A stretch of 64,000 bases of DNA from Nitrososphaerota archaeon (lineage in GTDB: Archaea > Thermoproteota > Nitrososphaeria > Nitrososphaerales > Nitrosopumilaceae). This document shows positions 1-64,000 of this stretch, piece after piece. The stretch is taken from positions 1-64,000 of the forward strand of contig JACRJT010000046.1 of the NCBI GenBank assembly GCA_016215465.1, in the 5' to 3' direction. Below the pieces are notes generated by a model that searched no databases, was not told the DNA's origin, and saw only the letters and a program-made list of their open reading frames with translations. The position numbers and the translations under genes were made by a program. Each line of letters begins with the position of its first letter. The stretch's first letter is position 1.

Positions 1-13
1 AAGAAATGTTTTC

Positions 14-130
14 AAGCCGGCCACAGCGTTGGGGCGCGACCCAGTCTCTTTCCGAACCTGGAAGTCAAACCCAATGTCGCTACTGTGCTACTAAGGTGCG
101 AGAGCTCTTGGGAAGCAGTAGTGCTGGCAT
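14..130 (+). rRNA. rrf: 5S ribosomal RNA
   Basis: The stretch carries the 5S rRNA core: a CCGAACCTGGAAGTCAAAC block at about 55-73 that matches the universal CCGAACnnnGAAGTnAAAC segment, and a GGTGCGAGAG block near 96-105 typical of the loop E/helix IV region. The ends close into helix I, with GCCGGC at 16-21 pairing with GCTGGC at 123-128 (one G-U pair). A short T run follows at 132-135 and would serve as terminator. No 16S or 23S gene is in the window, so this 5S appears unlinked, as is known for Thaumarchaeota. The ends are approximate by a few bases. Confidence 0.9.
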
Positions 131-175
131 CTTTTAATCAAATAACCTATAAGAGACAATTTTTGATACCATTCC

Positions 176-304
176 ATGCCAACGTGTACTGTTTGCGGTC
201 AGCAGATAGAAAATGATATCCGATTCCTAAACCATATGATGGAAAAACACGGATTTAGAAATTCAAACGTCGGCACACCTGACAGAAACTCTAGAGGCTA
301 CTAG
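176..304 (+). CDS. Tiny C2H2 zinc-finger protein (42 aa)
   Basis: This 42-residue frame has one C2H2-type zinc finger: Cys4-x2-Cys7, then His20-x4-His25. The CTVCGQQI start followed by a HMMEKHGF helix is a classic finger fold. The tail (NVGTPDRNSRGY) is basic and flexible. ATG at 176 has a T/A-rich stretch including CTATAAGAG at about 147-156, a plausible TATA box for a nearly leaderless message. The stop overlaps the 3' end of pepA on the other strand by 14 bp. Single-finger proteins of this size are common in archaea and are usually taken to bind nucleic acid or protein; the role here is unknown. Confidence 0.65.
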   Translation: MPTCTVCGQQIENDIRFLNHMMEKHGFRNSNVGTPDRNSRGY

Positions 305-1766
305 CCAAGTAATCGATAGCAAGTCTGACTCCAAATCCTGTCGCACCCCTTGGATTGTAAGATTTTTCCTTTGTTCCAGTTTGAATCCATGCAGTTCCTG
401 CAATGTCAAAGTGAGCCCATGGGGTGGTTCCAACTGCGTTTGCCAAAAATGCAGCAGCTGTAATTGCACCTGCAGCCCTTCCAATTCCTACGTTTTTGAT
501 GTCTGCATAGTCCGACTTTATCATCTCAATATAGTCCTCGTTTAGCGGAAGCTGCCATACCTCCTCCCCTGTCCTATCTGATGATTTTCTGACCTTGCTT
601 ATGATACCGTTGTTGTTGCTTACAAGTCCTGCCATGTTTGGCCCTAATGCGACAATGCATGCGCCAGTAAGTGTTGCAAAGTCAAGTACTGCCTTTGGCT
701 TGTATGTTTTTACCCCATATGATAATGCGTCAGATAAAATCAGTCTTCCCTCGGCATCCGTATTGAGAATTTCTGCAGTGCTTCCTCCGTACAGTTTGAT
801 TATGTCGCCTGGCCTGTATGATTCTCCGCCTGGCATGTTTTCAACTGATGGAATTATTCCAACCAAATTTACTGGCAACTTTAATTCTGATACTGCCTTC
901 ATTATTCCTAAAACTGTGCAACCGCCGCACTTGTCAAATTTCATTTCATCCATTTTGTCTGCCGGCTTGATCGAAATTCCCCCAGTGTCAAAGGTGACTG
1001 CCTTTCCTACTATGACTGTGGGCCTGTCGTCCTTTTTTCCGTTGTATTCTAGTATGATTAGTTTTGGCTCGTTTTTACTTCCCCTGCCTACTGCCGTGAT
1101 TCCGCCAAATCCCTTTTGTCGTAACTCGTTTTTTGATAGAATGGTACACTTGAGCTTGTTTTTTGCTGCCAAGGACTTTGCAAAGCCGGCCATGTGAACT
1201 GGGGCGCATTCGTTTGGAGGTAGATTTGCTATGCTTCTGGCAAAATTCACTCCCTCTGAGACTGTCTTTGCTTTTGATATGTGATCTGATATCTTGGTTT
1301 TATCTGATACCAAAATTGTAATGCTTTGCAGTTTTGGATTTTTTTCCTTTTTGTATTTGTCAAACGAATACTGAGAAAGGCTGACGCCTTCAACTATCGC
1401 GTTTGCTGCAGAGTCTGCCTTGAGCGGAAACTTGTCTGGAAGTACGATGGAAAACTCGGATATCTCTAACTCTCTGATCTTTTTTGCTATCTTGCCTGAG
1501 GCTATCCTAATAGTTTCATGAGTTATTTTGTGTATGTGTCCTAGTACTGCAAGAACAATCTTTTCTGCAGGAATCAATCCGTGAGTGTGAATTATGTCAA
1601 GACTTGCGCGCTTGCCCTTTGTTTCTTTTATCGATTGTTTTATTGCTGCAAGTAATTTTGCGTCTAACTTTGGCAAGCCAAATGGTTCTGATTTTTCTGC
1701 AACAAAGAAACACAGAGCCCCGGTCTTCTTTTTTATCGGCTGCGTGTTTTCTGAGCTTATCATCAT
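291..1766 (-). CDS. pepA: Leucyl aminopeptidase (M17 family)
   Basis: M17 cytosolic leucine aminopeptidase, which removes N-terminal residues from peptides as a di-metal hexamer. The C-terminal catalytic domain holds the family signature NTDAEGRL at residues 336-342. Expected metal ligands are Lys255, Asp260, Asp278, Asp337 and Glu339, with catalytic Lys267 and Arg341; all are present. Residues 1-170 form the variable N-terminal domain. At 491 aa the length is normal for the family. The first two codons are both ATG, so the start may shift by one residue. The gene is monocistronic, convergent with the small zinc-finger gene. Known M17 enzymes also act in peptide recycling or as DNA-binding proteins; only the peptidase role can be read from sequence. 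Confidence 0.93.
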   Translation of the reverse strand: MMISSENTQPIKKKTGALCFFVAEKSEPFGLPKLDAKLLAAIKQSIKETKGKRASLDIIHTHGLIPAEKIVLAVLGHIHKITHETIRIASGKIAKKIRELEISEFSIVLPDKFPLKADSAANAIVEGVSLSQYSFDKYKKEKNPKLQSITILVSDKTKISDHISKAKTVSEGVNFARSIANLPPNECAPVHMAGFAKSLAAKNKLKCTILSKNELRQKGFGGITAVGRGSKNEPKLIILEYNGKKDDRPTVIVGKAVTFDTGGISIKPADKMDEMKFDKCGGCTVLGIMKAVSELKLPVNLVGIIPSVENMPGGESYRPGDIIKLYGGSTAEILNTDAEGRLILSDALSYGVKTYKPKAVLDFATLTGACIVALGPNMAGLVSNNNGIISKVRKSSDRTGEEVWQLPLNEDYIEMIKSDYADIKNVGIGRAAGAITAAAFLANAVGTTPWAHFDIAGTAWIQTGTKEKSYNPRGATGFGVRLAIDYLASSL

Positions 1767-1846
1767 ACAGTTCTGGCTCGTATTTTTTGCGCTATTATAG
1801 ATTACTCATGCATATCGATAAATAGCTGATTTTTCCCTCAACCAAC

Positions 1847-1987
1847 ATGACTAGCATGAAATGTGTATCTTGCGGAATAGGGTTCTTTTCACCAACTGGC
1901 TCAAACAAATGTCCCAAGTGCACAAAAAATCAAGGCACAGAAATGGATCATGGCCACGACTCTTGCGGTTGCGGACATAGTCACTAA
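1847..1987 (+). CDS. Small zinc-ribbon protein with His/Cys-rich tail (46 aa)
   Basis: This frame, too short for routine calling, encodes 46 residues. Residues 6-25 form a zinc ribbon with Cys6-x2-Cys9 and Cys22-x2-Cys25. The last 12 residues (HGHDSCGCGHSH) hold four His and two Cys, a metal-binding tail such as is seen in small metallochaperones. The ATG is preceded by AAATAGCTGATTTTTC-type A/T-rich sequence, consistent with a leaderless promoter about 26 nt upstream. It lies divergent from pepA with about 80 bp between the two starts. Function is not known; metal storage or delivery is an inference from the tail only. Confidence 0.6.
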   Translation: MTSMKCVSCGIGFFSPTGSNKCPKCTKNQGTEMDHGHDSCGCGHSH

Positions 1988-2026
1988 TTTTTTATTTTAA
2001 TGTGATAAAATCAGAAATGTAAATTC

Positions 2027-2581
2027 TTATTTTTTCTGTTTTTCATCAAAATATTTCTGGCATTCAAATTCTTGGAATGACTGCTGTAGCTTTTCTTTGC
2101 CTTGTCCGTCTGAGACAATTCTTGCAATTTGTTCAAGCTCGGGGCTTATCGATGCCTCCTTCATAAGTGCGGGTGTCAAAACATTTCGAAACTCGTCTGA
2201 GAGCGGTTTTTTGAAAAACTCTATTCTGTTGTCCTGGTTTTGCAAGATTTCCTCCCATGGCTTGAACTCTTCTGGATAGTTGGCAAGCAAAACGTCTATT
2301 TTTACATCAGGCAATTTTTCCCCATCTGGGTACTGCCCATATGCAATGGCGTAAATCAATTCGCATTCTGTATTGATCTTGTACGTCCCGTCCACACCTG
2401 CTTCTGACGTAAGACTTGGCCCTAGTATTTCACTTGTAGCATCCTGTACCGTGTCATCTGGAGCCAAATCTTGTTTTGTAATATCCTGGCTTGGGATGAT
2501 ATATGCTGCAAAGACGATCGCAATTGCTGCTGCAACTCCAGCTGCAATCATGCCGATGTTTTTCTTTGCTAACAAGCACAC
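2027..2581 (-). CDS. Membrane-anchored extracytoplasmic protein, unknown function
   Basis: The 184-residue product starts with a single hydrophobic segment (about residues 9-27, GMIAAGVAAAIAIVFAAYII) that is a signal anchor, followed by a polar, mostly helical extracytoplasmic region. It contains two Cys (in TECELIY and in FECQKYF) that could pair. The start used is GTG at 2581; a TTTTTTAG box lies about 25 nt upstream, which fits leaderless transcription. I recognise no domain. Proteins of this build are frequent in Thaumarchaeota. It stands alone between the zinc-ribbon gene and a convergent or divergent set of short genes. Confidence 0.6.
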   Translation of the reverse strand: MCLLAKKNIGMIAAGVAAAIAIVFAAYIIPSQDITKQDLAPDDTVQDATSEILGPSLTSEAGVDGTYKINTECELIYAIAYGQYPDGEKLPDVKIDVLLANYPEEFKPWEEILQNQDNRIEFFKKPLSDEFRNVLTPALMKEASISPELEQIARIVSDGQGKEKLQQSFQEFECQKYFDEKQKK

Positions 2582-2636
2582 TCACCAGAGGTGATCATCT
2601 AAAAAACCTTGCCTTGATGCAAAAGAAAATTTGTAA

Positions 2637-3023
2637 TTAGAATCCTAAAACCTGGATGTTTTCTCTCCAGGAAATGTCAAAATTATGATACGTCTGCCTT
2701 ATCTTGGAATGGCACTCTTGGGGTACACCGATGAAAAATGGAATCTTTAGGCCTTGCGACTTACCTCCCTTCATCAGCATTTTTGAAAAATCCGTAAACT
2801 GCTCCTTGGTGGCCTGCTCTCCGAGCTCGCTGCAAAGTTTTACCTTTCCGATATATCCTAGCTGATTTTGGGGATTTACTGCAATGACGTCTGGCGCATG
2901 ACGCGTTATCACAAAGGGTTTGTCAAAGCCCTCGTAGTTTGCATACTGGATTTGGAGCCCGCCTGATACAAAATGATCTATCAGGCCCTTGATCAAAGAA
3001 GGGTGGTTCTGCTTTCTTGGCAA
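2637..3023 (-). CDS. Possible PD-(D/E)XK-fold protein, altered active site
   Basis: The likely start is TTG at 3023, giving 128 aa. A CTTATAGT box about 25 nt upstream supports it, and the longer open frame to 3200 would cross the promoter and body of the divergent zinc-ribbon gene. The centre reads HAPDVIAV, then nine residues on, LGYIGKVKLCSEL. This resembles the PD...(D/E)xK spacing of restriction-endonuclease-fold proteins, but the expected acidic residue of the second half is Lys (GKVK). The resemblance is only motif-level, so both the fold and loss of catalysis are inferred. It is divergent from the 45-aa zinc protein with about 90 bp between starts. Confidence 0.5.
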   Translation of the reverse strand: MPRKQNHPSLIKGLIDHFVSGGLQIQYANYEGFDKPFVITRHAPDVIAVNPQNQLGYIGKVKLCSELGEQATKEQFTDFSKMLMKGGKSQGLKIPFFIGVPQECHSKIRQTYHNFDISWRENIQVLGF

Positions 3024-3114
3024 TGCGATCCCTAGGCGTGAGACTATAAGAGCTAGTTGGTGTTTGATTCCGGAAAACCCCTTCGTTTTTATGTGGAGAA
3101 AAATGCTGACAATT

Positions 3115-3252
3115 ATGTCATACAGCAAGAAAATGTATCCATGCACTTGTTCCGATTGCGGCAAGTCAGCAGAGGTACCTTTCCAACCAAAAGAAGGCAA
3201 ACCAGTTTATTGTCGTGAATGCCTACCAAAACACAGAACTCCAAGATTTTAA
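3115..3252 (+). CDS. Small CxCxxC zinc-ribbon protein (45 aa)
   Basis: The 45-residue protein is almost entirely one treble-clef-like zinc ribbon: CTCSDCGKSAEVPFQP, then a second knuckle PVYCRECLPKH. This CxxCGK...EVPF.P..GKPVYCREC pattern is widespread in archaeal and some bacterial small proteins (CxxC-x-CxxC family). A longer frame beginning at 2989 exists, but ATG 3115 is preferred because it matches the family start and has a TTTTTATG box about 25 nt upstream. It is divergent from the gene ending at 3023. The molecular role is unknown; nucleic-acid binding is a common guess for the family. Confidence 0.75.
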   Translation: MSYSKKMYPCTCSDCGKSAEVPFQPKEGKPVYCRECLPKHRTPRF

Positions 3253-3367
3253 ATTAAATTTAGATTTTAATTTTTAAAATAATCTGGGGCCGTTCTTTTT
3301 TATTTTATCAAAAACACCAGCGATTAGCTTTTTGTCTTGTCTTCTAGATCTTTTGGTGAAAATATCT

Positions 3368-3751
3368 TTAGTTTATTCTTATTTTTTTGCTGTGCGAAAG
3401 CAAGCTGGCAGATCGCAAAAAAACTGCCTTTGCAGTCTTGCATTCCATACCGCATGTCGCTCTGTCTGTGATGTGATGGGATTTTTTACCCTCATGGCGA
3501 ATTATTGATGATATTAGCGGAATGAGGGCGGCCCTTCCGCCAAACGCTGTTTTTCCGTCAACAAACCAAAACATCTCAAGTGCGCTGGAATCAAGTATCT
3601 GGCCTCGAAGCTTTTCGCCAAGATCTGTGTAGTGGCCAACAAGCGTTAGTCTTCGCCCAGCCACAAAGTCGACAATTTTGGCAAATTTTGTGCAAAGGTA
3701 GCACTTGTTGTCATATATGACGAGAGGAATCACTCCCTGCAGATCTATCAT
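3368..3751 (-). CDS. DCC-family (DUF393) thiol-disulfide oxidoreductase-like protein
   Basis: The frame from ATG 3751 gives 127 aa. Near the N-terminus it has VIYDNKCYLCTKFAKIVDF, matching the DCC family signature DGxCxLC with the CxxC pair conserved. That motif is in the position of a thioredoxin-like active site, and the family is annotated as predicted thiol-disulfide oxidoreductases. The following region (FWFVDGKTAFGGRAALIPLI) also fits the family, which usually shows an xxG..A...ll stretch. A second Cys pair (CGMEC) lies in the tail. The upstream extension to 3823 lacks family similarity, so the shorter start is chosen. Substrate unknown. Confidence 0.7.
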   Translation of the reverse strand: MIDLQGVIPLVIYDNKCYLCTKFAKIVDFVAGRRLTLVGHYTDLGEKLRGQILDSSALEMFWFVDGKTAFGGRAALIPLISSIIRHEGKKSHHITDRATCGMECKTAKAVFLRSASLLSHSKKIRIN

Positions 3752-3858
3752 GTATCTAGTACGGAGTTCCGAGATTAAACTTTTGCAGAAATAGCTTTTT
3801 ATTGAATTCAGGAAAAGTGTCAAATCATGAATCTGCCGATTATGAATTTTGATTAGAA

Positions 3859-5526
3859 ATGGGCCTAAACTATTATCAAATTAAAAAAAATGTTCGCAAG
3901 GCGCGCAAGCTTGTAATCAAGGCAACCTCAAACGCGGGCTCCGGACATCCCGGCGGATCTTTTTCAATGGCAGAAATCATGGGATGTGTGTTTTTCAAGT
4001 ATCTCAAGTTTGATCCAAAGAATCCCCAATGGGATCAAAGGGACAAGCTAATTCTATCAAAAGGCCATGCATCTCCTGGATTGTTTTCTAATATGGCACT
4101 GGCAGGATATTTTGACGCATCGGAGCTTGATACTCTGAGGCAGTTTGGAAGCCGACTACAGGGACACCCTGACCTAAAATGCCCCGGCGTAGAATTTTGT
4201 GGAGGATCACTTGGAATAGGACTGTCGTTTTCAATAGGCAGCGCACTTGCTGCAAGACTTGATGGCAAGCAAACAAGAATCTACACCGTCATGGGAGATG
4301 GCGAGACAGACGAGGGACAAGTTTGGGAGGCTGCAATGGCTGCATCAAAATACAAAGTGGACAACCTCACTGCAATTTTGGATAGGAATTTCATACAGCA
4401 GGACTCCTACACGGAAAAAGTCATGCCTCTTGACGAGGAGCTAGTCAGCGACGACCTTTCAGAAATGTGGAAGGATGCAAGCCGATGGAAGGTTGGCGAC
4501 AAGTGGAGATCGTTTGGATGGAACGTAATTGAAATAGACGGACACAGAATCGAGCAGGTTGACTCTGCAATAAAAAAAGCAGCGCAAACCAAAGGAACAC
4601 CATCAATTATCATTGCAAGAACCATAAAGGGAAAGGGAGTCGAGCACATGGAGGATAATCCAAAGTGGCACGGCCAGGCTCCAAAAAAGGAATTCGTCCC
4701 AATAATTGAGATGGAGCTGGACTCCCAGTCGATGATCGCACCATCTATCATTGCAGGTGACATGACAAACCTTGAAAACGAAGTAAAGCGATGCGTTACG
4801 GGACGGGCTGACTATGTCCACCTAGATGTGATGGATGGGGAATTTGTTCCAAACAAAACTTTTGATCACACAAAGATAAAAGAGCTCAGGCCGCTTACTG
4901 TCATTCCATTTGATACCCACCTCATGATAAACGAGCCGGTAAAGCATGTGAAAGATTATGTGGATGCCGGCTCCGATATAGTGACTGTTCACGCCGAGGT
5001 CTGCGACGTGGCAAGCTTTGGCGAAATTTACGACATTCTAAATGCAAATCAGGTGGGTGTAGGCCTTGCAATCAACCCAGACACTGAGCTTCCGGAATGG
5101 TCAAAGCAGTTCATCTCAAAGCTTGACCAGATCATAGTGATGTCTGTAGTTCCAGGAAAGTCGGGACAAAAATACATCGAGTCAACACATGAAAAAATGC
5201 AGAGACTGAACAAAATATTACTTGAGCACAACTTTGATGGATGCATCGAGGCAGATGGGGGCGTGACACTTGATAACATTGGAGCGTGTTTTGTAGATGG
5301 GGCGCGGGCATTTGTTGGGGGGAGTGCCATCATAGGGCAGCAAGATGTGCGCGGAATAATTAGGGAATTTAGACACAAAATTGCACATGCTAGGCGCAAA
5401 ATGCTAATTCAAAAGGCATTTGACCTTGGGGGAAAGGATCTTGTGGCAAAATGGATTGACCTGCATATCATTGGAGAAAAAAAGAATCAGATTAGCCAAA
5501 TAGCAAAGGAGCTTGGATACGTATGA
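3859..5526 (+). CDS. Transketolase N-terminal subunit fused to ribulose-phosphate 3-epimerase
   Basis: One continuous 555-residue frame joins two enzymes. Residues 1-285 are the thiamine-diphosphate-binding half of transketolase, with SGHPGG at 28-33 and the GDG...N motif at 147-177. Residues 291-510 are a complete ribulose-5-phosphate 3-epimerase barrel: IAPSIIAGD, VHLDVMDGEFVPN with His321 and Asp323, THLM with His354, and EADGGVT with Asp467, the four expected catalytic metal ligands. About 45 further residues (511-555) are unassigned. No stop or frameshift separates the halves. The stop overlaps the start of the transketolase C-terminal gene by 4 nt (ATGA). The protein likely couples xylulose-5-P supply to transketolase in the non-oxidative pentose phosphate pathway. 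Confidence 0.9.
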   Translation: MGLNYYQIKKNVRKARKLVIKATSNAGSGHPGGSFSMAEIMGCVFFKYLKFDPKNPQWDQRDKLILSKGHASPGLFSNMALAGYFDASELDTLRQFGSRLQGHPDLKCPGVEFCGGSLGIGLSFSIGSALAARLDGKQTRIYTVMGDGETDEGQVWEAAMAASKYKVDNLTAILDRNFIQQDSYTEKVMPLDEELVSDDLSEMWKDASRWKVGDKWRSFGWNVIEIDGHRIEQVDSAIKKAAQTKGTPSIIIARTIKGKGVEHMEDNPKWHGQAPKKEFVPIIEMELDSQSMIAPSIIAGDMTNLENEVKRCVTGRADYVHLDVMDGEFVPNKTFDHTKIKELRPLTVIPFDTHLMINEPVKHVKDYVDAGSDIVTVHAEVCDVASFGEIYDILNANQVGVGLAINPDTELPEWSKQFISKLDQIIVMSVVPGKSGQKYIESTHEKMQRLNKILLEHNFDGCIEADGGVTLDNIGACFVDGARAFVGGSAIIGQQDVRGIIREFRHKIAHARRKMLIQKAFDLGGKDLVAKWIDLHIIGEKKNQISQIAKELGYV

Positions 5527-6497
5527 TTGGCCAGATGACTGACATGCGTACTGTCTATGGCAAGACACTAGTGGAGATAGGGGATGAAAACCCAAACGTC
5601 GTCGTACTTGGGGCAGACACAACTGATTCGCTAAAAACAGCAGACTTTGGGAAAAAATTCCCTGACCGATTTTTCAATGTTGGCATAGCAGAGGCAAACC
5701 TCGTCTCTATTTCGGCAGGACTTGCAATATCTGGCAAAATCGCGTTTGCCAGCACATACGCAATATTTCTTCCAGGGCGATGTGTTGATCAAATCCGAAA
5801 TGCAATCGCATACCCGTCTCCTCCGGGCAACAAGGGACTAAACGTAAAGCTTGTCGTGTCCCACGGTGGGATTTCAGTTGGGGCAGATGGAGGATCACAC
5901 CAGCAAATAGAAGACATTGCAATAATGCGCGCAATTCCGCACTTTTCTGTTTTCATTCCGGCAGACACTGTTGCAGTGGGCAAACTAACCCGACTCATGT
6001 CGCAAAAGTATGGCCCGTTCTACATGAGGATGACTAGATCAAACAGCCCTGTGGTGCACGAAGACTCGCAGGAATTTGAAATAGGAAAAGGAATCACAAT
6101 GAGGGACGGTCCTGATTGCACAATTGCCGCATGCGGCATCACAGTAAAGATGGCACTTGATGCGGCTGAATCTCTAAAACAAGGAGGAATATCTTGTAAG
6201 GTAATTGACATGTTTTCGATAAAGCCAATTGACTCTGCACTTTTGGAAAAGTCCGCAAGGGAAACTGGCTGCATTGTGACATGTGAGGAGCACAACATCA
6301 TGGGCGGATTTGGCTCAGCAGTTGCCGAAGTAATATCTGAATCCTACCCTGTTCCGATTAAGCGTGTGGGTGTAAACGACAAGTTCGGCGAGTCTGCGCG
6401 TGACCACGAGATTCCATTGCTCTTAGAAAAGCACGGCCTTACATCAATTAATATAGCAAAAGCAGTAAGGGAAATCACAGGTAAGAAAAAACAATGA
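5523..6497 (+). CDS. Transketolase, C-terminal subunit
   Basis: The 324-residue product is the pyrimidine-binding plus C-terminal half of split archaeal transketolase. The N-terminal part carries [19 protein letters not shown], containing the conserved catalytic Glu that activates thiamine diphosphate, and the dimer-interface region. Residues from about 190 on form the transketolase C domain ([17 protein letters not shown]). It pairs with the fusion protein encoded just upstream; a 4-nt ATGA overlap and another 4-nt overlap with the transaldolase gene downstream indicate one operon with translational coupling. The enzyme moves two-carbon ketol units between sugar phosphates in the cytoplasm. 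Confidence 0.93.
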
Positions 6498-7150
6498 AAA
6501 TCTTTCTTGATACTGCAAACCTTCAATCAATTAGAACATACAACGACATGGGTTTGCTTGACGGAATCACAACCAATCCGTCATTACTGGCAAAGGAAGG
6601 CGGCGATCCACTAAAGGCGATGGAGGAGATTACTAAAATCATCAAAGGCGACGTGAGCCTCGAGGTTGTCGCAACTGACTATTCCGGAATGATGGATGAA
6701 GGGCACAGGCTAAAAAAATACGGGCAAAACGTCGTAATCAAAGTCCCAATGACTGCCGACGGACTAAAAGCCTGCAAAAGTTTCTCGTCTGAGGGAATTC
6801 CAGTAAATGTAACACTGGTGTTTTCACCAAACCAGGCAATTCTTGCAGCAAAGGCTGGGGCAAAATACGTCAGCCCGTTCATCGGAAGACTAGACGACAT
6901 TGGCCAAGACGGGATGAGCCTAATTGCAGAGATAAAGCAGATATTTACAAATTATAATTTCAGGACGCAAATCCTTGTTGCAAGTATCCGACACCCGATG
7001 CACGTGATAGAAGCTGCCAAAATTGGTGCAGACGTAGTTACACTCCCGCCAGATGTTCTAGGAAAGATGCTAAAGCACCCGCTAACCGATATAGGCCTTA
7101 AGAATTTTCTTGCAGACTGGGAAAAACTAAAGCAAGAAAACCACAAATAA
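6494..7150 (+). CDS. tal: Transaldolase / fructose-6-phosphate aldolase family protein
   Basis: This 218-residue TIM-barrel protein matches the short transaldolase subfamily (TalC/FSA type). It begins [16 protein letters not shown] with the conserved Asp6, has [13 protein letters not shown], and the Schiff-base Lys83 in VVIKVPMT. The length is typical of the small subfamily. It is the third gene of the pentose-phosphate operon, overlapping the transketolase C gene by 4 nt. With the two upstream genes it would interconvert fructose-6-P, glyceraldehyde-3-P and pentose phosphates, supplying ribose-5-P for nucleotides. Transaldolase versus F6P aldolase activity cannot be told apart from what I can see. 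Confidence 0.92.
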
Positions 7151-7246
7151 TTACTTTACAAGATGTGCTGAAATCTTTGATTTGTGCAGCAGTTAGAAAC
7201 GCCCAAATTTTCACTTAGTGATTTAGTATAATTTCAAATCTGAAAC

Positions 7247-8095
7247 TCATACTGAGACTAGTGCCCGCGTGATGTCTGTCTTGCTTAGTACTCCACCAAG
7301 CTTGCCGTTGATCAAAACGCCAACAGCGTTTACATTGTTGTCTAAAATGATCTCGCATGCAGTTATCAAATCGTCATTGTAATCTGCAGTTACTATTTTG
7401 CCACTCATTACCTCCTTTGAGAAAATCGTTTTGCCAAAACCTGACTCGGAGAGAAATCCCTTTCTTGGGAAAATCACTGAAATGGAAGGATCTGTATTAT
7501 CTACCGTGTCGTCTTTTTGTCCCATGGTGAGGGCAATTCTGAATAAATCCCTGAACGTAACTATGCCAACTGGCACGTCGCTCTCGTTTTTTAGAATGAC
7601 TCTGGACACTTTTTCTTGCACCATCTTTGAGGCAATCTTGTAAATTGGATCGTCCTCATACATTGAAACATATGATATTGTCATAAAATCGCCAACGCGT
7701 TTTTTGCCGACATGCTTTTGCAAATAATGCCTTGCCAAATCTGTTTTTGTAATTATTCCGACTGTTTTTCCGTGCGAGTTTATGCCAAGTGATCCTATTT
7801 TCCTATCGACCATTATCTGCGCACATTCTTTTATTTTCATTGCCTCGTCAACTGTCACAAGAGGTTTTGTGACTTTGCTGAGTGGTATTTTATCCAAGTT
7901 TTCTTCAGTATTGTCTGCCAAAAGAAAGAAACCCACGTCCCTCTCGGTTACGATTCCGACAAGTTCGTCTTCATTACTGACCAAGAGACGTGATACTTTG
8001 TGATCAAGCATTTGCCTAACTGCGTGTGCTACCGATGATTCTTTTGGAATCGAAATCGGCTTTTTCATTATGGCTTTTACTTGCAACAAAGACAC
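7247..8095 (-). CDS. Protein with four CBS domains
   Basis: The 282-residue protein consists of four CBS motifs arranged as two Bateman modules and nothing else. Each repeat shows the SVAHAVRQMLDHKVSRLLV...GIVTERD type pattern. The third repeat is followed by an insert (about residues 205-220) rich in Ser/Gly. CBS pairs usually bind adenine nucleotides or SAM and regulate partner enzymes or channels; there is no attached effector domain here. TTTATTTATAGG about 21-26 nt upstream of the ATG fits a leaderless promoter. Thaumarchaeota carry many such stand-alone CBS proteins; the ligand and target are unknown. Confidence 0.88.
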   Translation of the reverse strand: MSLLQVKAIMKKPISIPKESSVAHAVRQMLDHKVSRLLVSNEDELVGIVTERDVGFFLLADNTEENLDKIPLSKVTKPLVTVDEAMKIKECAQIMVDRKIGSLGINSHGKTVGIITKTDLARHYLQKHVGKKRVGDFMTISYVSMYEDDPIYKIASKMVQEKVSRVILKNESDVPVGIVTFRDLFRIALTMGQKDDTVDNTDPSISVIFPRKGFLSESGFGKTIFSKEVMSGKIVTADYNDDLITACEIILDNNVNAVGVLINGKLGGVLSKTDITRALVSV

Positions 8096-8176
8096 TTGCC
8101 TTGTCGGCCTATAAATAAAATCATTTAATTTTCAGTCTTGGAAATTAGCCTTCTATTATACAAAGATGTTTGGAAT

Positions 8177-8740
8177 CTACTTGTCGTAGATCATTAGCTT
8201 TTTTTCTTCAAGTAACGCATGTAGGTTGTTTACTGATCGGTACACGTCTGCTTCCTTTTTTGCACCCGTGCAGACCAGTTTGCCTGATGCAAATAGCAGT
8301 ATCACGGTTTTTGGATCAAGCATTCTGTGGATCAGCCCTGGGAATTGCTCTGGCTCGTACATGCTTCGCGGTAGAGTTCTTGCTGCAGACTCTAGGTGAA
8401 TCTTTCCGCCCAGATTAATTGCAGCGACAATGTTTTGAACTACTATCTCTGCGTCCTTTTTTATTTTGATTCCGCCCTTTCGCAGTTGCTGTACTACTGT
8501 TTGTACCGCCTTGATTGCCATCTCCTCTGATTTTGCGCCAGTGCAGACCATCTTTCCAGTTCTGAATATCAGCGTGGCAGTTCTTGGGGTCTTTAGCCTA
8601 AAGACGAGTCCTGGAAACTGATCAGGATGGTATTCTGTGTCTGGGAATTTTTTTGTTACCTCGTTTAGGTCTATTTTTTGGTCAACTGATGCGGAGGCTA
8701 CTACGTTTTCAACACTAACAATCGGTTTTGTCTGTGGCAT
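8177..8740 (-). CDS. tbp: TATA-box-binding protein (TBP)
   Basis: The 187-residue protein contains the two direct repeats of the saddle-shaped TBP core. Repeat 1 (about residues 8-95) reads IVSVENVVASASVDQKIDL, FPGLVFRLKTPRTATLIF, GKMVCTGAKSEE. Repeat 2 (about 100-187) reads IVVQNIVAAINLGGKIHL, FPGLIHRMLDPKTVILLF, GKLVCTGAKKEA. It recruits TFB and RNA polymerase to archaeal promoters. The upstream region contains TATATATAAAG about 26 nt before the start, so the gene itself has a strong TATA box. It is monocistronic. The identity is secure. Confidence 0.97.
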   Translation of the reverse strand: MPQTKPIVSVENVVASASVDQKIDLNEVTKKFPDTEYHPDQFPGLVFRLKTPRTATLIFRTGKMVCTGAKSEEMAIKAVQTVVQQLRKGGIKIKKDAEIVVQNIVAAINLGGKIHLESAARTLPRSMYEPEQFPGLIHRMLDPKTVILLFASGKLVCTGAKKEADVYRSVNNLHALLEEKKLMIYDK

Positions 8741-8792
8741 TTGCGGTTTTTAAATACCTCCTTTATATATAGATAGTATTGGGTTTTTCGCC

Positions 8793-9257
8793 CTAGTGGT
8801 GGTTTATCCACTGCGTGCGATATTCCTCATCAAAAAGATCTGACGTAATATCTTCGTCCTTTATTATGGTGTCGTCTAGATGCATGTCGAAAAACCCAAG
8901 CTTGCCCTTGCATGGTATTGGAATTTTGAACTCTTTTGCATTTTTTAGCAGAAACCCATATTTTCTGTATGGCTCATCTGATGCAAAATGGTATTTCTTG
9001 TCGGCCTGTAGTTCTTTTTTTGTTTTGTAAGTCTTTACGTCGTAAATAACTGCCTTGCCAATTATTGCACCTGTCATGAGATTTGCCTCATTAATTCCAA
9101 GTCTCTTACAGTCCTGGAATTTTATTTTCATCGGGGAATGGATCAGAAATTCACCCCGAAATTTGGTGTTCCATTTTCTTAGCTCAATTGTTTTTTTCCC
9201 CTTGATAATTAGATCCGCAAATGGCTGTGACACCGAAAGGCATTTTGCAATTGGCAC
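8793..9257 (-). CDS. ASCH domain protein
   Basis: The 154-residue protein is a single ASCH domain. The start AKCLSVSQPFADLIIKGKKTIELRKW and RGEFLIHSPMKI match the family, in which the conserved GKKTIELRK segment lies at the mouth of the RNA-binding cleft. The fold is related to PUA and EVE domains, and members are proposed to bind RNA or act in coactivation of transcription. It lies 53 bp upstream of the TBP gene on the same strand direction but reads as a separate unit. The target is unknown. Another EVE-fold protein is encoded at 50132 in this window. Confidence 0.82.
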   Translation of the reverse strand: MPIAKCLSVSQPFADLIIKGKKTIELRKWNTKFRGEFLIHSPMKIKFQDCKRLGINEANLMTGAIIGKAVIYDVKTYKTKKELQADKKYHFASDEPYRKYGFLLKNAKEFKIPIPCKGKLGFFDMHLDDTIIKDEDITSDLFDEEYRTQWINHH

Positions 9258-9282
9258 TTGGTATCTATGGTTCTCGTAGGAT

Positions 9283-10242
9283 TTAATCTAGTATGATGAT
9301 TTTGTTTTCGATTAAATACTTGATTGCATTGATAAATTCGTCTTCAGTTATTTTTCCAGACGCCCACCATGACGCATTGTTTCGTACCCAGTTTGGTATT
9401 TCACTTTCTGACTCTGTATCTGGAATTTCAGATACTTTGATGAAATTGTTTTCAATTAGATATTTTATCCCGTTTGCAAAGTCAGAATCAGATATTTCTT
9501 CTCCGGACCATTGCTTTGCGCTATTTTTTATCCAGTCTGGTATTTTTTCCTGTGCAATATCGAAGAACTCGTAGATGGATTCTCCTGGAAACTGCGAGTC
9601 AAACCACGTTTTGTACTCTTTCTCGTTATTGTATCTGTCCAAATAATACTGGCGTGACTTTGTCATATCTGGAAATGAATCTAGGTGAGTTTTTTTGTAC
9701 CCGACAATTTGCTGTATTGTATAACCGTGAAAGATTTCCTCAAACCATTCCTTGAAGACAGGATCGTTTTGGTACCTCTCAAAATAGTGCTGTGGGGATG
9801 TGTCTAGTGCTGGAAAGCCTGGAATCTTTGGCTTTGTCTGCGGCGTTGGCTGCACTGTTGGGTTTTGAACTTCTGGGCTTTCTTGATTTGGTTCGGGGCT
9901 AAATTGAAAAGTAGATGTAGCAGTCTGCCCATCATAGGCAACAATTACACTATATGTTCCAGGCAAATTCCATTTTGCGCCCTTTGCAAAATATTCTTTT
10001 GAAAACGACCCATCCCCTGATGGCATGAACTGGTCAATCTGCATTAAATCACTTGAGCTTCGAATCTGAAGGCCGATGTATTTTCCGGCAACTACATTTC
10101 CAACATTTCCTGAGACTGTGATTTTGTCATCTATTCCGTAGGATGTTTTGTCAGTACTGGAGCTAATTGCATAGACGTATGGAACTGATAACACAAAAAG
10201 AAGCGATAATCCAAGTAATACCATTGTACCAAAATTAATCAT
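9283..10242 (-). CDS. Secreted protein with C-terminal thaumarchaeal IPxWIKNNAxWW repeats
   Basis: The 319-residue product has a signal peptide (about residues 1-26, MVLLGLSLLFVLSVPYVYA). Residues 30-115 look like an Ig-like beta domain (SYGIDDKITVSGNVG ... GTYSVIVAYDGQTATSTFQF), followed by a Pro/Gln-rich linker (118-150). Two segments around 160-225 share a YFERYQNDPVFKEWFEE / YYLDRYNNEKEYKTWFDS pattern. The C-terminus has two copies of the repeat IPDWIKNSAKQWSGEEISD and IPNWVRNNASWWASGKITE, each ending in KYLIEN. This repeat is common on thaumarchaeal exported proteins. It is extracellular or S-layer associated; function unknown. Confidence 0.75.
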   Translation of the reverse strand: MINFGTMVLLGLSLLFVLSVPYVYAISSSTDKTSYGIDDKITVSGNVGNVVAGKYIGLQIRSSSDLMQIDQFMPSGDGSFSKEYFAKGAKWNLPGTYSVIVAYDGQTATSTFQFSPEPNQESPEVQNPTVQPTPQTKPKIPGFPALDTSPQHYFERYQNDPVFKEWFEEIFHGYTIQQIVGYKKTHLDSFPDMTKSRQYYLDRYNNEKEYKTWFDSQFPGESIYEFFDIAQEKIPDWIKNSAKQWSGEEISDSDFANGIKYLIENNFIKVSEIPDTESESEIPNWVRNNASWWASGKITEDEFINAIKYLIENKIIILD

Positions 10243-10285
10243 AGTGTTTGGTTCTCAATTGATCAATCTTATGAATTTAGCCAAG

Positions 10286-11689
10286 TCACATCTTGATACT
10301 GCATCTGTTTGGCCCCATCTCTAGATCGGGAATCTGCATTGGGGATATTGGAATCACTCCCCTGTTTATCTTGATGATCATGGAGTAATTCATCGGCCTT
10401 GGAGTCGTGATGCTGACAACCTTGGAGACAAATCCTTGCTGATCAAGATCCAACAAAGGAATCTTCTTTGCCATTCCGACAGTAGTGTAATAGATGCCAT
10501 TTTCAGATGGCTTTACTCCCTCGCCGTGATGCGTAGGGAAGACCTTGGTGCTGTCGGAAAATTTCAACATCTTGTTGTGCAAAGTATCGTATAGTTTTGT
10601 GGCGTATTCTTCTACCTGGTCTCTTAGGTCGGGCCTTCCGATTCCCTCCACAAACAATATGTCGCCGCTGAAAACATACTTGTCATCAAGAACATACGAC
10701 ATGCTTCCTGCGGTGTGTCCTGGCGTGTGGATTGCACGTAACTGTTTTGTTCCAAACGGTATGGTGTTTCCGTCTTCGACTTTTTCGCTTTCTATCTTGT
10801 ATTCTTCTAGTTTGCTGAAATAGAGTTTTGCCCCCGTGGTTTGCGCCAGTTCCTTTGCTGCAGAAACGTGGTCTGCGTGCTGATGCGTGTCAATTACTTT
10901 GGCAATCTTGAGTCCTTCTTTTTGTGCAAACTCGACATATTTTGAGGCAGGGTATGTCGGATCAATTACTACTGCCTCGCCGTTTGAGCCAACTATGTGG
11001 GAGAGGCAGCCCTTTCCGATTTTTTCCACCTGAATTATTGTGATGTCATTCTCTTTGAATGTGGTTGCATTCAGCACCTGGTTCCACAACGCCATTCCGC
11101 CAACAAGCGAGGTTGCCTCGATTCCGCTCTGTGCGAGGGCAAACGTTGCAACCATGGAGCGATTCCCATGCGAGCATATTGTTACGATTTTTCTGTCCTT
11201 TGGAATCTCTGACTGGGATCCTGGCATGAAGAGCCTGGATAACGGGATGTTTACTGCACCTGGAATTTTAAATTCTGCATATTCCTGTGGTTCTCTGACG
11301 TCTAACAAAAACACGTCCTCGTTTTGTTTTATGTAACTCCAGAGGGTGTCGCCACTGACGGTGGTATCCTGTGCGCTTTTTACGGTCTCTTTGTTCCAGC
11401 TTTTCATTCCATCTTTTAGATAATGTGCATCAAATCCAAATCTTGCCATCATCGTAGCATTTTCTTTTGCTATGGTGCCGTCATCATCAATTAATATTAT
11501 TCTCATGTTTTGCGGAATCTTTGACATTATGATCTGTTTTTGCTGCATTGAATCACATATGGCATTTGCCGCACCCGGTACGTGGCCCTGCATGTAGGAG
11601 TCTTTTGCCCTGATATCCAAAATTAAAAGCGGAATCTTACTTTCTATGTTTGATAATAATTCGTCTTGTGCGATTTCAACTGTAATCAT
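10286..11689 (-). CDS. Rhodanese-rhodanese-metallo-beta-lactamase fusion (persulfide dioxygenase-like)
   Basis: The 467-residue cytoplasmic protein has three parts. Residues 5-100 are a rhodanese fold whose active-loop Cys is replaced (IDDDGTIAKEN near 68-77), so it is probably inactive. Residues 110-205 are a second rhodanese domain with the active loop CSHGNRS and Cys172. Residues 215-435 are a metallo-beta-lactamase domain with THQHADH at 268-274 and later HTPGHTAGS and SGDILFVEGIGRPDL, as in ETHE1/persulfide dioxygenases. Such fusions oxidise glutathione or protein persulfide to sulfite and pass sulfane sulfur to the rhodanese Cys. The order here, rhodanese first, is reversed compared with many bacterial fusions that carry a C-terminal rhodanese. 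Sulfur detoxification is an inference. Confidence 0.83.
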   Translation of the reverse strand: MITVEIAQDELLSNIESKIPLLILDIRAKDSYMQGHVPGAANAICDSMQQKQIIMSKIPQNMRIILIDDDGTIAKENATMMARFGFDAHYLKDGMKSWNKETVKSAQDTTVSGDTLWSYIKQNEDVFLLDVREPQEYAEFKIPGAVNIPLSRLFMPGSQSEIPKDRKIVTICSHGNRSMVATFALAQSGIEATSLVGGMALWNQVLNATTFKENDITIIQVEKIGKGCLSHIVGSNGEAVVIDPTYPASKYVEFAQKEGLKIAKVIDTHQHADHVSAAKELAQTTGAKLYFSKLEEYKIESEKVEDGNTIPFGTKQLRAIHTPGHTAGSMSYVLDDKYVFSGDILFVEGIGRPDLRDQVEEYATKLYDTLHNKMLKFSDSTKVFPTHHGEGVKPSENGIYYTTVGMAKKIPLLDLDQQGFVSKVVSITTPRPMNYSMIIKINRGVIPISPMQIPDLEMGPNRCSIKM

Positions 11690-11935
11690 GTTTCTCTGTC
11701 AATTTGACGCTAAATTTAGAAGTTTAGACATATCTTTATGGCTTAAAATATTTGCTTTATTTACTATGATGTGTGAAAAATAGATCGCTCTGGTCTGTTT
11801 GAAAGTGCTAGACTAAAAGCCTGGTGATTTTTTTATTATAGGTGAATTTTGATTAATTTGAGTAATGACCGTTTGCTTCCAAAAATAAGATCCATATATC
11901 AAAATTATTGATTTAAAAAAAGAGAAAATTAGGGT

Positions 11936-14089
11936 TTATTTTCTTACCAGTTTTGTAAGTAGATTCTTTGTGTCTGATCCAATATCACTTAACTTCAATG
12001 TTTTATCAAAAGACTCACTTTGAATCTCTGATGTGCCGCCAATCTTGAATCTTGCAATTGTTTTGTTGAGTTGTTCTGCTAATTCTGCCATCTGGCTTGA
12101 AGCGGTCGCAATTTCTTGTGTCTGCGCAGTTTGTTCTTCCACTGCAGCTGACGCTTCTTCTGTAGCAGCCGCATTTTCTTCAGCTACTGCAGCTATTTCG
12201 CCAGCATTGGTTTGAACAATCTTAGCATTAGATACTTGGTCATTAGCAGATTCTGCTAATTTCTTTACATTATCAGAGACAGTCTTGACGTTACTTGCAA
12301 TGGTTTCAAGTGTACTCAATGACTCATCAATTACTTGTTTTCCTTGATTCACTTCATTTGCACTTGTTTCAATGCCTAGAACTACATTTTGTGCATCATC
12401 TTGAATGGGTTTTAGTTTTATTGATATTTCATCAGATGATTTTGCGGATGATTCTGCTAGTCTTCTGACTTCATCAGCAACTACTGCAAATCCACGACCT
12501 GCCTCTCCTGCTCTGGCTGCCTCTATTGCAGCATTTAGTGCCAGAAGATTTGTCTGATCAGCAATCTGTCTAATTACATCTAGAACTGTAGTGATTTCAT
12601 TTGTTTTTGCTGCCAATCCTTTGACCTTTTCTGCAGACTCGTTTGTTACTGCGATGATTTTGTTCATGCGCTGACCTGCCTCTTTTGCGGATTCAGAACC
12701 TTTCAATGACAAAATTCCAACTTTGTCTGCAAGTTTTTCAGATTCAGATGCACTTGTTGCAAGATTGCCTATTTTTGCAGTCAAGTCTTCAGTAAGCTGT
12801 TTTGTTTTCTCAAGGTTTTGTGCTTGTGTCTGTGAACCTCTTGAAATTTGATCAACAGTTGTTGCAATTTGCTGTACTGCTGAATTCATCTCAGTTCCCG
12901 AAGATGCAATTTGCTGTGAGCTGGCAGATACGGATTGTGTTGCGCCTTGAACTTCGCTTACTATCTGCCTTAGGTTGTCCACCATCTGTTTTTCTGCTAT
13001 GATTAAAGCTCCAACTTCGTCTTTTGATCTTGATTCAGATACTTGCACCGTCAAATCTCCTTGACTGATTCTTTGTGCAACTTGTGCTGCAGATTTTATT
13101 GGTCTTGAAATCGAACGTGATATGAAATATGCAAAGACTGCAATGACTCCGAGAGTTATTCCACCAATTATCAGATATTGTTGTGTCAAGGAAGTGATTG
13201 GCTTGTCGATTTCTGCCACATCAAACTCTGCAAGCAAGACCCATTGCTTATGCTCTGGACAAAATGAAACTCCGTAAACCTGAATTCCTCTGTAGTCAGG
13301 ATAGGCTTCGCTTATGCTTTCATTCTTTTCAAAGCAAACTTGTACTGGTTTGGTGTCTGCCTTTTGCGTAAATTCTTTGCCCTCGCTAAACCTTGATGGC
13401 GTAATCATCACACGTTCGGGACCGACAAGATATGTTTCTCCTGTTTCTTTGAGTCCTTCATGGTCAAACAAGATGGTATCTACATCCTTTACGGATAATG
13501 TACCAATAATTACGCCCATGGTGCCACCTACTGCGTTCTCGCTAAGCACTGGGACGCCAATAATTGTTATTCTTTCTTCATTAACCTTCTCGTATGTGAT
13601 GAACGGTTCTTTTAGTGCTTGAATGAAATGTAGATCTTGCGAGTAGTCTTTTCCTTCAATAGATGTATTCTCAGCAAAAAATACTTGACCATTTGAACCT
13701 ATGAATTTCAGGTCATGAAATCCATCCTTTCCACCAGTTGCATCTGTGAATTCGCCCAGATCTGTTTTAAAGGCGGCAATCCTATCTTGCATCTTTTCAT
13801 CAGATGATGCTTTGTCAAATCCAAGATCATTGTACTGACTTATTGCGTTTTGTACAATTCCATTGGTTGCTAGAACCTTCAATTGCTTAATTTGCATATC
13901 TTGCGCAATTTGCAGTGATTGTGCCCTTCCTTTAACAAGACTGATAAGCTGACCTTCAGTTTGTTCTTGTATGTTTGCTGATGAGGTACTGTAACTTGAA
14001 ATCGAAACCGCAATTATTGGAATAAGTGCTGCAATCAGGAACAATGCAATTAACTTTGTGTTAAGTGATTTCGTAAGTACGTTTTTCAT
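11936..14089 (-). CDS. Transmembrane methyl-accepting chemotaxis protein (dCache-HAMP-MCP)
   Basis: The 717-residue receptor has a first membrane helix at about 12-30, an extracytoplasmic dCache sensor (about 35-300, with [18 protein letters not shown] and a CFEKN segment), a second membrane helix (about 308-330), a HAMP domain and a long cytoplasmic signalling coiled coil. The hairpin tip is the conserved [19 protein letters not shown] followed by [16 protein letters not shown]. No CheR-binding pentapeptide is at the C-terminus. The sensor domain is visibly similar to that of the histidine kinase at 18921. No cheA, cheW, cheR or cheB is in the window, so its signalling partners are encoded elsewhere. 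Confidence 0.93.
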
Positions 14090-14458
14090 GTTATTGTAAT
14101 TTTTAAAATATTTTAAGATTATAGTTTAGTGTGTGTCTACACTAAACAATTCATAACATATGAGATTTCACAGAATGATCATATAATTAATAATTTTTGT
14201 AAGTTGAATTAAATAATTTTATTACAAATTATCGTAAACTTGAAAATTAATTTTTTATTTATTCTATGCAAAATAATTTTACAAAGCAAAAACACGTTCA
14301 ACACCTGTTTGAAGAAACTTTGAGATCCGCATCAAACCAAAATGAATCCTAAAATTCTAGGTTTGTAAAGTTAACCCTACTCACGAATATTGTTCATCAA
14401 TTACGTTTCGATCAACATAACAAATTTTAGTATGTGCTTAAATATCGATTTAAGAAAC
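14090..14458. other. Long A/T-rich intergenic region between chemoreceptor and HTH regulator
   Basis: About 370 bp lie between the divergent starts of the chemoreceptor and the HTH regulator. The region is very A/T-rich and must hold both promoters. CTTAAATATC at about 14438-14447 is a good TATA box for ATG 14459. A TTGTTC hexamer sits at 14390-14395, one of a set found near the other sensory genes. A 28-codon open frame (14266-14352) is present but has no promoter that I can support, so it is not called. No RNA structure is obvious. Confidence 0.5.
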
Positions 14459-15175
14459 ATGGGTATCAAAAATAATGATATTAATGAAATAATAGTTCCA
14501 AAAAAGAACAATATGTCCTCTAAACCTAATTTTTACGAACACAATAAGTTAATAAGAAAGGCTAGAAAGAACAAATCAAAATTGGATAGTACTGATATGG
14601 CACTATTGAACGTTCTTTTGAATGATGCCTCGATGCCAGCTGCAGAAATTTCCAAGAAATTATCTAAACAAGGTATCGACATAACTGAAAGAGGAACAAG
14701 AAAAAGAATCATCGCCTTAGAAAAACACGGGATCATAAGGTCTCATACAATAGTAATTGATGATTCATTTGCGGGAAGAAACATTAATCGAATCATTCTA
14801 GTCAAATTCAAAAACACAAAAGATTTTGTACATAAACTTGAAAAGTACAAAAAATACCTTAATGCTTCGCCTTACTGCACATTTGCGATTAGGATTCGCG
14901 GAGATTTAGACTGGCTTCACTACAAATCCTTCCCAACTAAGGATATTGCAGATAGAGAAGACGATGTTTTTAGAGAATTGTTTGGCGATGTAATGCAAGA
15001 GTATCGTTCGTACGATGCAGAGGTAATCAAACAAAATTTTTTCCAAATCCTAGACGAAAATTCTATATCCTCATATTTGAATAAAATTAACCCTGATGAC
15101 TACACTTGCTGTTTCTATGATCTGCTGTTCACAGTTAAAGAACAACTCAAAAAAATTCCATTTTTACATGTTTGA
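14459..15175 (+). CDS. Winged-helix transcriptional regulator (Lrp/AsnC-like HTH)
   Basis: With the start at ATG 14459 the protein is 238 aa; an upstream in-frame TTG at 14390 is unlikely because a TATA-like CTTAAATATC lies between. Residues about 45-110 form a winged helix (DMALLNVLLNDASMPAAEI, then ITERGTRKRIIALEKHGII), the Lrp/AsnC arrangement of an HTH followed by a wing. The following segment (RNINRIILVKFKNTKDF...) resembles a degenerate RAM-like ligand-binding fold. It sits between two chemoreceptor genes and a riboflavin operon. It could control the neighbouring sensory genes, which share TTGTTC motifs upstream, but that is inference. Confidence 0.7.
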   Translation: MGIKNNDINEIIVPKKNNMSSKPNFYEHNKLIRKARKNKSKLDSTDMALLNVLLNDASMPAAEISKKLSKQGIDITERGTRKRIIALEKHGIIRSHTIVIDDSFAGRNINRIILVKFKNTKDFVHKLEKYKKYLNASPYCTFAIRIRGDLDWLHYKSFPTKDIADREDDVFRELFGDVMQEYRSYDAEVIKQNFFQILDENSISSYLNKINPDDYTCCFYDLLFTVKEQLKKIPFLHV

Positions 15176-15183
15176 TGAATGAA

Positions 15184-15250
15184 TTGTTCCGTGAAAGATC
15201 TTTTGTACTTAATTTGTTCCTTAAGAGAACAATATAGTATAACCTTGTTC
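15184..15250 (+). promoter_or_regulatory. Cluster of TTGTTC/GAACAA motifs, candidate operator
   Basis: Upstream of the soluble chemoreceptor gene the hexamer TTGTTC occurs at 15184, 15214 and 15245, and its complement GAACAA at 15227. The copies at 15214 and 15227 form an inverted repeat (TTGTTC, 7-nt spacer, GAACAA). The same hexamer appears at 14390 and three times between 21225 and 21378 upstream of the histidine kinase and response regulator. The spacing suggests a binding site for a shared regulator; which protein binds is not known. Confidence 0.4.
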
Positions 15251-15294
15251 GCTGAAATGATGTTTTGTATTTATTGACAGCATCTTAACTAGTT

Positions 15295-16674
15295 GTGTAT
15301 TTTAGCTCTCGTATGCAATTAGCAAAAATTCAAAAAAACCCAAGTGGGGCAAATTCACAATCAACTGAAAAACTAACAGACAAAGTACTTGACTCATTCG
15401 CAGAAGCAGTAACCCTTTCAGAAGAAGTATCAAAAATAGTTCAGGAATTACAAGACGCAACGAAATCTCAAACTTCAAGCATTAGTGAAATGTCACAAAC
15501 TGCACAATCGATTACAAGTGCAATTCAACAGATTGGTGCAAATACACAAAAAGCAATGGAAAGAGTCAACAATTCAAACGACATTGCTACAGAAACCAGT
15601 CGCGAGGCAGAAAAAGGAATCCAAGGAATGGATAGTATTAACAATATTGTGGCAAAGTCATCGGAATCAGTAAAAAGCCTTGCTGGAGAACTGACAAAAA
15701 TCGATAAAATGGTTGAAGTCATCACACAAATGTCTGAACAGACAAATCTTCTTTCGTTAAACGCTGCAATAGAGGCAGCCAGAGCCGGGGATGCAGGTCG
15801 TGGATTTGCAGTAGTAGCTGATGAAGTCAGAAGACTAGCAGAAAATTCCAGAAAAAGCGCAGAAGACATCAAAGATCTGGTCCAACATCTGCGTGAATCC
15901 TCAACATCAACTACACAAATCATTGAAGAGGGAACGACCATAGTCAAACAAAATTCAGAACTAATCACCAAAGTTCTATACTCACTACGACAAATCACCG
16001 AGTCAATTAATCAGATGACTGGCCAAATGCAAGAAATTGCTTCTGCGACAGAAGAGATTTCAGCAGGCAGCGAGGAAGCAGCTGCTGCAAGTGAGGAAAT
16101 ACTTTCTGTGGCAGAAACAAACAAGAAGAGTTTTGATGATATAGTTCAGAAAAAAGACCAAGAAACAGCATCCGTATCTCAAGCAGGCAGTGCAGCAAAA
16201 ACACTTGCCGAAATATTTGACACGCTAGACAGCTCAACCATTGTCTCCATAACTGATGCTTCTGGAGATATTACATACATGAACAAGTTCTTCTTAGATG
16301 TCGCAAGATATAGAAGTGAAGAGCTTTTCAACCAAAGTCACCGTATTCTCAAATCCGGCTTTCATGATCCAGCATTATTTGAGGCACTGTGGAAGACAAT
16401 AGCTGGCGGAAAATCATTCTCAGGATATGTAAGAAACAAGGCAAAAGACGGATCTATATACTGGGTCAAGACAACAATCAGTCCAACCCTTGATGAAAAT
16501 GGGCAAATCAAAGGTTATGTTGGCGTGAGAACTCCAATAACAGAACTTATGGTGCTGTTCGGAGTGGAAGATGCCATAAAAGATCAGGCCAAGGGTAAAA
16601 AACTTGATAAGAAAATGACTGAAATTGTCAAGGCTCTCAAGTACGGAAATTACACCGTTCAAGCAAACTTCTAG
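15295..16674 (+). CDS. Soluble chemoreceptor with C-terminal PAS domain
   Basis: This 459-residue protein has no membrane helix. Residues about 25-290 are a methyl-accepting signalling coiled coil, with the tip [20 protein letters not shown] and [16 protein letters not shown]. Residues about 305-420 are a PAS domain of Aer type ([51 protein letters not shown]). That PAS domain is closely similar to the one in the kinase at 18921. Aer-type PAS domains often hold FAD or heme and sense redox or oxygen. The domain order, signalling first and PAS last, is inverted from bacterial Aer. GTG 15295 is used; ATG 15313 is the alternative. Confidence 0.88.
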
Positions 16675-16685
16675 AAGTGTTTTGA

Positions 16686-17369
16686 ATGCAATTATTATCA
16701 AGACAACTCTCAGTAGTTCAACATCAAGAAGTTGCACCTGGCGTAATCGAAATAATCTGTAAACAAGAACATGCACTTAATTTCAAACCAGGTCAATATG
16801 TAAATGTCAGTCTTGATCAATTACGATATCCAGATCCTAAAGGAAAAACAAGAACATTTAATCTTGTTTCATCTCCTAATAATTCGGAATATCTGGGATT
16901 TTCATTTTTAAAATCAAACAGTGGTTTTAAAAAAACACTTACAGAAATTCAGTTAAACACCAAAATCGAAATTAAAGGGCCATTTGGGATTTTTACTCTT
17001 CCTGAGAATTCTAGTAAACCTGTTGTTTTTATTGCAGATGGAATTGGCATCACTCCATGTGTGAGTATTGCGCTTTATGCTGCAGAAAAAAAATTACCTC
17101 ATAAAATCACCGTATTGTACACAAGTCAAAAGACATTTCCCTATCTTGAGAGCTTGCAAGAAATACAGAAGGAAAACCCCAACTTTACAATTCAAGCAAA
17201 ATCTGGCCCAATCGATTCTTCTTTTATCAAAAAACACGTGAAAAACATCAAAGAATCCAAATGGTTTGTCTCTGGAACTGCAAAGTCAGCATCGCACATC
17301 ATCAAGACGATTTCTCAATTGGGAGTTTCTGAAAAAGATATCCAAACGGAGGAATTCAGTGGTTACTAG
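16686..17369 (+). CDS. FAD/NAD(P)-binding oxidoreductase (ferredoxin-NADP reductase fold)
   Basis: The 227-residue protein has an FNR-type layout. Residues 1-100 form the FAD-binding barrel, with FKPGQYVNVSL and RTFNLVSSP, the RxxS-type flavin motif. Residues about 108-220 form the nucleotide-binding domain, with FIADGIGITPCVSIALYA. There is no iron-sulfur or globin module, so it needs an external electron partner. It begins 12 bp after the soluble chemoreceptor and ends 1 bp before ribB, so it belongs to the riboflavin operon. It may reduce flavins, ferredoxin or a biosynthetic intermediate; the substrate is not visible. Confidence 0.85.
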   Translation: MQLLSRQLSVVQHQEVAPGVIEIICKQEHALNFKPGQYVNVSLDQLRYPDPKGKTRTFNLVSSPNNSEYLGFSFLKSNSGFKKTLTEIQLNTKIEIKGPFGIFTLPENSSKPVVFIADGIGITPCVSIALYAAEKKLPHKITVLYTSQKTFPYLESLQEIQKENPNFTIQAKSGPIDSSFIKKHVKNIKESKWFVSGTAKSASHIIKTISQLGVSEKDIQTEEFSGY

Positions 17370-17370
17370 A

Positions 17371-18060
17371 ATGTCACAACAAATTTCACGCAATATTCAA
17401 TCTGCAATTTATGCTCTTCAAGAGGGCAGATTTGTTCTTGTACACGATTCCTCAAAAAGAGAGAACGAAGTTGACCTAGTTGTTGCGTCTCAATTCATTA
17501 CTCCAAATCATATTGTAGAAATGAGAAAACAAGCTGGTGGTTTGATTTGCACGTGTATTGAAAACGAAGTGGCAAAAAACATCGGGCTACAATACATGCA
17601 TGATACCTTATTCTTATCAAATTCGTTTGACCGTGATCTTAAAAATATGATTTACGGGGTAACACCATACGGAGATCATCCTACCTTCTCGATGTGGATA
17701 AATCACAAAAGCGCTCGTACTGGCATCACTGATCTTGATCGTGCGCAAACAGTAAGATCAGTCTCCTCAATCTGTGATATGGCGCCAGAATATCAAAAAG
17801 AAATTTTCATCGCTTCTTTTAAAACGCCTGGACATGTACCGTTGCTTGTAGCAAAGGAAGGTCTTCTGGAGAATCGACAAGGTCATACTGAACTATCAAT
17901 ATTCTTGGCAAAATTAGCCGGCCTAGTCCCATGTACTGCTATATGCGAAATGATCGATTCAGAAAATCACGCCGCCATGTCTGTAGAAAAGGCTCAAAAA
18001 TATTCAACTAATAATAACATGCCATTTTTGGATTTGAATGAGATACTTGACTGGACCTGA
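17371..18060 (+). CDS. ribB: 3,4-dihydroxy-2-butanone 4-phosphate synthase
   Basis: RibB converts ribulose 5-phosphate to 3,4-dihydroxy-2-butanone 4-phosphate, the four-carbon precursor of lumazine in riboflavin synthesis. The 229-residue protein has SSKRENEVDLVV, matching the catalytic loop with Arg, two Glu and Asp, and a GHTELSIFLAKLAG segment that matches the phosphate- and metal-binding HTE motif. ATG 17371 is chosen over a longer overlapping frame because it directly follows the stop of the upstream oxidoreductase and matches the family N-terminus (SRNIQSAIYALQEGRFVLV). The gene is followed 3 bp later by GTP cyclohydrolase III. Confidence 0.93.
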   Translation: MSQQISRNIQSAIYALQEGRFVLVHDSSKRENEVDLVVASQFITPNHIVEMRKQAGGLICTCIENEVAKNIGLQYMHDTLFLSNSFDRDLKNMIYGVTPYGDHPTFSMWINHKSARTGITDLDRAQTVRSVSSICDMAPEYQKEIFIASFKTPGHVPLLVAKEGLLENRQGHTELSIFLAKLAGLVPCTAICEMIDSENHAAMSVEKAQKYSTNNNMPFLDLNEILDWT

Positions 18061-18063
18061 TAC

Positions 18064-18831
18064 ATGGTCCAACTTACAATACTTACATTATCCGAATATG
18101 GAAAATGGACTCACACTCTTGGAGTGGACAGAGAATACGCATTACAGATGTTACAGGCTTCGATTTATGGACTTTCACAAAGACTGTTCTCAGGCAAAGG
18201 TGGTCTTGTGTTTCAAGCTAGATCTGATCAGATGTTTGCCATCACTAATATGATCTCAATTAAAGAGCATGTGGAAATTCATGAAGAAATCATTTCAAAA
18301 TTTCCAATCTTCATGGATATGACAATAGCGTACGACAAGTCTCCGTTGAAGGCAAATGAGATTGCATTTAACTCCTCCACGCTTTATCCTTTGTCAGAAT
18401 ATGGGCATATTAGAGGAATAACTGGATTTGATAATGACTCTGTGTATTTGATTCACATCGACATAGAAGGGGTGACAGAAATTTCGGCAAAACAGTCGTG
18501 CTTTGATGTTCATTCACTGATTCAAAGAATTCATCATAAAATAACCGAATTTTTCCAACAACGCAACTCCCTTGCATTTTACATGGGTGGAGACAATTTT
18601 ATTATAGTCTCAGATGAACTAGCGCAACAACATGCAAACGAATTTGTTGATTATGCAAAGAGTGTATTGGGGATCTCTGTTAATTGCGGCATAGGAATAG
18701 GAAACACTGCAAGAAAGGCAGTAATGCTTGCCACTGCATCGCTTGATGAAATTAGAGAACAACGTAAGCAAAAAGATAACTATTCTCATGTTTTTTGCTT
18801 ACAGCATTCTAAATTAAAGACGGTTAACTAG
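18064..18831 (+). CDS. GTP cyclohydrolase III (archaeal, riboflavin pathway)
   Basis: The 255-residue protein matches archaeal GTP cyclohydrolase III (MJ0145 type), which opens GTP to the formylamino-pyrimidine nucleoside monophosphate at the start of archaeal riboflavin and F420 synthesis. It has VQLTILTLSEYGKWTHTLG at the N-terminus, GGLVFQARSDQMFAI, and FYMGGDNFIIVSDELA, the GGDN motif of its two nucleotidyl-cyclase-like halves. It is third in an apparent operon with an FNR-like oxidoreductase and ribB. Only the first steps of the pathway are present here; ribulose-derived and GTP-derived branches are thus co-encoded. Confidence 0.9.
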   Translation: MVQLTILTLSEYGKWTHTLGVDREYALQMLQASIYGLSQRLFSGKGGLVFQARSDQMFAITNMISIKEHVEIHEEIISKFPIFMDMTIAYDKSPLKANEIAFNSSTLYPLSEYGHIRGITGFDNDSVYLIHIDIEGVTEISAKQSCFDVHSLIQRIHHKITEFFQQRNSLAFYMGGDNFIIVSDELAQQHANEFVDYAKSVLGISVNCGIGIGNTARKAVMLATASLDEIREQRKQKDNYSHVFCLQHSKLKTVN

Positions 18832-18920
18832 AATATTAGATAATTTCTAATTACTTGACAATAAAAAATATTTTTCACAAAAATCATACTAGATTAAGAT
18901 TGTGACTTGATCATCTAAAT

Positions 18921-21125
18921 TTAATTCAGAATTGGGTTTTTTGGCAATGTGACAATAAATGTTGTAGGGTTATTTTTAACACTAATTGTCCCTTTGTGTT
19001 CTGTTATGATATTTTTACAGCTTGCTAGGCCAAGACCTGTCCCTTTTTGTTTTGTAGTAAATAAAGGCTCAAAAATTCTTGGCAGTATTTCGTCTGGTAT
19101 CCCATGTCCTGAGTCCTCAATCTCTATTATGACCGTATCTCCACTGTCAAACAACCTGATTGAAATGATTCCGTTTTCTCCTACTGCCTGAATTGCGTTT
19201 AATAGAAGGTTTGTAAGCATGGCGTCAATTTTTGTAGCATCGCAATAAATGTGAATGTCATTACCTGATGTCTTGACATTGACAGACTTTGGCACTGTGA
19301 TTCTTTCTAGTGCTGATTTGATCAGTTCTAGAATAGACACTTCCTCTATTTCCATAGGGCTTTTTCTGACAAATAACAAAACATCATTTATCTGATGTGT
19401 AATTCTTAGTATTGCGCTGTCGACCCTATCGTAGAGTTCTTTCATTTTTTCATCATTTGGAATATGTTTTACTTTCAAAATTTCCAGCGTCGTTTTGATC
19501 ACTCCCAAAGGATTTCGCAAATCGTGGGCAAGTCTTGATGAAAGCTCGCCAATTGCAGCTAATCGCTCCAACCGTAACCGTTCTTCATGTATTGTCTTTT
19601 GTTGTGTGATGTTTGTTCTAATCGCAACGTACTGTGCAGGATTCCCAATATCGTCTAAAAACGGTACAATTGTTGTTTGTACCCAGTAATGGGTGCCATC
19701 CTTTGCTTTATTTTTTATGTCCCCTTTCCAAATTTTCCCATTTGATATGTTTCTCCACATATCTTGATAAAATTCAGGAGTGTGATATCCTGATTTTAAA
19801 ATTTGATGTGTATTTCCAATCAATTCCTTTTCAGAATACTTTGAGATTTCACAGAATTGCTTGTTGACATAAGTAATGATGCCATTCTTATCTGTGATTG
19901 CAACTATTGAAGATTCGTTTAACGCATTTTGAATGTTGGTATTGTCCTGTAATGCCTTTTTTAGATCAAAGTTTGTGACTTCGAGTTCGGATACTTTTTC
20001 TTGAACTAACTGATTTATACTGTCGCTTGTAAATAGTATCTTTTTACTCATCTCATTAAAATGCCGTGCAAGTTTTCCAATCTCATCTTTGCGTGTAATA
20101 TCTACTTGGGCATCATACTCTCCCCGCTCCATTTTGTCTGTAGCATCTATCAGTTTTCGTATCGGGCTTGAGACATAGTTGGACAAAATAATCCCAGCTA
20201 ATGTGACAATGCTAATTGTACTCATGGTTATCAAAATTGAATTAATCTGAGTCAAAATTAGTGGGGATAGTGACTCAGAAACATCTCTTTCCGCAATGAG
20301 CACAAAACCGTTTTCTTTGTCACATATTGATGCCCCAAATACTGGAATTTTTCGATAATCCTTCCACTCTCCGTCCGTATTTTGATTTTTTTCAAAACAT
20401 GCTCTTACAGGAACCGTATCTACAATCTGATTGAACTGAGCGTCCGAAATGAATCTGGATTCTGTTATCATTTTCCTGTCCATATTGACAAGATAAGCTT
20501 CACCTGTCTGGCCAAGATGGGTTCTGTCTGTCAATACCGAATATGCGTATGTCATGTCTCTTTTTGCAAAAATGCTTCCTATGGGTTCCTGCATATCTTC
20601 ACCGTATATTGGCATCTTGAGAATCAAAGACGATTTTGTAAGGCTACTTGGATCATTTGTTATGATGTAGCCTGACTTTTTGGATTCTGGATAGGCGCTT
20701 ATATCTATTTTATTGGATGTGTGGACGGGGAAATTTTTCTTATCGCGTATTAAAAAATCGGAAAAACCGTGACTATCGCCTGTAGCTTTTTGGAATAATT
20801 CTAATTCACTATCAACACTGTGTTTAAGATCCACTAATCTGCCGCTATCTGGAATTTTATTGTTTGATTCTGTCACAAGATCTTTAATGATCTGATTGTT
20901 GGCTAGAATTGTAATCTGCTCTGTTCTGAGCTGCCAGATCTGAAGTAAATTGCCATGTCTGTCTTTTGCAACCAATTGAAGTTCTGATGTGGTTTGATCA
21001 TGTAGTATGTTTTGATCTATGCTCAATTGTATTGCAGTAAGCAAAGCGATAGGAAGTATGGATATCAGCAAAAGAACAATTACCAGTTTTGATTTTATAC
21101 CAACAAATAATTTCAAAGTGTTCAC
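18921..21125 (-). CDS. Membrane sensor histidine kinase (dCache-HAMP-PAS-HisKA-HATPase)
   Basis: The 734-residue kinase begins with a membrane helix (about 12-30), a dCache-like extracytoplasmic domain (GEAYLVNMDRKMITESRF, CFEKN), a second helix near 290-312 and a HAMP domain. A PAS domain follows at about 395-505 (SSIVAITDKNGIITYVNKQF, HQILKSGYHTPEFYQDMW). HisKA has the phospho-acceptor His in LSSRLAHDLRNPLGV, and HATPase_c has GHGIPDEILPRIFEPLF and TGLGLASCKNI. The PAS domain resembles that of the soluble chemoreceptor at 15295, and the dCache resembles that of the receptor at 11936. It is divergent from a broken response regulator that is the obvious cognate partner. Confidence 0.93.
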   Translation of the reverse strand: MNTLKLFVGIKSKLVIVLLLISILPIALLTAIQLSIDQNILHDQTTSELQLVAKDRHGNLLQIWQLRTEQITILANNQIIKDLVTESNNKIPDSGRLVDLKHSVDSELELFQKATGDSHGFSDFLIRDKKNFPVHTSNKIDISAYPESKKSGYIITNDPSSLTKSSLILKMPIYGEDMQEPIGSIFAKRDMTYAYSVLTDRTHLGQTGEAYLVNMDRKMITESRFISDAQFNQIVDTVPVRACFEKNQNTDGEWKDYRKIPVFGASICDKENGFVLIAERDVSESLSPLILTQINSILITMSTISIVTLAGIILSNYVSSPIRKLIDATDKMERGEYDAQVDITRKDEIGKLARHFNEMSKKILFTSDSINQLVQEKVSELEVTNFDLKKALQDNTNIQNALNESSIVAITDKNGIITYVNKQFCEISKYSEKELIGNTHQILKSGYHTPEFYQDMWRNISNGKIWKGDIKNKAKDGTHYWVQTTIVPFLDDIGNPAQYVAIRTNITQQKTIHEERLRLERLAAIGELSSRLAHDLRNPLGVIKTTLEILKVKHIPNDEKMKELYDRVDSAILRITHQINDVLLFVRKSPMEIEEVSILELIKSALERITVPKSVNVKTSGNDIHIYCDATKIDAMLTNLLLNAIQAVGENGIISIRLFDSGDTVIIEIEDSGHGIPDEILPRIFEPLFTTKQKGTGLGLASCKNIITEHKGTISVKNNPTTFIVTLPKNPILN

Positions 21126-21465
21126 TGTTTGTCTGAAAATTGATATATTGATGTTCTGGGCGAAGCTGAAATTTTCAACGTTTGCATATTTTGATTACCC
21201 GATAAAGATTATTTAGTTCAATGTTTGTTCAATATGTTAACACATTCTTTGAATCTCTCAATTTATCCGACTGAAATAGCCTGTTTTATGAACAACAACT
21301 TCCATTTTCTTTCACTAACATTTGTTATTGGCTGCTTTTCTGAACTTGAAACAAAATCTTTTGGCTAAAACAGAACAATTGCCATCATCTCATGAAATGA
21401 TTTGTTGATTCTAAAAATGTCTAACACTACAATATTTTCAAATATTTCTATTTTATTGAATTGAC
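21126..21465. other. Divergent promoter region between histidine kinase and response regulator
   Basis: About 340 bp without a gene separate the divergent kinase and response regulator starts. It is A/T-rich. TTGTTC occurs at 21225-21230, and GAACAA at 21290-21295 and 21373-21378, the same hexamers found upstream of the soluble chemoreceptor. No open frame, tRNA or hairpin of note is seen. Confidence 0.45.
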
Positions 21466-21840
21466 ATGTCAAAGAATCCAACTGCAATAGTAATTGATGA
21501 TGACAAAGAAACGGTGGGGATTTTCTCAGAATATTTGGAAATGATTGATGTCAATCTGATATGTCAAGGCTACAATGGCAAAATGGCAGTAGAATTATAC
21601 CAAAAACAAAAACCTGATGTGGTTTTCTTGGATCTTATGATGTCTGACTGTGATGGTTTTTACGCACTAGAAAATATTTGAAGTATAAATCCAAATGCAT
21701 ACGTTGTCGTAATTACAACGCATGTGGACAAAGATAAAGAACTTGTACTGGAGCGTTTAAAACCAAACAAAATAATCATCAAGCCTTTTGATGGGGGTGA
21801 ACTCATGAATGTAATCAAAGATCTCAAAAGTCAAAATTAG
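21466..21840 (+). pseudogene. Response regulator receiver domain interrupted by in-frame TGA
   Basis: Reading one frame across 21466-21840 gives a full single-domain receiver of 124 codons with one internal TGA at 21679-21681. Upstream of the stop are the acidic pocket (VIDDDKE) and the phospho-acceptor Asp in VVFLDLMM. Downstream in the same frame are YVVVITTH with the conserved Thr, and IIIKPFDGG with the conserved Lys. All five functional positions are thus retained around one stop. A CGA-to-TGA change, loss of function in progress, read-through, or a sequence error could explain it. A normal TAG ends the frame at 21838. Confidence 0.8.
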
Positions 21841-21882
21841 TCGCATTTGCAATCAAAAATGAATTAAACTAGAAAAAATGAA

Positions 21883-23451
21883 TCACTCTGCACTCAAAAC
21901 TGAAAGGACCCGATTTGGAATGTCCTTTAGTCGTGACACCGCAAGCGTATTCTCGTATCCCAAATACTTCAAGTTGTTTGCAATATTTGTTGCACCAAAC
22001 GTGTCCCTGCCGACTCCAATTGCGACCATCTTTATTCCGAGCGTCTTTAGGGACTTGATCATAGAGCGCACCGCATCCGGATCAGATGGCTCACCGTCAG
22101 ATAGTGTCAAAAATATGTCTGGCTTTTTTGAACGCAAGCTGGAATACATCTTTTCGTAGACCTCTGCAAGTGGGGTTCCTCCGTTTGCGTCAATCTGTGC
22201 GAGTCTCTTTGCAGACGCATTGTTCCACTTAATGTCCTCCGGTTTTACAAGCCAGCACACCACCTGCTTTTGCGTTGTGTTAAATGCGTACACTGAGAAT
22301 TTTATTTTTAAAAATGACAACACCTCGCATAGTGCAAGCGTTGCTTTTTTGTATTGGATCTGTTGATCCATTATGGATGACGAGTGATCAAGTAAAATTA
22401 CGATCTTTGCCTTGATTGATTTTTTTACATCTGTGATAAACGTGGCGTGATGCCCTTCTGTATATGCCTCCTCATCAAACTCGTCCCCTGATACGACGTG
22501 CTGCTCGCTCCAACTGGTCTTCCATTCCTTGAATTTTGTCTTTAGGTTACTTATGAGGTCCTGGTCATAAATCCTAGTCTCGTCCACGTTGGTGGATCCT
22601 GGAATCTGTATTCCGACTGACTCGGTGCCCAGCCCCTTGTTTTCGTTTTTCCTATTTTCGTCTTTTAGCACCTTGAATTCCTCTGCAACTGACATGCTTT
22701 CCAAAATGTTTTGAACGTCGATTTTTCCAAAATCAGCCTCCCTGTTTTTTGCCGTCCTTTGTACTGCCTTTAAAAAGTCTTGGGGCGTTGTCAAAAGGCC
22801 TGGACCTTTCCAGGGAATTGAAAGAGGTATAGTAACTAGCGCATCAATGTCCAAAATTTTCAAAATCTCTGGAATTTTTCTCTCAATCCATTCGGTGTCA
22901 TGTTTTTTTTCAAGTGCCTCGTTTACAATTTCTTTTGCGCGAATTGATGCGTCCCTTATTTTATCAAAGTAGCTTGGCTGCAGCTCCCCCTTTATGTCGC
23001 CAAACAAAAAGTACTGGTAGAACGCCTCTACAATTCTGTGTTTTCCCAGGACGTTTGCAAGCTGAGGCCTGTAAATCCACTGGTACGTGTAATTGAAGAT
23101 CATCTCTGCATCCATCCCACGCCATACCTTTCTTCCAAGAAGTTCAATTCTACGCGTCTCAATCGTATTTAGGACAAAGCCAAATGCGTGTTCATTGCTT
23201 AGGATTTTTTTGCAAAACTTGATCCGCATTGCCTCGTACCAAATTGATGTTCGAAACTGCCTGTATTTGTCAAAATCAGTTCCAGCTAACCTCTCGGGGG
23301 AAACAAGGCTAATTTTGTTTTCCTTTAGCTTGGTCTGTGTTTCTCTTTTGTCTGAAAACTCGACTGTGATTTTGTCTTTTTCAGACCATCGTCTTGCAAG
23401 AAATGTTGCAATTTCAACTAGCATATCGTTTCTTAGGTGTAGCGTTTGCAT
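21883..23451 (-). CDS. von Willebrand factor A domain protein (MoxR partner)
   Basis: The 522-residue protein ends in a VWA domain (about 335-520) with the metal-ion-dependent adhesion motif LLDHSSSIMDQQ (DxSxS), TLSDGEPSDPDA and a Thr in the NGGTPLAEVY loop. The N-terminal 330 residues are helical with no catalytic motif I recognise. The start overlaps the stop of the MoxR ATPase gene by 1 nt. MoxR/VWA pairs act as chaperone-like machines that remodel or metallate partner enzymes (as CbbQ/CbbO or NorQ/NorD do). No direct client is adjacent, although an oxidoreductase gene follows upstream. Confidence 0.85.
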   Translation of the reverse strand: MQTLHLRNDMLVEIATFLARRWSEKDKITVEFSDKRETQTKLKENKISLVSPERLAGTDFDKYRQFRTSIWYEAMRIKFCKKILSNEHAFGFVLNTIETRRIELLGRKVWRGMDAEMIFNYTYQWIYRPQLANVLGKHRIVEAFYQYFLFGDIKGELQPSYFDKIRDASIRAKEIVNEALEKKHDTEWIERKIPEILKILDIDALVTIPLSIPWKGPGLLTTPQDFLKAVQRTAKNREADFGKIDVQNILESMSVAEEFKVLKDENRKNENKGLGTESVGIQIPGSTNVDETRIYDQDLISNLKTKFKEWKTSWSEQHVVSGDEFDEEAYTEGHHATFITDVKKSIKAKIVILLDHSSSIMDQQIQYKKATLALCEVLSFLKIKFSVYAFNTTQKQVVCWLVKPEDIKWNNASAKRLAQIDANGGTPLAEVYEKMYSSLRSKKPDIFLTLSDGEPSDPDAVRSMIKSLKTLGIKMVAIGVGRDTFGATNIANNLKYLGYENTLAVSRLKDIPNRVLSVLSAE

Positions 23452-24251
23452 TAACTACCAAACATCGACGTGATAATGTCATTTACTTTTTGATATTCGA
23501 CGTTTCCCCACTGGGAATAGACGTTACCAAACACGATTACGGCTGCCTCTTTTGCATTCATGCCAGAATCAAGTAGTTTTGCAAATGCAATTGTCTCCCT
23601 GAGACTTGGGGAATAGTATAGCTCCTCTACTGCCGCTGCTTGGCGCAACGTGTTTGCAAGCTTTATTCCCTGGACTAGTTTTTCGTCATGGCCATTTGAG
23701 GCGTATCTCTTTACTATCTGCAGCTCGGTTTCTTCTGGAGGGTAGTCAAGCCTTATCCTTATTGGAAATCTGCTTAGGATCTGCGGCGGAAGCTCCTTTG
23801 TTCCTACATGTGTAAGGGGATTAATTGTTGCAACTACAAACCATTTCTCATTTGCCTTGATCATCTCACCGGTTGATTCCTTGAGAACTATCTGCCTCCT
23901 GTCGTCTAGTGCCTCGTCAAGTCTTAGCAGTACGTCTGCCTCCGCTGCGTTTATCTCATCCAAATAAAGGAGGCTTCCTTCCCTCATCGATCTAATCAAA
24001 ATTCCCTCGTCAAAACCAATGGAGCCATCGGTTAGGGTCTTTGCTCCGACCAGGTGGCTCTCCCTTGTTCTAAGTGAAAAGTTGACTGACTCTAGCTTTG
24101 CTGATTTCTTTGCAGCAAACTCTCGCACCAGCGATGTTTTTCCTGTTCCCTTTGGGCCGATGATCAATGCAAAAAGCCCAGCGTCATACGCCTTGTTCAA
24201 AATGTCAATGGAGTTATTCCAGTCAAGGTAGGTTGAGGCTGCCTGTAACAT
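23451..24251 (-). CDS. MoxR-family AAA+ ATPase
   Basis: The 266-residue ATPase has a Walker A motif GPKGTGKTSLV near residue 33, Walker B in SLLYLDEINAAEADV, sensor 1 in WFVVATINP and an arginine-finger region ILSRFPIRIRL. This is the MoxR/CbbQ/GvpN branch of AAA+ proteins. It forms a two-gene operon with the VWA protein, sharing a 1-nt stop-start overlap. CTTAAATAAAG about 26 nt upstream of the ATG marks a leaderless promoter. It probably works with the VWA protein as an ATP-driven activator of a metalloenzyme complex; the client is unknown. Confidence 0.9.
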   Translation of the reverse strand: MLQAASTYLDWNNSIDILNKAYDAGLFALIIGPKGTGKTSLVREFAAKKSAKLESVNFSLRTRESHLVGAKTLTDGSIGFDEGILIRSMREGSLLYLDEINAAEADVLLRLDEALDDRRQIVLKESTGEMIKANEKWFVVATINPLTHVGTKELPPQILSRFPIRIRLDYPPEETELQIVKRYASNGHDEKLVQGIKLANTLRQAAAVEELYYSPSLRETIAFAKLLDSGMNAKEAAVIVFGNVYSQWGNVEYQKVNDIITSMFGS

Positions 24252-24286
24252 GATTTCTCTATCCGCTTTACTTTATTTAAGACTAG

Positions 24287-25771
24287 TCAGTTTTCCCATT
24301 TTTCCAAATGCACAAATGACTCGTGGAGTGTTTTTTGCAGCTGCTTGTTCCATGTGTCAAAACCCTCTGGGCTTTTTGGATAATTGGCATAGTGTTCTGT
24401 GAGGAGTTTATTTCGCTGCGTTGTGTATCTCAGGCCTTCTGCAAGCTTCATGTTGAGTGCACCGCGCATGAGCATGCTCATCTTTCCAATCACACTCATC
24501 TTTCCGACTGCGCTAAAGTCTGGATGCTCTCCTTTGCTTATTGCCTCGACATCGAGATTGCCCAAAAAGTGCTTCATTCCGTAGTTGAGCTGAGCATTGG
24601 TCAACAGCTGCAACAGTCTTCTAAAGACTTCAAGTCCTGGCGTCTTGTATCCGTATTCTTTCACATAATCGACATTGTACTGCCAGAGTCCTTTCTCTGT
24701 GACATCGCCTGATTCAATTGCGTCAACTACGTTTTTGCCAATCAGTGATCCTGCAATCAATGCTGGGCCTATCCCTCCGGCATCAAGTGGTTTTGGCATC
24801 CACGCCGAATCGCCAACTAGCATAAACCCGTTTGAAACCATGCAGTCGTTTTGTCTTCTAACTGATACCTGCCAGTTGCCAGTTGCATTGTGTGCGTCTG
24901 ATGGATCGTCAGAAAGTCTTGGGTTCTTGATTGCCTTGTTGCGCGCCACATACTGGTTTATCAGTCCTGTGACATCGTCGTGTTTTCCAAGTCTCTTGTT
25001 TCGCTTTTCCAAAAGTGTCTTTTCAACGCCAAGTCCGATGTTTACCTTGTCTTTGCCTTTTGGAAAAACCCACCCGTAGCCGCCAGGTGCGATGTCCTGG
25101 TCTAGATGAATAAGACAATAATCAGGATCAAATTCTGTCAGGTCCTCCACTCCTTTTTCAAAAAACATGATGTGTCTTCCAGTTGACTCTAGATCTCTGC
25201 GGTCGATCTTTTTTTCCATCTTTGTGGTGTTCTGGACTCCGTTTCGCAGCATGGATGCGACACCTGTTGCGTCAATTACCACCTTTGCAGTCTTTTTGTA
25301 AGGTGTGTTTGTTTTTCTGTCCGTTCCCTGCACCCCGATGACTTGGTTTCCGTCATAGAGCAAATTGGTAAGATTAATTTCAAAATCAAAATTTATTCCC
25401 ATCTTTTGTGCCTGCTTGTATTGACTCTGCGGAAGCTCTTGCCTGTTGAGAAGATATCCGTCGCCGTCAAATGGAATTGATGTTTCCCTGTCTGGCGATA
25501 ATGCAATTACACCTTTTACCTTGTGTTCAAGCTCAGGCTTTCCCCAGATTACGTTGATCTTCTTTCCCATGTAGTCTACTGCTTCTTTGCTAACTGCGTC
25601 TCCGCAGACCCATCCGTTTAGGGTCTTGCGCCCAAGGAAAATCGAGGGGTTTCTGTCGATTACCAAAATGGATAATCTCTGATTCGAATGATGCGCTGCA
25701 GACTGAGCAGCAACCATTCCGGCAAGTCCTCCCCCCGCTACAATCAAGTCGTAATCGGCTTTCACTATCAA
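24287..25771 (-). CDS. Geranylgeranyl reductase family FAD-dependent oxidoreductase
   Basis: The 494-residue protein starts with a dinucleotide-binding motif (VAGGGLAGMVAAQSAA) and an NGWVCGDAVSKEAVDYMG segment typical of geranylgeranyl reductases that saturate isoprenoid chains. The GVASMLRNG and GDSAWMPKPLDAGGIGPAL segments match the second FAD motif. In archaea the family reduces geranylgeranyl chains of membrane ether lipids or of quinones. The C-terminal about 100 residues are a helical cap region. The start lies close to two upstream translation genes but 142 bp separate them, so it likely has its own promoter. The exact lipid substrate cannot be assigned. Confidence 0.87.
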   Translation of the reverse strand: MIVKADYDLIVAGGGLAGMVAAQSAAHHSNQRLSILVIDRNPSIFLGRKTLNGWVCGDAVSKEAVDYMGKKINVIWGKPELEHKVKGVIALSPDRETSIPFDGDGYLLNRQELPQSQYKQAQKMGINFDFEINLTNLLYDGNQVIGVQGTDRKTNTPYKKTAKVVIDATGVASMLRNGVQNTTKMEKKIDRRDLESTGRHIMFFEKGVEDLTEFDPDYCLIHLDQDIAPGGYGWVFPKGKDKVNIGLGVEKTLLEKRNKRLGKHDDVTGLINQYVARNKAIKNPRLSDDPSDAHNATGNWQVSVRRQNDCMVSNGFMLVGDSAWMPKPLDAGGIGPALIAGSLIGKNVVDAIESGDVTEKGLWQYNVDYVKEYGYKTPGLEVFRRLLQLLTNAQLNYGMKHFLGNLDVEAISKGEHPDFSAVGKMSVIGKMSMLMRGALNMKLAEGLRYTTQRNKLLTEHYANYPKSPEGFDTWNKQLQKTLHESFVHLEKWEN

Positions 25772-25913
25772 ACAGCTGAAGCAACATTATTTAAAACAAT
25801 CTTGCACTGAACAACTTTTTTGGGTCAGATCGTCGCGGCATCTTCACAGTATTACTCAGACTGGAGCGGCTTTGCAGCTCTTCATTCCCGTTTCTATACT
25901 AATCAAATTGATA

Positions 25914-26345
25914 TTAAATCGTGCCTTGTGTGAGCAGTCTGGTAAATGTCCCCTCGATGTCTGCCTGCTTGTATATTGGAGTGAAAATTTTTATCTTGAC
26001 TGGCTCTTTGTCGCTTAGTACTATTTGGCCCTTTACAAGTGACTGCTTGCCGATTCTCAGATACAGTGTCGAGTCGTCGTATCTATTTTCTAGGTCCTCA
26101 ATTATTGTATTGATCTGCTCCCTTGGGATTGATGCGACTAGTTTTTTTACAAAAAACTGCGCCTTTTTTTTCTTAATCTTGGAGTGCAGCATGATGATTG
26201 GGTTTTCAAAGTGGCCTGTGAGATTTTGCATGTCAAAGTCTTCTCTGTCAATGTCAAACGTTTCCTTGAATGTGGCAAGGATCTTTTCTAAATCCTCAGT
26301 TGCATGGACAATTAGTTGAATGTCTACTTCGAGCCTTTTTTCCAT
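25914..26345 (-). CDS. RNA-binding protein, COG1325 exosome-associated family
   Basis: The 143-residue protein matches the archaeal COG1325 family, often annotated as a predicted exosome subunit or RNA-binding dimer. Its N-terminus IQLIVHATEDLEKILATF resembles the family pattern of a first strand and helix with an aromatic/hydrophobic repeat, and ENPIIMLHSKIKKKKAQFFVKKL is the conserved basic stretch. It is 16 bp downstream of S3Ae on the same strand, so it is probably co-transcribed. Close coupling to ribosomal protein genes agrees with a role in RNA metabolism. No catalytic motif is seen. Confidence 0.75.
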   Translation of the reverse strand: MEKRLEVDIQLIVHATEDLEKILATFKETFDIDREDFDMQNLTGHFENPIIMLHSKIKKKKAQFFVKKLVASIPREQINTIIEDLENRYDDSTLYLRIGKQSLVKGQIVLSDKEPVKIKIFTPIYKQADIEGTFTRLLTQGTI

Positions 26346-26361
26346 GAGTAAAAATGAAAGC

Positions 26362-26979
26362 CTATTGTGCTTGTAGCAATGCGACTTCGGCTTCTGCTGT
26401 TCTGATTAGCTTTACTTTTTCAAGGCCTACATGTCTCATGCGGATGACCTTCTTTGCTGCTGCCATGATGTCAGAGTTTATCTTTCCATAGCATGTTGCC
26501 TGGACAAACTGATCAATTGTCATCTCTTTGATTGTCTTGCTCATCACGTCATTTGCAATCAGTCTTAACGCATGCTTTCTTGATGTGTTGAGCTTTTTGT
26601 GTGTCAGGGCAATGATCTTTATTCTGAAAATGTAATTATCTTTGGTCTTTACGTCCATGACATAGCTTACCTTGCTAGAGCCCCGTCTGATGAGGCTGCG
26701 CAAGAATTCCTTTGCATACTCGTATCTTTTGAATATGGAGTATGCCTTGTCGCCATCAATTTTGCTAATCTGGAAGTAAATCTTGTACTGGTACTGGGAT
26801 GGATCTCCTTTTAGGATATCAAACAATGTAACCTCGATAACTCTACCAATTGCTTTTTGCTCATCGGTGATTGGGATGTATGCTATTGGTGCATTGTTAA
26901 ATGACTCTGGGGCAATAACTGTGACCCATTTTTTCTCACGCCACTTGTCTTTTACCTTTCCACCCTTTCTACGTGCCAA
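26362..26979 (-). CDS. rps3ae: 30S ribosomal protein S3Ae (eS1)
   Basis: The 205-residue product is ribosomal protein eS1 (S3Ae), present in archaea and eukaryotes only. MARRKGGKVKDKWREKKWVTV, the APESFNNAPIAYIPITD block, GRVIEVTLFDILKGD and FLRSLIRRGSSKV are family-typical. It sits on the small subunit near the mRNA exit platform. A CTTATATTTTGG box is about 26 nt upstream of the ATG. In archaea the S15-recJ-S3Ae order is conserved; here SerRS and Pcc1 lie between. The COG1325 gene follows. Confidence 0.96.
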   Translation of the reverse strand: MARRKGGKVKDKWREKKWVTVIAPESFNNAPIAYIPITDEQKAIGRVIEVTLFDILKGDPSQYQYKIYFQISKIDGDKAYSIFKRYEYAKEFLRSLIRRGSSKVSYVMDVKTKDNYIFRIKIIALTHKKLNTSRKHALRLIANDVMSKTIKEMTIDQFVQATCYGKINSDIMAAAKKVIRMRHVGLEKVKLIRTAEAEVALLQAQ

Positions 26980-27019
26980 TTACTAACGGCGTCTAACTCC
27001 AAAATATAAGTTGTACTAC

Positions 27020-28282
27020 CTATATGGCACTTGATCCGAGGTATTTTTGCAAAGCCTTTGGAATACCAATGTGTCCGTCCTTTGTCTGAAAGTTCTCCAT
27101 GATTGCAACAAGTGTCCTTGTGGTTGCAACAAGTGTGCTGTTTAGGGAATGCATGTATTGCGTCTGCTCGTTTGTTTTGTCACGGAATCTTATTTTGAGT
27201 CTGCGCGTCTGAAAGTCAAGGCAGTTTGAGCAGGACACTATTTCCCGGTACGCGTTCTGGCCTGCCATCCACGCCTCAATGTCATATGTCTTTGCGGAAA
27301 TCTTTCCCATATCTCCACTTGATAGAAGCATCACACGGTATGGGATTTCCAGCTTTTGGTAAAATTCCTCTGCCACTGCAAGCATTCTTTCGTGCTCCTT
27401 CCATGATTCCTCCGGCCTTGCAAACACATACTGTTCAATTTTTTCAAACTGGTGTACTCGAAATATTCCCTTTTGGTCCCGTCCGTGCGCACCTGCCTCT
27501 TTTCTAAAGCATGGGCTGACACCCGCATATCTTATTGGCAAGTCCTTTCCTTCCAAAATTTCGTCAGAGTGCATAGATGCAATGGAGTGTTCCGATGTTC
27601 CGATCAGAAATAAATCCTCGTCCTGTATTTTGTAAATGACATCCTGAAAATCCTGCGCAATTATTGCACCTTCCATCGATTTTTGGTTTATCATGTATGG
27701 GGGCTGGACTAGAACGTATTGCTTTTGCTCCAGGTAGTCAAGTGCAAAGTGGATCAATGCCTGGTTCAGTCTGACCAGTCCGTTTTTCAAATAATAAAAT
27801 CTTGCACCTGCAGTTTTTGCAGCGCGCTCCAAATCCACCAGATCCAGATTCTGCGATATGTCGATGTGGTCCTTGACTGAAAAGTCAAACTGGGGGATTG
27901 CTCCGAACTTTCTAATCTCCAAGTTTGCAGTCTCGTCTTGGCCAATTGGGACTGACTCGTGAATGAAATTTGGAATTGTGAGTATTAGTTTCTCGTAATC
28001 AGAGTCTGTTTTTTTCTGCTCTTCCTCCAGTGTTATAAGTTCCTGGGAGGCCTGCTGCATCTGCGCAATTGCAGAGCTTGCATCTTGTCCTGATTTCTTC
28101 TTTTGAGCAATTTCGACAGATACTGTGTTTTTCTTTTTTCTCAACTCGTCTGTTTTTATTATCAGTTCCCTTCTCTTGGCATCAAGCGATATCAAAGAAT
28201 CCAAGTCAAAGTCAGAGTTCCGGTCCTTGAGCATCTTTCGGATTAGCTCTGGTTTTTCTTTGATTATCTTTGGGTCAAGCAT
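27020..28282 (-). CDS. serS: Seryl-tRNA synthetase
   Basis: The 420-residue enzyme is a class II synthetase of the common (bacterial-like) type. Residues 1-100 are a helical coiled-coil arm that binds the long variable arm of tRNA-Ser. Motif 2 appears around CFRKEAGAHGRDQKGIFRVHQF and motif 3 around NSTLVATTRTLVAIMEN. It charges serine in the cytoplasm. The stop of pcc1 shares one base with the serS start, indicating an operon S15-recJ-pcc1-serS. Length and motifs are normal. Confidence 0.97.
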   Translation of the reverse strand: MLDPKIIKEKPELIRKMLKDRNSDFDLDSLISLDAKRRELIIKTDELRKKKNTVSVEIAQKKKSGQDASSAIAQMQQASQELITLEEEQKKTDSDYEKLILTIPNFIHESVPIGQDETANLEIRKFGAIPQFDFSVKDHIDISQNLDLVDLERAAKTAGARFYYLKNGLVRLNQALIHFALDYLEQKQYVLVQPPYMINQKSMEGAIIAQDFQDVIYKIQDEDLFLIGTSEHSIASMHSDEILEGKDLPIRYAGVSPCFRKEAGAHGRDQKGIFRVHQFEKIEQYVFARPEESWKEHERMLAVAEEFYQKLEIPYRVMLLSSGDMGKISAKTYDIEAWMAGQNAYREIVSCSNCLDFQTRRLKIRFRDKTNEQTQYMHSLNSTLVATTRTLVAIMENFQTKDGHIGIPKALQKYLGSSAI

Positions 28283-28524
28283 TATTCCATCACCTTTAGG
28301 GCCATCTGCACGTGTGACAAGACCTCATCGATTGTGGGGATTAGTTTTTTCATGCTGCCTGTACTCTGAAAATTAAAGACTAGCGCATTATCAATATTCT
28401 CTATTTCAAATGACAACCCCTCTGGAAAATCCACGTTGTCTGGCTCAAGCGCGCTTTGCACCGCCTTTGCCTTTTTCTCAGAAATATTGTTAATTGCTAT
28501 TTGAACTCTGCACGTGAGCGACAT
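28282..28524 (-). CDS. pcc1: KEOPS complex subunit Pcc1
   Basis: Small protein of 80 residues, from ATG 28524, encoding the dimerization subunit of KEOPS, which makes N6-threonylcarbamoyladenosine at position 37 of tRNAs. The beta-alpha pattern SLTCRVQIAINNIS... LSFEIENIDNALVFNF and the C-terminal helix SMKKLIPTIDEVLSHVQMALKV match Pcc1. The longer open frame to 28551 is less likely because it would extend further into recJ. The first 35 bp overlap the end of the recJ-like gene, and the stop touches serS. Kae1, Bud32 and Cgi121 genes are not in the window. Confidence 0.85.
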   Translation of the reverse strand: MSLTCRVQIAINNISEKKAKAVQSALEPDNVDFPEGLSFEIENIDNALVFNFQSTGSMKKLIPTIDEVLSHVQMALKVME

Positions 28525-29908
28525 TGTCTTCAAGGTAATCCAAAAAGCCATCCAATTTGTCTTTAGTTATTTTTGCTCCCGCGGCAGCGTCATGTCCGCC
28601 TCCGACACCATCAAATTTTTCAGCACCCTTCCTCATCAGTATGCTCAAATTCACGTCGGACTTGCATCCCATTGACTTTCTTGAGGAAAATTTGATTGTA
28701 TTTTCCTCGCCATTTGTCCTCAAAATTATTATCTTTCCTGCGTTCTTTGGGGAGCCTGCAAGAAGCGATGAAATCGTCCCACTCATCGTCTCTGGAACCA
28801 CGCCCTCACCGTTTACCATCAGGCAGCTAACCGAGTCACTCATTCTCCAGCGCTCGTTTGATAAAATGTTCATGTAGTCTCGGATCATTTTTCTATATTC
28901 TCCTAGGATGTTTTCTCCAGCTTGTAACATCTTGTTTCTGTCGCCCATGCAGATTGCGATTCCAACTCCTGCCCTGTTTATCCTTCCACAGGAATTTAGC
29001 ATGGTTGAAAACTCGCGAGCATCGCGCAAAAAACTGCGCCTGTCCTCGCTTGGAAACGTGTAGGTGTATCCGATTAATTCTTCCATTATCTGCGTTGCAT
29101 TTTGGCTACTAACAAATTTTGTAATTGCCTCGATTAGTGTTCGTTTTTCATCGTCTGTAAGATCTGATGGGGTTCTCCACCTTCCCCCGTCCTTGAGGTT
29201 TATCCCAGATGTTCTCAATAATGAAAAGCAGGCGTCCCTGTTCCACGTCAACCCTTCAATGAATGGTTGTGATGTGAATGCCAGAGAATCTGCAATTGGT
29301 CTAGTCTCTCTTCCAACTAATAATAAATCCAAATCAATTTTGAGGTGGCCTGCGTTTTTTGCCTCCTCTGCAATTTCTGAATTCATTCCGGTAAACGACT
29401 TTCTTTCCCCCTGGTCTTGTCTGTCACCTAGTGCAGATACGACTGCAATTGCAGCAAGGCTTGAGTTTCTTCTGTCTAGTGATTTTGCAGCCAGATATGC
29501 CATGCCGCCTGCGCAAATTTCATTGCCCCCGTTCATTCCAAACTTCCAGGCATTTATGACGCGCTCGTTTTCGTGCTCTTCTTGCGGGATTTCGTGGTGA
29601 TCCAAAACAACCCAGTTTTCGCCAAACGCCTCGTCAAACTGCTTTGCAAACCCTCCGCCAAGATCCGTTACGACGTGAAAGTCGCGAGAATCTTGCTGCA
29701 TGTTTTTGATTACTGCATTATTCATCTCCTTGACTGTCCTTACTGTAACCTTGGCACCTGCATGTATGAGTGCCTTTGTGATTATGCTTCCCGATGTCAG
29801 GCCGTCACAATCAATATGCGTGGTAACTATGATGTCTTTTCCAGATTTTATGCAGTTTGAAATTTTGTCGTTAAAATTTGATAAAGAATCGCTAAAATTT
29901 TTTCCCAT
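28490..29908 (-). CDS. DHH-family phosphoesterase, archaeal RecJ-like (GAN-type)
   Basis: The 472-residue protein has the DHH superfamily motifs: THIDCDGLTSGS near residue 28, VVTDLGGG, and VVLDHHEIP (the DHH motif). The DHHA1-type C-terminal domain includes GVGGGHDAAAGAKI. Archaeal homologues are 5'-3' exonucleases that bind GINS in the replisome (GAN) or relatives of Cdc45. It starts at 29908, sharing one base with the S15 stop. The rps15-recJ linkage is conserved across archaea. Catalytic motifs are intact, so exonuclease activity is expected. Confidence 0.87.
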   Translation of the reverse strand: MGKNFSDSLSNFNDKISNCIKSGKDIIVTTHIDCDGLTSGSIITKALIHAGAKVTVRTVKEMNNAVIKNMQQDSRDFHVVTDLGGGFAKQFDEAFGENWVVLDHHEIPQEEHENERVINAWKFGMNGGNEICAGGMAYLAAKSLDRRNSSLAAIAVVSALGDRQDQGERKSFTGMNSEIAEEAKNAGHLKIDLDLLLVGRETRPIADSLAFTSQPFIEGLTWNRDACFSLLRTSGINLKDGGRWRTPSDLTDDEKRTLIEAITKFVSSQNATQIMEELIGYTYTFPSEDRRSFLRDAREFSTMLNSCGRINRAGVGIAICMGDRNKMLQAGENILGEYRKMIRDYMNILSNERWRMSDSVSCLMVNGEGVVPETMSGTISSLLAGSPKNAGKIIILRTNGEENTIKFSSRKSMGCKSDVNLSILMRKGAEKFDGVGGGHDAAAGAKITKDKLDGFLDYLEDNVAHVQSSNSN

Positions 29909-30357
29909 TATTCTAGTTGGGCTACTACTGACTTATATTTCCAGTTTTCAGGAAGCACTCCAATTCTTTTGTAGTATGTTGAAATTCGGTGCACCTTTGC
30001 TTCTACAAGTTCAAGCGATCTGACGTTTCTTTTGTCAGAGTTGTGTGTTTTGAGGTGCTTTTGCAATCCAACTGCTTTTCTTACAATGTTGTTTAGGTCC
30101 TCTGGAATTTCCGGCGTTACTCCACCATCTTCAAGAATCTTTTTGATCGATTTTTTGACAATTGGTTTTACAAGCGGAACTGCGTGCTGATCTCGCATCT
30201 TGATTCCTATCTGACTCATTGGGACTCCGTCCTTGCCGTACTTTACAACAAGATCTTCGACTTCCTTTTGGCTCATTGACAACCAAGAAGGTGTTCTTTG
30301 TGTGATCGGTCTTGTTGAATGTGACTGACCATGTCTGTGAGTGTGAACTCGTCCCAT
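29908..30357 (-). CDS. rps15: 30S ribosomal protein S15 (uS15)
   Basis: From ATG 30357 the protein is 149 residues. The N-terminus GRVHTHRHGQSHSTRP is the archaeal/eukaryotic S13e-type extension, and KVHRISTYYKRIGVLPENWKY is the conserved C-terminal S15 signature. It binds 16S rRNA helix 22 early in assembly. The longer open frame to 30408 would begin in the promoter. It heads the operon with recJ, pcc1 and serS. Identity is clear. Confidence 0.95.
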   Translation of the reverse strand: MGRVHTHRHGQSHSTRPITQRTPSWLSMSQKEVEDLVVKYGKDGVPMSQIGIKMRDQHAVPLVKPIVKKSIKKILEDGGVTPEIPEDLNNIVRKAVGLQKHLKTHNSDKRNVRSLELVEAKVHRISTYYKRIGVLPENWKYKSVVAQLE

Positions 30358-30468
30358 GAAAGGTGGTCGCTTTATAACAAACATAAACGTTACCACAAAA
30401 ATTATCAAAAGTGAGTATTAGAAAAAAGTTAAATAGAAACCTTGGTTTTCACACAACAGGTAAACACT

Positions 30469-30798
30469 ATGAATAAAGCACTATTAGGCGCATCAATACT
30501 TGCCATTGCTGCCATCTCTGTCGGTATGATGACAGAACAAGCATTTGCCCAATACATGGGCACTGTTGGTGAGGGCGGCAAAACAGGCAAGAACACCTTG
30601 GAAGAGACACTGAAACTTGCAAAAGATAGAGTGGATTGGGCCAAAGCAAACCCTTCAACAGGTTCAGGTACCCCATATCTTGCAGCAGACGGTGTCTTGG
30701 GAGCTTCAGCAATTTCCGCAGCAGTCTTTGGAGGAATCGCAGCAGCGTTCTTTATCAGAGGAAGAAGCGGTAGATATGCAGCTCAAGGCCGAGGGTAA
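30469..30798 (+). CDS. Small exported/membrane protein, candidate AmoY or AmoZ
   Basis: The 109-residue product starts at ATG 30469 with a signal peptide (MNKALLGASILAIAAISVGM ... EQAFA), has a short extracytoplasmic stretch (GTVGEGGKTGKNTLEETLK...) and one C-terminal membrane helix (about 78-98) before a basic tail RGRSGRYAAQGRG. Archaeal AMO is known to contain two extra small subunits, AmoY and AmoZ, whose genes are linked to amo in streamlined genomes. Size, topology and position next to a second small membrane protein and amoB/amoC fit that, but I cannot say which of the two this one is. A CCTCTCTTTTC sequence follows the stop. Confidence 0.65.
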   Translation: MNKALLGASILAIAAISVGMMTEQAFAQYMGTVGEGGKTGKNTLEETLKLAKDRVDWAKANPSTGSGTPYLAADGVLGASAISAAVFGGIAAAFFIRGRSGRYAAQGRG

Positions 30799-30807
30799 AC
30801 CAACAAC

Positions 30808-30830
30808 CTCTCTTTTCTATTTTATTAAAT
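30808..30830 (+). terminator. Pyrimidine-rich terminator after candidate AmoY/Z gene
   Basis: CCTCTCTTTTC at 30808-30818, continuing into a T-rich stretch, starts 10 bp after the stop of the upstream gene. The same CTCTCTTTT sequence follows three other amo-locus genes. Oligo-T tracts are the known archaeal intrinsic termination signal. No strong hairpin precedes it. Confidence 0.55.
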
Positions 30831-30877
30831 TTCTAAGGATAAGCGATCTTGTAAAATTTTTGATTATCAGAGAAATG

Positions 30878-30885
30878 TATATATC
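30878..30885 (+). promoter_or_regulatory. TATA box for the 90-aa membrane protein gene
   Basis: TATATATC at 30878-30885 is centred about 28 nt upstream of ATG 30910, the expected distance for a leaderless archaeal transcript. There is no room for a conventional ribosome binding site after the predicted start. Confidence 0.6.
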
Positions 30886-30909
30886 GCACGTATTGGGTTG
30901 AGTAATTCG

Positions 30910-31179
30910 ATGACTCCATTACTCGGTACAGTGTTTAGTGTTCTGTCTACCGTATTTGGACAATTAGGACCAGGTTATGATCCATTGTTCTATGATGTCA
31001 TGGTCTACATCTTTGGCACAATCATGTTTGCTGTGTTCCTTCTAGGAATCATATCATACTGGTTGCGTGTCCATGGTTGGTCGTACAAAGACAACCGTGA
31101 AAGATGGGTTGACGAGTTAGACAGACACTTTGAAAGAGAAGGTATCGGTTTGATACCAGATAACGGAAAATACTGGTAA
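30910..31179 (+). CDS. Single-pass membrane protein, candidate AmoY or AmoZ
   Basis: The 89-residue product from ATG 30910 has one clear membrane helix (about residues 26-50, VMVYIFGTIMFAVFLLGIIS) flanked by short soluble ends. The C-terminal cytoplasmic part (YWLRVHGWSYKDNRERWVDELD) is highly charged. A TTG four codons upstream is also open, but the TATA box is placed for the ATG. With the preceding small gene it forms the best candidate pair for AmoY and AmoZ, known to co-purify with archaeal AMO. Assignment rests on size, topology and linkage only. It is followed by the ACTCTCTTTTTT terminator-like tract. Confidence 0.65.
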   Translation: MTPLLGTVFSVLSTVFGQLGPGYDPLFYDVMVYIFGTIMFAVFLLGIISYWLRVHGWSYKDNRERWVDELDRHFEREGIGLIPDNGKYW

Positions 31180-31180
31180 A

Positions 31181-31204
31181 ACTCTCTTTTTTCATTCTTT
31201 TTAC
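31181..31204 (+). terminator. T-rich terminator after the 89-aa membrane protein gene
   Basis: ACTCTCTTTTTT begins directly after the stop at 31179 and continues T-rich to about 31204. It is the same CTCTCTTTT class of signal as after the other amo-locus genes. Confidence 0.55.
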
Positions 31205-31255
31205 TTATCTAGCGTATTTACGGCATTTGGTTCCTAGATGTCTGCGGACTTTGTA

Positions 31256-31792
31256 TTATTTTGGTGGTGCAAAGTCATGTTCTGCCGTCTTGTCATACGT
31301 TTTTGTGAAGAATTCCGCACGATAATGATAACCGTCTATGATTGGCGTATGGGTATAGTCTTTGGACTCATTACCGTTTACATAAATTTTAGACTTGGAT
31401 TGATCCATGTCTCGTATGGGGAATCCATTATCATGGAAAGTTGTCCATGTCCATAGGAAATGACCTATCTCAAAAGGAAATTCTTCCTTCCATTCAGCAT
31501 GAATGACTCCATCGTTAGTCAAAGTATGCAATGCGTGTCTGCAATTCTCGTTATTTCCAATGTTTGCAGGAATTTCGATCTTTTCCTTATCTACGTATAA
31601 TTCTAAAGTGGCAGTAATCTTGTGATTTGTTTCGATATTGTTAATGCATACTCTGAGAGGATCGTCCATGTGAAACCATTGCTGGACAAAAGTGCTTGCA
31701 ACCCCAACTGATATTCCTATAGCTGCAGTTAGTGCTAAAAACTTAAGCGTTTTTTTCCTTTTTGCAGGATCGCCCATCCCAGGCCAAATCAT
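31256..31792 (-). CDS. Membrane-anchored protein next to amoB, unknown function
   Basis: The 178-residue protein has one N-terminal membrane helix (about residues 17-36, LKFLALTAAIGISVGVASTF) and an extracytoplasmic domain with VCINNIETNHKITATLELYVD and two Cys (VCI and NCRHAL) that may form a disulfide. The domain ends in a His-containing region (IDGYHYRAEFF, AEHDFAPP). It lies downstream of amoB on the same strand with 120 bp between. I do not recognise the family. Its position within the amo locus and the extracytoplasmic His residues make a role in AMO assembly or copper handling conceivable, but nothing in the sequence proves it. Confidence 0.6.
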   Translation of the reverse strand: MIWPGMGDPAKRKKTLKFLALTAAIGISVGVASTFVQQWFHMDDPLRVCINNIETNHKITATLELYVDKEKIEIPANIGNNENCRHALHTLTNDGVIHAEWKEEFPFEIGHFLWTWTTFHDNGFPIRDMDQSKSKIYVNGNESKDYTHTPIIDGYHYRAEFFTKTYDKTAEHDFAPPK

Positions 31793-31912
31793 GCCTGAAT
31801 GATTCCTAGATTACATAAAGTCGTTTCTAAATCATTTTCCGCCTTTTCATTATTTGCAAAATACATGCCTGTGTTTGATTATAATAAAATGAAAAGAGAG
31901 GGGTTTGTTGGT

Positions 31913-32479
31913 TTAGATTACTTGCCAGGGGCGAGTTGCGAATGTTATGACGTAGCCAACTCCAATGATGATTGATTGATACATGATGTTTGTGTATGGA
32001 ATTGGTTTCAATATTGGTTCGCCAGTAACTACTACTGTTTGTCCTGGGCCTAATCCTGGTCCAACTGAAGCAACGTTAAGTTGTGTGTGTACGTGATATA
32101 CCCCTGGTTCTAATGCCTTTGCCCTGATCTCGTATGGGATTACGGCATTACCTGGTATCTGAAAGACGTTTCCTGGTGGGCTTCTTGCTAGAATTTCCCA
32201 TCTGTTACCTGCGTTGGTTGACTCTGTGAATATAGAGTTCCAACCTCTTAGGTCCCTTTCAACAAGACTTACGAACTTGCCACTCATGACTAGCTCTTCA
32301 CCTGTTTGCAGTGATTGTCTGTTGAATGTCTCATCTTCAATTTTCACGAAACGACTTTGCAACTGTGCTTGTACACCGTGCGCTTCTGCAGATTGAACCA
32401 TGTGGGCCAAGTTTGGACCAAATGTGCCAAGTGCTAAGACCGCAGCGAGTGCCACTACGAATATTTTTTTGTCGACCAT
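31913..32479 (-). CDS. amoB: Ammonia monooxygenase subunit B
   Basis: The 188-residue subunit, from ATG 32479, is the extracytoplasmic cupredoxin-like subunit of archaeal AMO. A signal peptide (about 1-33, ending QSAEA) precedes mature-end His34. His34 and the HVH pair His129/His131 correspond to the copper-site B ligands of the related particulate methane monooxygenase. One C-terminal membrane helix (about 165-185) follows. It is shorter than bacterial AmoB because the second cupredoxin domain is absent, as known for archaea. The upstream frame to 32503 is not supported. It is divergent from amoC, sharing a 281-bp promoter region. Confidence 0.97.
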   Translation of the reverse strand: MVDKKIFVVALAAVLALGTFGPNLAHMVQSAEAHGVQAQLQSRFVKIEDETFNRQSLQTGEELVMSGKFVSLVERDLRGWNSIFTESTNAGNRWEILARSPPGNVFQIPGNAVIPYEIRAKALEPGVYHVHTQLNVASVGPGLGPGQTVVVTGEPILKPIPYTNIMYQSIIIGVGYVITFATRPWQVI

Positions 32480-32760
32480 AGTTATCCCGTTAATTACTGA
32501 CAAACTCTACAAGGAATGATATATGTTTTACCGTTGGACTCATAAGTGAAAATGATCCGCTGTGGTTTGGATTGTGATCTATTAGTTCAACACTGATGTT
32601 CAACATTGGAATGACTGGTTTTTAGTATAGGATAATTTGTAAGTATGTCTTATATATGACAAAATATTTTACCATTTGTGTGCATTTTATATAAAAAATA
32701 CAAGAAATTTCTGTAAAAATAAACTCATATTTTATATATCAAAAATACGCTTAGTGATTC
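32480..32760. promoter_or_regulatory. Divergent amoB/amoC promoter region
   Basis: The 281 bp between amoB and amoC hold both promoters. For amoC, TTTATATATC at 32731-32740 is centred about 26 nt upstream of its ATG at 32761, so the transcript is predicted to be leaderless. For amoB, an AAAACATATATCATTCC stretch (complement at 32511-32526) includes a TATA-like element about 40 nt upstream of ATG 32479. No gene is seen in between, and no clear operator palindrome. Confidence 0.65.
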
Positions 32761-33324
32761 ATGGCACAGATGCCGGCATTAATCCCAAAAGAAGTCGAGA
32801 TCCAGAGATTAAAGAAAATCTGGCTCATCGTAATCGCAATGGGATCTGTAGCAGCATCAGTGGAAGTTGATAACTTTGTAGATGGTTCTCTACATCAAAC
32901 CTCTATCAGAGATTCAGCATTTACTCCAGCACATTGGTGGTTGTATACTCACTTTGTTGCACTACCATTAGGTTGGGGATCAGCTGCAATCTATGACAGA
33001 AAGGTACCAGTTCTCAGAGGTCCAAACAACTCCATGAACACCGGATTAAAGATGACCATTCTAGGTTACCTTGCAACCATGTTCACAATCGGAGTTAACG
33101 AAATGTGGCACTTCTGGTTTGTAGAGGAAATCTTCGCAGTTCCAAACCACTGGATGTTCAACATGGGTGTAGTAGTCGCCTTCATTGGCGCTCTAGCATA
33201 TGTCGTAAGAGTATACGCTAGACTAGTCGAACTAGGTGCAGAAACACCAGGTGAGAACCCATACGTTGCAGAAATGTACAAGATGGCCCTAGAAGGCAAA
33301 CTGTACAGCAGATCCATCCCATAA
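32761..33324 (+). CDS. amoC: Ammonia monooxygenase subunit C
   Basis: The 187-residue integral membrane subunit has about five helices and the archaeal AmoC pattern (PALIPKEVEIQRLKKIWLIV, FTPAHWWLYTHFVALPLGWG, GENPYVAEMYKMALEGKL). The copper-C-like region reads NEMWHFWFVEEIFAVPNHW. His117 and His130 have the 13-residue spacing of the methane monooxygenase copper-C His pair. The third ligand position (four before His117) is Asn113, not Asp, with Glu114 next to it. Expression is expected from the strong TATA box upstream. A stem-loop plus T run follows the stop. Confidence 0.97.
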   Translation: MAQMPALIPKEVEIQRLKKIWLIVIAMGSVAASVEVDNFVDGSLHQTSIRDSAFTPAHWWLYTHFVALPLGWGSAAIYDRKVPVLRGPNNSMNTGLKMTILGYLATMFTIGVNEMWHFWFVEEIFAVPNHWMFNMGVVVAFIGALAYVVRVYARLVELGAETPGENPYVAEMYKMALEGKLYSRSIP

Positions 33325-33352
33325 GCGTAAAATCGCTTTTTTCTTATTTTTC
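33324..33352 (+). terminator. Hairpin plus T-run terminator after amoC
   Basis: AGCG, a 6-nt loop TAAAAT, then CGCT forms a small stem directly at and after the amoC stop, followed by TTTTTTCTTATTTTTC. This is the clearest hairpin-plus-T terminator in the amo locus. amoX, 100 bp further on, has its own TATA box. Confidence 0.55.
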
Positions 33353-33395
33353 ATTATTAACCCTAAATGATCCCATGTGAAATTTTAGGAAAGAC

Positions 33396-33404
33396 TTAAA
33401 AGTA
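33396..33404 (+). promoter_or_regulatory. TATA-like box for amoX
   Basis: TTAAAAGTA at 33396-33404 lies 26 nt (centre) before ATG 33426. It suggests that amoX is transcribed from its own leaderless promoter and not only by read-through from amoC. Confidence 0.5.
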
Positions 33405-33425
33405 TTCTATCAATTAGTAACACAA

Positions 33426-33785
33426 ATGACTCTACCAAAAGGATTTGGTTCAGGTGGCAGTGGCTCGTCCAGTGCTGATGTAGAAAAGATGATTGGCAAA
33501 CGTGTTGAAAACATGACCGGCATAATCACAATTTCGTACATTGCAGCTTGGCTTGCAACCTTTGGTGGTACAGCCGCAGGATACTTCTATTATCCATGGG
33601 CTTATCCAACAAACAGTGGTCACTATGCCTTTATCATCCTAACAATAATCGAAAGCATTGGATACCTCTTCTGCGTCAAAGTGATGGAAGAAGGTACCAA
33701 GAAAAACAGCAATGGCATAATAGCCGGTGTAATAGCTGGAGTTGCCGTAGGAACGATCTTAATCTCTCTGTTCGTAGGAACATAG
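33426..33785 (+). CDS. amoX: Ammonia monooxygenase-associated membrane protein AmoX
   Basis: The 119-residue protein has a Gly/Ser-rich start (KGFGSGGSGSSSADVEKM) and three predicted membrane segments (about 30-52, 62-83, 97-117, the last IIAGVIAGVAVGTILISLF). Its position between amoC and amoA and its size match archaeal AmoX (formerly orf38), a confirmed subunit of the archaeal AMO protomer. The middle segment holds the Cys in LFCVKVMEE. It is plus-strand like amoC and amoA, with about 100 bp before and 280 bp after it. Confidence 0.93.
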   Translation: MTLPKGFGSGGSGSSSADVEKMIGKRVENMTGIITISYIAAWLATFGGTAAGYFYYPWAYPTNSGHYAFIILTIIESIGYLFCVKVMEEGTKKNSNGIIAGVIAGVAVGTILISLFVGT

Positions 33786-34030
33786 GGAACAATCGTCTTT
33801 TTCTTATTTTTAATTATTAACGCTAGTCTTGCTTGACTAATTTGATGATGTGCTATTTTTTCATCGGTTCTTTGGAAAATACATGCAAAATTGCCATGAT
33901 TTTACCTAGTTTGACTAATTTTATAACAAAATAATGATTTTTAGATTTAGTTAACAAAGCATTTTGTTTTTCTTATTTTAATTATTGTTGCAATTGGTTT
34001 TTCAAATATCGATCTTCGTAATTGTCTAAA

Positions 34031-34040
34031 ATTTTATATA
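34031..34040 (+). promoter_or_regulatory. TATA box for amoA
   Basis: ATTTTATATA at 34031-34040 is centred about 27 nt before ATG 34064, an ideal archaeal TATA box for a leaderless amoA transcript. An upstream frame from 34022 lies across the box and is not used. Confidence 0.65.
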
Positions 34041-34063
34041 CCGACACACTATCTACAGGATCA

Positions 34064-34714
34064 ATGGTCTGGCTTAGACGATGTACACACTACTTATTCA
34101 TAGTAGTAGTTGCAGTAAACTCTACCCTGCTAACAATCAACGCAGGTGACTACATCTTCTATACTGACTGGGCTTGGACTTCGTTCACAGTGTTCTCTAT
34201 ATCACAAACATTGATGTTGGTGGTTGGAGCATGCTACTATCTTACATTCACTGGAGTTCCAGGAACAGCTACGTATTATGGGCTGATAATGACCGTCTAC
34301 ACTTGGGTAGCAAAAGGTGCATGGTTTGCACTCGGATACCCGTATGACTTCATTGTTACACCAATTTGGTTGCCATCGGCAATGTTGCTTGATTTGGCAT
34401 ACTGGGCAACAAAGAAGAACAAGCACTCACTGATTCTATTCGGCGGTGTATTGTGTGGAATGTCATTACCACTATTCAACATGGTCAATCTGATCACTGT
34501 TGCTGACCCACTAGAGACTGCATTCAAATATCCAAGACCAACGCTTCCCCCGTATATGACCCCGATAGAACCTGCGGTAGGCAAGTTCTATAACAGTCCA
34601 GTCGCATTGGGTGCAGGTGCAGGTGCTGTATTAGCAGTAACCTTTGCCGCATTAGGATGTAAACTGAACACGTGGACATACAGATGGATGGCAGCTTGGT
34701 CCAAGTGGGACTAA
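34064..34714 (+). CDS. amoA: Ammonia monooxygenase subunit A
   Basis: The 216-residue product starts MVWLRRCTHYLFIVVVAVNS as in all archaeal AmoA. It is an integral membrane protein with about six helices and oxidises ammonia to hydroxylamine together with AmoB and AmoC. Recognisable archaeal AmoA segments include NAGDYIFYTDWAWTSFTVFS, WVAKGAWFALGYPYDFIVT and the C-terminal TWTYRWMAAWSKW. It is the most widely used marker gene for ammonia-oxidizing archaea and identifies the organism type. An AACTCTCTTTTCC tract follows the stop. Confidence 0.98.
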   Translation: MVWLRRCTHYLFIVVVAVNSTLLTINAGDYIFYTDWAWTSFTVFSISQTLMLVVGACYYLTFTGVPGTATYYGLIMTVYTWVAKGAWFALGYPYDFIVTPIWLPSAMLLDLAYWATKKNKHSLILFGGVLCGMSLPLFNMVNLITVADPLETAFKYPRPTLPPYMTPIEPAVGKFYNSPVALGAGAGAVLAVTFAALGCKLNTWTYRWMAAWSKWD

Positions 34715-34719
34715 AACCC

Positions 34720-34746
34720 AACTCTCTTTTCCTTTATCTTGTTTTT
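34720..34746 (+). terminator. Pyrimidine-rich terminator after amoA
   Basis: AACTCTCTTTTCC and following T-rich sequence start 5 bp after the amoA stop. It belongs to the CTCTCTTTT group seen after four genes of the amo locus, and would end transcription before the methylase gene. Confidence 0.5.
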
Positions 34747-34831
34747 GAGTACAATCGCAAGATTTGATTAAAAAATATTGCACATATTGTGATCTTTTAT
34801 TGTCTTGCGAAAGGAAATCATATTCTGATAT

Positions 34832-35695
34832 TTGGTATTGTTGAAGCAACAATTACTGTCAGTTGAGCCAAAGCCATTTGTCAAGTGGGCAGGCGGAAAA
34901 CGCCAACTGATGCCTGTTATAGAAAAGCACATTCCTGCTGACTTTGGTGCATACTTTGAGCCGTTTTTGGGTGGGGGGGCACTGTTGTTTCATTTGCTTA
35001 CAAAAAACCCTGGCCTAAAATGCAATGTATCTGATCTGAATTCTGACTTGGTATTAGCATATGCTGTGATTCGTGACCGAGTCAAGGAACTAATCATATC
35101 ATTGGAAAATCGTGCAAAGGACTATCAGAAAAACCCTGATTCGTATTACTATTCTGTAAGGGAGAGCGAGCCTACAAGCCACATAGAAAAGGCTTCAAGA
35201 TTGTTATTTCTGAACAGGACCTGCTTTAACGGGCTGTACCGTGTGAACAGCAAGGGAAAGTTCAACGTCCCGCTTGGAAGATATTCTAATCCAAACATAG
35301 TAAATGAGGAAAACCTGCTTTCCGTAAGTCACGTCTTACAGTCAAAAAGAATCCAAATCAATTGCCAAGACTTTTCATCAATTCTTGGCCTGGCCAAGAA
35401 AAACGACTTTGTCTACTTTGATCCTCCGTACCAACCTGTAAGCAAGACTGCCAGTTTTACAAGTTATACTGATAGGAATTTTTCATATGATGACTTGGAA
35501 ATGCTCGTAGACGTTTCAGAAAAACTTGGCCAAAAGGGATGCAAGGTTCTTCATTCTAATTCCAAGTCAAAACAGGTTCTGGACTTGTTTTCGTCATCAA
35601 AATGGAAAGTTATCGAAATCCCGGTAAACCGCGCAATAAACTCGGATTCTGCAAAAAGAACAGGTCATACCGAATTACTGATAAAAAATTATTAA
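34832..35695 (+). CDS. DNA adenine methylase (D12 class, Dam-like), orphan
   Basis: The 287-residue protein has the D12/Dam layout: KWAGGKRQLMPVI near residue 18, FEPFLGGGALLFHLL (the SAM-binding F-x-GxG motif), VNSKGKFNVPLGRY, and the catalytic DPPYQ (VYFDPPYQPV) near residue 198. It transfers a methyl group to N6 of adenine in DNA. The start is one of several in-frame TTG codons at 34832-34843, so the exact N-terminus is uncertain. No restriction enzyme or specificity subunit is adjacent, which makes it an orphan. The family often methylates GATC, but the target here is unknown. Confidence 0.88.
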   Translation: MVLLKQQLLSVEPKPFVKWAGGKRQLMPVIEKHIPADFGAYFEPFLGGGALLFHLLTKNPGLKCNVSDLNSDLVLAYAVIRDRVKELIISLENRAKDYQKNPDSYYYSVRESEPTSHIEKASRLLFLNRTCFNGLYRVNSKGKFNVPLGRYSNPNIVNEENLLSVSHVLQSKRIQINCQDFSSILGLAKKNDFVYFDPPYQPVSKTASFTSYTDRNFSYDDLEMLVDVSEKLGQKGCKVLHSNSKSKQVLDLFSSSKWKVIEIPVNRAINSDSAKRTGHTELLIKNY

Positions 35696-35769
35696 AGCTT
35701 CGAACGGGATCCGAACCCGCGACCTTTACCTTACCAAGGTAACGCTCTACCAGGCTGAGCTATCGAAGC
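35696..35769 (-). tRNA. tRNA-Thr (anticodon GGT)
   Basis: The minus strand folds into a full cloverleaf: acceptor GCTTCGA pairs with TCGAAGC (seven pairs), the anticodon stem TTACC/GGTAA encloses the loop TTGGTAA with anticodon GGT, and the T arm is GCGGG/CCCGT with loop TTCGGAT. Discriminator U73 agrees with archaeal tRNA-Thr. No intron is present, unlike three other tRNA genes here. The 3' end lies 1 bp beyond the stop of the DNA methylase gene on the opposite strand. Confidence 0.95.
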
Positions 35770-35907
35770 ACGATTTTTTGCTCAATGAGTTCCTATAATA
35801 ATGGTTTATGTTGATTTGTTAAATGTCAGTCAAACCTCGATATGCCGCATTTGGTATGGGTGCATTGCAATCCTGTCTTTATTATACCAAAAACTGCAAT
35901 ATGGGCC

Positions 35908-36243
35908 ATGTCAAATATCGAGTCAAGTTTTGACGAGTACAAGGCTCACCTCGCACATATGCTGCATGACAAAGTCGATGCAGACCTTGCGATGAAAATA
36001 ATGTACCTTGAGAGAAAACTTCCAGATGTGGATCCAAAAGCGGAGCTCGACATCAAAGTAAAAAATGACATCATTGCGCAAAATCTGAAAAATTGGCTTG
36101 ACGCTAAACTTGGATTTCAGGCATCATGTCACAAAAATCACATCACAGTCGCTGGCCGCATAAGCATTGAGAAATTGGCAAAACTTGCATCATACGCTGA
36201 CATAGAATGGATATCTGGAAGCGTCACACCTGCATCATACTGA
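35908..36243 (+). CDS. Small protein of unknown function (111 aa)
   Basis: With ATG 35908 the protein is 111 residues; ATTATACC at 35881-35888 lies 26 nt upstream. A longer frame from 35842 is possible but crosses that box. The N-terminal half is helical (FDEYKAHLAHMLHDKVDADLAM), followed by an acidic/basic amphipathic stretch. No motif is recognised. It lies between tRNA-Thr and tRNA-Leu and ends about 40 bp before the tRNA-Leu gene. Confidence 0.6.
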   Translation: MSNIESSFDEYKAHLAHMLHDKVDADLAMKIMYLERKLPDVDPKAELDIKVKNDIIAQNLKNWLDAKLGFQASCHKNHITVAGRISIEKLAKLASYADIEWISGSVTPASY

Positions 36244-36283
36244 AACACTAACCGTTAAATTTCGCTCAAAATCTAGCTATATC

Positions 36284-36405
36284 GCAGGAGTAGCCGAGCC
36301 TGGCCAAAGTAAGCAAAATTTGCTTTTGGATGCGCGGGACTTAAGATCTAATAATGGGTGATCCCGTCTCTCAGGGGTTCGTGGGTTCAAATCCCACCTC
36401 CTGCA
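36284..36405 (+). tRNA. tRNA-Leu (anticodon TAA) with two introns
   Basis: The cloverleaf has acceptor GCAGGAG pairing with CTCCTGC and discriminator A. The loop C-T-TAA-G-A gives anticodon TAA. Two introns interrupt it. Intron 1 is 36310-36331 (22 nt), between D-arm positions 23 and 24; its bulge-helix-bulge has central helix CCAA/TTGG, inner helix AAGC/GCTT and bulges AG^T and AT^G. Intron 2 is 36346-36360 (15 nt) at the canonical 37/38 site, with central helix CTTA/TGGG. Removing both gives an 85-nt class II tRNA with a long variable arm. Introns outside the anticodon loop are known from crenarchaea and Thaumarchaeota. Confidence 0.9.
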
Positions 36406-36597
36406 TTTTTTATAATTTGAATGCAAAAAAGACTCCCTGACTTGTCAGGTAAATGAATTGCCGGAAATTACATACTTGTCAAATGATGAACTGCAAACTC
36501 GAATGTGTCCTAAATTAGGATGCCTTGTAAAATGTTAATTCTACGAATTTTACCGTGACTCGTTATTCCAAGCGACAATAGCTTGACTGAATTGAAT

Positions 36598-36894
36598 TTA
36601 GCCTAATCTTGATTTTATTGCATTGATGTATTTTGCTAGATACTCTAAGACTAGCTCTATTTTTTCACGGGACAGTGCCATTGCGCCGGTAAGCTTGTCA
36701 AGATCACGTTTTATCTCTGTGTGCTCATCTAGCGTTTTTTCAAGCTCGATGCGCTCGGCGGTTTGAATGTTTTTCACCAAACTCTGAAACGAAGAATCCA
36801 GTCTTTTTCTAAATATGTCGTCTGGTGGTGGAATCTCACCTAGTATCTCCTTCATCGTAAAAGTACCTAAAACCTTCCTGTTCAGGTCTACCAT
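36598..36894 (-). CDS. Small helical protein of unknown function (98 aa)
   Basis: The 98-residue protein is largely helical, with a heptad-like acidic/basic stretch in the second half (IELEKTLDEHTEIKRDLDKL ... REKIELVLEYLAKYI) that may form a coiled coil. No membrane segment, zinc motif or domain I recognise. It lies downstream of tRNA-Leu on the opposite strand. Codon usage resembles the neighbours, which is the main reason for calling it a gene. Confidence 0.5.
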   Translation of the reverse strand: MVDLNRKVLGTFTMKEILGEIPPPDDIFRKRLDSSFQSLVKNIQTAERIELEKTLDEHTEIKRDLDKLTGAMALSREKIELVLEYLAKYINAIKSRLG

Positions 36895-37155
36895 TTAGAA
36901 ATGCTTTAAAAAATATGAATAAAAGTTATTTGGAGAAATTCACTCTACGAAATCAATTCTTTACAAATCATGGGTGTCATACAGAAAATACTCCCTGCCC
37001 ATTCTATTCATAGGTGCAAAGCCCACAAGGATGAAACGCTACCCTTTCTGACTCTGGTACAAACGATGATTATGCAAGATTGGCAAGCACATCGTCATAT
37101 GGGGGTAAATGGTGCAATGCTGTTATTCCATCCAAATCTTGTCCCATACTGAGAA

Positions 37156-38391
37156 TCAGAGTGATGCTTCTGAATCAATTTCTTTCATGGATTTGTGTAT
37201 CATTATTACAAATGAGAACATGCCAGCCAGTACAATAAATCCAGAAATTCCGAAAATCGTGCTAAACTGATTAGAAGGCAATGCGCTGATTAGTATGTCC
37301 CCAATTACCCTGACGGATAATCCAGAAACAATCAGAATCAATGGAACTGTGTTAAAATCCAAAAATCGAATGGATTTTCCAGTTATTGGAGGTAGCATTA
37401 ATGGCAGGTACAGCATTATTGTTATTCCAATAAATCCAATTGCAATAAAATGAATCGCCAGATCAAAGACTGCAAAATATTGCAGATTCAAGTTGTACAA
37501 TAACCCTAAAGTCAGTCCTGCAAACAAGAACCCAAATGCAACTCTTGTGTGCAAAATGGTAAGTAAGTAGCGGCTCTTTTTTTCCCCAGATATCAATCGA
37601 AGAACTTCTGAATTGTCAAATCCTCCATAAATGAACACCGAAACTGCAAAACAAGCTGCCGAACCTAATGCAAAAAGATTGAAAAAGACTCCAAGTTCAG
37701 GTAATGAGGTAATCACAGAAGCTAGTCCTATTGCTCCGCTTGTTACGCACAGTGCGATGGAAATCATTGCAAGTTTTCTTTTTGGTCGAATAAATGCCAA
37801 AAATGATGGCAGAGTCTTGTATTCAATCCCAAATATCATCAAAATTGGAAAAAGAAGCCACAGTTGCGTATACACTAAAGAATGCCGATTTATCTCAAAT
37901 GCAGAGATAACATTGCATGCGATAAGTAAAGAAAATGAAATGGTAATGAAATAGTCCGTTTCTTTTAGTAATTTTGGAACTGTCTTCATCCTCAGAAACA
38001 TCATTGCGGCAAATATTCCAACACCTGTGAGTCTTGCGGCTAAAGTGATTTTAGCGTAATCCGAATTTGGGAAAAAAGTCTGTGTTGAAAAGTCAAATAA
38101 TATGGAAAATAAAACAAGAAAATAGGAAATCTGTGCAAGCTTTGGAAATTGGAGTGGTTCGTTCCTCATTCTTGGTATGATCATGTAGCCAATTCCCATA
38201 ATGATTAGTGTCACAAATCCATCAAGCTGGAATATTCTGTGAAGCTTAAACGTGCTCATGACCTCGACAGGAATTGAAACTCCAAAAAACGAAAGCATCC
38301 ACAGTGCGCCAATTGATGAGCCAATAAACGAAATAATTACCGCAGTCATTACAAATGGCTTGCTGACTGGGCTGTAGTTGATTACGTGCAA
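37156..38391 (-). CDS. NnrS-like multispanning membrane protein
   Basis: The 411-residue protein has about twelve membrane helices. The N-terminal part HRIFQLDGFVTLIIMGIGYMIIPRMRNEP resembles the first signature of the NnrS family, and the length is near the family norm. NnrS proteins are heme/copper membrane proteins linked to nitric oxide stress or NO signalling in bacteria. NO is an intermediate of archaeal ammonia oxidation, so an NO-related role near the amo locus would fit, but the link is inferred. No iron or copper ligand cluster could be assigned with confidence. Confidence 0.7.
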   Translation of the reverse strand: MHVINYSPVSKPFVMTAVIISFIGSSIGALWMLSFFGVSIPVEVMSTFKLHRIFQLDGFVTLIIMGIGYMIIPRMRNEPLQFPKLAQISYFLVLFSILFDFSTQTFFPNSDYAKITLAARLTGVGIFAAMMFLRMKTVPKLLKETDYFITISFSLLIACNVISAFEINRHSLVYTQLWLLFPILMIFGIEYKTLPSFLAFIRPKRKLAMISIALCVTSGAIGLASVITSLPELGVFFNLFALGSAACFAVSVFIYGGFDNSEVLRLISGEKKSRYLLTILHTRVAFGFLFAGLTLGLLYNLNLQYFAVFDLAIHFIAIGFIGITIMLYLPLMLPPITGKSIRFLDFNTVPLILIVSGLSVRVIGDILISALPSNQFSTIFGISGFIVLAGMFSFVIMIHKSMKEIDSEASL

Positions 38392-38578
38392 TTTACTGCC
38401 TCACTTGTATGATTACTTTTTTCGATCTCTAATACCATGCTGATCTTAGATCTTTTGGTGGAATAATCTTGTTTTTTATGATTTGGATTCTGGGCATGAT
38501 CTAAATTATGATGTTGTGATCAGAACTGCATTGCAATGCACTCTGACTACTTATCTTCAAACTCCCATATCTGTTGGC

Positions 38579-38728
38579 ATGGTTGACACCCAATTTCCAA
38601 AATTTAAATGGGAAACACTCTCTGAGCAAAATTCCGGGCATACCAAAGACGAATGGGGAGCAAAGGAGCAAAAACCAAAAACCAGAAAAATAATTGCCTA
38701 CACTGTTGCCTGGGATCGTTCTACGTAA
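38579..38728 (+). CDS. Possible small protein (49 aa), unknown
   Basis: A CTTATC element at 38549-38554 lies about 27 nt before ATG 38579. The 49-residue product is hydrophilic and basic at the end (WGAKEQKPKTRKIIAYTVAW). A longer frame from 38483 exists, but the promoter spacing favours the shorter start. No family is recognised. The evidence is mainly the promoter position; it may be spurious. Confidence 0.35.
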   Translation: MVDTQFPKFKWETLSEQNSGHTKDEWGAKEQKPKTRKIIAYTVAWDRST

Positions 38729-38912
38729 TCCATACTTGACAATGATACATCAGATAGAGATGACTCAAAATCATTTTCTAAAATATGTGTCATTCATCTA
38801 CTGTTTTTGCACAATTGTGCCAAAAAATGCAGACGCTGAACATGGTATGAGCGTTAATCCAAATTTTGAAATTTTTGATTATTGTTAAATATGGTTTCAT
38901 GAGAGGGGTTCC

Positions 38913-39584
38913 ATGAGTGAAGAAAAAAGAACTTTTTTCAATTTTTCGTTTTTCAAAGTAGATCCAAAGTGGCGCTGGATGGCGGATTTGGCAAAAGAAG
39001 AATCTGCAAAGGAAGTAGAACAGGTAATTAGAAATTCCAATATCAAGATCAGAACTTACTCAACATTAGGGCTCAGAGACGATGCAGAGTTTTTGTTTTG
39101 GTTTGCGTCAGAATCAATCGAAGACTTTCAAACTGTTGCTTCAAAGATTTACTCTACGGTGTTTGGAAAGTACATTATTCCGTCTCGTGTTTACGTATCG
39201 TCTACAAGACCGTCGATTTATGCAAAGATGGGCCGAGTCATATCATTTGTTGCAGGTGATGAGCAAAAAAAATACGTAATCGTTTATCCGTTCATCAAAA
39301 CAAGAGAATGGTATCTCCTTCCAATAGAGCAGCGAAAAAAGATGATGGACGAACACATCGAAGTTGGACACAAATACCCCCAAGTGCTCCTTAACACGAC
39401 ATACTCGTTTGGCATACATGATGAAGATTTTATGCTTGCATTTGAGACCGATGATTTACATGTCTTCCAAGACCTCATAATGGATCTGCGAGAAACCAAA
39501 GTTTCATTGTATGTGGAGCGAGACACGCCAATGATTGTATGTGTGAAGAAAGATATCATTCCATTAATTACAAGTCTGGGATAA
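38913..39584 (+). CDS. Chlorite dismutase-family (Cld/HemQ-like) protein
   Basis: The 223-residue protein fits the Cld superfamily: DPKWRWMADLAKEESAKEV at the start, and the EHIEVGHKYPQVLLNTTYSF ... DDLHVFQDL block near 145-185 with the conserved proximal-ligand-type His and YSFGIHDEDFMLAFE. Members are heme enzymes (chlorite dismutase, coproheme decarboxylase) or uncharacterised heme-binding proteins. The archaeal family members are mostly of unknown function. GTTAAATATG lies 24 nt upstream of the ATG. A role in heme synthesis or oxidant defence is possible. Confidence 0.8.
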   Translation: MSEEKRTFFNFSFFKVDPKWRWMADLAKEESAKEVEQVIRNSNIKIRTYSTLGLRDDAEFLFWFASESIEDFQTVASKIYSTVFGKYIIPSRVYVSSTRPSIYAKMGRVISFVAGDEQKKYVIVYPFIKTREWYLLPIEQRKKMMDEHIEVGHKYPQVLLNTTYSFGIHDEDFMLAFETDDLHVFQDLIMDLRETKVSLYVERDTPMIVCVKKDIIPLITSLG

Positions 39585-39602
39585 ACAAACGCACCCAAAG
39601 AA

Positions 39603-39812
39603 TTGGTAATTGTAAGGGCACTAGAATCTGAAGAACAAAACAGTTTTGCCTAGATGGTGTAGGTTCCAGAATTTGAAATTTCGCTAAAACCCGAATATCA
39701 AAGTTGCAAATCTTGGATAGACATAAATGCAAATCTAATTTCTGGAGAATCAGCTTTGAGCAAGACAGAACTTGATTTGAGGTTGGCAAAGTTCAAGGAG
39801 ATCGTAAATTGA
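39603..39812 (+). pseudogene. Possible gene remnant upstream of aldo/keto reductase
   Basis: One reading frame from 39603 to 39812 encodes plausible protein sequence interrupted by two close stops (TAG at 39651 and 39660). The open part after 39663 gives 49 codons ending in SKTELDLRLAKFKEIVN and its TGA overlaps the TTG start of the aldo/keto reductase by 4 nt, as translationally coupled genes do. There is no start codon in the open part. It may be the decayed end of a small gene or a gene whose start I cannot see. Confidence 0.35.
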
Positions 39813-40807
39813 AATACAAGACGCTTGGCAAATCCGAAATCAAAGTATCAGAAATAGGATTTGGGGCATGGACCATAGCTCTTGACTGGTGGGGCAAAAA
39901 AATAGAAGACGACGAGGCAAAAAGAATGCTCAAGCGAGCGTATGATTTAGGTATCAACTTTTTTGAGACAGGTGACATGTATGGTAAGGGTAAAAGCGAA
40001 AAGCTGATCGGCGAAGTGTTCAAGGGAATGAGAAATGAGATTGTCATATCCACAAAATACGGATATGAGTTTGAAAATGTAGCACAAATAAGTCACAATG
40101 AACTACCTCAAAGATTTGATCCCTCATTTACAGAACATGCGCTAGAAAAAAGCCTTGAAAGATTACAGACAGATTACATTGATGTTTATGGTTTGCACAA
40201 TCCAAAAATGCATCACATTAAGGATGATGCGGTTTTCAACACTTTGGATAACAAGATAAAAGAGGGAGTAATAGGCACTTGCCAAATCGCACTAGGCCCT
40301 GCAATTGGCTGGACCGGTGAAGGACTTGAGGCGATGAACCGAAGGTACGTCTCTGCAGTTCAAACCGTGTACAACATTTTGGAGCAGACGCCGGGAAATG
40401 AGCTAATCGAGGCAGCTGAGAGAAAAAATGTAGGAATCTTGGTTCGTGTTCCTGATGCATCTGGAATTTTGACAGGTAAGGTAAAAGCCGACACCAAAAT
40501 TGACGAAAAGGATCACCGTTCTATACGAAAGGGAGACTGGATAAAGTCGGCATTGGACAAAGTAGAACAATTAAGGCCAATTGCCAATAGAAATGGCCTA
40601 AACATAGCAGAGCTAGCAATCAAGTTCATCCTGACAAAGAAAGGCATTTCATCAGTAATGCCGACTGTGATAAGTGTTGAAGAAATTGAACAATTTGCAG
40701 AAATGTCTGATGGGAAATATCTTTCCGATTCCGATATGAAAGAAATTGCAAGCTTGTACAATACTTGGCCACCATATGAGATCAAAGCCACGATTCAGAC
40801 TGCATAA
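39809..40807 (+). CDS. Aldo/keto reductase
   Basis: The 332-residue protein is an AKR-fold enzyme using NADPH. MKYKTLGKSEIKVSEIGFGAW is typical; the catalytic tetrad is visible as Asp in FETGDMYGKGKSE, Tyr in the same segment, Lys in ISTKYGY and His in YGLHNPK. The C-terminal half (LTKKGISSVMPTVISVEEI) is the usual cofactor-loop region. TTG 39809 is used; its TGA-overlap with the preceding frame is unusual. Substrate is not deducible. Confidence 0.87.
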   Translation: MKYKTLGKSEIKVSEIGFGAWTIALDWWGKKIEDDEAKRMLKRAYDLGINFFETGDMYGKGKSEKLIGEVFKGMRNEIVISTKYGYEFENVAQISHNELPQRFDPSFTEHALEKSLERLQTDYIDVYGLHNPKMHHIKDDAVFNTLDNKIKEGVIGTCQIALGPAIGWTGEGLEAMNRRYVSAVQTVYNILEQTPGNELIEAAERKNVGILVRVPDASGILTGKVKADTKIDEKDHRSIRKGDWIKSALDKVEQLRPIANRNGLNIAELAIKFILTKKGISSVMPTVISVEEIEQFAEMSDGKYLSDSDMKEIASLYNTWPPYEIKATIQTA

Positions 40808-40943
40808 TTAGATCATTTTTGTGCATATGGCACAAGCGTAAAATTCAGTTCGATTGCAACGCTTTGTCAACTAAACAATTCCTGACATTCAGATCTGGAC
40901 TATTCTGCCAATCAAGCGGGGGAAGTTGTTATCTGGCAGTGAT

Positions 40944-41330
40944 TCACTTTGGGTGCTTGATTCCCTTCGAATTCAAAATCTCGTAAACGTCTGGAAGTGA
41001 AAACACAAAGCCGACATGAACACAGTCCTTTTCCTCGCAGAGCTGGCAAAACAGCTCTCCCTTTTGGATAGTAACTTCGGCAATTCTATTTTTGATGTTG
41101 TCCTTTAGAACAACTCTGTCTTCATCAATTGCAATTTTCTCTAGTTTCGGAGCGTATCTTGCAAATGTCTTGTCCTTTTGCATCGTCTGTTCTAGCATGT
41201 ATGTTACATAGCCAGAAAAGCTGTTGATGCCTTTCATGGTAAGATCTGGCTTGTTCTTCTCAAAGACATCGAAGAATTTATCGTACACTTCTTCTGACAC
41301 TGTTATTGATTTGAAACCTGCTTTTGGCAT
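40944..41330 (-). CDS. Ribbon-helix-helix-like protein with Cys/His cluster
   Basis: The 128-residue protein has an N-terminal segment FKSITVSEEVYDKFFDVFEK like the strand-helix start of ribbon-helix-helix DNA-binding proteins. The C-terminal part contains FCQLCEEKDCVHVGF, a CxxCx4CxH cluster resembling a metal site. A GTAC-TTTAAG-GTAC element (41348-41361) covers the TATA region of its own promoter and may be an autoregulatory operator. No domain family was recognised beyond this pattern. Promoter and motif readings are tentative. Confidence 0.5.
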   Translation of the reverse strand: MPKAGFKSITVSEEVYDKFFDVFEKNKPDLTMKGINSFSGYVTYMLEQTMQKDKTFARYAPKLEKIAIDEDRVVLKDNIKNRIAEVTIQKGELFCQLCEEKDCVHVGFVFSLPDVYEILNSKGIKHPK

Positions 41331-41443
41331 TTTACTTACCTGTTACCGTACTTTAAGGTACTGAACTATTTAATGTTTGTCGTGCGTATCGTGCCGATTA
41401 AACATAGCATAAATAATTCAGAATTGTATTCAAAGCATCTAAA

Positions 41444-42340
41444 ATGACAAGAGGATACTCCCTGGAAGAAATACAGCAAAAGCTAATTGACATCCTGTCA
41501 GATTCTAGGTCTGGCCTTTCCGGAGTGGAGATTTCTGAAAGACTTGGAATTAACCGGGCAACGATGGCAAAGTATCTCAACATATTTGCAGCAGAGGGAC
41601 TGATAAAACAAAAAAATGCAGGCAACATAAATTTATGGTCTATAGAATCTGGCACAGAAAAACTACATTTTCCAGACGACTATTTTCACGTCAAAGAAAA
41701 ATTCCTCGAGTATCTCACCACGGGATCACAGAACCAAGTGTACAATCTAATCAGAAACTGCCAGCACTCTGGGGCAAACATTTCAAAAATAATCAACGAG
41801 GTCATCATTCCAGCAATTGAATCAGTTGAGGACATGTACCTGAAGGCAAAAATTGGCAAGTCCGAGTCAAAACTATTCCATGGGGTAATTTCAAACGCAA
41901 TCCAAATTCTAGGACTAGTTCCGCATGAATCCAATGCAAAGAAAAACGTAATCATACTTTCGGCAGACTCGCAAAGCCTGCTTTATGCCCAAGCTACATC
42001 GTGCGCATTTGGCTCTCGGGGGTGGCAGGTTTGGGAACTTGGCGACATGTCCGATGCAATTGACGTCCTGTATGATTTGGACTTGCAAAAATTCCTAACT
42101 AGAATCTGGAAGCAAAAGCACGGAATAATGATCGTCGCTGTCATTTCTGGAACTGAGGAGGGGATGAAGTTTTTTTCAGAGTCCGTTAATTCTGTAAAAC
42201 CAAAATTTGGAAAAAACATGCACCTCGTGATTTACTCAAGGGCTGGCAAAAAGCCAAACGTAAAGGCGGAATTTGTAACTGATGATTTTGAAAACACCAT
42301 ACGATGGGCCGAATCCGTATCTGACAAAGCGTTTGGATAA
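41444..42340 (+). CDS. Winged-helix regulator with B12-binding-like fold
   Basis: The 298-residue protein joins an N-terminal winged helix (about 1-65, GVEISERLGINRATMAKYLN) to a helical bundle (about 80-155) and a Rossmann-like segment (NVIILSADSQSLLYAQATSC, then GWQVWELGD) that looks like the cobalamin-binding modules of MerR/CarH-type regulators. In those, the DxHxxG motif carries a cobalt-ligand His. Here the equivalent reads DSQSLL, without the His. It could bind cobalamin base-on or off in a different way, or another ligand. GCATAAATAATTC lies about 30 nt upstream of the ATG. Confidence 0.7.
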   Translation: MTRGYSLEEIQQKLIDILSDSRSGLSGVEISERLGINRATMAKYLNIFAAEGLIKQKNAGNINLWSIESGTEKLHFPDDYFHVKEKFLEYLTTGSQNQVYNLIRNCQHSGANISKIINEVIIPAIESVEDMYLKAKIGKSESKLFHGVISNAIQILGLVPHESNAKKNVIILSADSQSLLYAQATSCAFGSRGWQVWELGDMSDAIDVLYDLDLQKFLTRIWKQKHGIMIVAVISGTEEGMKFFSESVNSVKPKFGKNMHLVIYSRAGKKPNVKAEFVTDDFENTIRWAESVSDKAFG

Positions 42341-42344
42341 ATGA

Positions 42345-42435
42345 TGGGCCGAGAGAGATTCGAACTCTCGACCTTTCGATGTCTGAAAGGTTATTTTATC
42401 AGTCGAACGCTCCAGCCAAGCTGAGCTACCGGCCC
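42345..42435 (-). tRNA. tRNA-Ile (anticodon GAT) with one intron
   Basis: Minus-strand cloverleaf: acceptor GGGCCGG pairs with TCGGCCC and discriminator A, T arm GAGAG/CTCTC. Anticodon loop CTGATAA gives anticodon GAT. A 16-nt intron lies at 42381-42396 (between positions 37 and 38), with bulge-helix-bulge central helix CTGA/TCAG and bulges TA^A and AC^A. Removing it leaves 75 nt. It is transcribed toward the upstream gene, convergent with the B12-fold regulator. Confidence 0.92.
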
Positions 42436-42474
42436 TAAAAAATCCTCAAAAAGAAGTGTCTTTTAAGTGTGTGG

Positions 42475-43026
42475 TCAATTCTTCCACTTTATGGAACAAC
42501 CAATGGAAGGATCAAAATCTTTTACAATTTTTTGACCACCAAGTAATTTCTCAATGTTTGAAATCATTGTTTTTTCTGTGGCCTGGTCTTCTGGTTTCAT
42601 TGCATTGTCTATTCTTCCATGAAAGACTAGTTTTCGTTCTTTGTTGAACAAGAATGGATCCGGCGTGCAAACAGCTCCGTATTTTTTTGCTGTCTGTTGT
42701 GTATCGTCCACAAGATAAAAGAAACTAATTTTCTTTTCACCTGCAAACTTTTTCATGTTATCAAAGCTGTCGTCAGGATATGCTGTTGAGTCGTTGCTGT
42801 TTATTCCTACCACTGCTACCTTTCCCTTGAACTGGTCCTGGATTTCACTTATTGCGTTAACTTTTGCCTTGACATAGGGGCAATGATTACACATGAAAAT
42901 TACCAGTAATGCCTCATAGTCCTTGAAGCTTGAAATCGAGTACTTTTTGTCGTCAGTCCCAACCAAGTCAAATTCCGGTGCAATGTCTCCTGCCTTTAGG
43001 ACAACTTGGGATTCCATTACTACCAT
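42475..43026 (-). CDS. Thioredoxin-family peroxiredoxin-like (AhpC/TSA) protein
   Basis: From ATG 43026 the protein is 183 residues (M17 at 43017 is an alternative). It has GDIAPEFDLVGTDDKKYSI and the active-site segment LVIFMCNHCPYVKAKV, a CxxC pair in the redoxin-fold position. It resembles bacterial AhpC/TSA-family thioredoxin-like proteins that reduce peroxides or disulfides. A TTTTATTTG element is about 25 nt upstream. No partner reductase is adjacent. Confidence 0.8.
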   Translation of the reverse strand: MVVMESQVVLKAGDIAPEFDLVGTDDKKYSISSFKDYEALLVIFMCNHCPYVKAKVNAISEIQDQFKGKVAVVGINSNDSTAYPDDSFDNMKKFAGEKKISFFYLVDDTQQTAKKYGAVCTPDPFLFNKERKLVFHGRIDNAMKPEDQATEKTMISNIEKLLGGQKIVKDFDPSIGCSIKWKN

Positions 43027-43111
43027 GGTTTGCGTTCGAAATTTTACAAATAAAATTCTTACCTTAAAACAACAACGATTAAAATCCACATGGCTAACTA
43101 GTATCTTTAAT

Positions 43112-43183
43112 GGGCTGATAGTTCAGTGGTAGAATACTCGCCTTGCACGCGAGGGGTCAGGGGTTCAAATCCCCTTCAGTCCA
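43112..43183 (+). tRNA. tRNA-Ala (anticodon TGC)
   Basis: The cloverleaf has acceptor GGGCTGA pairing with TCAGTCC and discriminator A. Anticodon stem CTCGC/GCGAG with loop CTTGCAC gives TGC. The acceptor has the G3-U70 pair that is the alanine identity element. No intron. The overlapping open frame from 43126 is a shadow of this gene. Confidence 0.96.
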
Positions 43184-43230
43184 TTTTTATTGTTTTCCGA
43201 TCATTTGCAACCTTGGTAGCAAGAGATGGA

Positions 43231-43240
43231 TTTAAATATG
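43231..43240 (+). promoter_or_regulatory. TATA box for a 35-aa membrane peptide
   Basis: TTTAAATATG at 43231-43240 is centred 26 nt before ATG 43261, a strong leaderless promoter for a very small gene. Confidence 0.55.
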
Positions 43241-43260
43241 ATAATTTGGCTGGAAAACAC

Positions 43261-43368
43261 ATGGCAGGCCCAGCAGATGCATTTGGCGTATGGATACCAC
43301 TAACTGTCGGTTTAGTACCAGGATTAGTTTACTGGATAGCTATAACCGCCATGAAAACTAAAAAGTAG
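43261..43368 (+). CDS. 35-residue single-span membrane peptide
   Basis: ATG 43261 begins a 35-residue protein that is nearly one membrane helix (VWIPLTVGLVPGLVYWIAIT) with a basic tail MKTKK and a short MAGPADAF start. The upstream TATA box is well placed, and a pyrimidine-rich tract (CTACTCTTTTATCTTTTA) follows the stop. Its size and structure resemble small membrane subunits of respiratory complexes, but there is no specific match. It is too short for standard gene callers. Confidence 0.6.
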   Translation: MAGPADAFGVWIPLTVGLVPGLVYWIAITAMKTKK

Positions 43369-43479
43369 AATTCCTACTCTTTTATCTTTTATTCTATAAT
43401 TTTGTAAAAGCTTCTAGTCCATATTGTATACAATATGATATTTCTTATGTGATTAATCATACTGGTGTACTAGAATCAG

Positions 43480-44538
43480 TTGAAAAAGACAATCGCGATA
43501 TTCACATTGCTAGTTCTGATGCTGCCTGTACAGGGCTTTGCCCAGCTGACAGACACCCCGTCAAGCCTTGGCGTAAAACTGACCGGAAGCACGTTTAGCT
43601 ACCAAGACAACGAGGGATACACCATAGTGCTAGGCGAGGTGGAAAACACAAAGACATTCCCCGTGACCAACGTCAAAATCTGGGTTGGGTTTTATAGCGA
43701 CGAAACCTCCAAGAACCCGCTTGAAACCAACACCGGAACCACTTTACTCACCGTGGTCCAGCCGTACGGAAAATCACCATTCATGATAAAGTCAAAGACA
43801 CCTGATCCTGAAATTGCCCAAGTCTCAGTAAACATGCTTGGGTTCAACTCTGCATCTGCAAAGCAGCAGCTATTGGAGGTAATCCCATCCGCCCTGTCAA
43901 TATCAGACGGAATGAGTCTTGACGGAACCATAACAAACAAGGGCCAGCAGTCAAGTGTGAACACCCAAGTTCATCTTGTATCGTATGACGCGTTTAATCC
44001 TCCAAGAATTGTGGGGATTCAAACCATTTCTATTAACGAGCTAAAACCAAACACCACGTACGACTTTGGCTTTGAGGGAGCAGTTGATCCCCGCGCCACA
44101 TCATTCAAAGTGATTGCAGAATCAAACAACTACCAGTCAAAGATTACACCTGTCACCGACGTATCTGTAGATATCATGACCAGATTAATCACCATCCATG
44201 ACATCCAGGTCTTGGATTCATCGGGGGACCATCTTTCAAAAATCAAACTTGGCACGCCAGTCGATATAACAAGCACGCTCTCAATCCAAGCTACATCAAG
44301 TGGCGAGCAGCAATATGTCTACTATGCCCAGGTAAAGCAGTTTGGAGAAAAGGGAACAGTCGAGTTCTTGGGAATGGCAGAAGGGATATTCAACTCCACC
44401 CAACCACAAACCCCACATGTCACGTGGACTCCGCAAAACGAGGGAGGGTTTTTCATTGAGACATTTGTGTGGGACCAAAACGGGGCGGCACTTGCATCCC
44501 AGTCTAGCACCGTGTCAGTAATCCTGGTAACGCCATAA
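43480..44538 (+). CDS. Exported protein with FxLYD-like domain, unknown function
   Basis: The 352-residue protein, from TTG 43480, has a signal peptide (IAIFTLLVLMLPVQGFA) and beta-rich regions. The first part (GYTIVLGEVENTKTFPVTNVKIWVGFY) resembles the FxLYD-type domain of exported proteins. Three similar beta units may follow (about 120-220, 240-345). GATTAATC lies about 26 nt upstream of the TTG, supporting this start. It is probably a secreted or surface protein with adhesive or structural character. Confidence 0.65.
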   Translation: MKKTIAIFTLLVLMLPVQGFAQLTDTPSSLGVKLTGSTFSYQDNEGYTIVLGEVENTKTFPVTNVKIWVGFYSDETSKNPLETNTGTTLLTVVQPYGKSPFMIKSKTPDPEIAQVSVNMLGFNSASAKQQLLEVIPSALSISDGMSLDGTITNKGQQSSVNTQVHLVSYDAFNPPRIVGIQTISINELKPNTTYDFGFEGAVDPRATSFKVIAESNNYQSKITPVTDVSVDIMTRLITIHDIQVLDSSGDHLSKIKLGTPVDITSTLSIQATSSGEQQYVYYAQVKQFGEKGTVEFLGMAEGIFNSTQPQTPHVTWTPQNEGGFFIETFVWDQNGAALASQSSTVSVILVTP

Positions 44539-44566
44539 ATTTATCTTCAATACTCTTATTGTTGTC

Positions 44567-45037
44567 ATGCCACAATTCAGACTGGTCGCAATGGGCGGAA
44601 CATTTGATATCATCCATGCGGGGCACATTGCGCTGCTGGACAGGGCGTTTTCCATATCATCCAAGGTGATAATAGGACTTACCAGTGACGCGCTTGCCGC
44701 AAAAAAAGGCAAAAAGCCCTGGCACACCTACCCTCAAAGACTTGATGCACTAAAATTATTAATTGAAAAAAAGTTTGCAGGAAAATCATACGTGATAAGC
44801 CCTCTTGATAATGACTTTGGCCCAGCTGTTCTGGAGCAAGGAGTAGAGGCATTAATAGTGAGTGAGGAAACTGCGCACCAGGGAGACGCGCTAAACCTGC
44901 AGAGAAGGCAAAGGGGGCTGGCTCCCGTACAGACCGTAATTGTCCCAATGGTTTTGGCAAGTGACGGGAACAGGATCTCAAGTACTAGGATTAGGAACTC
45001 TGAAATTGATGCCCAGGGAAAATTGCTGAAAAGTTGA
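44567..45037 (+). CDS. coaD: Phosphopantetheine adenylyltransferase (archaeal CoaD)
   Basis: The 156-residue protein is a nucleotidyltransferase with GGTFDIIHAGH (HxGH motif) near residue 11 and ISSTRIRNSEI near residue 140, the two ATP-binding motifs. It transfers AMP from ATP to phosphopantetheine to give dephospho-CoA. Archaeal CoaD differs in sequence from bacterial CoaD but keeps the fold. TTTATCTT lies 26 nt upstream of the ATG. It is the only CoA gene in the window. Confidence 0.88.
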   Translation: MPQFRLVAMGGTFDIIHAGHIALLDRAFSISSKVIIGLTSDALAAKKGKKPWHTYPQRLDALKLLIEKKFAGKSYVISPLDNDFGPAVLEQGVEALIVSEETAHQGDALNLQRRQRGLAPVQTVIVPMVLASDGNRISSTRIRNSEIDAQGKLLKS

Positions 45038-45117
45038 CAAAGTGCTTGCCTATGTTTGATTCACTGAAATAAAACGAAAATTCTCAATCCAAGCCGTTGA
45101 CCATCACCAACCACCTG

Positions 45118-45426
45118 ATGAAGCAATTTGTAACCGACGTGACCACTCTCCAAGAGGGGCTTCACCCTGAAAACCTCGCATTTTGGTACACCAAGATAAT
45201 TCTGGAGGCAAAGGACATGGCGCCGTCGTGGCTTGCAGACAAAATAAAAGTAAAGCAGGATCCGGTACTCAAAATGAAATTCAACCTTGACATATCAAAG
45301 AGGGCAGTCCGTCATTTCATGATGGCAGTTGACAACAACCTCGGCTCGATGCCAAACTCTACTAAAATGTACTTTCTCAAAGTACAGGAGACCCTGTCTG
45401 ATGAAATGGACAAATCCCTAGTCTAG
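45118..45426 (+). CDS. Small conserved-looking protein, unknown function (102 aa)
   Basis: ATG 45118 (start of MKQFVTDVTTLQEGL) is used; TTG 45097 is the alternative. The product is helical with two possible amphipathic helices (FWYTKIILEAKDMAPSWLAD, AVRHFMMAVDNNLGSM). No motif is recognised. It overlaps by 4 nt, convergently, with the gene at 45423. Its role is unknown. Confidence 0.5.
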   Translation: MKQFVTDVTTLQEGLHPENLAFWYTKIILEAKDMAPSWLADKIKVKQDPVLKMKFNLDISKRAVRHFMMAVDNNLGSMPNSTKMYFLKVQETLSDEMDKSLV

Positions 45427-45704
45427 TTTTTTGTAATCTCCACAGTATCGTTTGCAGCCTTTGTGTCTGTGATTTGGCTTTCCTTTTCAACTACCGACTG
45501 GATAAAGTCTGTAAATGCCTCGACCTGACTGGTGTCCTTGAGGACTATTGAATGGACAGACTTGTCCTTGAGCGAAATGACTATCTCGTTTTCGTACACG
45601 TTTACGACGGAATTGATGAACGTCTCTATTCCGTCCTTTATGAAAATGAGGCTTGCAAGCTTGACGGCCTCGTTTTTGTCCTGGCAGACTATTTGGACTT
45701 TCAT
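45423..45704 (-). CDS. Small protein downstream of trpS (93 aa)
   Basis: The 93-residue protein alternates predicted strands and helices (MKVQIVCQDKNEAVKLASLIF, EIVISLKDKSVHSIVL) and resembles an alpha/beta ferredoxin-like fold, but no family can be named. Its start overlaps the trpS stop by 1 nt, so it is probably co-transcribed and translationally coupled with trpS. Confidence 0.6.
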   Translation of the reverse strand: MKVQIVCQDKNEAVKLASLIFIKDGIETFINSVVNVYENEIVISLKDKSVHSIVLKDTSQVEAFTDFIQSVVEKESQITDTKAANDTVEITKN

Positions 45705-46813
45705 CAGTCCTCAAAGAGGAACTTGTCCATCTGGCTTTTTGCCTTTTCTCGCTTTTCCTGGTGGACCTTTAGAAATGCGTTTACCTTCTCGATTAGTATC
45801 GCCTTTAATTCTCCGGTGAGGAGTTTTCCTGACCTGTAGTCGTCGTATATGGTTTTGAGCTTCTTGTCGTCTGGCTCAAAGAAAATCCTCAGGTACTGGT
45901 ACGAGACATCGATGTCAGGGTTCCCTCCAATCTTTCTGTGCTCTTCTATGGTTGCCTGTCCTCCTGAAAACGCGTACTTGTTTATTTTCTTCTTTACCGT
46001 CTCTGACGAGTCAGTCGTGTATACGGTTCCGCTTTCGTCAGACGCCGACATCTTTCCCCCGGGTCCTGAAAGCGACGGTATCATGATGTTGTGGATTAGC
46101 GCAGGCTTTTGCCTTCCTATCCTTGGCGCGACGTCCCTTGTAATCCTAAAGTGCGGGTCCTGATCGACTCCGAGCGGAATAAGAACTGGCCTGTCCTCGA
46201 TAAAGCAGGGGGCTGACTGGAGCGAGGTGTAAAATATCATCCCGACGTTTGTCTCGTTTGTAAACCCAAAGACTGCCTTTGTGTTTGAAAAGTTGATCTT
46301 TTTTGCAACCTCTGCCGCTATGGGATATAACGTCTTGATGTTTTTGGTGTTGATTATTATTTTCGTCTTTTCCGGCTTGAACCCGAGCGCTATGAAATCA
46401 AGCGCGTTCTCGTACGCAAAGTTTCTTGTCTGCTCCAGTGTCAGATCCTGCTTTGCAAAGAATTTCTCGTCATCAGTAAGCTGAAAGTAAATGTTGGTGT
46501 CAAATTTCTCCTGGAGCCATTTTGCGAAAACCCACGGGACCAAGTGCCCGATGTGGGTGTGCCCCGACGGGCCGCGCCCTGTATACAGAAAGAACTTTTT
46601 TCCCTTTTCGTACTCGTCAAGCAGCCTTCCAAGGTCCCGGTGCGAGAAAAACACGCCCCTTCTCAGCATAAAGTGGATCTCACCTGTCGTTCTTTCTATC
46701 TTCTTTAGTATCGAGTCTGTGATTTTTTCGGTGCCGAACTGCTTGATGAGCTTGTCGTAATCAATGTCTCCCTCCACGTGCCAAGGAGTAACGATGAATT
46801 CGTCAGAGGGCAT
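45704..46813 (-). CDS. trpS: Tryptophanyl-tRNA synthetase
   Basis: The 369-residue class I synthetase has GPSGHTHIGHLVPW (HIGH motif) near residue 80 and GKMSASDESG (KMSKS-like) near residue 255. It charges tryptophan; the corresponding tRNA-Trp is at 56972. Length matches archaeal TrpRS. It is co-transcribed with the downstream 93-aa protein and convergent with the 45118 gene. The ATG at 46813 is near a plausible promoter. Confidence 0.96.
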   Translation of the reverse strand: MPSDEFIVTPWHVEGDIDYDKLIKQFGTEKITDSILKKIERTTGEIHFMLRRGVFFSHRDLGRLLDEYEKGKKFFLYTGRGPSGHTHIGHLVPWVFAKWLQEKFDTNIYFQLTDDEKFFAKQDLTLEQTRNFAYENALDFIALGFKPEKTKIIINTKNIKTLYPIAAEVAKKINFSNTKAVFGFTNETNVGMIFYTSLQSAPCFIEDRPVLIPLGVDQDPHFRITRDVAPRIGRQKPALIHNIMIPSLSGPGGKMSASDESGTVYTTDSSETVKKKINKYAFSGGQATIEEHRKIGGNPDIDVSYQYLRIFFEPDDKKLKTIYDDYRSGKLLTGELKAILIEKVNAFLKVHQEKREKAKSQMDKFLFED

Positions 46814-46865
46814 TCATGATTGAGATAGATTAAGGTTTAAAAAGTCTTTTTGGGTCGTTGTACTG

Positions 46866-48272
46866 TTGTCTCTGGTTCTCCACCCAATTGAAAAAACAAT
46901 GATCAAAATTCTAAAAGAGACACCGAACCTGACACCAGAAGAGATAGCAGAAAGGAGCAACCTCTCAATTGATCAGACAAGGCGCGGAATAGAATGGCTC
47001 AGACTGAAAAACCTTGCAGCGGTCTTGGAATCTGAAAAATCATTTGTCGCATTGGGAAAAAACGGTCTTGCGTCAATCGAGGAAGGACTGCCTGAGAGAA
47101 AGCTAGTCCGCCTAATTGAGAACCAGCCGATGTCATTTGACGATCTGAGAAAAAAACTGCTTGACGAAATAAGCATTGCAATTGCAAATGCAAAAAGAAA
47201 TGACTGGATTACAATCCAAAAGGGCGAGTCGTCAAGTGTGGTATCGCTAAAGCAAAAGCCTGATCAGACAAGCGAGGAAAAGCTAATCTTGTTGGTTGGG
47301 AAAAACAAAATTCCTGTAGAGCACATCAAGGATTTATCCGCACTAGAGTCTCTAAAGAAAAGACCTGACTATATCATAATTGAAACCATAAAATCAAAAA
47401 CAGTTTCCCTTACAGACGAGGCCAAAGTAATCGACCTGGACTCAATTGACTCTGGGGCAATCGATGTAACAGCAGATGCGCCTGTAATATTTGCCGCAAG
47501 GACACACCCGCTCAAGGACACCATCAATGAAATCAGGGAGACATTTGTCAGCCTTGGTTTTACCGAGGTGCTTGGGAATTTTGCGCAGCCAAGCTTTTGG
47601 AACTTTGACGCACTCTTCACGCCGCAGGACCACCCTGCACGCGAGATGCAGGACACGTTTTACATAAAGGGAAAAACGGCGGAGAAATTTGCAACGCCTT
47701 CCCAGATACGGCAGGTGTCTGACTCGCACAAAAAGGGATGGAAGTACGACTGGAACGTGGATGCCGCAAAAAAGATGGTGCTGCGAACCCACACCACGTG
47801 CGTCACGGTAAAGTACTTGGCAGAAAACAAGCCGGAGGAGGCGCGGGTCTTCTCACTTGGACGGGTGTTCCGAAACGAAAAGGTCAGCTACAAGCACCTA
47901 GTTGAGTTTAACCAGGTGGAGGGAATAGTGGTCGGGAAAAACGTGTCACTCCGGGACCTGATGGGAATACAAAGAGAGTTTTACAGAAAACTCGGGCTGT
48001 CCAAGATAAAGTTCTGGCCGACGTTTTTCCCATATACTGAGCCGTCTCTCCAAACCATGGTGTATAATGACAAGCTGGAAAAATGGGTAGAGCTGTTTGG
48101 AATGGGGATATTCCGACCAGAGGTGACAAAGCCGTTTGGTATAACACGACCTGTACTTGCATGGGGCGGAGGGATAGAGCGAATTGCAATGCTAAAGTAC
48201 GGACTGAATGACGTCCGCGAATTTTACAACAACAACCTTGGGTGGTTGAGGAGCGTGCCAAAATGCCAGTAG
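46866..48272 (+). CDS. pheS: Phenylalanyl-tRNA synthetase alpha subunit
   Basis: The 468-residue subunit is the catalytic alpha chain of PheRS. Residues 1-200 hold archaeal DNA-binding-like winged helices (IDQTRRGIEWLRLKNLA...). The catalytic part has motif 2 (VFRNEKVSYKHLVEFNQVEG) and motif 3 (GMGIFRPEV ... AWGGGIERIAML). TTG 46866 is used; a GTTTAAAAAG box is centred 27 nt upstream. It overlaps pheT by 10 nt, so the two subunits are translationally coupled. Confidence 0.95.
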   Translation: MSLVLHPIEKTMIKILKETPNLTPEEIAERSNLSIDQTRRGIEWLRLKNLAAVLESEKSFVALGKNGLASIEEGLPERKLVRLIENQPMSFDDLRKKLLDEISIAIANAKRNDWITIQKGESSSVVSLKQKPDQTSEEKLILLVGKNKIPVEHIKDLSALESLKKRPDYIIIETIKSKTVSLTDEAKVIDLDSIDSGAIDVTADAPVIFAARTHPLKDTINEIRETFVSLGFTEVLGNFAQPSFWNFDALFTPQDHPAREMQDTFYIKGKTAEKFATPSQIRQVSDSHKKGWKYDWNVDAAKKMVLRTHTTCVTVKYLAENKPEEARVFSLGRVFRNEKVSYKHLVEFNQVEGIVVGKNVSLRDLMGIQREFYRKLGLSKIKFWPTFFPYTEPSLQTMVYNDKLEKWVELFGMGIFRPEVTKPFGITRPVLAWGGGIERIAMLKYGLNDVREFYNNNLGWLRSVPKCQ

Positions 48273-49903
48273 TCACACTATACCTTGACAGGCTGCAAAG
48301 ACTGGTGGGCGGAAAGGCAAACAAAAACAAAATCATGGAGGTGCTGCCGTTTCTGGGGCTAGACATAGAAGAGGAGCAAAAAGAGTTTGTCAGGGTGGAG
48401 TACAGTCCGAACAGGCCTGACTATGCTACCGATGTGGGAATTGCATCAGGGCTCCAGGGGCTGCTTGGAATAAAAAAAGGGCAGGTCAAAATTAACATCA
48501 AAAAGGAAAAAAAGAAATTTCTGATCAAAACTGATGGCTCGGTTAAAAAAATACGCCCGTTTATCTCCGCGATAATTGCAAGGAACGGAAAGCTGGACGA
48601 CGAGTCCATACGACAGCTAATTGCGTTGCAAGAAGACCTTCACTTTGGAATAGGACGCAGGCGCAAAAAGGCGTCAATTGGAATACACAACCTTGATTCT
48701 ATGTCGCCGCCGCTCCGCTACACTACCGTTCCAAAGGACCACGAGTTTGTGCCTCTGGCATCAAACCAAAGTGTTACGGTCAAGGAGATACTTGAGAATA
48801 CAAGCACGGGCCAGGAATACTCGTACATCTTGGGTGATAATTCAAAGGTTCCAATTATACTGGATGCAAAAAACCACACCGTCTCGTTTCCGCCGATAAT
48901 CAACTCCGCGCTGACTGCCGTATCGACTGGGACAAAAAACATTCTAGTCGAGGTAACCGGGATGGACAAGAACGCAGTCGATGACTCGCTGTCCGTGGTG
49001 GCGACAACCCTGCAAAACCTGGGGTTTGCCATATCTGATGTAATGGTTGATGCAAAAAGTTCATCGGAGATATTCAAGGCGCGCACCATTCCACTTGATC
49101 CTGTGCTGGTAAACCAAATCCTTGGACTGGACCTGACCGTTCCAAAAATCTGCGATTCTTTAAAGAAATGCAGACTCGATGCCGTTCCAAGGGGGAAGAA
49201 AATCCTCTGCAGTGTTCCGCGATTCCGATTTGACATTTTAGGCGAAATGGATTTGGTTGAGGAAATTGCGCTGGGACACGGAATTGAAAATTTGAGCCCG
49301 TCGCTCCCCCCGTCCATATCTGTCGGAGAAAAAAACTCTGTCACAAAAAAACTTGACCAAATCACATCTGTCATGATTGGGCTTGGATTCACAGAGGCGC
49401 TCAACTCCAGCCTGACTAGCAAGCAAGTCCTGTACAATTACACCAAACGAGACTCGTCAGAAATAATCGAGGTATCTGAATCAAAGAGCCTCGAGCACAC
49501 AGTACTGCGGGACTCGATGCTGCCTGGATTATTGGAGAATCTGTCAAAGAACATACACGAGTCGTACCCTCAGAAATTATTTGAGACGGGAGTTGTCTTT
49601 ACAAAGGGTCACCCAATCAACGAAACCGTTAATCTTGCATGCGTGAGTGCTCACAAGGACACCAATTTCACAGAGATAAAATCAATCTTGCAATCTCTGC
49701 TGAAAACCGACTCCAGCATCATATGTAAGACAAATGCATCTACCCATCCGTCGTTTGCAAGCGGAAGGACTGCGGAGATTCTAGTCGGGGAAAAATCTAT
49801 AGGCGTAATAGGAGAAATGGACCAGCAAGTAATTGACAATTTCAAAATCAGGGTTCCGGTGTCCGGGTTTGAGCTAAAACTATCTGGATTAATATTTGAC
49901 TAG
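48263..49903 (+). CDS. pheT: Phenylalanyl-tRNA synthetase beta subunit
   Basis: The 546-residue subunit starts at ATG 48263, 10 nt before the pheS stop. It has the B3/4-type and B5 domains (VEYSPNRPDYATDVGIAS and later PRFRFDILGEMDLVEEIALGH). Archaeal PheT is shorter than bacterial, lacking the N-terminal EMAP-like and C-terminal ferredoxin-like parts; the length fits. It forms the alpha2-beta2 enzyme with PheS. The longer frame from 48242 is not preferred. Confidence 0.94.
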   Translation: MPVVTLYLDRLQRLVGGKANKNKIMEVLPFLGLDIEEEQKEFVRVEYSPNRPDYATDVGIASGLQGLLGIKKGQVKINIKKEKKKFLIKTDGSVKKIRPFISAIIARNGKLDDESIRQLIALQEDLHFGIGRRRKKASIGIHNLDSMSPPLRYTTVPKDHEFVPLASNQSVTVKEILENTSTGQEYSYILGDNSKVPIILDAKNHTVSFPPIINSALTAVSTGTKNILVEVTGMDKNAVDDSLSVVATTLQNLGFAISDVMVDAKSSSEIFKARTIPLDPVLVNQILGLDLTVPKICDSLKKCRLDAVPRGKKILCSVPRFRFDILGEMDLVEEIALGHGIENLSPSLPPSISVGEKNSVTKKLDQITSVMIGLGFTEALNSSLTSKQVLYNYTKRDSSEIIEVSESKSLEHTVLRDSMLPGLLENLSKNIHESYPQKLFETGVVFTKGHPINETVNLACVSAHKDTNFTEIKSILQSLLKTDSSIICKTNASTHPSFASGRTAEILVGEKSIGVIGEMDQQVIDNFKIRVPVSGFELKLSGLIFD

Positions 49904-50131
49904 ATGTATTTTCTATTGCCCAAGAGCATACACATAGACGGATTAGGATGAGTCGATCGTATTAGATTTCTGTGATTTCTAATTCACCCAGATGTGTAAC
50001 AATGGGGCACAAAGACCCCGGCTACAGAGCATATGGAGGATTTAGGCTAAAAACCGATGAACGTATGTGAGTCAGTGCCGGGGCACATCATAATAAAAGA
50101 ATTATTAGTTTTGAAAAAATCCATCAGTATA

Positions 50132-50542
50132 ATGACAAACTACTGGCTTGGAAAGCAGGAGCCGAGCAGCTACAATTTTGACTCGCTGGAAAAAGAAAAG
50201 AAAACCTCCTGGGACGACGTCCACAACAATCTGGCGCTAAAGCACATGATGGAGATGAAAAAAGGCGATCTTGCATTTTTCTACCACACGGGAGATGAAA
50301 GGCAAATAGTTGGAATAATGGAAATAACGTCCAACCCGTATCCAAACCCAAAGGAAAAAAATCCGCGATTCATCACCATTGACGTGAAATTCAAAAAGCG
50401 ACTTGAAAGGCCCGTCACACTATACGAGATGAAGGGGAATGCCAAATTCGCAAACTGGGATCTATTACGAATATCGCGGCTTTCTGTGATGCCGGTGCCG
50501 CCCAAGATCTGGGACGAAATCGTCAAAATTTCTCTAAAATAG
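50132..50542 (+). CDS. EVE domain protein
   Basis: From ATG 50132 the 136-residue protein is an EVE domain: MTNYWLGKQEPSSYNFDSLEKE, MKKGDLAFFYHTGDERQIVGIMEI, and KFANWDLLRISRLSVMPV are family-typical. EVE domains are PUA-like folds that bind modified nucleic acid bases and occur in nucleic-acid quality or defence systems, but stand-alone copies are common. The frame from 50057 is not needed. It may recognise RNA or modified DNA; an orphan adenine methylase occurs elsewhere in the window. Confidence 0.88.
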   Translation: MTNYWLGKQEPSSYNFDSLEKEKKTSWDDVHNNLALKHMMEMKKGDLAFFYHTGDERQIVGIMEITSNPYPNPKEKNPRFITIDVKFKKRLERPVTLYEMKGNAKFANWDLLRISRLSVMPVPPKIWDEIVKISLK

Positions 50543-50584
50543 AAACAGCAATAGGTTTATTGGATCCCGATGTGTATCGAAATC

Positions 50585-50824
50585 ATGGCGACAGCTTATG
50601 TTTTAATAAACTGCGAACTAGGATCTGAAGAAGCGATCATAAAGCAACTCAAATCCTTAGAAGGAGTAAAAGAAGTTCACGGCACCTTCGGTGCATACGA
50701 CATCTTGGCCAAAATCGAGTCTCCAACAGTAGAGGCGCTGCGTGAGACCATCACTTGGAAGATTCGAAAGATAGAGAAAATCCGATCTACACTGACCCTG
50801 ATGGGTATTGAAGGCCAATCTTAA
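50585..50824 (+). CDS. Stand-alone RAM (Lrp/AsnC ligand-binding) domain protein
   Basis: The 79-residue protein from ATG 50585 is a single RAM domain (ATAYVLINCELGSEEAIIKQL, GTFGAYDILAKIE), without the usual DNA-binding helix-turn-helix. Stand-alone RAM proteins bind amino acids or small effectors and can modulate Lrp family regulators. A TTTATTGG element lies 27 nt upstream. It is a small independent gene; target unknown. Confidence 0.82.
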   Translation: MATAYVLINCELGSEEAIIKQLKSLEGVKEVHGTFGAYDILAKIESPTVEALRETITWKIRKIEKIRSTLTLMGIEGQS

Positions 50825-50842
50825 TCATTTCTTTTTCTTGCC

Positions 50843-51412
50843 ATGCTCTTACATTTTGTATTTGTCATAAACAGGGACGATCTTGGAAAGCGCAATTCCG
50901 AGTTTGAGTATGTCAGGCAGATGGCGCAGTTTTACAAAAAATGGATAAGGGACGTTTTTTCCCAGGACGTGGACATACAGTGCGACGAGATGGCGACAGG
51001 AAAGGCAAGCATATTGCGAAAAATAGACATCAGTGCACTACTAGAAGATCACAGGACGCGCGGTACGGACACGTTTCATTTCTACCTGAGCCATTTTAGA
51101 CCGCTGTGGACTGACTGCAACTGCGAGGGGTATTACGCTGAGAACTTTGGCATGACGCTGTGGCAAAAGCCCAAAACAGAAAACGACATTTTGTTTCTGG
51201 CAGAAAAAAACTGCGCGCTAGTATCGCACGAACTATCCCACGTGTTCCTGATGAAAAAAAAATCCAAAAAACAGGCAGAGGTAATCCATGATGTGTGGCG
51301 CCAGCACCTCTTCAATGATCTGCAGTTTGAGCACTATGGCAAGAACTTTGAAAAGACAACAGATGAGCCATACTTTATGACAATTGATTCAAGTGGCTTT
51401 GGGTCATTATAG
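50843..51412 (+). CDS. HELSH-motif protein, possible zinc metallopeptidase
   Basis: The 189-residue protein contains SHELSHVF at about 128-135, an HExxH motif (His129, Glu130, His133) as in zincin metallopeptidases. The rest has little family similarity (DCNCEGYYAENFGMTLW upstream, EVIHDVWRQHLFNDL downstream). A third zinc ligand may be one of the His or Glu residues after the motif, but which is not clear. No signal peptide. It lies directly downstream of the RAM protein. Protease activity is possible but unproved. Confidence 0.55.
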   Translation: MLLHFVFVINRDDLGKRNSEFEYVRQMAQFYKKWIRDVFSQDVDIQCDEMATGKASILRKIDISALLEDHRTRGTDTFHFYLSHFRPLWTDCNCEGYYAENFGMTLWQKPKTENDILFLAEKNCALVSHELSHVFLMKKKSKKQAEVIHDVWRQHLFNDLQFEHYGKNFEKTTDEPYFMTIDSSGFGSL

Positions 51413-51453
51413 AATCACCTGCCTCTTTAATTTTCATAAATTCTAATCATACC

Positions 51454-51672
51454 ATGCTGATGTGCAAGGGAAGATGCAAGACAAAGTATTCAGAGTTTCT
51501 GGGAGATATTTCACTTCGGTACAACGGGCAGAAAAGGTGCGGCGTTTGTGATGTGTATCTAAAATGGAGTGATACAAAGTGCCCGTGCTGCAACTCTATT
51601 CTGCACGTGAGGCCTAGACACTCTAGGGCAAAAACCAAGTATTATGAGAGCAAGGGTATACAGTGGATTTAG
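51454..51672 (+). CDS. Small four-Cys-pair zinc protein (72 aa)
   Basis: The 72-residue protein has several Cys: MCKGRCKTKY, RCGVCDVYLKW, and CPCCNSI, spaced as for one or two zinc sites. It is basic (SRAKTKYYESKG). Small proteins of this pattern are frequent in Thaumarchaeota. The start may be at the third residue. It ends just before a tandem 20-bp repeat and the promoter of the Fic gene. Function unknown. Confidence 0.6.
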   Translation: MLMCKGRCKTKYSEFLGDISLRYNGQKRCGVCDVYLKWSDTKCPCCNSILHVRPRHSRAKTKYYESKGIQWI

Positions 51673-51682
51673 CTGTATGTTC

Positions 51683-51722
51683 TATGTAAGAAAAATCTTC
51701 CATATGTAAGAAAAACATTCCA
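51683..51722 (+). repeat. Tandem 20-bp direct repeat upstream of Fic gene
   Basis: Two adjacent 20-bp units, TATGTAAGAAAAATCTTCCA (51683-51702) and TATGTAAGAAAAACATTCCA (51703-51722), match at 18 of 20 positions. The pair lies between a zinc protein gene and the Fic gene. It could be a regulatory repeat or a duplication. No third copy is seen nearby. Confidence 0.7.
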
Positions 51723-51751
51723 TGGTGTGATGGGAAATAAGACTGAATTCA

Positions 51752-51801
51752 TACCCCTACATTTATTCTGAAAATTATAATTTTATAAGTATGTAGGGGT
51801 A
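51752..51801 (+). promoter_or_regulatory. TATA box and 11-bp inverted repeat for Fic gene
   Basis: TACCCCTACAT (51752-51762) and ATGTAGGGGTA (51791-51801) form a perfect 11-bp inverted repeat with a 28-nt spacer. The spacer contains TTTTATAAG (51781-51789), a TATA box centred 26 nt before GTG 51811. An inverted repeat bracketing a TATA box is a typical operator, suggesting repression, possibly autoregulated. Confidence 0.55.
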
Positions 51802-51810
51802 ACTGATGCC

Positions 51811-52698
51811 GTGGTGCGGGTCAAGAAGCGGATACTCAAAGGAAAAGCCTACCATTACCTGGAGCACAGCATAAGAAAAGGCAGCCAAGTACACAAAAAG
51901 GAAGTCTATCTTGGTAGAAAAATTCCTTCAGACTTTGAAAAGATCAAAAAGAAATTTCTTGATGAGATCTATCGTGAGAAATGGTTTGTTGACATGGAGA
52001 AGATCAAGCAGAACTTTTCAAAGGAACGCAGGACGATGCCAAAATCTGCAAGAGAAAAAGAATTGCAGATTTTTTCAATCAAATTCACATATGATACGCA
52101 AAGAATAGAAGGCTCGACATTAACTTACAGGGAAACTGCAGATCTCTTGGAAAGGGGCATCACACCAAAAAACAAGTCCATAAGGGATGTAAAAGAGGCA
52201 GAGACACACCGGGATACCTTCTACGAAATTCTGAAAACTGAAAAAGAACTATCGTTGCAGACGGTGCTTGATTGGCACTGGAGTCTTTTCCATCTCACAA
52301 AACCTGACATTGCTGGAAAAATAAGAAAACACCCTGTGGACATTTCTGGAAGCAAAATTGTGCCACCATTACCAGTAAAAGTCCGTCCAATGTTGTCTGA
52401 CTTTTTCAAGTGGTATAACGCAAATAAAAAAACACTAAACCCCGTCGAACTTGCAGCTCTTGCACACCTGAAATTTGTGACAGTTCATCCATTTGCTGAT
52501 GGCAATGGGGGGATCTCGAGACTGATCACGAATTTTATCCTAAACAAGAAGGGCTATCCAATGCTGGACATTCCATATGGGGGAAGAAGCAGTTACTATA
52601 ATTCACTTGAGAGATCAAATGTGAAAAACGAAGATCGAATATTTCTCCAATGGTTGATGAAACGATACGTCAAAGAATACAAAAGATATCTCAGATAG
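51811..52698 (+). CDS. Fic-domain protein with altered catalytic motif
   Basis: The 295-residue protein has the Fic-family motif at residues 226-237: HPFADGNGGISR. Normally it is HxFx(D/E)GNGRxxR; here the first Arg is Gly234, while His226, Asp230 and Arg237 remain. An inhibitory-type helix motif TQRIEG (96-101, S/TxxxEG/N) precedes the core, as in class II Fic proteins. The N-terminal part (residues 1-60) is basic and may bind DNA. Fic proteins AMPylate targets; the Arg loss may lower or change activity. GTG 51811 is the start. Confidence 0.85.
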   Translation: MVRVKKRILKGKAYHYLEHSIRKGSQVHKKEVYLGRKIPSDFEKIKKKFLDEIYREKWFVDMEKIKQNFSKERRTMPKSAREKELQIFSIKFTYDTQRIEGSTLTYRETADLLERGITPKNKSIRDVKEAETHRDTFYEILKTEKELSLQTVLDWHWSLFHLTKPDIAGKIRKHPVDISGSKIVPPLPVKVRPMLSDFFKWYNANKKTLNPVELAALAHLKFVTVHPFADGNGGISRLITNFILNKKGYPMLDIPYGGRSSYYNSLERSNVKNEDRIFLQWLMKRYVKEYKRYLR

Positions 52699-52721
52699 AT
52701 TACTACGGTTTGTTCCGAATT

Positions 52722-53357
52722 TTAGGTGCACTTTGTCACAGAGTAGATTCTGTTCTCAAAGTTTGCAGTCTTGATTTCTAGTCTTGATTCTGCGTCTGTC
52801 TTTCTTGTCTTGGAAAGTCTTTCTAGTTCTACTAGGGAATCGCCCTTGAAGCCGACTGAGGTGCCAAAAATTGCGTCAGTTAGCATTGTGCCGTGGTCGC
52901 CTTTTTTGACATCGTCTATTATGCCGTAAAACTTGATTGCTTCTCTTTTTTGGACCGGGGTCCCTGTGGATTTGTTAAATGCGACTGCAATGTACATGCC
53001 GTTGTTTTTTACGGCAACTGGAACCTTGTGGTTTTTCCCAGATGCGCCGGGAATTGCCTCGTTAATCAGGATATCGCACTTGTGGTACATGCTGGACACA
53101 TAGGCGTAAAATCTGTAATCTGCAAACTTGCCTGTGACGTCACTTTCACAGTCAATGAAGATCTTGTGCAGCATTGTGAGTGCATGGTCGTTCATGCTTT
53201 GCAGCCTATCATCGAGCCTGCCTCTTTCTAGAAGATCGGAGCCGCACTCTTTGGCTATTTTTTTTAGAATAAAATCAGGAAGATTGTAATTTTTCAGTGC
53301 TGCAATAAACGCGCCTGCTTGCGAATTACCAAAAGCTGGAAAGCCCTTATTGACCAA
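52722..53357 (-). CDS. Protein of unknown function (211 aa)
   Basis: The 211-residue protein has no recognised domain. A central CDILINEAIPGASGKNHKVP stretch and a GMYIAVAF strand are the main structural features. It stands alone, convergent with the Fic gene and divergent from aconitase. The region before its start (about 53358-53543) is A/T-rich and holds the aconitase promoter. Codon usage fits a real gene. Confidence 0.55.
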   Translation of the reverse strand: MVNKGFPAFGNSQAGAFIAALKNYNLPDFILKKIAKECGSDLLERGRLDDRLQSMNDHALTMLHKIFIDCESDVTGKFADYRFYAYVSSMYHKCDILINEAIPGASGKNHKVPVAVKNNGMYIAVAFNKSTGTPVQKREAIKFYGIIDDVKKGDHGTMLTDAIFGTSVGFKGDSLVELERLSKTRKTDAESRLEIKTANFENRIYSVTKCT

Positions 53358-53543
53358 ACGCGCACCCCCAAGAAAGCAACAAATGAACCATAAATGATAC
53401 CATATATGATAAATGGTTTTTGGCTTATAACTGTTAGCAAAATTCGCAAAACCAAGCTAAAAAATTATTTTTGCACTTTCCAGATTTGGAATTGAAATGT
53501 CTGATACGATTTATAACTAATTATCGCCGCATCATATCTAACA

Positions 53544-55808
53544 ATGCAAATAGAAACTACTTCTGATTTGGTAAATATCGTTTATGAAAAATTAGAAAAA
53601 AACATTTCAAAATTTAGAAAGATTGTAAACCGACCTCTTACACTGAGCGAAAAAATTCTCATCGGACACTTTGCAGACGATCTGCACGAGCCAAAGCGCG
53701 GAGAAAGCTACGTGTTTTTGAATCCAGACCGAGTTGCCTTGCAGGATGTGACAGGACAGACAGTGATGCTCGAGTTCATGCAGGCAGGGCTACTCCAGGC
53801 AAAGCTGCCGACGACTGTCCACTGTGATCACTTGATTCAAGCCAGAGTTGATGCAGAATCTGACACAAAGGCTGCCATATACGAGAATAATGAGGTGTAC
53901 CAGTTTCTGGAATCTGCATCCAGAAAATATGGCGCGGGATTCTGGAAGCCAGGTGCTGGAATAATCCACCAGGTCGTTCTAGAAAACTATGCTTTTCCTG
54001 GAGGACTGATGATCGGAACTGACTCTCACACCCCAAATGCAGGAGGACTTGGGATGATTGCAGTGGGAGTAGGGGGGCTGGATGCTGCTGAAACCATGGC
54101 AGGAATGCCCTGGGAGATCCTGTATCCGAAAAGAATCGGCGTGTACCTGACTGGGTCGCTGAACGGATGGACCTCTCCTAAGGACATCATCTTGTATGTT
54201 GCGGGATCACTTACTGTATCCGGCGGGACTAACGCTATAATAGAATACTTTGGACCTGGTGCAAAAACAATTAGCTGCACAGGAAAGGCAACCATTACAA
54301 ACATGGGTGCAGAAATTGGCGCAACATGCTCCATATTCCCGTATGACTCCAAGATGGAGATGTACCTTAGGGCGACCAACCGCGGAGATATTGCCGATAT
54401 TGCAAACAAGCACACTGATATTTTGACTGAGGATCCCGATGTTGAGCAAAACCCTTCGAAATACTTTGACAAGGTAATTGAGATTAACCTGAGTACACTG
54501 GAACCATATCTGGTGGGGCCGCACACACCTGACCTGGCAAGGCCCATATCCAAACTAGCAGAGGATGTAAAGAAGAACAACTACATCGATGACATTTCCG
54601 TTGCGCTGATTGGCAGTTGTACAAACTCCTCATACGAGGACATGTCTCGCGCATCAAGTGTTGCAAAGCAGGCAAAGGACAGGGGAATAAAGGCAAAGAT
54701 TCCGTTACTGGTGACACCTGGCTCTGAGCAGGTGCGAGCTACAATAGAGCGCGACGGGCAGATGGAAATGCTAAAGGAAATAGGAGCTACCGTTCTTGCA
54801 AACGCATGCGGTCCGTGCATCGGGCAATGGAACAGACCCGAGATGAAAAAAGACGAGCCAAACACCATAGTGACATCGTTTAACAGAAACTTTCCTGGGC
54901 GAAACGACGGAAAAAGAAACACGATGAATTTCATCGGCAGCCCTGAGCTGATCATTGCATTATCATTGGGCGGAAGCTTGTCGTTTAATCCACTAAAAGA
55001 TGAACTGACTGCAAAGGACGGAACAAAGTTCAAGCTCACTCCACCTGAGATTGCACCAGAGGTACCGAAAGATGGATTCAAGCTTGGAAAGGACGTCTAT
55101 GTTTCACCTGCAAATAATCCTGATTCAGTTGAGGTTCTCATAAACCCAAACAGCACAAGACTGCAAAAGCTAGAACCATTCCCAAAGTGGGACGGAAAGG
55201 ATTACCTCTCCATGCCAGTAATGGTAAAGGCAAAGGGGAAATGTACTACTGATCACATTTCTCCAGCCGGACCTTGGTTGATGTTCCGGGGACACTTGGA
55301 TAAGCTAAGTGACAATTTGCTTTTGGGTGCGGTAAACGCGTTCTCAGGCGAGGTAGGAAAAGGAAAGAACGCACTGACTGGTATGGTAGAGTCATTCCCA
55401 AGTATAGCGCGACAGTACAAGGCAAAGAATCTGAGATGGGTCATTATCGGCGATAACAACTATGGGGAGGGAAGCAGCAGGGAACACGCAGCACTCACCC
55501 CCAGATTTTTGGGATGCGGCGCAGTGATTGCAAAGTCATTTGCAAGAATACATGAGACAAACCTCAAAAAGCAAGGATTGCTCGCGCTGACGTTTTCAAA
55601 TCCATCAGACTATGAGAAAATTCAGGAATCTGACAGACTGAGTCTAGTGGAACTAGACAAGTTGCAGCAGGGAAAGCCAGTCAAGTGTGTAATAACACAT
55701 GCGGATGACTCCACAGAAGAGATTTTGCTTTTGCACTCTTACAATGCTGCCCAAATAGAGTGGTTCAGGGAAGGCTCTGCACTCAACGTCTTGAGATCAA
55801 AGAAATAG
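53544..55808 (+). CDS. acnA: Aconitate hydratase
   Basis: The 754-residue protein is a mitochondrial-type aconitase that interconverts citrate and isocitrate with a 4Fe-4S cluster. Cluster Cys are in IGSCTNSSYED and ACGPCIGQW (three Cys). The C-terminal swivel domain has GKCTTDHISPAGPW and GSSREHAALTPRFLG. It serves the TCA cycle or biosynthesis of glutamate in the cytoplasm. It is monocistronic and starts after an A/T-rich region. Identity is secure. Confidence 0.97.
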   Translation: MQIETTSDLVNIVYEKLEKNISKFRKIVNRPLTLSEKILIGHFADDLHEPKRGESYVFLNPDRVALQDVTGQTVMLEFMQAGLLQAKLPTTVHCDHLIQARVDAESDTKAAIYENNEVYQFLESASRKYGAGFWKPGAGIIHQVVLENYAFPGGLMIGTDSHTPNAGGLGMIAVGVGGLDAAETMAGMPWEILYPKRIGVYLTGSLNGWTSPKDIILYVAGSLTVSGGTNAIIEYFGPGAKTISCTGKATITNMGAEIGATCSIFPYDSKMEMYLRATNRGDIADIANKHTDILTEDPDVEQNPSKYFDKVIEINLSTLEPYLVGPHTPDLARPISKLAEDVKKNNYIDDISVALIGSCTNSSYEDMSRASSVAKQAKDRGIKAKIPLLVTPGSEQVRATIERDGQMEMLKEIGATVLANACGPCIGQWNRPEMKKDEPNTIVTSFNRNFPGRNDGKRNTMNFIGSPELIIALSLGGSLSFNPLKDELTAKDGTKFKLTPPEIAPEVPKDGFKLGKDVYVSPANNPDSVEVLINPNSTRLQKLEPFPKWDGKDYLSMPVMVKAKGKCTTDHISPAGPWLMFRGHLDKLSDNLLLGAVNAFSGEVGKGKNALTGMVESFPSIARQYKAKNLRWVIIGDNNYGEGSSREHAALTPRFLGCGAVIAKSFARIHETNLKKQGLLALTFSNPSDYEKIQESDRLSLVELDKLQQGKPVKCVITHADDSTEEILLLHSYNAAQIEWFREGSALNVLRSKK

Positions 55809-55879
55809 CACAAATCCTCGTTTCTCAAACTCATATGTGATGTAAACTATTTATCTACAATTGTATACATATTATATAC

Positions 55880-56473
55880 ATGCTAGAGAGGCTGTTCACG
55901 TCAAAGACTAGAGTCAAACTACTATCCGAAATGCTTCTGAACTCTGACAGAGAATACCACATACGCGAGCTTTCGAGAATCATTGACATTTCGCCAATCT
56001 ATGTCCAAAAGGAGCTAAAAAACCTCCAATCCTTGGGACTGTTGACTAGCAGAAAACAAGGCAACATGGTTCTGTACTCACTTGACAAGTATTCCACCAT
56101 ATCAGACGATCTGAAAAGAATATTTCTAAAAACCGATCTAGTGGGTACTGAGATTCTCAAAAGTCTTGACAAATCAAAGATCCAGTTTGCCCTCATATAC
56201 GGCTCGTTTGCAAAGGGCGTAGATACTACAAAGAGCGACATTGACCTACTTGTGATAGGGGATGTATATGAAGACGTCTTGCTAAAGTCAGTATCTAAAG
56301 CAGAAGGCAAAGTTGGACGGGAAATAAGCTATGTCCTTTGGACGCCAAAAGAGTTTGCACAAAAGGCAAGGCAAAAAATTCCACTGCTGCTGGAAATCTT
56401 AAAGACTGATGTTGTCATGATAATTGGTGAGCAGCGTGAACTTAAGCGATTTATTAAAAAAGAATCTGGTTGA
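55880..56473 (+). CDS. HTH plus MNT nucleotidyltransferase protein
   Basis: The 197-residue protein has an N-terminal winged helix (residues 5-75, HIRELSRIIDISPIYVQKEL) and an MNT-type nucleotidyltransferase domain with YGSFAKGVDTTKSDIDLLV (GS...DxD). MNT proteins often act as the antitoxin partner of HEPN toxins, AMPylating them. Here the HEPN gene directly downstream is decayed. The HTH fusion suggests autoregulation. TTTATCTACAATTG lies upstream of the ATG. Confidence 0.83.
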   Translation: MLERLFTSKTRVKLLSEMLLNSDREYHIRELSRIIDISPIYVQKELKNLQSLGLLTSRKQGNMVLYSLDKYSTISDDLKRIFLKTDLVGTEILKSLDKSKIQFALIYGSFAKGVDTTKSDIDLLVIGDVYEDVLLKSVSKAEGKVGREISYVLWTPKEFAQKARQKIPLLLEILKTDVVMIIGEQRELKRFIKKESG

Positions 56474-56866
56474 GAAGTTCTAATCTGATTCCTCCCAAAT
56501 AAAAAACGAGCTGGAAATTGCAAAAAATGATTTGGTGCTGCAAAAAAGATGCTCACAATACAGGAATGGGGATGAGCTCACAATGCTGCGTATAATGCAA
56601 TGCTTCAGGCAGAACGTGCACTGATGTTTGCAAAAGGGTACTGACCAAAAACACAAGAGCACCATCTGGCAGTTGTCTCGTTTATGGAGGCTGTCTATTT
56701 GGTAAAATTCTCAGAAGACTTGGTAAAATCGTTCTCAAAGGCAAGGCTGCGCAGAAATGAATCCCTGTATGACTGTGCAGGCATAATATCTGAAAAACAG
56801 GCAAGGAATCTAGTTGACAAGGCAGAATCCTTTGTGGATACCGCTAAAGAACTACTCAAAATGTAA
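56471..56866 (+). pseudogene. Decayed HEPN-domain protein gene
   Basis: Two frames together rebuild a HEPN protein: NELEIAKNDLVLQKR in one, then, after a frameshift near 56550-56585, AAYNAMLQAERALMFAKGY, a TGA stop at about 56642, PKTQEHHLAVVSFMEAVYLV and an end ..VDTAKELLKM at 56866. The sequence is a typical HEPN helical bundle with the YxAAYNAMLQAERALM core. It lies immediately after the MNT gene, the usual arrangement. At least one frameshift and one stop make it nonfunctional unless a sequence error is involved. Confidence 0.75.
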
Positions 56867-56971
56867 TTTTACAATTTTACACTTGATTTTTTAAATAATT
56901 TTCTAGTTTTCTGACTCTATACTATCTATTTTCCTAATTGGGTAATCTCTCCTGTGTGCAAAAAATAGACG

Positions 56972-57119
56972 TGGGGCCGACCGGAGTTGAACCGGCGATC
57001 TACAGGTCACTGCAGCTCCAAACTCACATCATCTCGTGTTATCAGTTTGGATTTTTTACTTCTGGAGCCTTTAGCGATGACTAAATCATAGTCGCCCTAC
57101 CAGGCTAGGCTACGACCCC
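56972..57119 (-). tRNA. tRNA-Trp (anticodon CCA) with two introns
   Basis: Minus-strand cloverleaf: acceptor GGGGTCG with CGGCCCC, discriminator A, anticodon loop CTCCAG-A with anticodon CCA. Intron 1, 57071-57090 (20 nt), lies inside the anticodon stem between positions 28 and 29; its bulge-helix-bulge is GGCG/CGCT with inner helix ATGA/TCAT, and joining AC to AGG restores the stem ACAGG/CCTGT. Intron 2, 57008-57061 (54 nt), is at the usual 37/38 site and contains an 8-bp stem TCCAAACT/AGTTTGGA. Its central BHB helix has one mismatch, so its exact ends are less certain. Mature length is 74 nt. Confidence 0.88.
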
Positions 57120-57209
57120 ACAAATGAGAAAAACAGGGGCTTGGATTTATTCTCTGTGTTGGATCTCAAAGAAACTAGATTTATTATCGAATCAAAGGGG
57201 AATGGTGTA

Positions 57210-57740
57210 ATGGCAAAGCCGCTCATACTCATTATCGCAGCAGTTCCCATAGTTTTTGCAGCTATGATTGCCATACCGATGATCATAAATCCGCAGATTC
57301 CGTTCAGTGCTACCAATTCAGATGACAGAATTTCAATTGAATTAACCAGATATGATTTGAAAAAAGTTTCATTTGGATTGACTGACAGGCTGACTCCGAT
57401 AAAATCTGAAATCCTGACCATATCAAACGAGGGAAACGTCAGGTATCTGGTGACTGAGAACGAGCATCCACTGCCTGAGAAAACCATGACTCTTCAGAAA
57501 GACGAGGTGAAAAAACTAACTGCCATGATAAAGGAGACTGGCTTTATGAGCATCCCAATTGACTCCATACCTGCCGACGAGTCCGTATCAGAGTACACGA
57601 AATTTTCACTAAAGGTTACTCTGAATGGAAACACAAAACAGATCCAGTGGTCAGAGGGAAACGCAACATCCACTTTTGTCCCACCAATTATCACGATGGT
57701 GGAATCCGAGCTTGAACGAGTCATTGAAAAATTCAACTAG
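57210..57740 (+). CDS. Membrane-anchored protein of unknown function (176 aa)
   Basis: ATG 57210 (MAKPLILIIAAVPIVFAAMI) begins a protein with one N-terminal membrane helix and a beta-rich extracytoplasmic domain (DDRISIELTRYDLKKVSFGL, SEYTKFSLKVTLNGNTKQI). A GATTTATTATC element lies about 26 nt upstream; the frame from 57141 would extend into it. No family is recognised. It is downstream of the tRNA-Trp gene, divergently. Confidence 0.6.
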   Translation: MAKPLILIIAAVPIVFAAMIAIPMIINPQIPFSATNSDDRISIELTRYDLKKVSFGLTDRLTPIKSEILTISNEGNVRYLVTENEHPLPEKTMTLQKDEVKKLTAMIKETGFMSIPIDSIPADESVSEYTKFSLKVTLNGNTKQIQWSEGNATSTFVPPIITMVESELERVIEKFN

Positions 57741-57800
57741 CCATAGATTTGAGAGCCATATGCTGACATACATGTACGATTGCGTAACCTAGTGTGACAA

Positions 57801-57833
57801 GTTTTTAATAACTGATGTGCCATATATGACACA
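57801..57833 (+). promoter_or_regulatory. Promoter and palindrome of PemK toxin-antitoxin operon
   Basis: TTTTTAATAAC at 57801-57811 is centred about 27 nt before ATG 57833. Between it and the start, TGTGCCATATATGACACA (57816-57833) is an 18-bp palindrome with one mismatched pair. It sits where a repressor, probably the antitoxin or toxin-antitoxin complex, would block transcription. Confidence 0.55.
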
Positions 57834-57955
57834 TGAGTACAACAACAAAGATTCGAAAGACATCCGTCTCTTTAGGTATTCCAGAAAATGAACCAATTGA
57901 AGAAGCTGAAAAATCATTGGATCTTTTAACACAGACCGTTATGAAAGACCAGTAG
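57833..57955 (+). CDS. Putative antitoxin of a PemK-type toxin (40 aa)
   Basis: The 40-residue protein (start STTTKIRKTSVSLGIPENEP) begins with a strand-like KTSVSLGIP segment as in ribbon-helix-helix or AbrB-like antitoxins and has an acidic tail. Its stop is 1 bp before the start of a PemK/MazF-like gene, so the two form a bicistronic unit. It is very short and would not be called by ordinary methods. The operator-like palindrome overlaps its start. Confidence 0.65.
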   Translation: MSTTTKIRKTSVSLGIPENEPIEEAEKSLDLLTQTVMKDQ

Positions 57956-57956
57956 A

Positions 57957-58313
57957 TTGGTATCTAAATTTGACATATTTTCTCGTGATATCGTTATAGC
58001 GGTACCGGATTATACCGATCAATCAGAACAAAAACCTAGACCGTTGATCATAATCTCAAAATCACTGTTCCATCAAAATAGCGGTTTCTTTGTTTGTGTC
58101 GGAATAACGACTAATCAGAAACCAGACCCATATCTAATACCAATAAAACCGCAACATGTTGAGGATGTAGAATTAAAAGAGAAATCTCAAGTTATGTGTA
58201 AAAGAATAGTCACGGTTAGATCTGATAAAATCACCAAGAGGATAGCCAAGATTACACCGGAATTTTATGCAATAATTATCAAAAAAATCAAAGACGAGAT
58301 ATTGGAATTATGA
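57957..58313 (+). CDS. PemK/MazF-family toxin
   Basis: The 118-residue protein has KPRPLIIISKSLFHQNSGFF (the PemK R-P-x-hydrophobic signature) and FVCVGITTNQ, followed by LIPIKPQHVEDVELKEKSQV, typical of MazF-fold ribonucleases that cut mRNA. It starts at TTG 57957. The upstream 40-residue gene is its likely antitoxin. It lies between tRNA-Trp and pdxS. It is a small self-contained toxin-antitoxin module. Confidence 0.83.
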   Translation: MVSKFDIFSRDIVIAVPDYTDQSEQKPRPLIIISKSLFHQNSGFFVCVGITTNQKPDPYLIPIKPQHVEDVELKEKSQVMCKRIVTVRSDKITKRIAKITPEFYAIIIKKIKDEILEL

Positions 58314-58427
58314 TCTATTTCCATCAGTGCCTAAAATTAACGGTGCGATCAACCGAGTCGTATTTTTGAAAAATTCAACTAGGAATTTGATGGGTTATTA
58401 TAAATATGCAAATCGCGACTAGTCCTT

Positions 58428-59393
58428 ATGATTCCGCTCTCTGGCAACCTTGATTCGGCAAAGGGAAAGGTCAGCGAAAAGGTAGGACCTGTTTCCATTA
58501 CGCGCGGCACATCCACTCTGAAAAGGGGATTTGCGCACATGCTAAAAAACGGAGTAGTAATGGATGTCACTACTGTGGAGCAGGCTGTAATTGCAGAGGA
58601 AGCCGGTGCAGTATCTGTAATGGTTTTGGACAAGCTTCCGTCTGATGTCAGAAAGGCAGGAGGCGTTGCAAGGACTGCAAGCATTAGGGTCATCGAGGAG
58701 ATAATGGATGCAGTAACCATACCTGTGATGGCAAAGTGCAGAATAGGCCATGTGTATGAGGCCAAGGTTTTGGAAGAGGCAAACGTTGACATGATTGACG
58801 AGTCCGAAGTGTTGACGCCAGCTGACGAGTTGCGTCACATTTGGAAATGGGATTACACCACTCCGTTTGTAAATGGTGCTCGTTCCCTAGCTGAGGCACT
58901 ACGAAGAATCGAGGAGGGTGCCGCAATGATAAGGACCAAAGGCGAGCCTGGAACTGGAAATGTTGCAGAGGCCATCACACACATCAAAAAAGTAAATGAC
59001 GAATTGCGATTAATAAAATCAATTTATGATTCTGGGGACAACCAGGACTTGATTAGAATGGCACGGGAATTCAAAGTATCATACGAACTGGTAGAGCAGA
59101 CTGCCAAATTAGGTAGGTTGCCTGTGGTTAATTTTGCAGCAGGCGGAATTGCAACACCTGCTGATGCAGCATATCTGATGTCTTTAGGATGTGATGGAAT
59201 CTTTGTCGGCTCTGGAATATTCAAGGCAGAGGATGCAAAAGAAAGGGCACGTGCTGTTGTTTTGGCTACCACCTTCTGGGAGGATGCTGACAAGGTAAAG
59301 GAAGCTCAAAGAATGATTGATGAGCGCCAGTCGATGCTTGGACTAGATGTAAAGAATTTGGAACTGAAAATGCAAGAGCGGGGAACTGCATGA
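58428..59393 (+). CDS. pdxS: Pyridoxal 5'-phosphate synthase, lyase subunit
   Basis: PdxS makes pyridoxal 5-phosphate from ribose 5-P, glyceraldehyde 3-P and ammonia delivered by PdxT. The 321-residue TIM barrel has [29 protein letters not shown] and [14 protein letters not shown] with the Schiff-base Lys, [15 protein letters not shown] with the second Lys and [16 protein letters not shown]-type phosphate loop (here [16 protein letters not shown]). The gene overlaps pdxT by 4 nt. The stop-start overlap implies equimolar expression. Confidence 0.97.
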
Positions 59394-60007
59394 GCGTTAG
59401 TATAGGAGTTTTAGGATTGCAGGGCGATGTGGCTGAGAATATAGTTGCTACTAGGACTGCGCTTGGGACCCTTGGAATCAAGGGAACAGTAAAGCAGGTA
59501 AAGACACCTGACGAGATTTCTGCACTTGATGGATTGATCATTCCAGGTGGGGAGAGCACAATGATGGGGCAAATGTCACTTGTAAATGGCGCACTCAAAG
59601 TGATTAAAGAGAAAATTCAAGCAGGAATGCCTGTCTTTGGGATTTGTGCTGGACTGATTTTGTTATCAAAAAATGCCAAGGACAGAGTCGTTGGAAAGAT
59701 GGACCAGCCGCTCTTGAACCTGCTTGATGTTAGGGTAGAGAGGAATGCTTTTGGCCGCCAAAAGGATTCCTTTGAGGCAGAAATCTCTGCTGATTCCATT
59801 GGCATTCCAAAAACAAAGGGCGTGTTCATTCGCGCACCGTCCATAGAAGACATGGGGAAAGATGTGCAGATAGTATCAAAGTTCAATGAAAAAGTAGTTG
59901 CAGTAAAGCAGGGAACCATTTTAGCAGTTTCATTTCATCCTGAACTGACACATGATGTATCAATGCACAAGCACTTTGTTAGCATGATAACACCAAAGAA
60001 AAAATAA
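59390..60007 (+). CDS. pdxT: Pyridoxal 5'-phosphate synthase, glutaminase subunit
   Basis: The 205-residue class I glutamine amidotransferase supplies ammonia to PdxS. It has [13 protein letters not shown], the catalytic Cys in [11 protein letters not shown] and the His-Glu pair in SFHPELTHD. It starts inside the pdxS end (ATGA overlap). Length is normal. The two genes form the only PLP locus in the window. Confidence 0.96.
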
Positions 60008-60140
60008 CTTGGTTCAAAACCCACCCCGGCATTGAACAAAGTCTTTGGGGTTCAAATTGAATTTAGTATAACGCTGTCGATAATCAAATCTAATTCTAAT
60101 AAAGAAATTTTAATAAACATATTTTTGGTCAGTATTAAGT

Positions 60141-62456
60141 TCATTCTATTTTGTGCATCGGAATCAAATCTTTTTCAAATACCTTGAGTGATTCCGGAAT
60201 ATCAATTGAAATCCAGTCTTTTAATGACAATCCCTTTGACTTCTTTTCATTCCATACTCTGGAATTAAAGTCTGACAATTCGGCTGTGAATTTTGTCATG
60301 TCTTCGATATCATCGGATTTTGGCAAAATCTGCTTGTGAATTGTCTCTTTAGAGTATAATTCCTGCCACATGTAATCTGTGATAAATGGCGTAATCGGTG
60401 CAAGCAGTAGCAGAATTGTGGACAAAACCTTGTGCAGCGTATAGATTGCAGCATTTTTCTCATCTTCTGTGAATCCTTCACCATACGCACGGGCCTTTAC
60501 CATCTCGATATAGTGTGCAGCAAAAAGATTCCATGTGAACTCACGAATGGCGATAGCTGGAACAAAAAAGTTGTATTCTGAGTATCCCTTCCTACATTCT
60601 AAAACAAGCTTGTCAAGTTCCGATAGGATCCACTTATCAGAATCCGTCGGCTTTCCATTTGACACCACATCATAGCTGGAGATGAATCTAGAGACATTCC
60701 AAAGCTTGGACAAGAACTTTTTTGTAGTCTCTATCTTTTGCTCGTTGCACCTAAAGTCATACCCATGGTTAATCTCACTTGCACTCCAGAACCTGAATGT
60801 GTCTGCACCAAATTTCTGAATCACCGGCAACGGATCCACAACATTTCCCTTACTTTTACTCATCTTCATTCCCTTTTCATCAAGGCCGTACCCCATTATC
60901 CAGGCCTCAGACCATGGGGCTTGTCCCGTTAGCTGCTCGCATCTTAGAATGGTATAGTACAGCCACGTACGTACGATATCCTTTGCCTGCGGCCTCAGAG
61001 TAGCAGGATATGTTTTTCTAAAAAACTCGGCATCCTTGTTAAACTTTGAGATAAACAAAGGCGACACGCTTGAATCCATCCAAGTGTCAAACGTCCTGAA
61101 TTCCCCAACAAACTCTGTGGAATGACATTTTATGCATTTCTCAAACGGGGCAGAATCCTTCCACGGGGTGTAATATTTTCCAGGCTCTGGGACGTGCGGC
61201 TCTGAACAATTTTTACAATACCATATTGGTATTTCAGTTCCATAGAATCTTCGTCTAGATATAGGCCAGTCTATTGATATGGAATCAAGCCAGTTCATCA
61301 GGATCTGCTTGTGCATTTCAGGATGGAATATTATTTTCTTGCCAATCTCCCTAATTTTGTCTATAGAGTCAATCTGCTTTACGTAATATTCCTCCATGGG
61401 AATGATCTCAATTGGAATCTTGCTTCGCTCAGATATCGGTGTGCGGTGCGATATCTCTTCAATTTTCTCAACCAGTCCTGCATTTGTCAAGTCTTCTATG
61501 ATCTGGGTTCTAGCTTGCTTTACCTTTAATCCAGCATATTTTCCTGCAGACTCTGTCATCAGACCGTTCATACCTATGGCAACAATTTCTGGCAATTTCA
61601 TTTCCCGGAACAGTGCAACGTCGTTCTGGTCGCCATAGCTGCACACCATTACGGCACCTGAGCCAAATTCCGTCTGGGCAGAGTGATGCGTTCTGATTTT
61701 TACTTCCCTGTTTATCACCGGAACGATTATCTCTTTTCCGATAAAATCTGAATATCTGGAGTCTTCGGGATTTACTATTACAGTCTGACATGCACATAAT
61801 AGCTCAGGCCGAGTACTTGCAATGATTATCTCTCTGTCTGAGTCTTTAATCTTGAATTTCATGTAGACAAGCTTGGTTTGAATATCCTGGTATACGATCT
61901 CAGCATCGGCTATTGTGGTCCCTGAGACCCAGTCGTAGTTGTTTGGTCTAGTTGCCTTGTAGATTATTCCCTTTTTCCACAGCTCGATAAACGTGGATTG
62001 CGTCAGGATTCTATACTCTTCTGAATCAGTCCTATAGTAATTGGCAAAATTCCCAGAAATCCCCAGACTCTTCATTATCTGGATCATCTCTGCCTCCAGA
62101 TCATCCAAAGAAGACCTGCACAGCTCCAAAAACTTGGAACGCTCCGTCTCCTGCATCCTGATTCCGTGCTTTTTCTCAGTGTACAGTTCCACTGGAAGCC
62201 CGTTTCGGTCTATTCCAATTGGAAAATACACGTTATTCCCAGACATTCGGGCGGTTCGCGCAATCATGTCTATCTGGGAGTAGTGTGCTGCAGCCCCGAT
62301 ATGCCACGGCCGACCAGACGGATATGGCGGGGGTGTGTCTATTACAAAATTCTTCTCAAGAGGTACAAAGTCATACAGGTGGGAATCATCCCACTGTTTC
62401 AGGATTCGCAGTTCAAGCTCTGGGTTCCATGCCGTCTCTTTTATTTTGGGCTCCAT
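60141..62456 (-). CDS. valS: Valyl-tRNA synthetase
   Basis: The 771-residue class I synthetase has the HIGH-type motif in PYPSGRPWHIGAAAHYSQID and the KMSKS loop GMKMSKSKGNVVDPLPVI. Editing-domain segments such as IIIASTRPELLCACQTVIV match ValRS. The catalytic core has SRRRFYGTEIPIWYC. It is shorter than many archaeal ValRS because the C-terminal coiled coil is missing. It lies 2 bp upstream, in the same direction, of a pterin-related fusion gene. Confidence 0.93.
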   Translation of the reverse strand: MEPKIKETAWNPELELRILKQWDDSHLYDFVPLEKNFVIDTPPPYPSGRPWHIGAAAHYSQIDMIARTARMSGNNVYFPIGIDRNGLPVELYTEKKHGIRMQETERSKFLELCRSSLDDLEAEMIQIMKSLGISGNFANYYRTDSEEYRILTQSTFIELWKKGIIYKATRPNNYDWVSGTTIADAEIVYQDIQTKLVYMKFKIKDSDREIIIASTRPELLCACQTVIVNPEDSRYSDFIGKEIIVPVINREVKIRTHHSAQTEFGSGAVMVCSYGDQNDVALFREMKLPEIVAIGMNGLMTESAGKYAGLKVKQARTQIIEDLTNAGLVEKIEEISHRTPISERSKIPIEIIPMEEYYVKQIDSIDKIREIGKKIIFHPEMHKQILMNWLDSISIDWPISRRRFYGTEIPIWYCKNCSEPHVPEPGKYYTPWKDSAPFEKCIKCHSTEFVGEFRTFDTWMDSSVSPLFISKFNKDAEFFRKTYPATLRPQAKDIVRTWLYYTILRCEQLTGQAPWSEAWIMGYGLDEKGMKMSKSKGNVVDPLPVIQKFGADTFRFWSASEINHGYDFRCNEQKIETTKKFLSKLWNVSRFISSYDVVSNGKPTDSDKWILSELDKLVLECRKGYSEYNFFVPAIAIREFTWNLFAAHYIEMVKARAYGEGFTEDEKNAAIYTLHKVLSTILLLLAPITPFITDYMWQELYSKETIHKQILPKSDDIEDMTKFTAELSDFNSRVWNEKKSKGLSLKDWISIDIPESLKVFEKDLIPMHKIE

Positions 62457-62458
62457 GC

Positions 62459-63280
62459 TCAGGCCTTTGAGACTTGGGATATCAGATGCGCTCCCTTGTT
62501 GTAGCCCTCGTAGATGTACACTCCTACTGCCTCGATATTCCTTGGAAGCCTTGGAACCAGAATTTTTATTATTTCAGTGGACAGGTTTTCTACCGTCGCC
62601 TCGCCCTCTAGCAGGTACGCCGTGCCCTTTGGGACCTGCATGTCAAACATTCCTCGCGGCCCCTCAAATGATATCCTGTAGTGGGAATCGTCCTCGCTTT
62701 TGAGGTACTTTCTGTTTATGAAAAACTTGTGATCCAAAATTCCAATTGCCTCTTTGATTATTTTTTTTGCCTCGCCAAAGTCAATTAGCAGATTGTTTTT
62801 CATGTCGCCTACCAGTTCTACAAAGACGTTTGACGTATGACCATGTAATATGGAACATTTTTCCACTAGTGGCAGAATATGTGCATAGTCAAACGCAAAT
62901 GATTGGTCCTCCATGAATATGGAACCAGACTGTGCGTCTTTGGTGTCATAGAATACGATATCATCTAATTCCTTTAGCTTGGCTGCAAACTTGGGATGCC
63001 CTATTGCTACTATCTTGATATCTGGGAGAAATTTCTTTATCTCCTTGTATTTTGCAATATCCGAATCCGAGTCAATTACCTCAATTAGCTTCCCGTCACC
63101 AGTCCTAAAATCTACAAGAACAGCATTTCCGTTCACCATTATTTCGTGCTGGTAGGTATAGTCTATTCCGACGAATCCCAGCATCTGCGATATGGAAAGT
63201 TCCGTCCTTGACTTCAACAAAGTTCCTTTCTTGTCAATATACCTAAAATCAGAATCAAGTATTGCCGGGCTTGCAGTCAT
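62459..63280 (-). CDS. Fusion of nuclease-like N-terminus and PTPS-type pterin domain
   Basis: From ATG 63280 the protein is 273 residues. Residues about 1-125 resemble a restriction-endonuclease-like fold (QHEIMVNGNAVLVDFRTGDG, KLIEVIDSDSDIAKYKEI) but lack a clear catalytic Lys after the Glu. Residues about 135-273 are a 6-pyruvoyl-tetrahydropterin synthase/QueD domain with CSILHGHTSNVFVEL (CxxxHGH), LIDFGEAKKIIKEA, LDHKFF and a final VYIYEGYNK Glu. A TATATAA box is 26 nt upstream. The last 20 residues end 2 bp before valS. A pterin-related gene follows further at the right edge. Confidence 0.78.
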   Translation of the reverse strand: MTASPAILDSDFRYIDKKGTLLKSRTELSISQMLGFVGIDYTYQHEIMVNGNAVLVDFRTGDGKLIEVIDSDSDIAKYKEIKKFLPDIKIVAIGHPKFAAKLKELDDIVFYDTKDAQSGSIFMEDQSFAFDYAHILPLVEKCSILHGHTSNVFVELVGDMKNNLLIDFGEAKKIIKEAIGILDHKFFINRKYLKSEDDSHYRISFEGPRGMFDMQVPKGTAYLLEGEATVENLSTEIIKILVPRLPRNIEAVGVYIYEGYNKGAHLISQVSKA

Positions 63281-63386
63281 TTGATGAGATTCTCCCAATT
63301 CTGTATATAAATTGACTATGACTTTTCTGAAGACAAATATTAATTACGAACAAAGAGGTAATAAAAAAACATCAAAAGAGAATAAA

Positions 63387-63548
63387 ATGTCAAAAACCGT
63401 AAAGCAAAAGCCGAAACTAAAATCTCCACCGCTTACCTTAAAAGAAATAGCGGACGTAAAGGCTGCACTAAAAGAAAAGCGAGGACGAGTATTCAAAACT
63501 CCCGAGGAAGCAATCACGGATCTGCACAAATTTGTGGCAAATTCATAA
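63387..63548 (+). CDS. Putative antitoxin of a RelE-type toxin (53 aa)
   Basis: From ATG 63387 the protein has 53 residues (MSKTVKQKPKLKSPPLTL ... FKTPEEAITDLHKFVANS). Its C-terminal amphipathic helix would wrap the toxin. The stop overlaps the start of the RelE-like gene by 17 bp. A TAATAAAAAA element at about 63359-63368 lies 24 nt upstream. The frame from 63312 is not preferred because it crosses the promoter of the opposite gene. Confidence 0.65.
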   Translation: MSKTVKQKPKLKSPPLTLKEIADVKAALKEKRGRVFKTPEEAITDLHKFVANS

Positions 63549-63795
63549 ATCCAAAAGGTTTAACCGACAATACAAAAATCTTAGTTCAGAACGACAGAAT
63601 AAAACTGACGAAGCCATACTTGCTTTAGCTTACTCTGAAAACCCATCTGATGAGGGCGAATACAAATCAAATCTCAGAGTTTGGGCTTATGAGTTAAACA
63701 AGTATGATAGAATAATCTACACCGTTGACTATCCGAATAAAATAATTTTCTTTTTGCGAGTCTGCGATCATAAATCTGTCTATGGAAAAGACTAA
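63532..63795 (+). CDS. RelE/ParE-family toxin
   Basis: The 87-residue protein begins at TTG 63532 with KSKRFNRQYKNLSSERQNK and ends in VWAYELNKYDRIIYTVDYPN and FFLRVCDHKSVYGK, the typical beta-sheet end of RelE/YafQ-like proteins. These cut mRNA at the ribosome. It overlaps its antitoxin by 17 bp. It is the second toxin-antitoxin pair of this part of the window, after the PemK pair at 57.8 kb. Confidence 0.78.
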   Translation: MWQIHKSKRFNRQYKNLSSERQNKTDEAILALAYSENPSDEGEYKSNLRVWAYELNKYDRIIYTVDYPNKIIFFLRVCDHKSVYGKD

Positions 63796-63837
63796 TTTTT
63801 TTCTTGACCTATGTATATAGAAAAACCAGAAAATTGA

Positions 63838-64000
63838 CTACTTTAGCGAGTTGAGTGTTCTTGCGAGCTTGATGTCATTTGCTGTTATGCCGCCTGCGTC
63901 ATGGGTGGTCAAATACACCGATAGTCTATTGTACACATTGAACCACTCCGGATGGTGGTTCATCTTTTCTATGTGAAGCGCAGCCTTTGTCATAAAGCTA
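63838..64000 (-). CDS. Pterin-4a-carbinolamine dehydratase (partial, 3' part)
   Basis: The minus-strand frame runs off the window edge at its 5' end; 54 codons and the stop region are present ([38 protein letters not shown]). HHPEW followed by NVYN and TTHDAGG is the PCD/DCoH signature, containing the catalytic His pair. The enzyme recycles carbinolamine forms of pterin cofactors. The neighbouring PTPS-fusion gene also suggests pterin metabolism in this neighbourhood. The start lies outside the window. Confidence 0.88.

Follow-up and report, generated by a model that had tools for sequence, protein, structure and literature searches.

Two small genes close to the ammonia monooxygenase (AMO) genes of a Nitrosotenuis-like archaeon code, with a probability that we place at about 0.96, for the accessory membrane subunits AmoZ (30469..30798) and AmoY (30910..31179) of the archaeal enzyme. 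Positions refer to the window, i.e., the whole 64,000-nucleotide stretch of DNA that was analyzed. The assignment is made because sequence identities, protein masses, gene order and lineage-specific cysteine patterns agree, and the gene set for all six subunits, amoABCXYZ, is confirmed by sequence in this organism. A preliminary description of this DNA had proposed the pair as AmoY and AmoZ and had left open which was which; the concurring evidence now names the first gene amoZ and the second amoY, and so supplies labels for two genes outside Pfam and NCBIfam coverage. The two AOA AMO subunits were described by Hodgskiss et al. 2023 (PMC10030591), and the facts about amoYZ were thus already established in that year for other AOA. 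The features of the region are:

30420..30437, plus strand: amoZ promoter element, AGAAAAAAGTTAAATAGA, with a TATA-like core AAGTTAAATA at about 30427-30435; near-invariant in the 12 relatives shown
30469..30798, plus strand: amoZ, 109 aa, 11.0 kDa, lacking cysteine and with a basic C-terminus
30808..30816, plus strand: exact copy of the CTCTCTTTT tract 3' of amoZ, a likely transcription termination tract
30872..30889, plus strand: amoY promoter element, GAAATGTATATATCGCAC, with a TATA-like ATGTATATA(T)CGCAC at about 30876-30889; near-invariant in the 12 relatives shown
30910..31179, plus strand: amoY, 89 aa, 10.4 kDa, with one membrane helix at about 25-55
31182..31190, plus strand: exact copy of the CTCTCTTTT tract 3' of amoY
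31256..31792, minus strand: gene for a 178-aa protein between amoY and amoB, with an N-terminal membrane helix and an extracytoplasmic domain bearing two cysteines
31913..32479, minus strand: amoB, 188 aa (in the ORF tool listing the interval begins inside the stop or one base past it)
32761..33324, plus strand: amoC, 187 aa
33426..33785, plus strand: amoX, 119 aa, lacking a Pfam or NCBIfam model and identified by position and conservation
34064..34714, plus strand: amoA, 216 aa (PF12942, E 9.7e-116)

Orthology of the two small proteins

Aligned with the Nitrosopumilus and Nitrososphaera proteins, as the preliminary description had suggested, both products find their match. The second protein is 84% identical over 89 aa to the AmoY copy in an N. 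maritimus SCM1-like genome (1,645,259 bp) and 61% identical over 77 aa to that in an N. viennensis-like (Nitrososphaera-like) genome (2,527,938 bp), the strain being inferred in either case. For the first protein the corresponding values against AmoZ of the same two genomes, with the same proviso on strain, are 58% over 110 aa and 34% over 122 aligned positions (pairwise E 6e-12). Judging, among other things, by gene order and protein mass, these copies are presumably Nmar_1506 and NVIE_004540 (AmoY) and Nmar_1507 and NVIE_004550 (AmoZ): the pair in the N. viennensis-like genome has the published gene order and computed masses of 9.56 and 12.84 kDa, the published ones being 9.6 kDa for AmoY (NVIE_004540) and 12.8 kDa for AmoZ (NVIE_004550) (PMC10030591). 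No better counterpart of NVIE_004540 or NVIE_004550 was found elsewhere in the genome to which the window belongs, which has a single AmoZ.

In profile searches, the sampled Nitrosocaldaceae-like and Nitrososphaeraceae-like genomes are matched at E 1e-28 to 1e-34 by AmoY and at E 2e-4 to 3e-16 by AmoZ. Across 300 genomes of the class, matches were obtained in 198 for AmoY, 215 for AmoZ and 201 for AmoA, and among the matches listed AmoY and AmoZ are restricted to the families in which all AmoA matches fall. The one f5 genome sampled, a 97%-complete draft, gave no match to the AmoY profile, which points either to an assembly gap or to a divergent AmoY.

Neither protein is matched by Pfam or NCBIfam models, and small membrane proteins are common, so that one might take the two for unrelated proteins lying beside the amo genes by coincidence. 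Against this stand the strong orthology to the described AmoY and AmoZ, the identical gene order and the restriction to AOA families; we regard such a coincidence as extremely improbable, and the alignments already refute it. The PDB, which includes structures of the bacterial pMMO, returned no relative of either protein in a sequence search. Weak matches of AmoY to PsbH and FixQ-like proteins were dismissed as chance similarity of one membrane helix.

The window AmoY shares with the AmoY of archaeal AMO (NVIE_004540, Nmar_1506, NCAV_0488; arCOG08672) its length, its one membrane helix, its place beside amoZ, a QxGPxYDPLFYDVMxYIF core and a C-terminal EL...E.E.IGL.P motif, and differs from it at the sequence level only. 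The window AmoZ has in common with its archaeal counterparts (NVIE_004550, Nmar_1507, NCAV_0486) the signal peptide, the GSGTP motif preceding a single C-terminal membrane helix and the place directly upstream of amoY; it differs from those of Nitrososphaera and Nitrosocaldus by the absence of cysteines and by a soluble part about 17 residues shorter. The cysteines are themselves a lineage marker, AmoZ having been reported with a disulfide pair in Nitrososphaera and Nitrosocaldaceae, a zinc ribbon in Nitrosocosmicus and neither in other AOA (PMC10030591). The recovered family follows this scheme, with CX9C in a Nitrososphaera-like genus (g27) and a Nitrosocaldaceae-like family (f2), four C-terminal cysteines (CxxC...CxxC) in a Nitrosocosmicus-like genus (g23), taxon names being inferred throughout, and none in the window. 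Separately, a CX9C pair was also seen in AmoZ (locus L170) of the f5 genome (G112), which has AmoA.

Start sites, promoters and terminator tracts

The mechanical ORFs of amoZ and amoY open at TTG codons (30442 and 30898, respectively). Because of the position of the promoters and the conservation in relatives, we favor ATG 30469 as the true start of amoZ and ATG 30910 as that of amoY, which yield the 109-aa and 89-aa proteins. Comparison of the 70 bases 5' of each small gene in the 12 relatives shown reveals that the upstream elements are near-invariant while the bases that flank them vary, a pattern which supports the presence of a dedicated promoter in front of each gene, as the preliminary description had it. 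The position of the amoY element implies a transcript that would be almost leaderless.

The view that both genes end in the same tract as amoA and amoB likewise held, in that CTCTCTTTT lies 3-13 bases past the stops of amoZ, amoY, amoB (window position 31892, just after the gene) and amoA (34722, just after the gene); these are 4 of the 18 genomic copies. The window has five copies against 1.3 expected, a figure to be read with the motif having been chosen post hoc, after it had been seen. Genome-wide there is no overall enrichment, the 1.70-Mb genome having 18 exact copies against 41 in the control. Beyond Nitrosotenuis and its nearest relatives, conservation extends to a T-rich tract but not to the exact form, and the tract of Nitrosopumilus is a different one. 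Since the motif is neither enriched genome-wide nor kept in Nitrosopumilus, we reject it, as a general rule, as an amo-specific signal. It is likely a transcription termination tract, possibly a lineage-specific one.

Gene neighborhood

When the 89-aa protein was used to fetch loci, most of the 80 obtained had the order S15/amoZ/amoY/178-aa gene/amoB/amoC/amoX/amoA; a Cenarchaeum-like locus is rearranged. The common order corresponds to the published layout, in which amoY follows amoZ directly and amoYZ is found 1-2 genes away from amoABCX in most Nitrosopumilaceae (PMC10030591): in the window, amoZ immediately precedes amoY and the pair is one gene from amoB, versus two genes in the amoY-amoB gap of the N. 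maritimus-like genome. The small genes are hence near the amo genes, as had been proposed; they do not, however, abut amoB, because a conserved minus-strand gene, that for the 178-aa protein (31256-31792), intervenes.

This 178-aa protein is linked to amoYZ in Nitrosopumilaceae and has relatives in all AOA families sampled. It was considered as a seventh AMO subunit, an idea dropped because Nitrososphaeraceae-like genomes carry multiple members of its family and weak matches occur in two genomes of a family lacking detected amoA; by present knowledge it is not an AMO subunit.

Predicted topology and role in the enzyme

Reading frames and hydropathy agree with the preliminary picture of two small membrane proteins, one of 109 aa with a signal peptide and one C-terminal helix, the other of 89 aa with one helix. 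In AmoZ the signal peptide spans about residues 1-27, with a hydrophobic stretch at about 3-23 and an AxA-type cleavage site (AFA|Q), and the C-terminal membrane helix is at about 73-97, hydropathy placing the hydrophobic stretch at 75-97. Between them, a single-chain structure model of low confidence (mean pLDDT 63) predicts one helix, at 44-60. By alignment, the cysteine-bearing helical hairpin region is about 17 residues shorter than in AmoZ of the N. viennensis-like genome; therefore the predicted two-helix support of AmoB shrinks here to one weakly predicted helix. AmoY has a single hydrophobic span by hydropathy (25-56), and its structure model, likewise of low confidence (pLDDT 70), has three helices, among which a C-terminal one (62-77) is conserved; the described AmoY is likewise mostly helical, with one transmembrane helix. 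Within Nitrosopumilaceae, conservation of AmoY is highest in its C-terminal half, which may therefore form a contact surface.

Native-complex proteomics of AMO was done for N. viennensis and N. cavascurensis, and co-migration, cross-links and modelling put AmoY and AmoZ in the AMO protomer, to which they add membrane helices, with AmoZ touching AmoB (PMC10030591). By analogy with these systems, both proteins would reside in and stabilize the AMO complex of the window organism. AmoY would be a single-span protein in the membrane, and AmoZ would be exported via its signal peptide and anchored by its one C-terminal helix, leaving a short stretch exposed on the outer side of the membrane. Following the published model, the two would flank the AmoABCX core and contribute membrane helices, and AmoZ would give a soluble part against AmoB, a part that in the bacterial enzyme belongs to PmoB. 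The proposed structural role, completing the protomer, is thus like that of the C-terminal soluble domain and membrane helices of PmoB; the difference is that AmoY and AmoZ are separate subunits, for which the PDB search gave no relative by sequence. For archaeal AMO, a search of the open-access literature yielded no publication of a cryo-EM structure. Given that the soluble part of the window AmoZ is shorter and modelled with a single low-confidence helix, the notion that AmoZ stands in for the missing soluble domain of AmoB would have less to rest on in this lineage, and the reduced AmoZ soluble part in Nitrosopumilaceae bears on that claim.

AmoZ might alternatively be a subunit in a loose sense only, acting chiefly as a partner of AMO in its assembly or regulation, or belonging to a wider membrane family, with AmoY as the stable subunit. 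On the native gel of N. viennensis, AmoZ ran apart from AMO, its migration being uncorrelated with AmoABC, and the AmoZ-AmoB cross-link exceeds the distance limit; in N. maritimus, amoZ is expressed below amoY (PMC10030591). The separate promoters of the two genes in the window fit such a division, as do the AmoZ paralogs found elsewhere in many relatives, some by Amt/P-II-like genes and some by regulator-like proteins with the same segment. Yet AmoZ is present in essentially all AOA, mostly adjoining amoY, its cross-links were seen in the AMO band, and a correlation with AMO is published for N. cavascurensis (PMC10030591), so that we consider the looser association unlikely and retain AmoZ as an accessory subunit alongside AmoY.

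AmoZ paralogs in related genomes

The AmoZ profile search recovered extra copies in many relatives. Some of these, mostly of 103-112 aa in Nitrosopumilus-like genomes, are transcribed divergently from a gene whose product, of about 250-280 aa, consists of an N-terminal winged-helix-like part (assigned by eye, without a library search), a membrane span, an AmoZ-like segment and a second span. The AmoZ-like segment is detected by the AmoZ profile at E of about 1e-7 to 1e-11 and contains the GSGTP motif. A profile of the winged-helix-like protein was used to fetch 20 loci (L190-L209); in every one an AmoZ-type gene adjoins that protein's gene divergently, one of the 20 showing an apparently frameshifted C-terminus. 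An example is locus L193:

1098-1409, minus strand: AmoZ paralog
1501-2253, plus strand: winged-helix-like protein

We found no mention of this pair in the literature searched, which is not proof of its being unpublished. A tentative and rather doubtful proposal is that AmoZ founded a wider membrane family of AOA, in which the Nitrosopumilaceae pair, whose winged-helix-like member has an outside segment copying the L..A..RV..NP.AGSGTP motif of AmoZ, might act as a sensor of AMO assembly or of the ammonia supply, exchanging AmoZ variants or tuning expression. Since the window genome lacks a paralog, this reading concerns its relatives; the pair was seen in one genome of the window's genus. These AmoZ-like regulator candidates offer a testable lead on possible control of AMO.

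In two genomes, a second full-length AmoZ occurs near P-II-like and ammonium-transporter (Amt)-like genes, both named by sequence inspection only (L179, 3094-3426, plus strand; L180, 3053-3385, plus strand). A further architecture is seen in a 594-aa protein (L181, 3413-5197, plus strand), which combines the AmoZ soluble motif, near its N-terminus, with a von Willebrand A-like domain (VVVLDVSGSMDS) behind it; the genome that codes for this protein has seven AmoZ matches.
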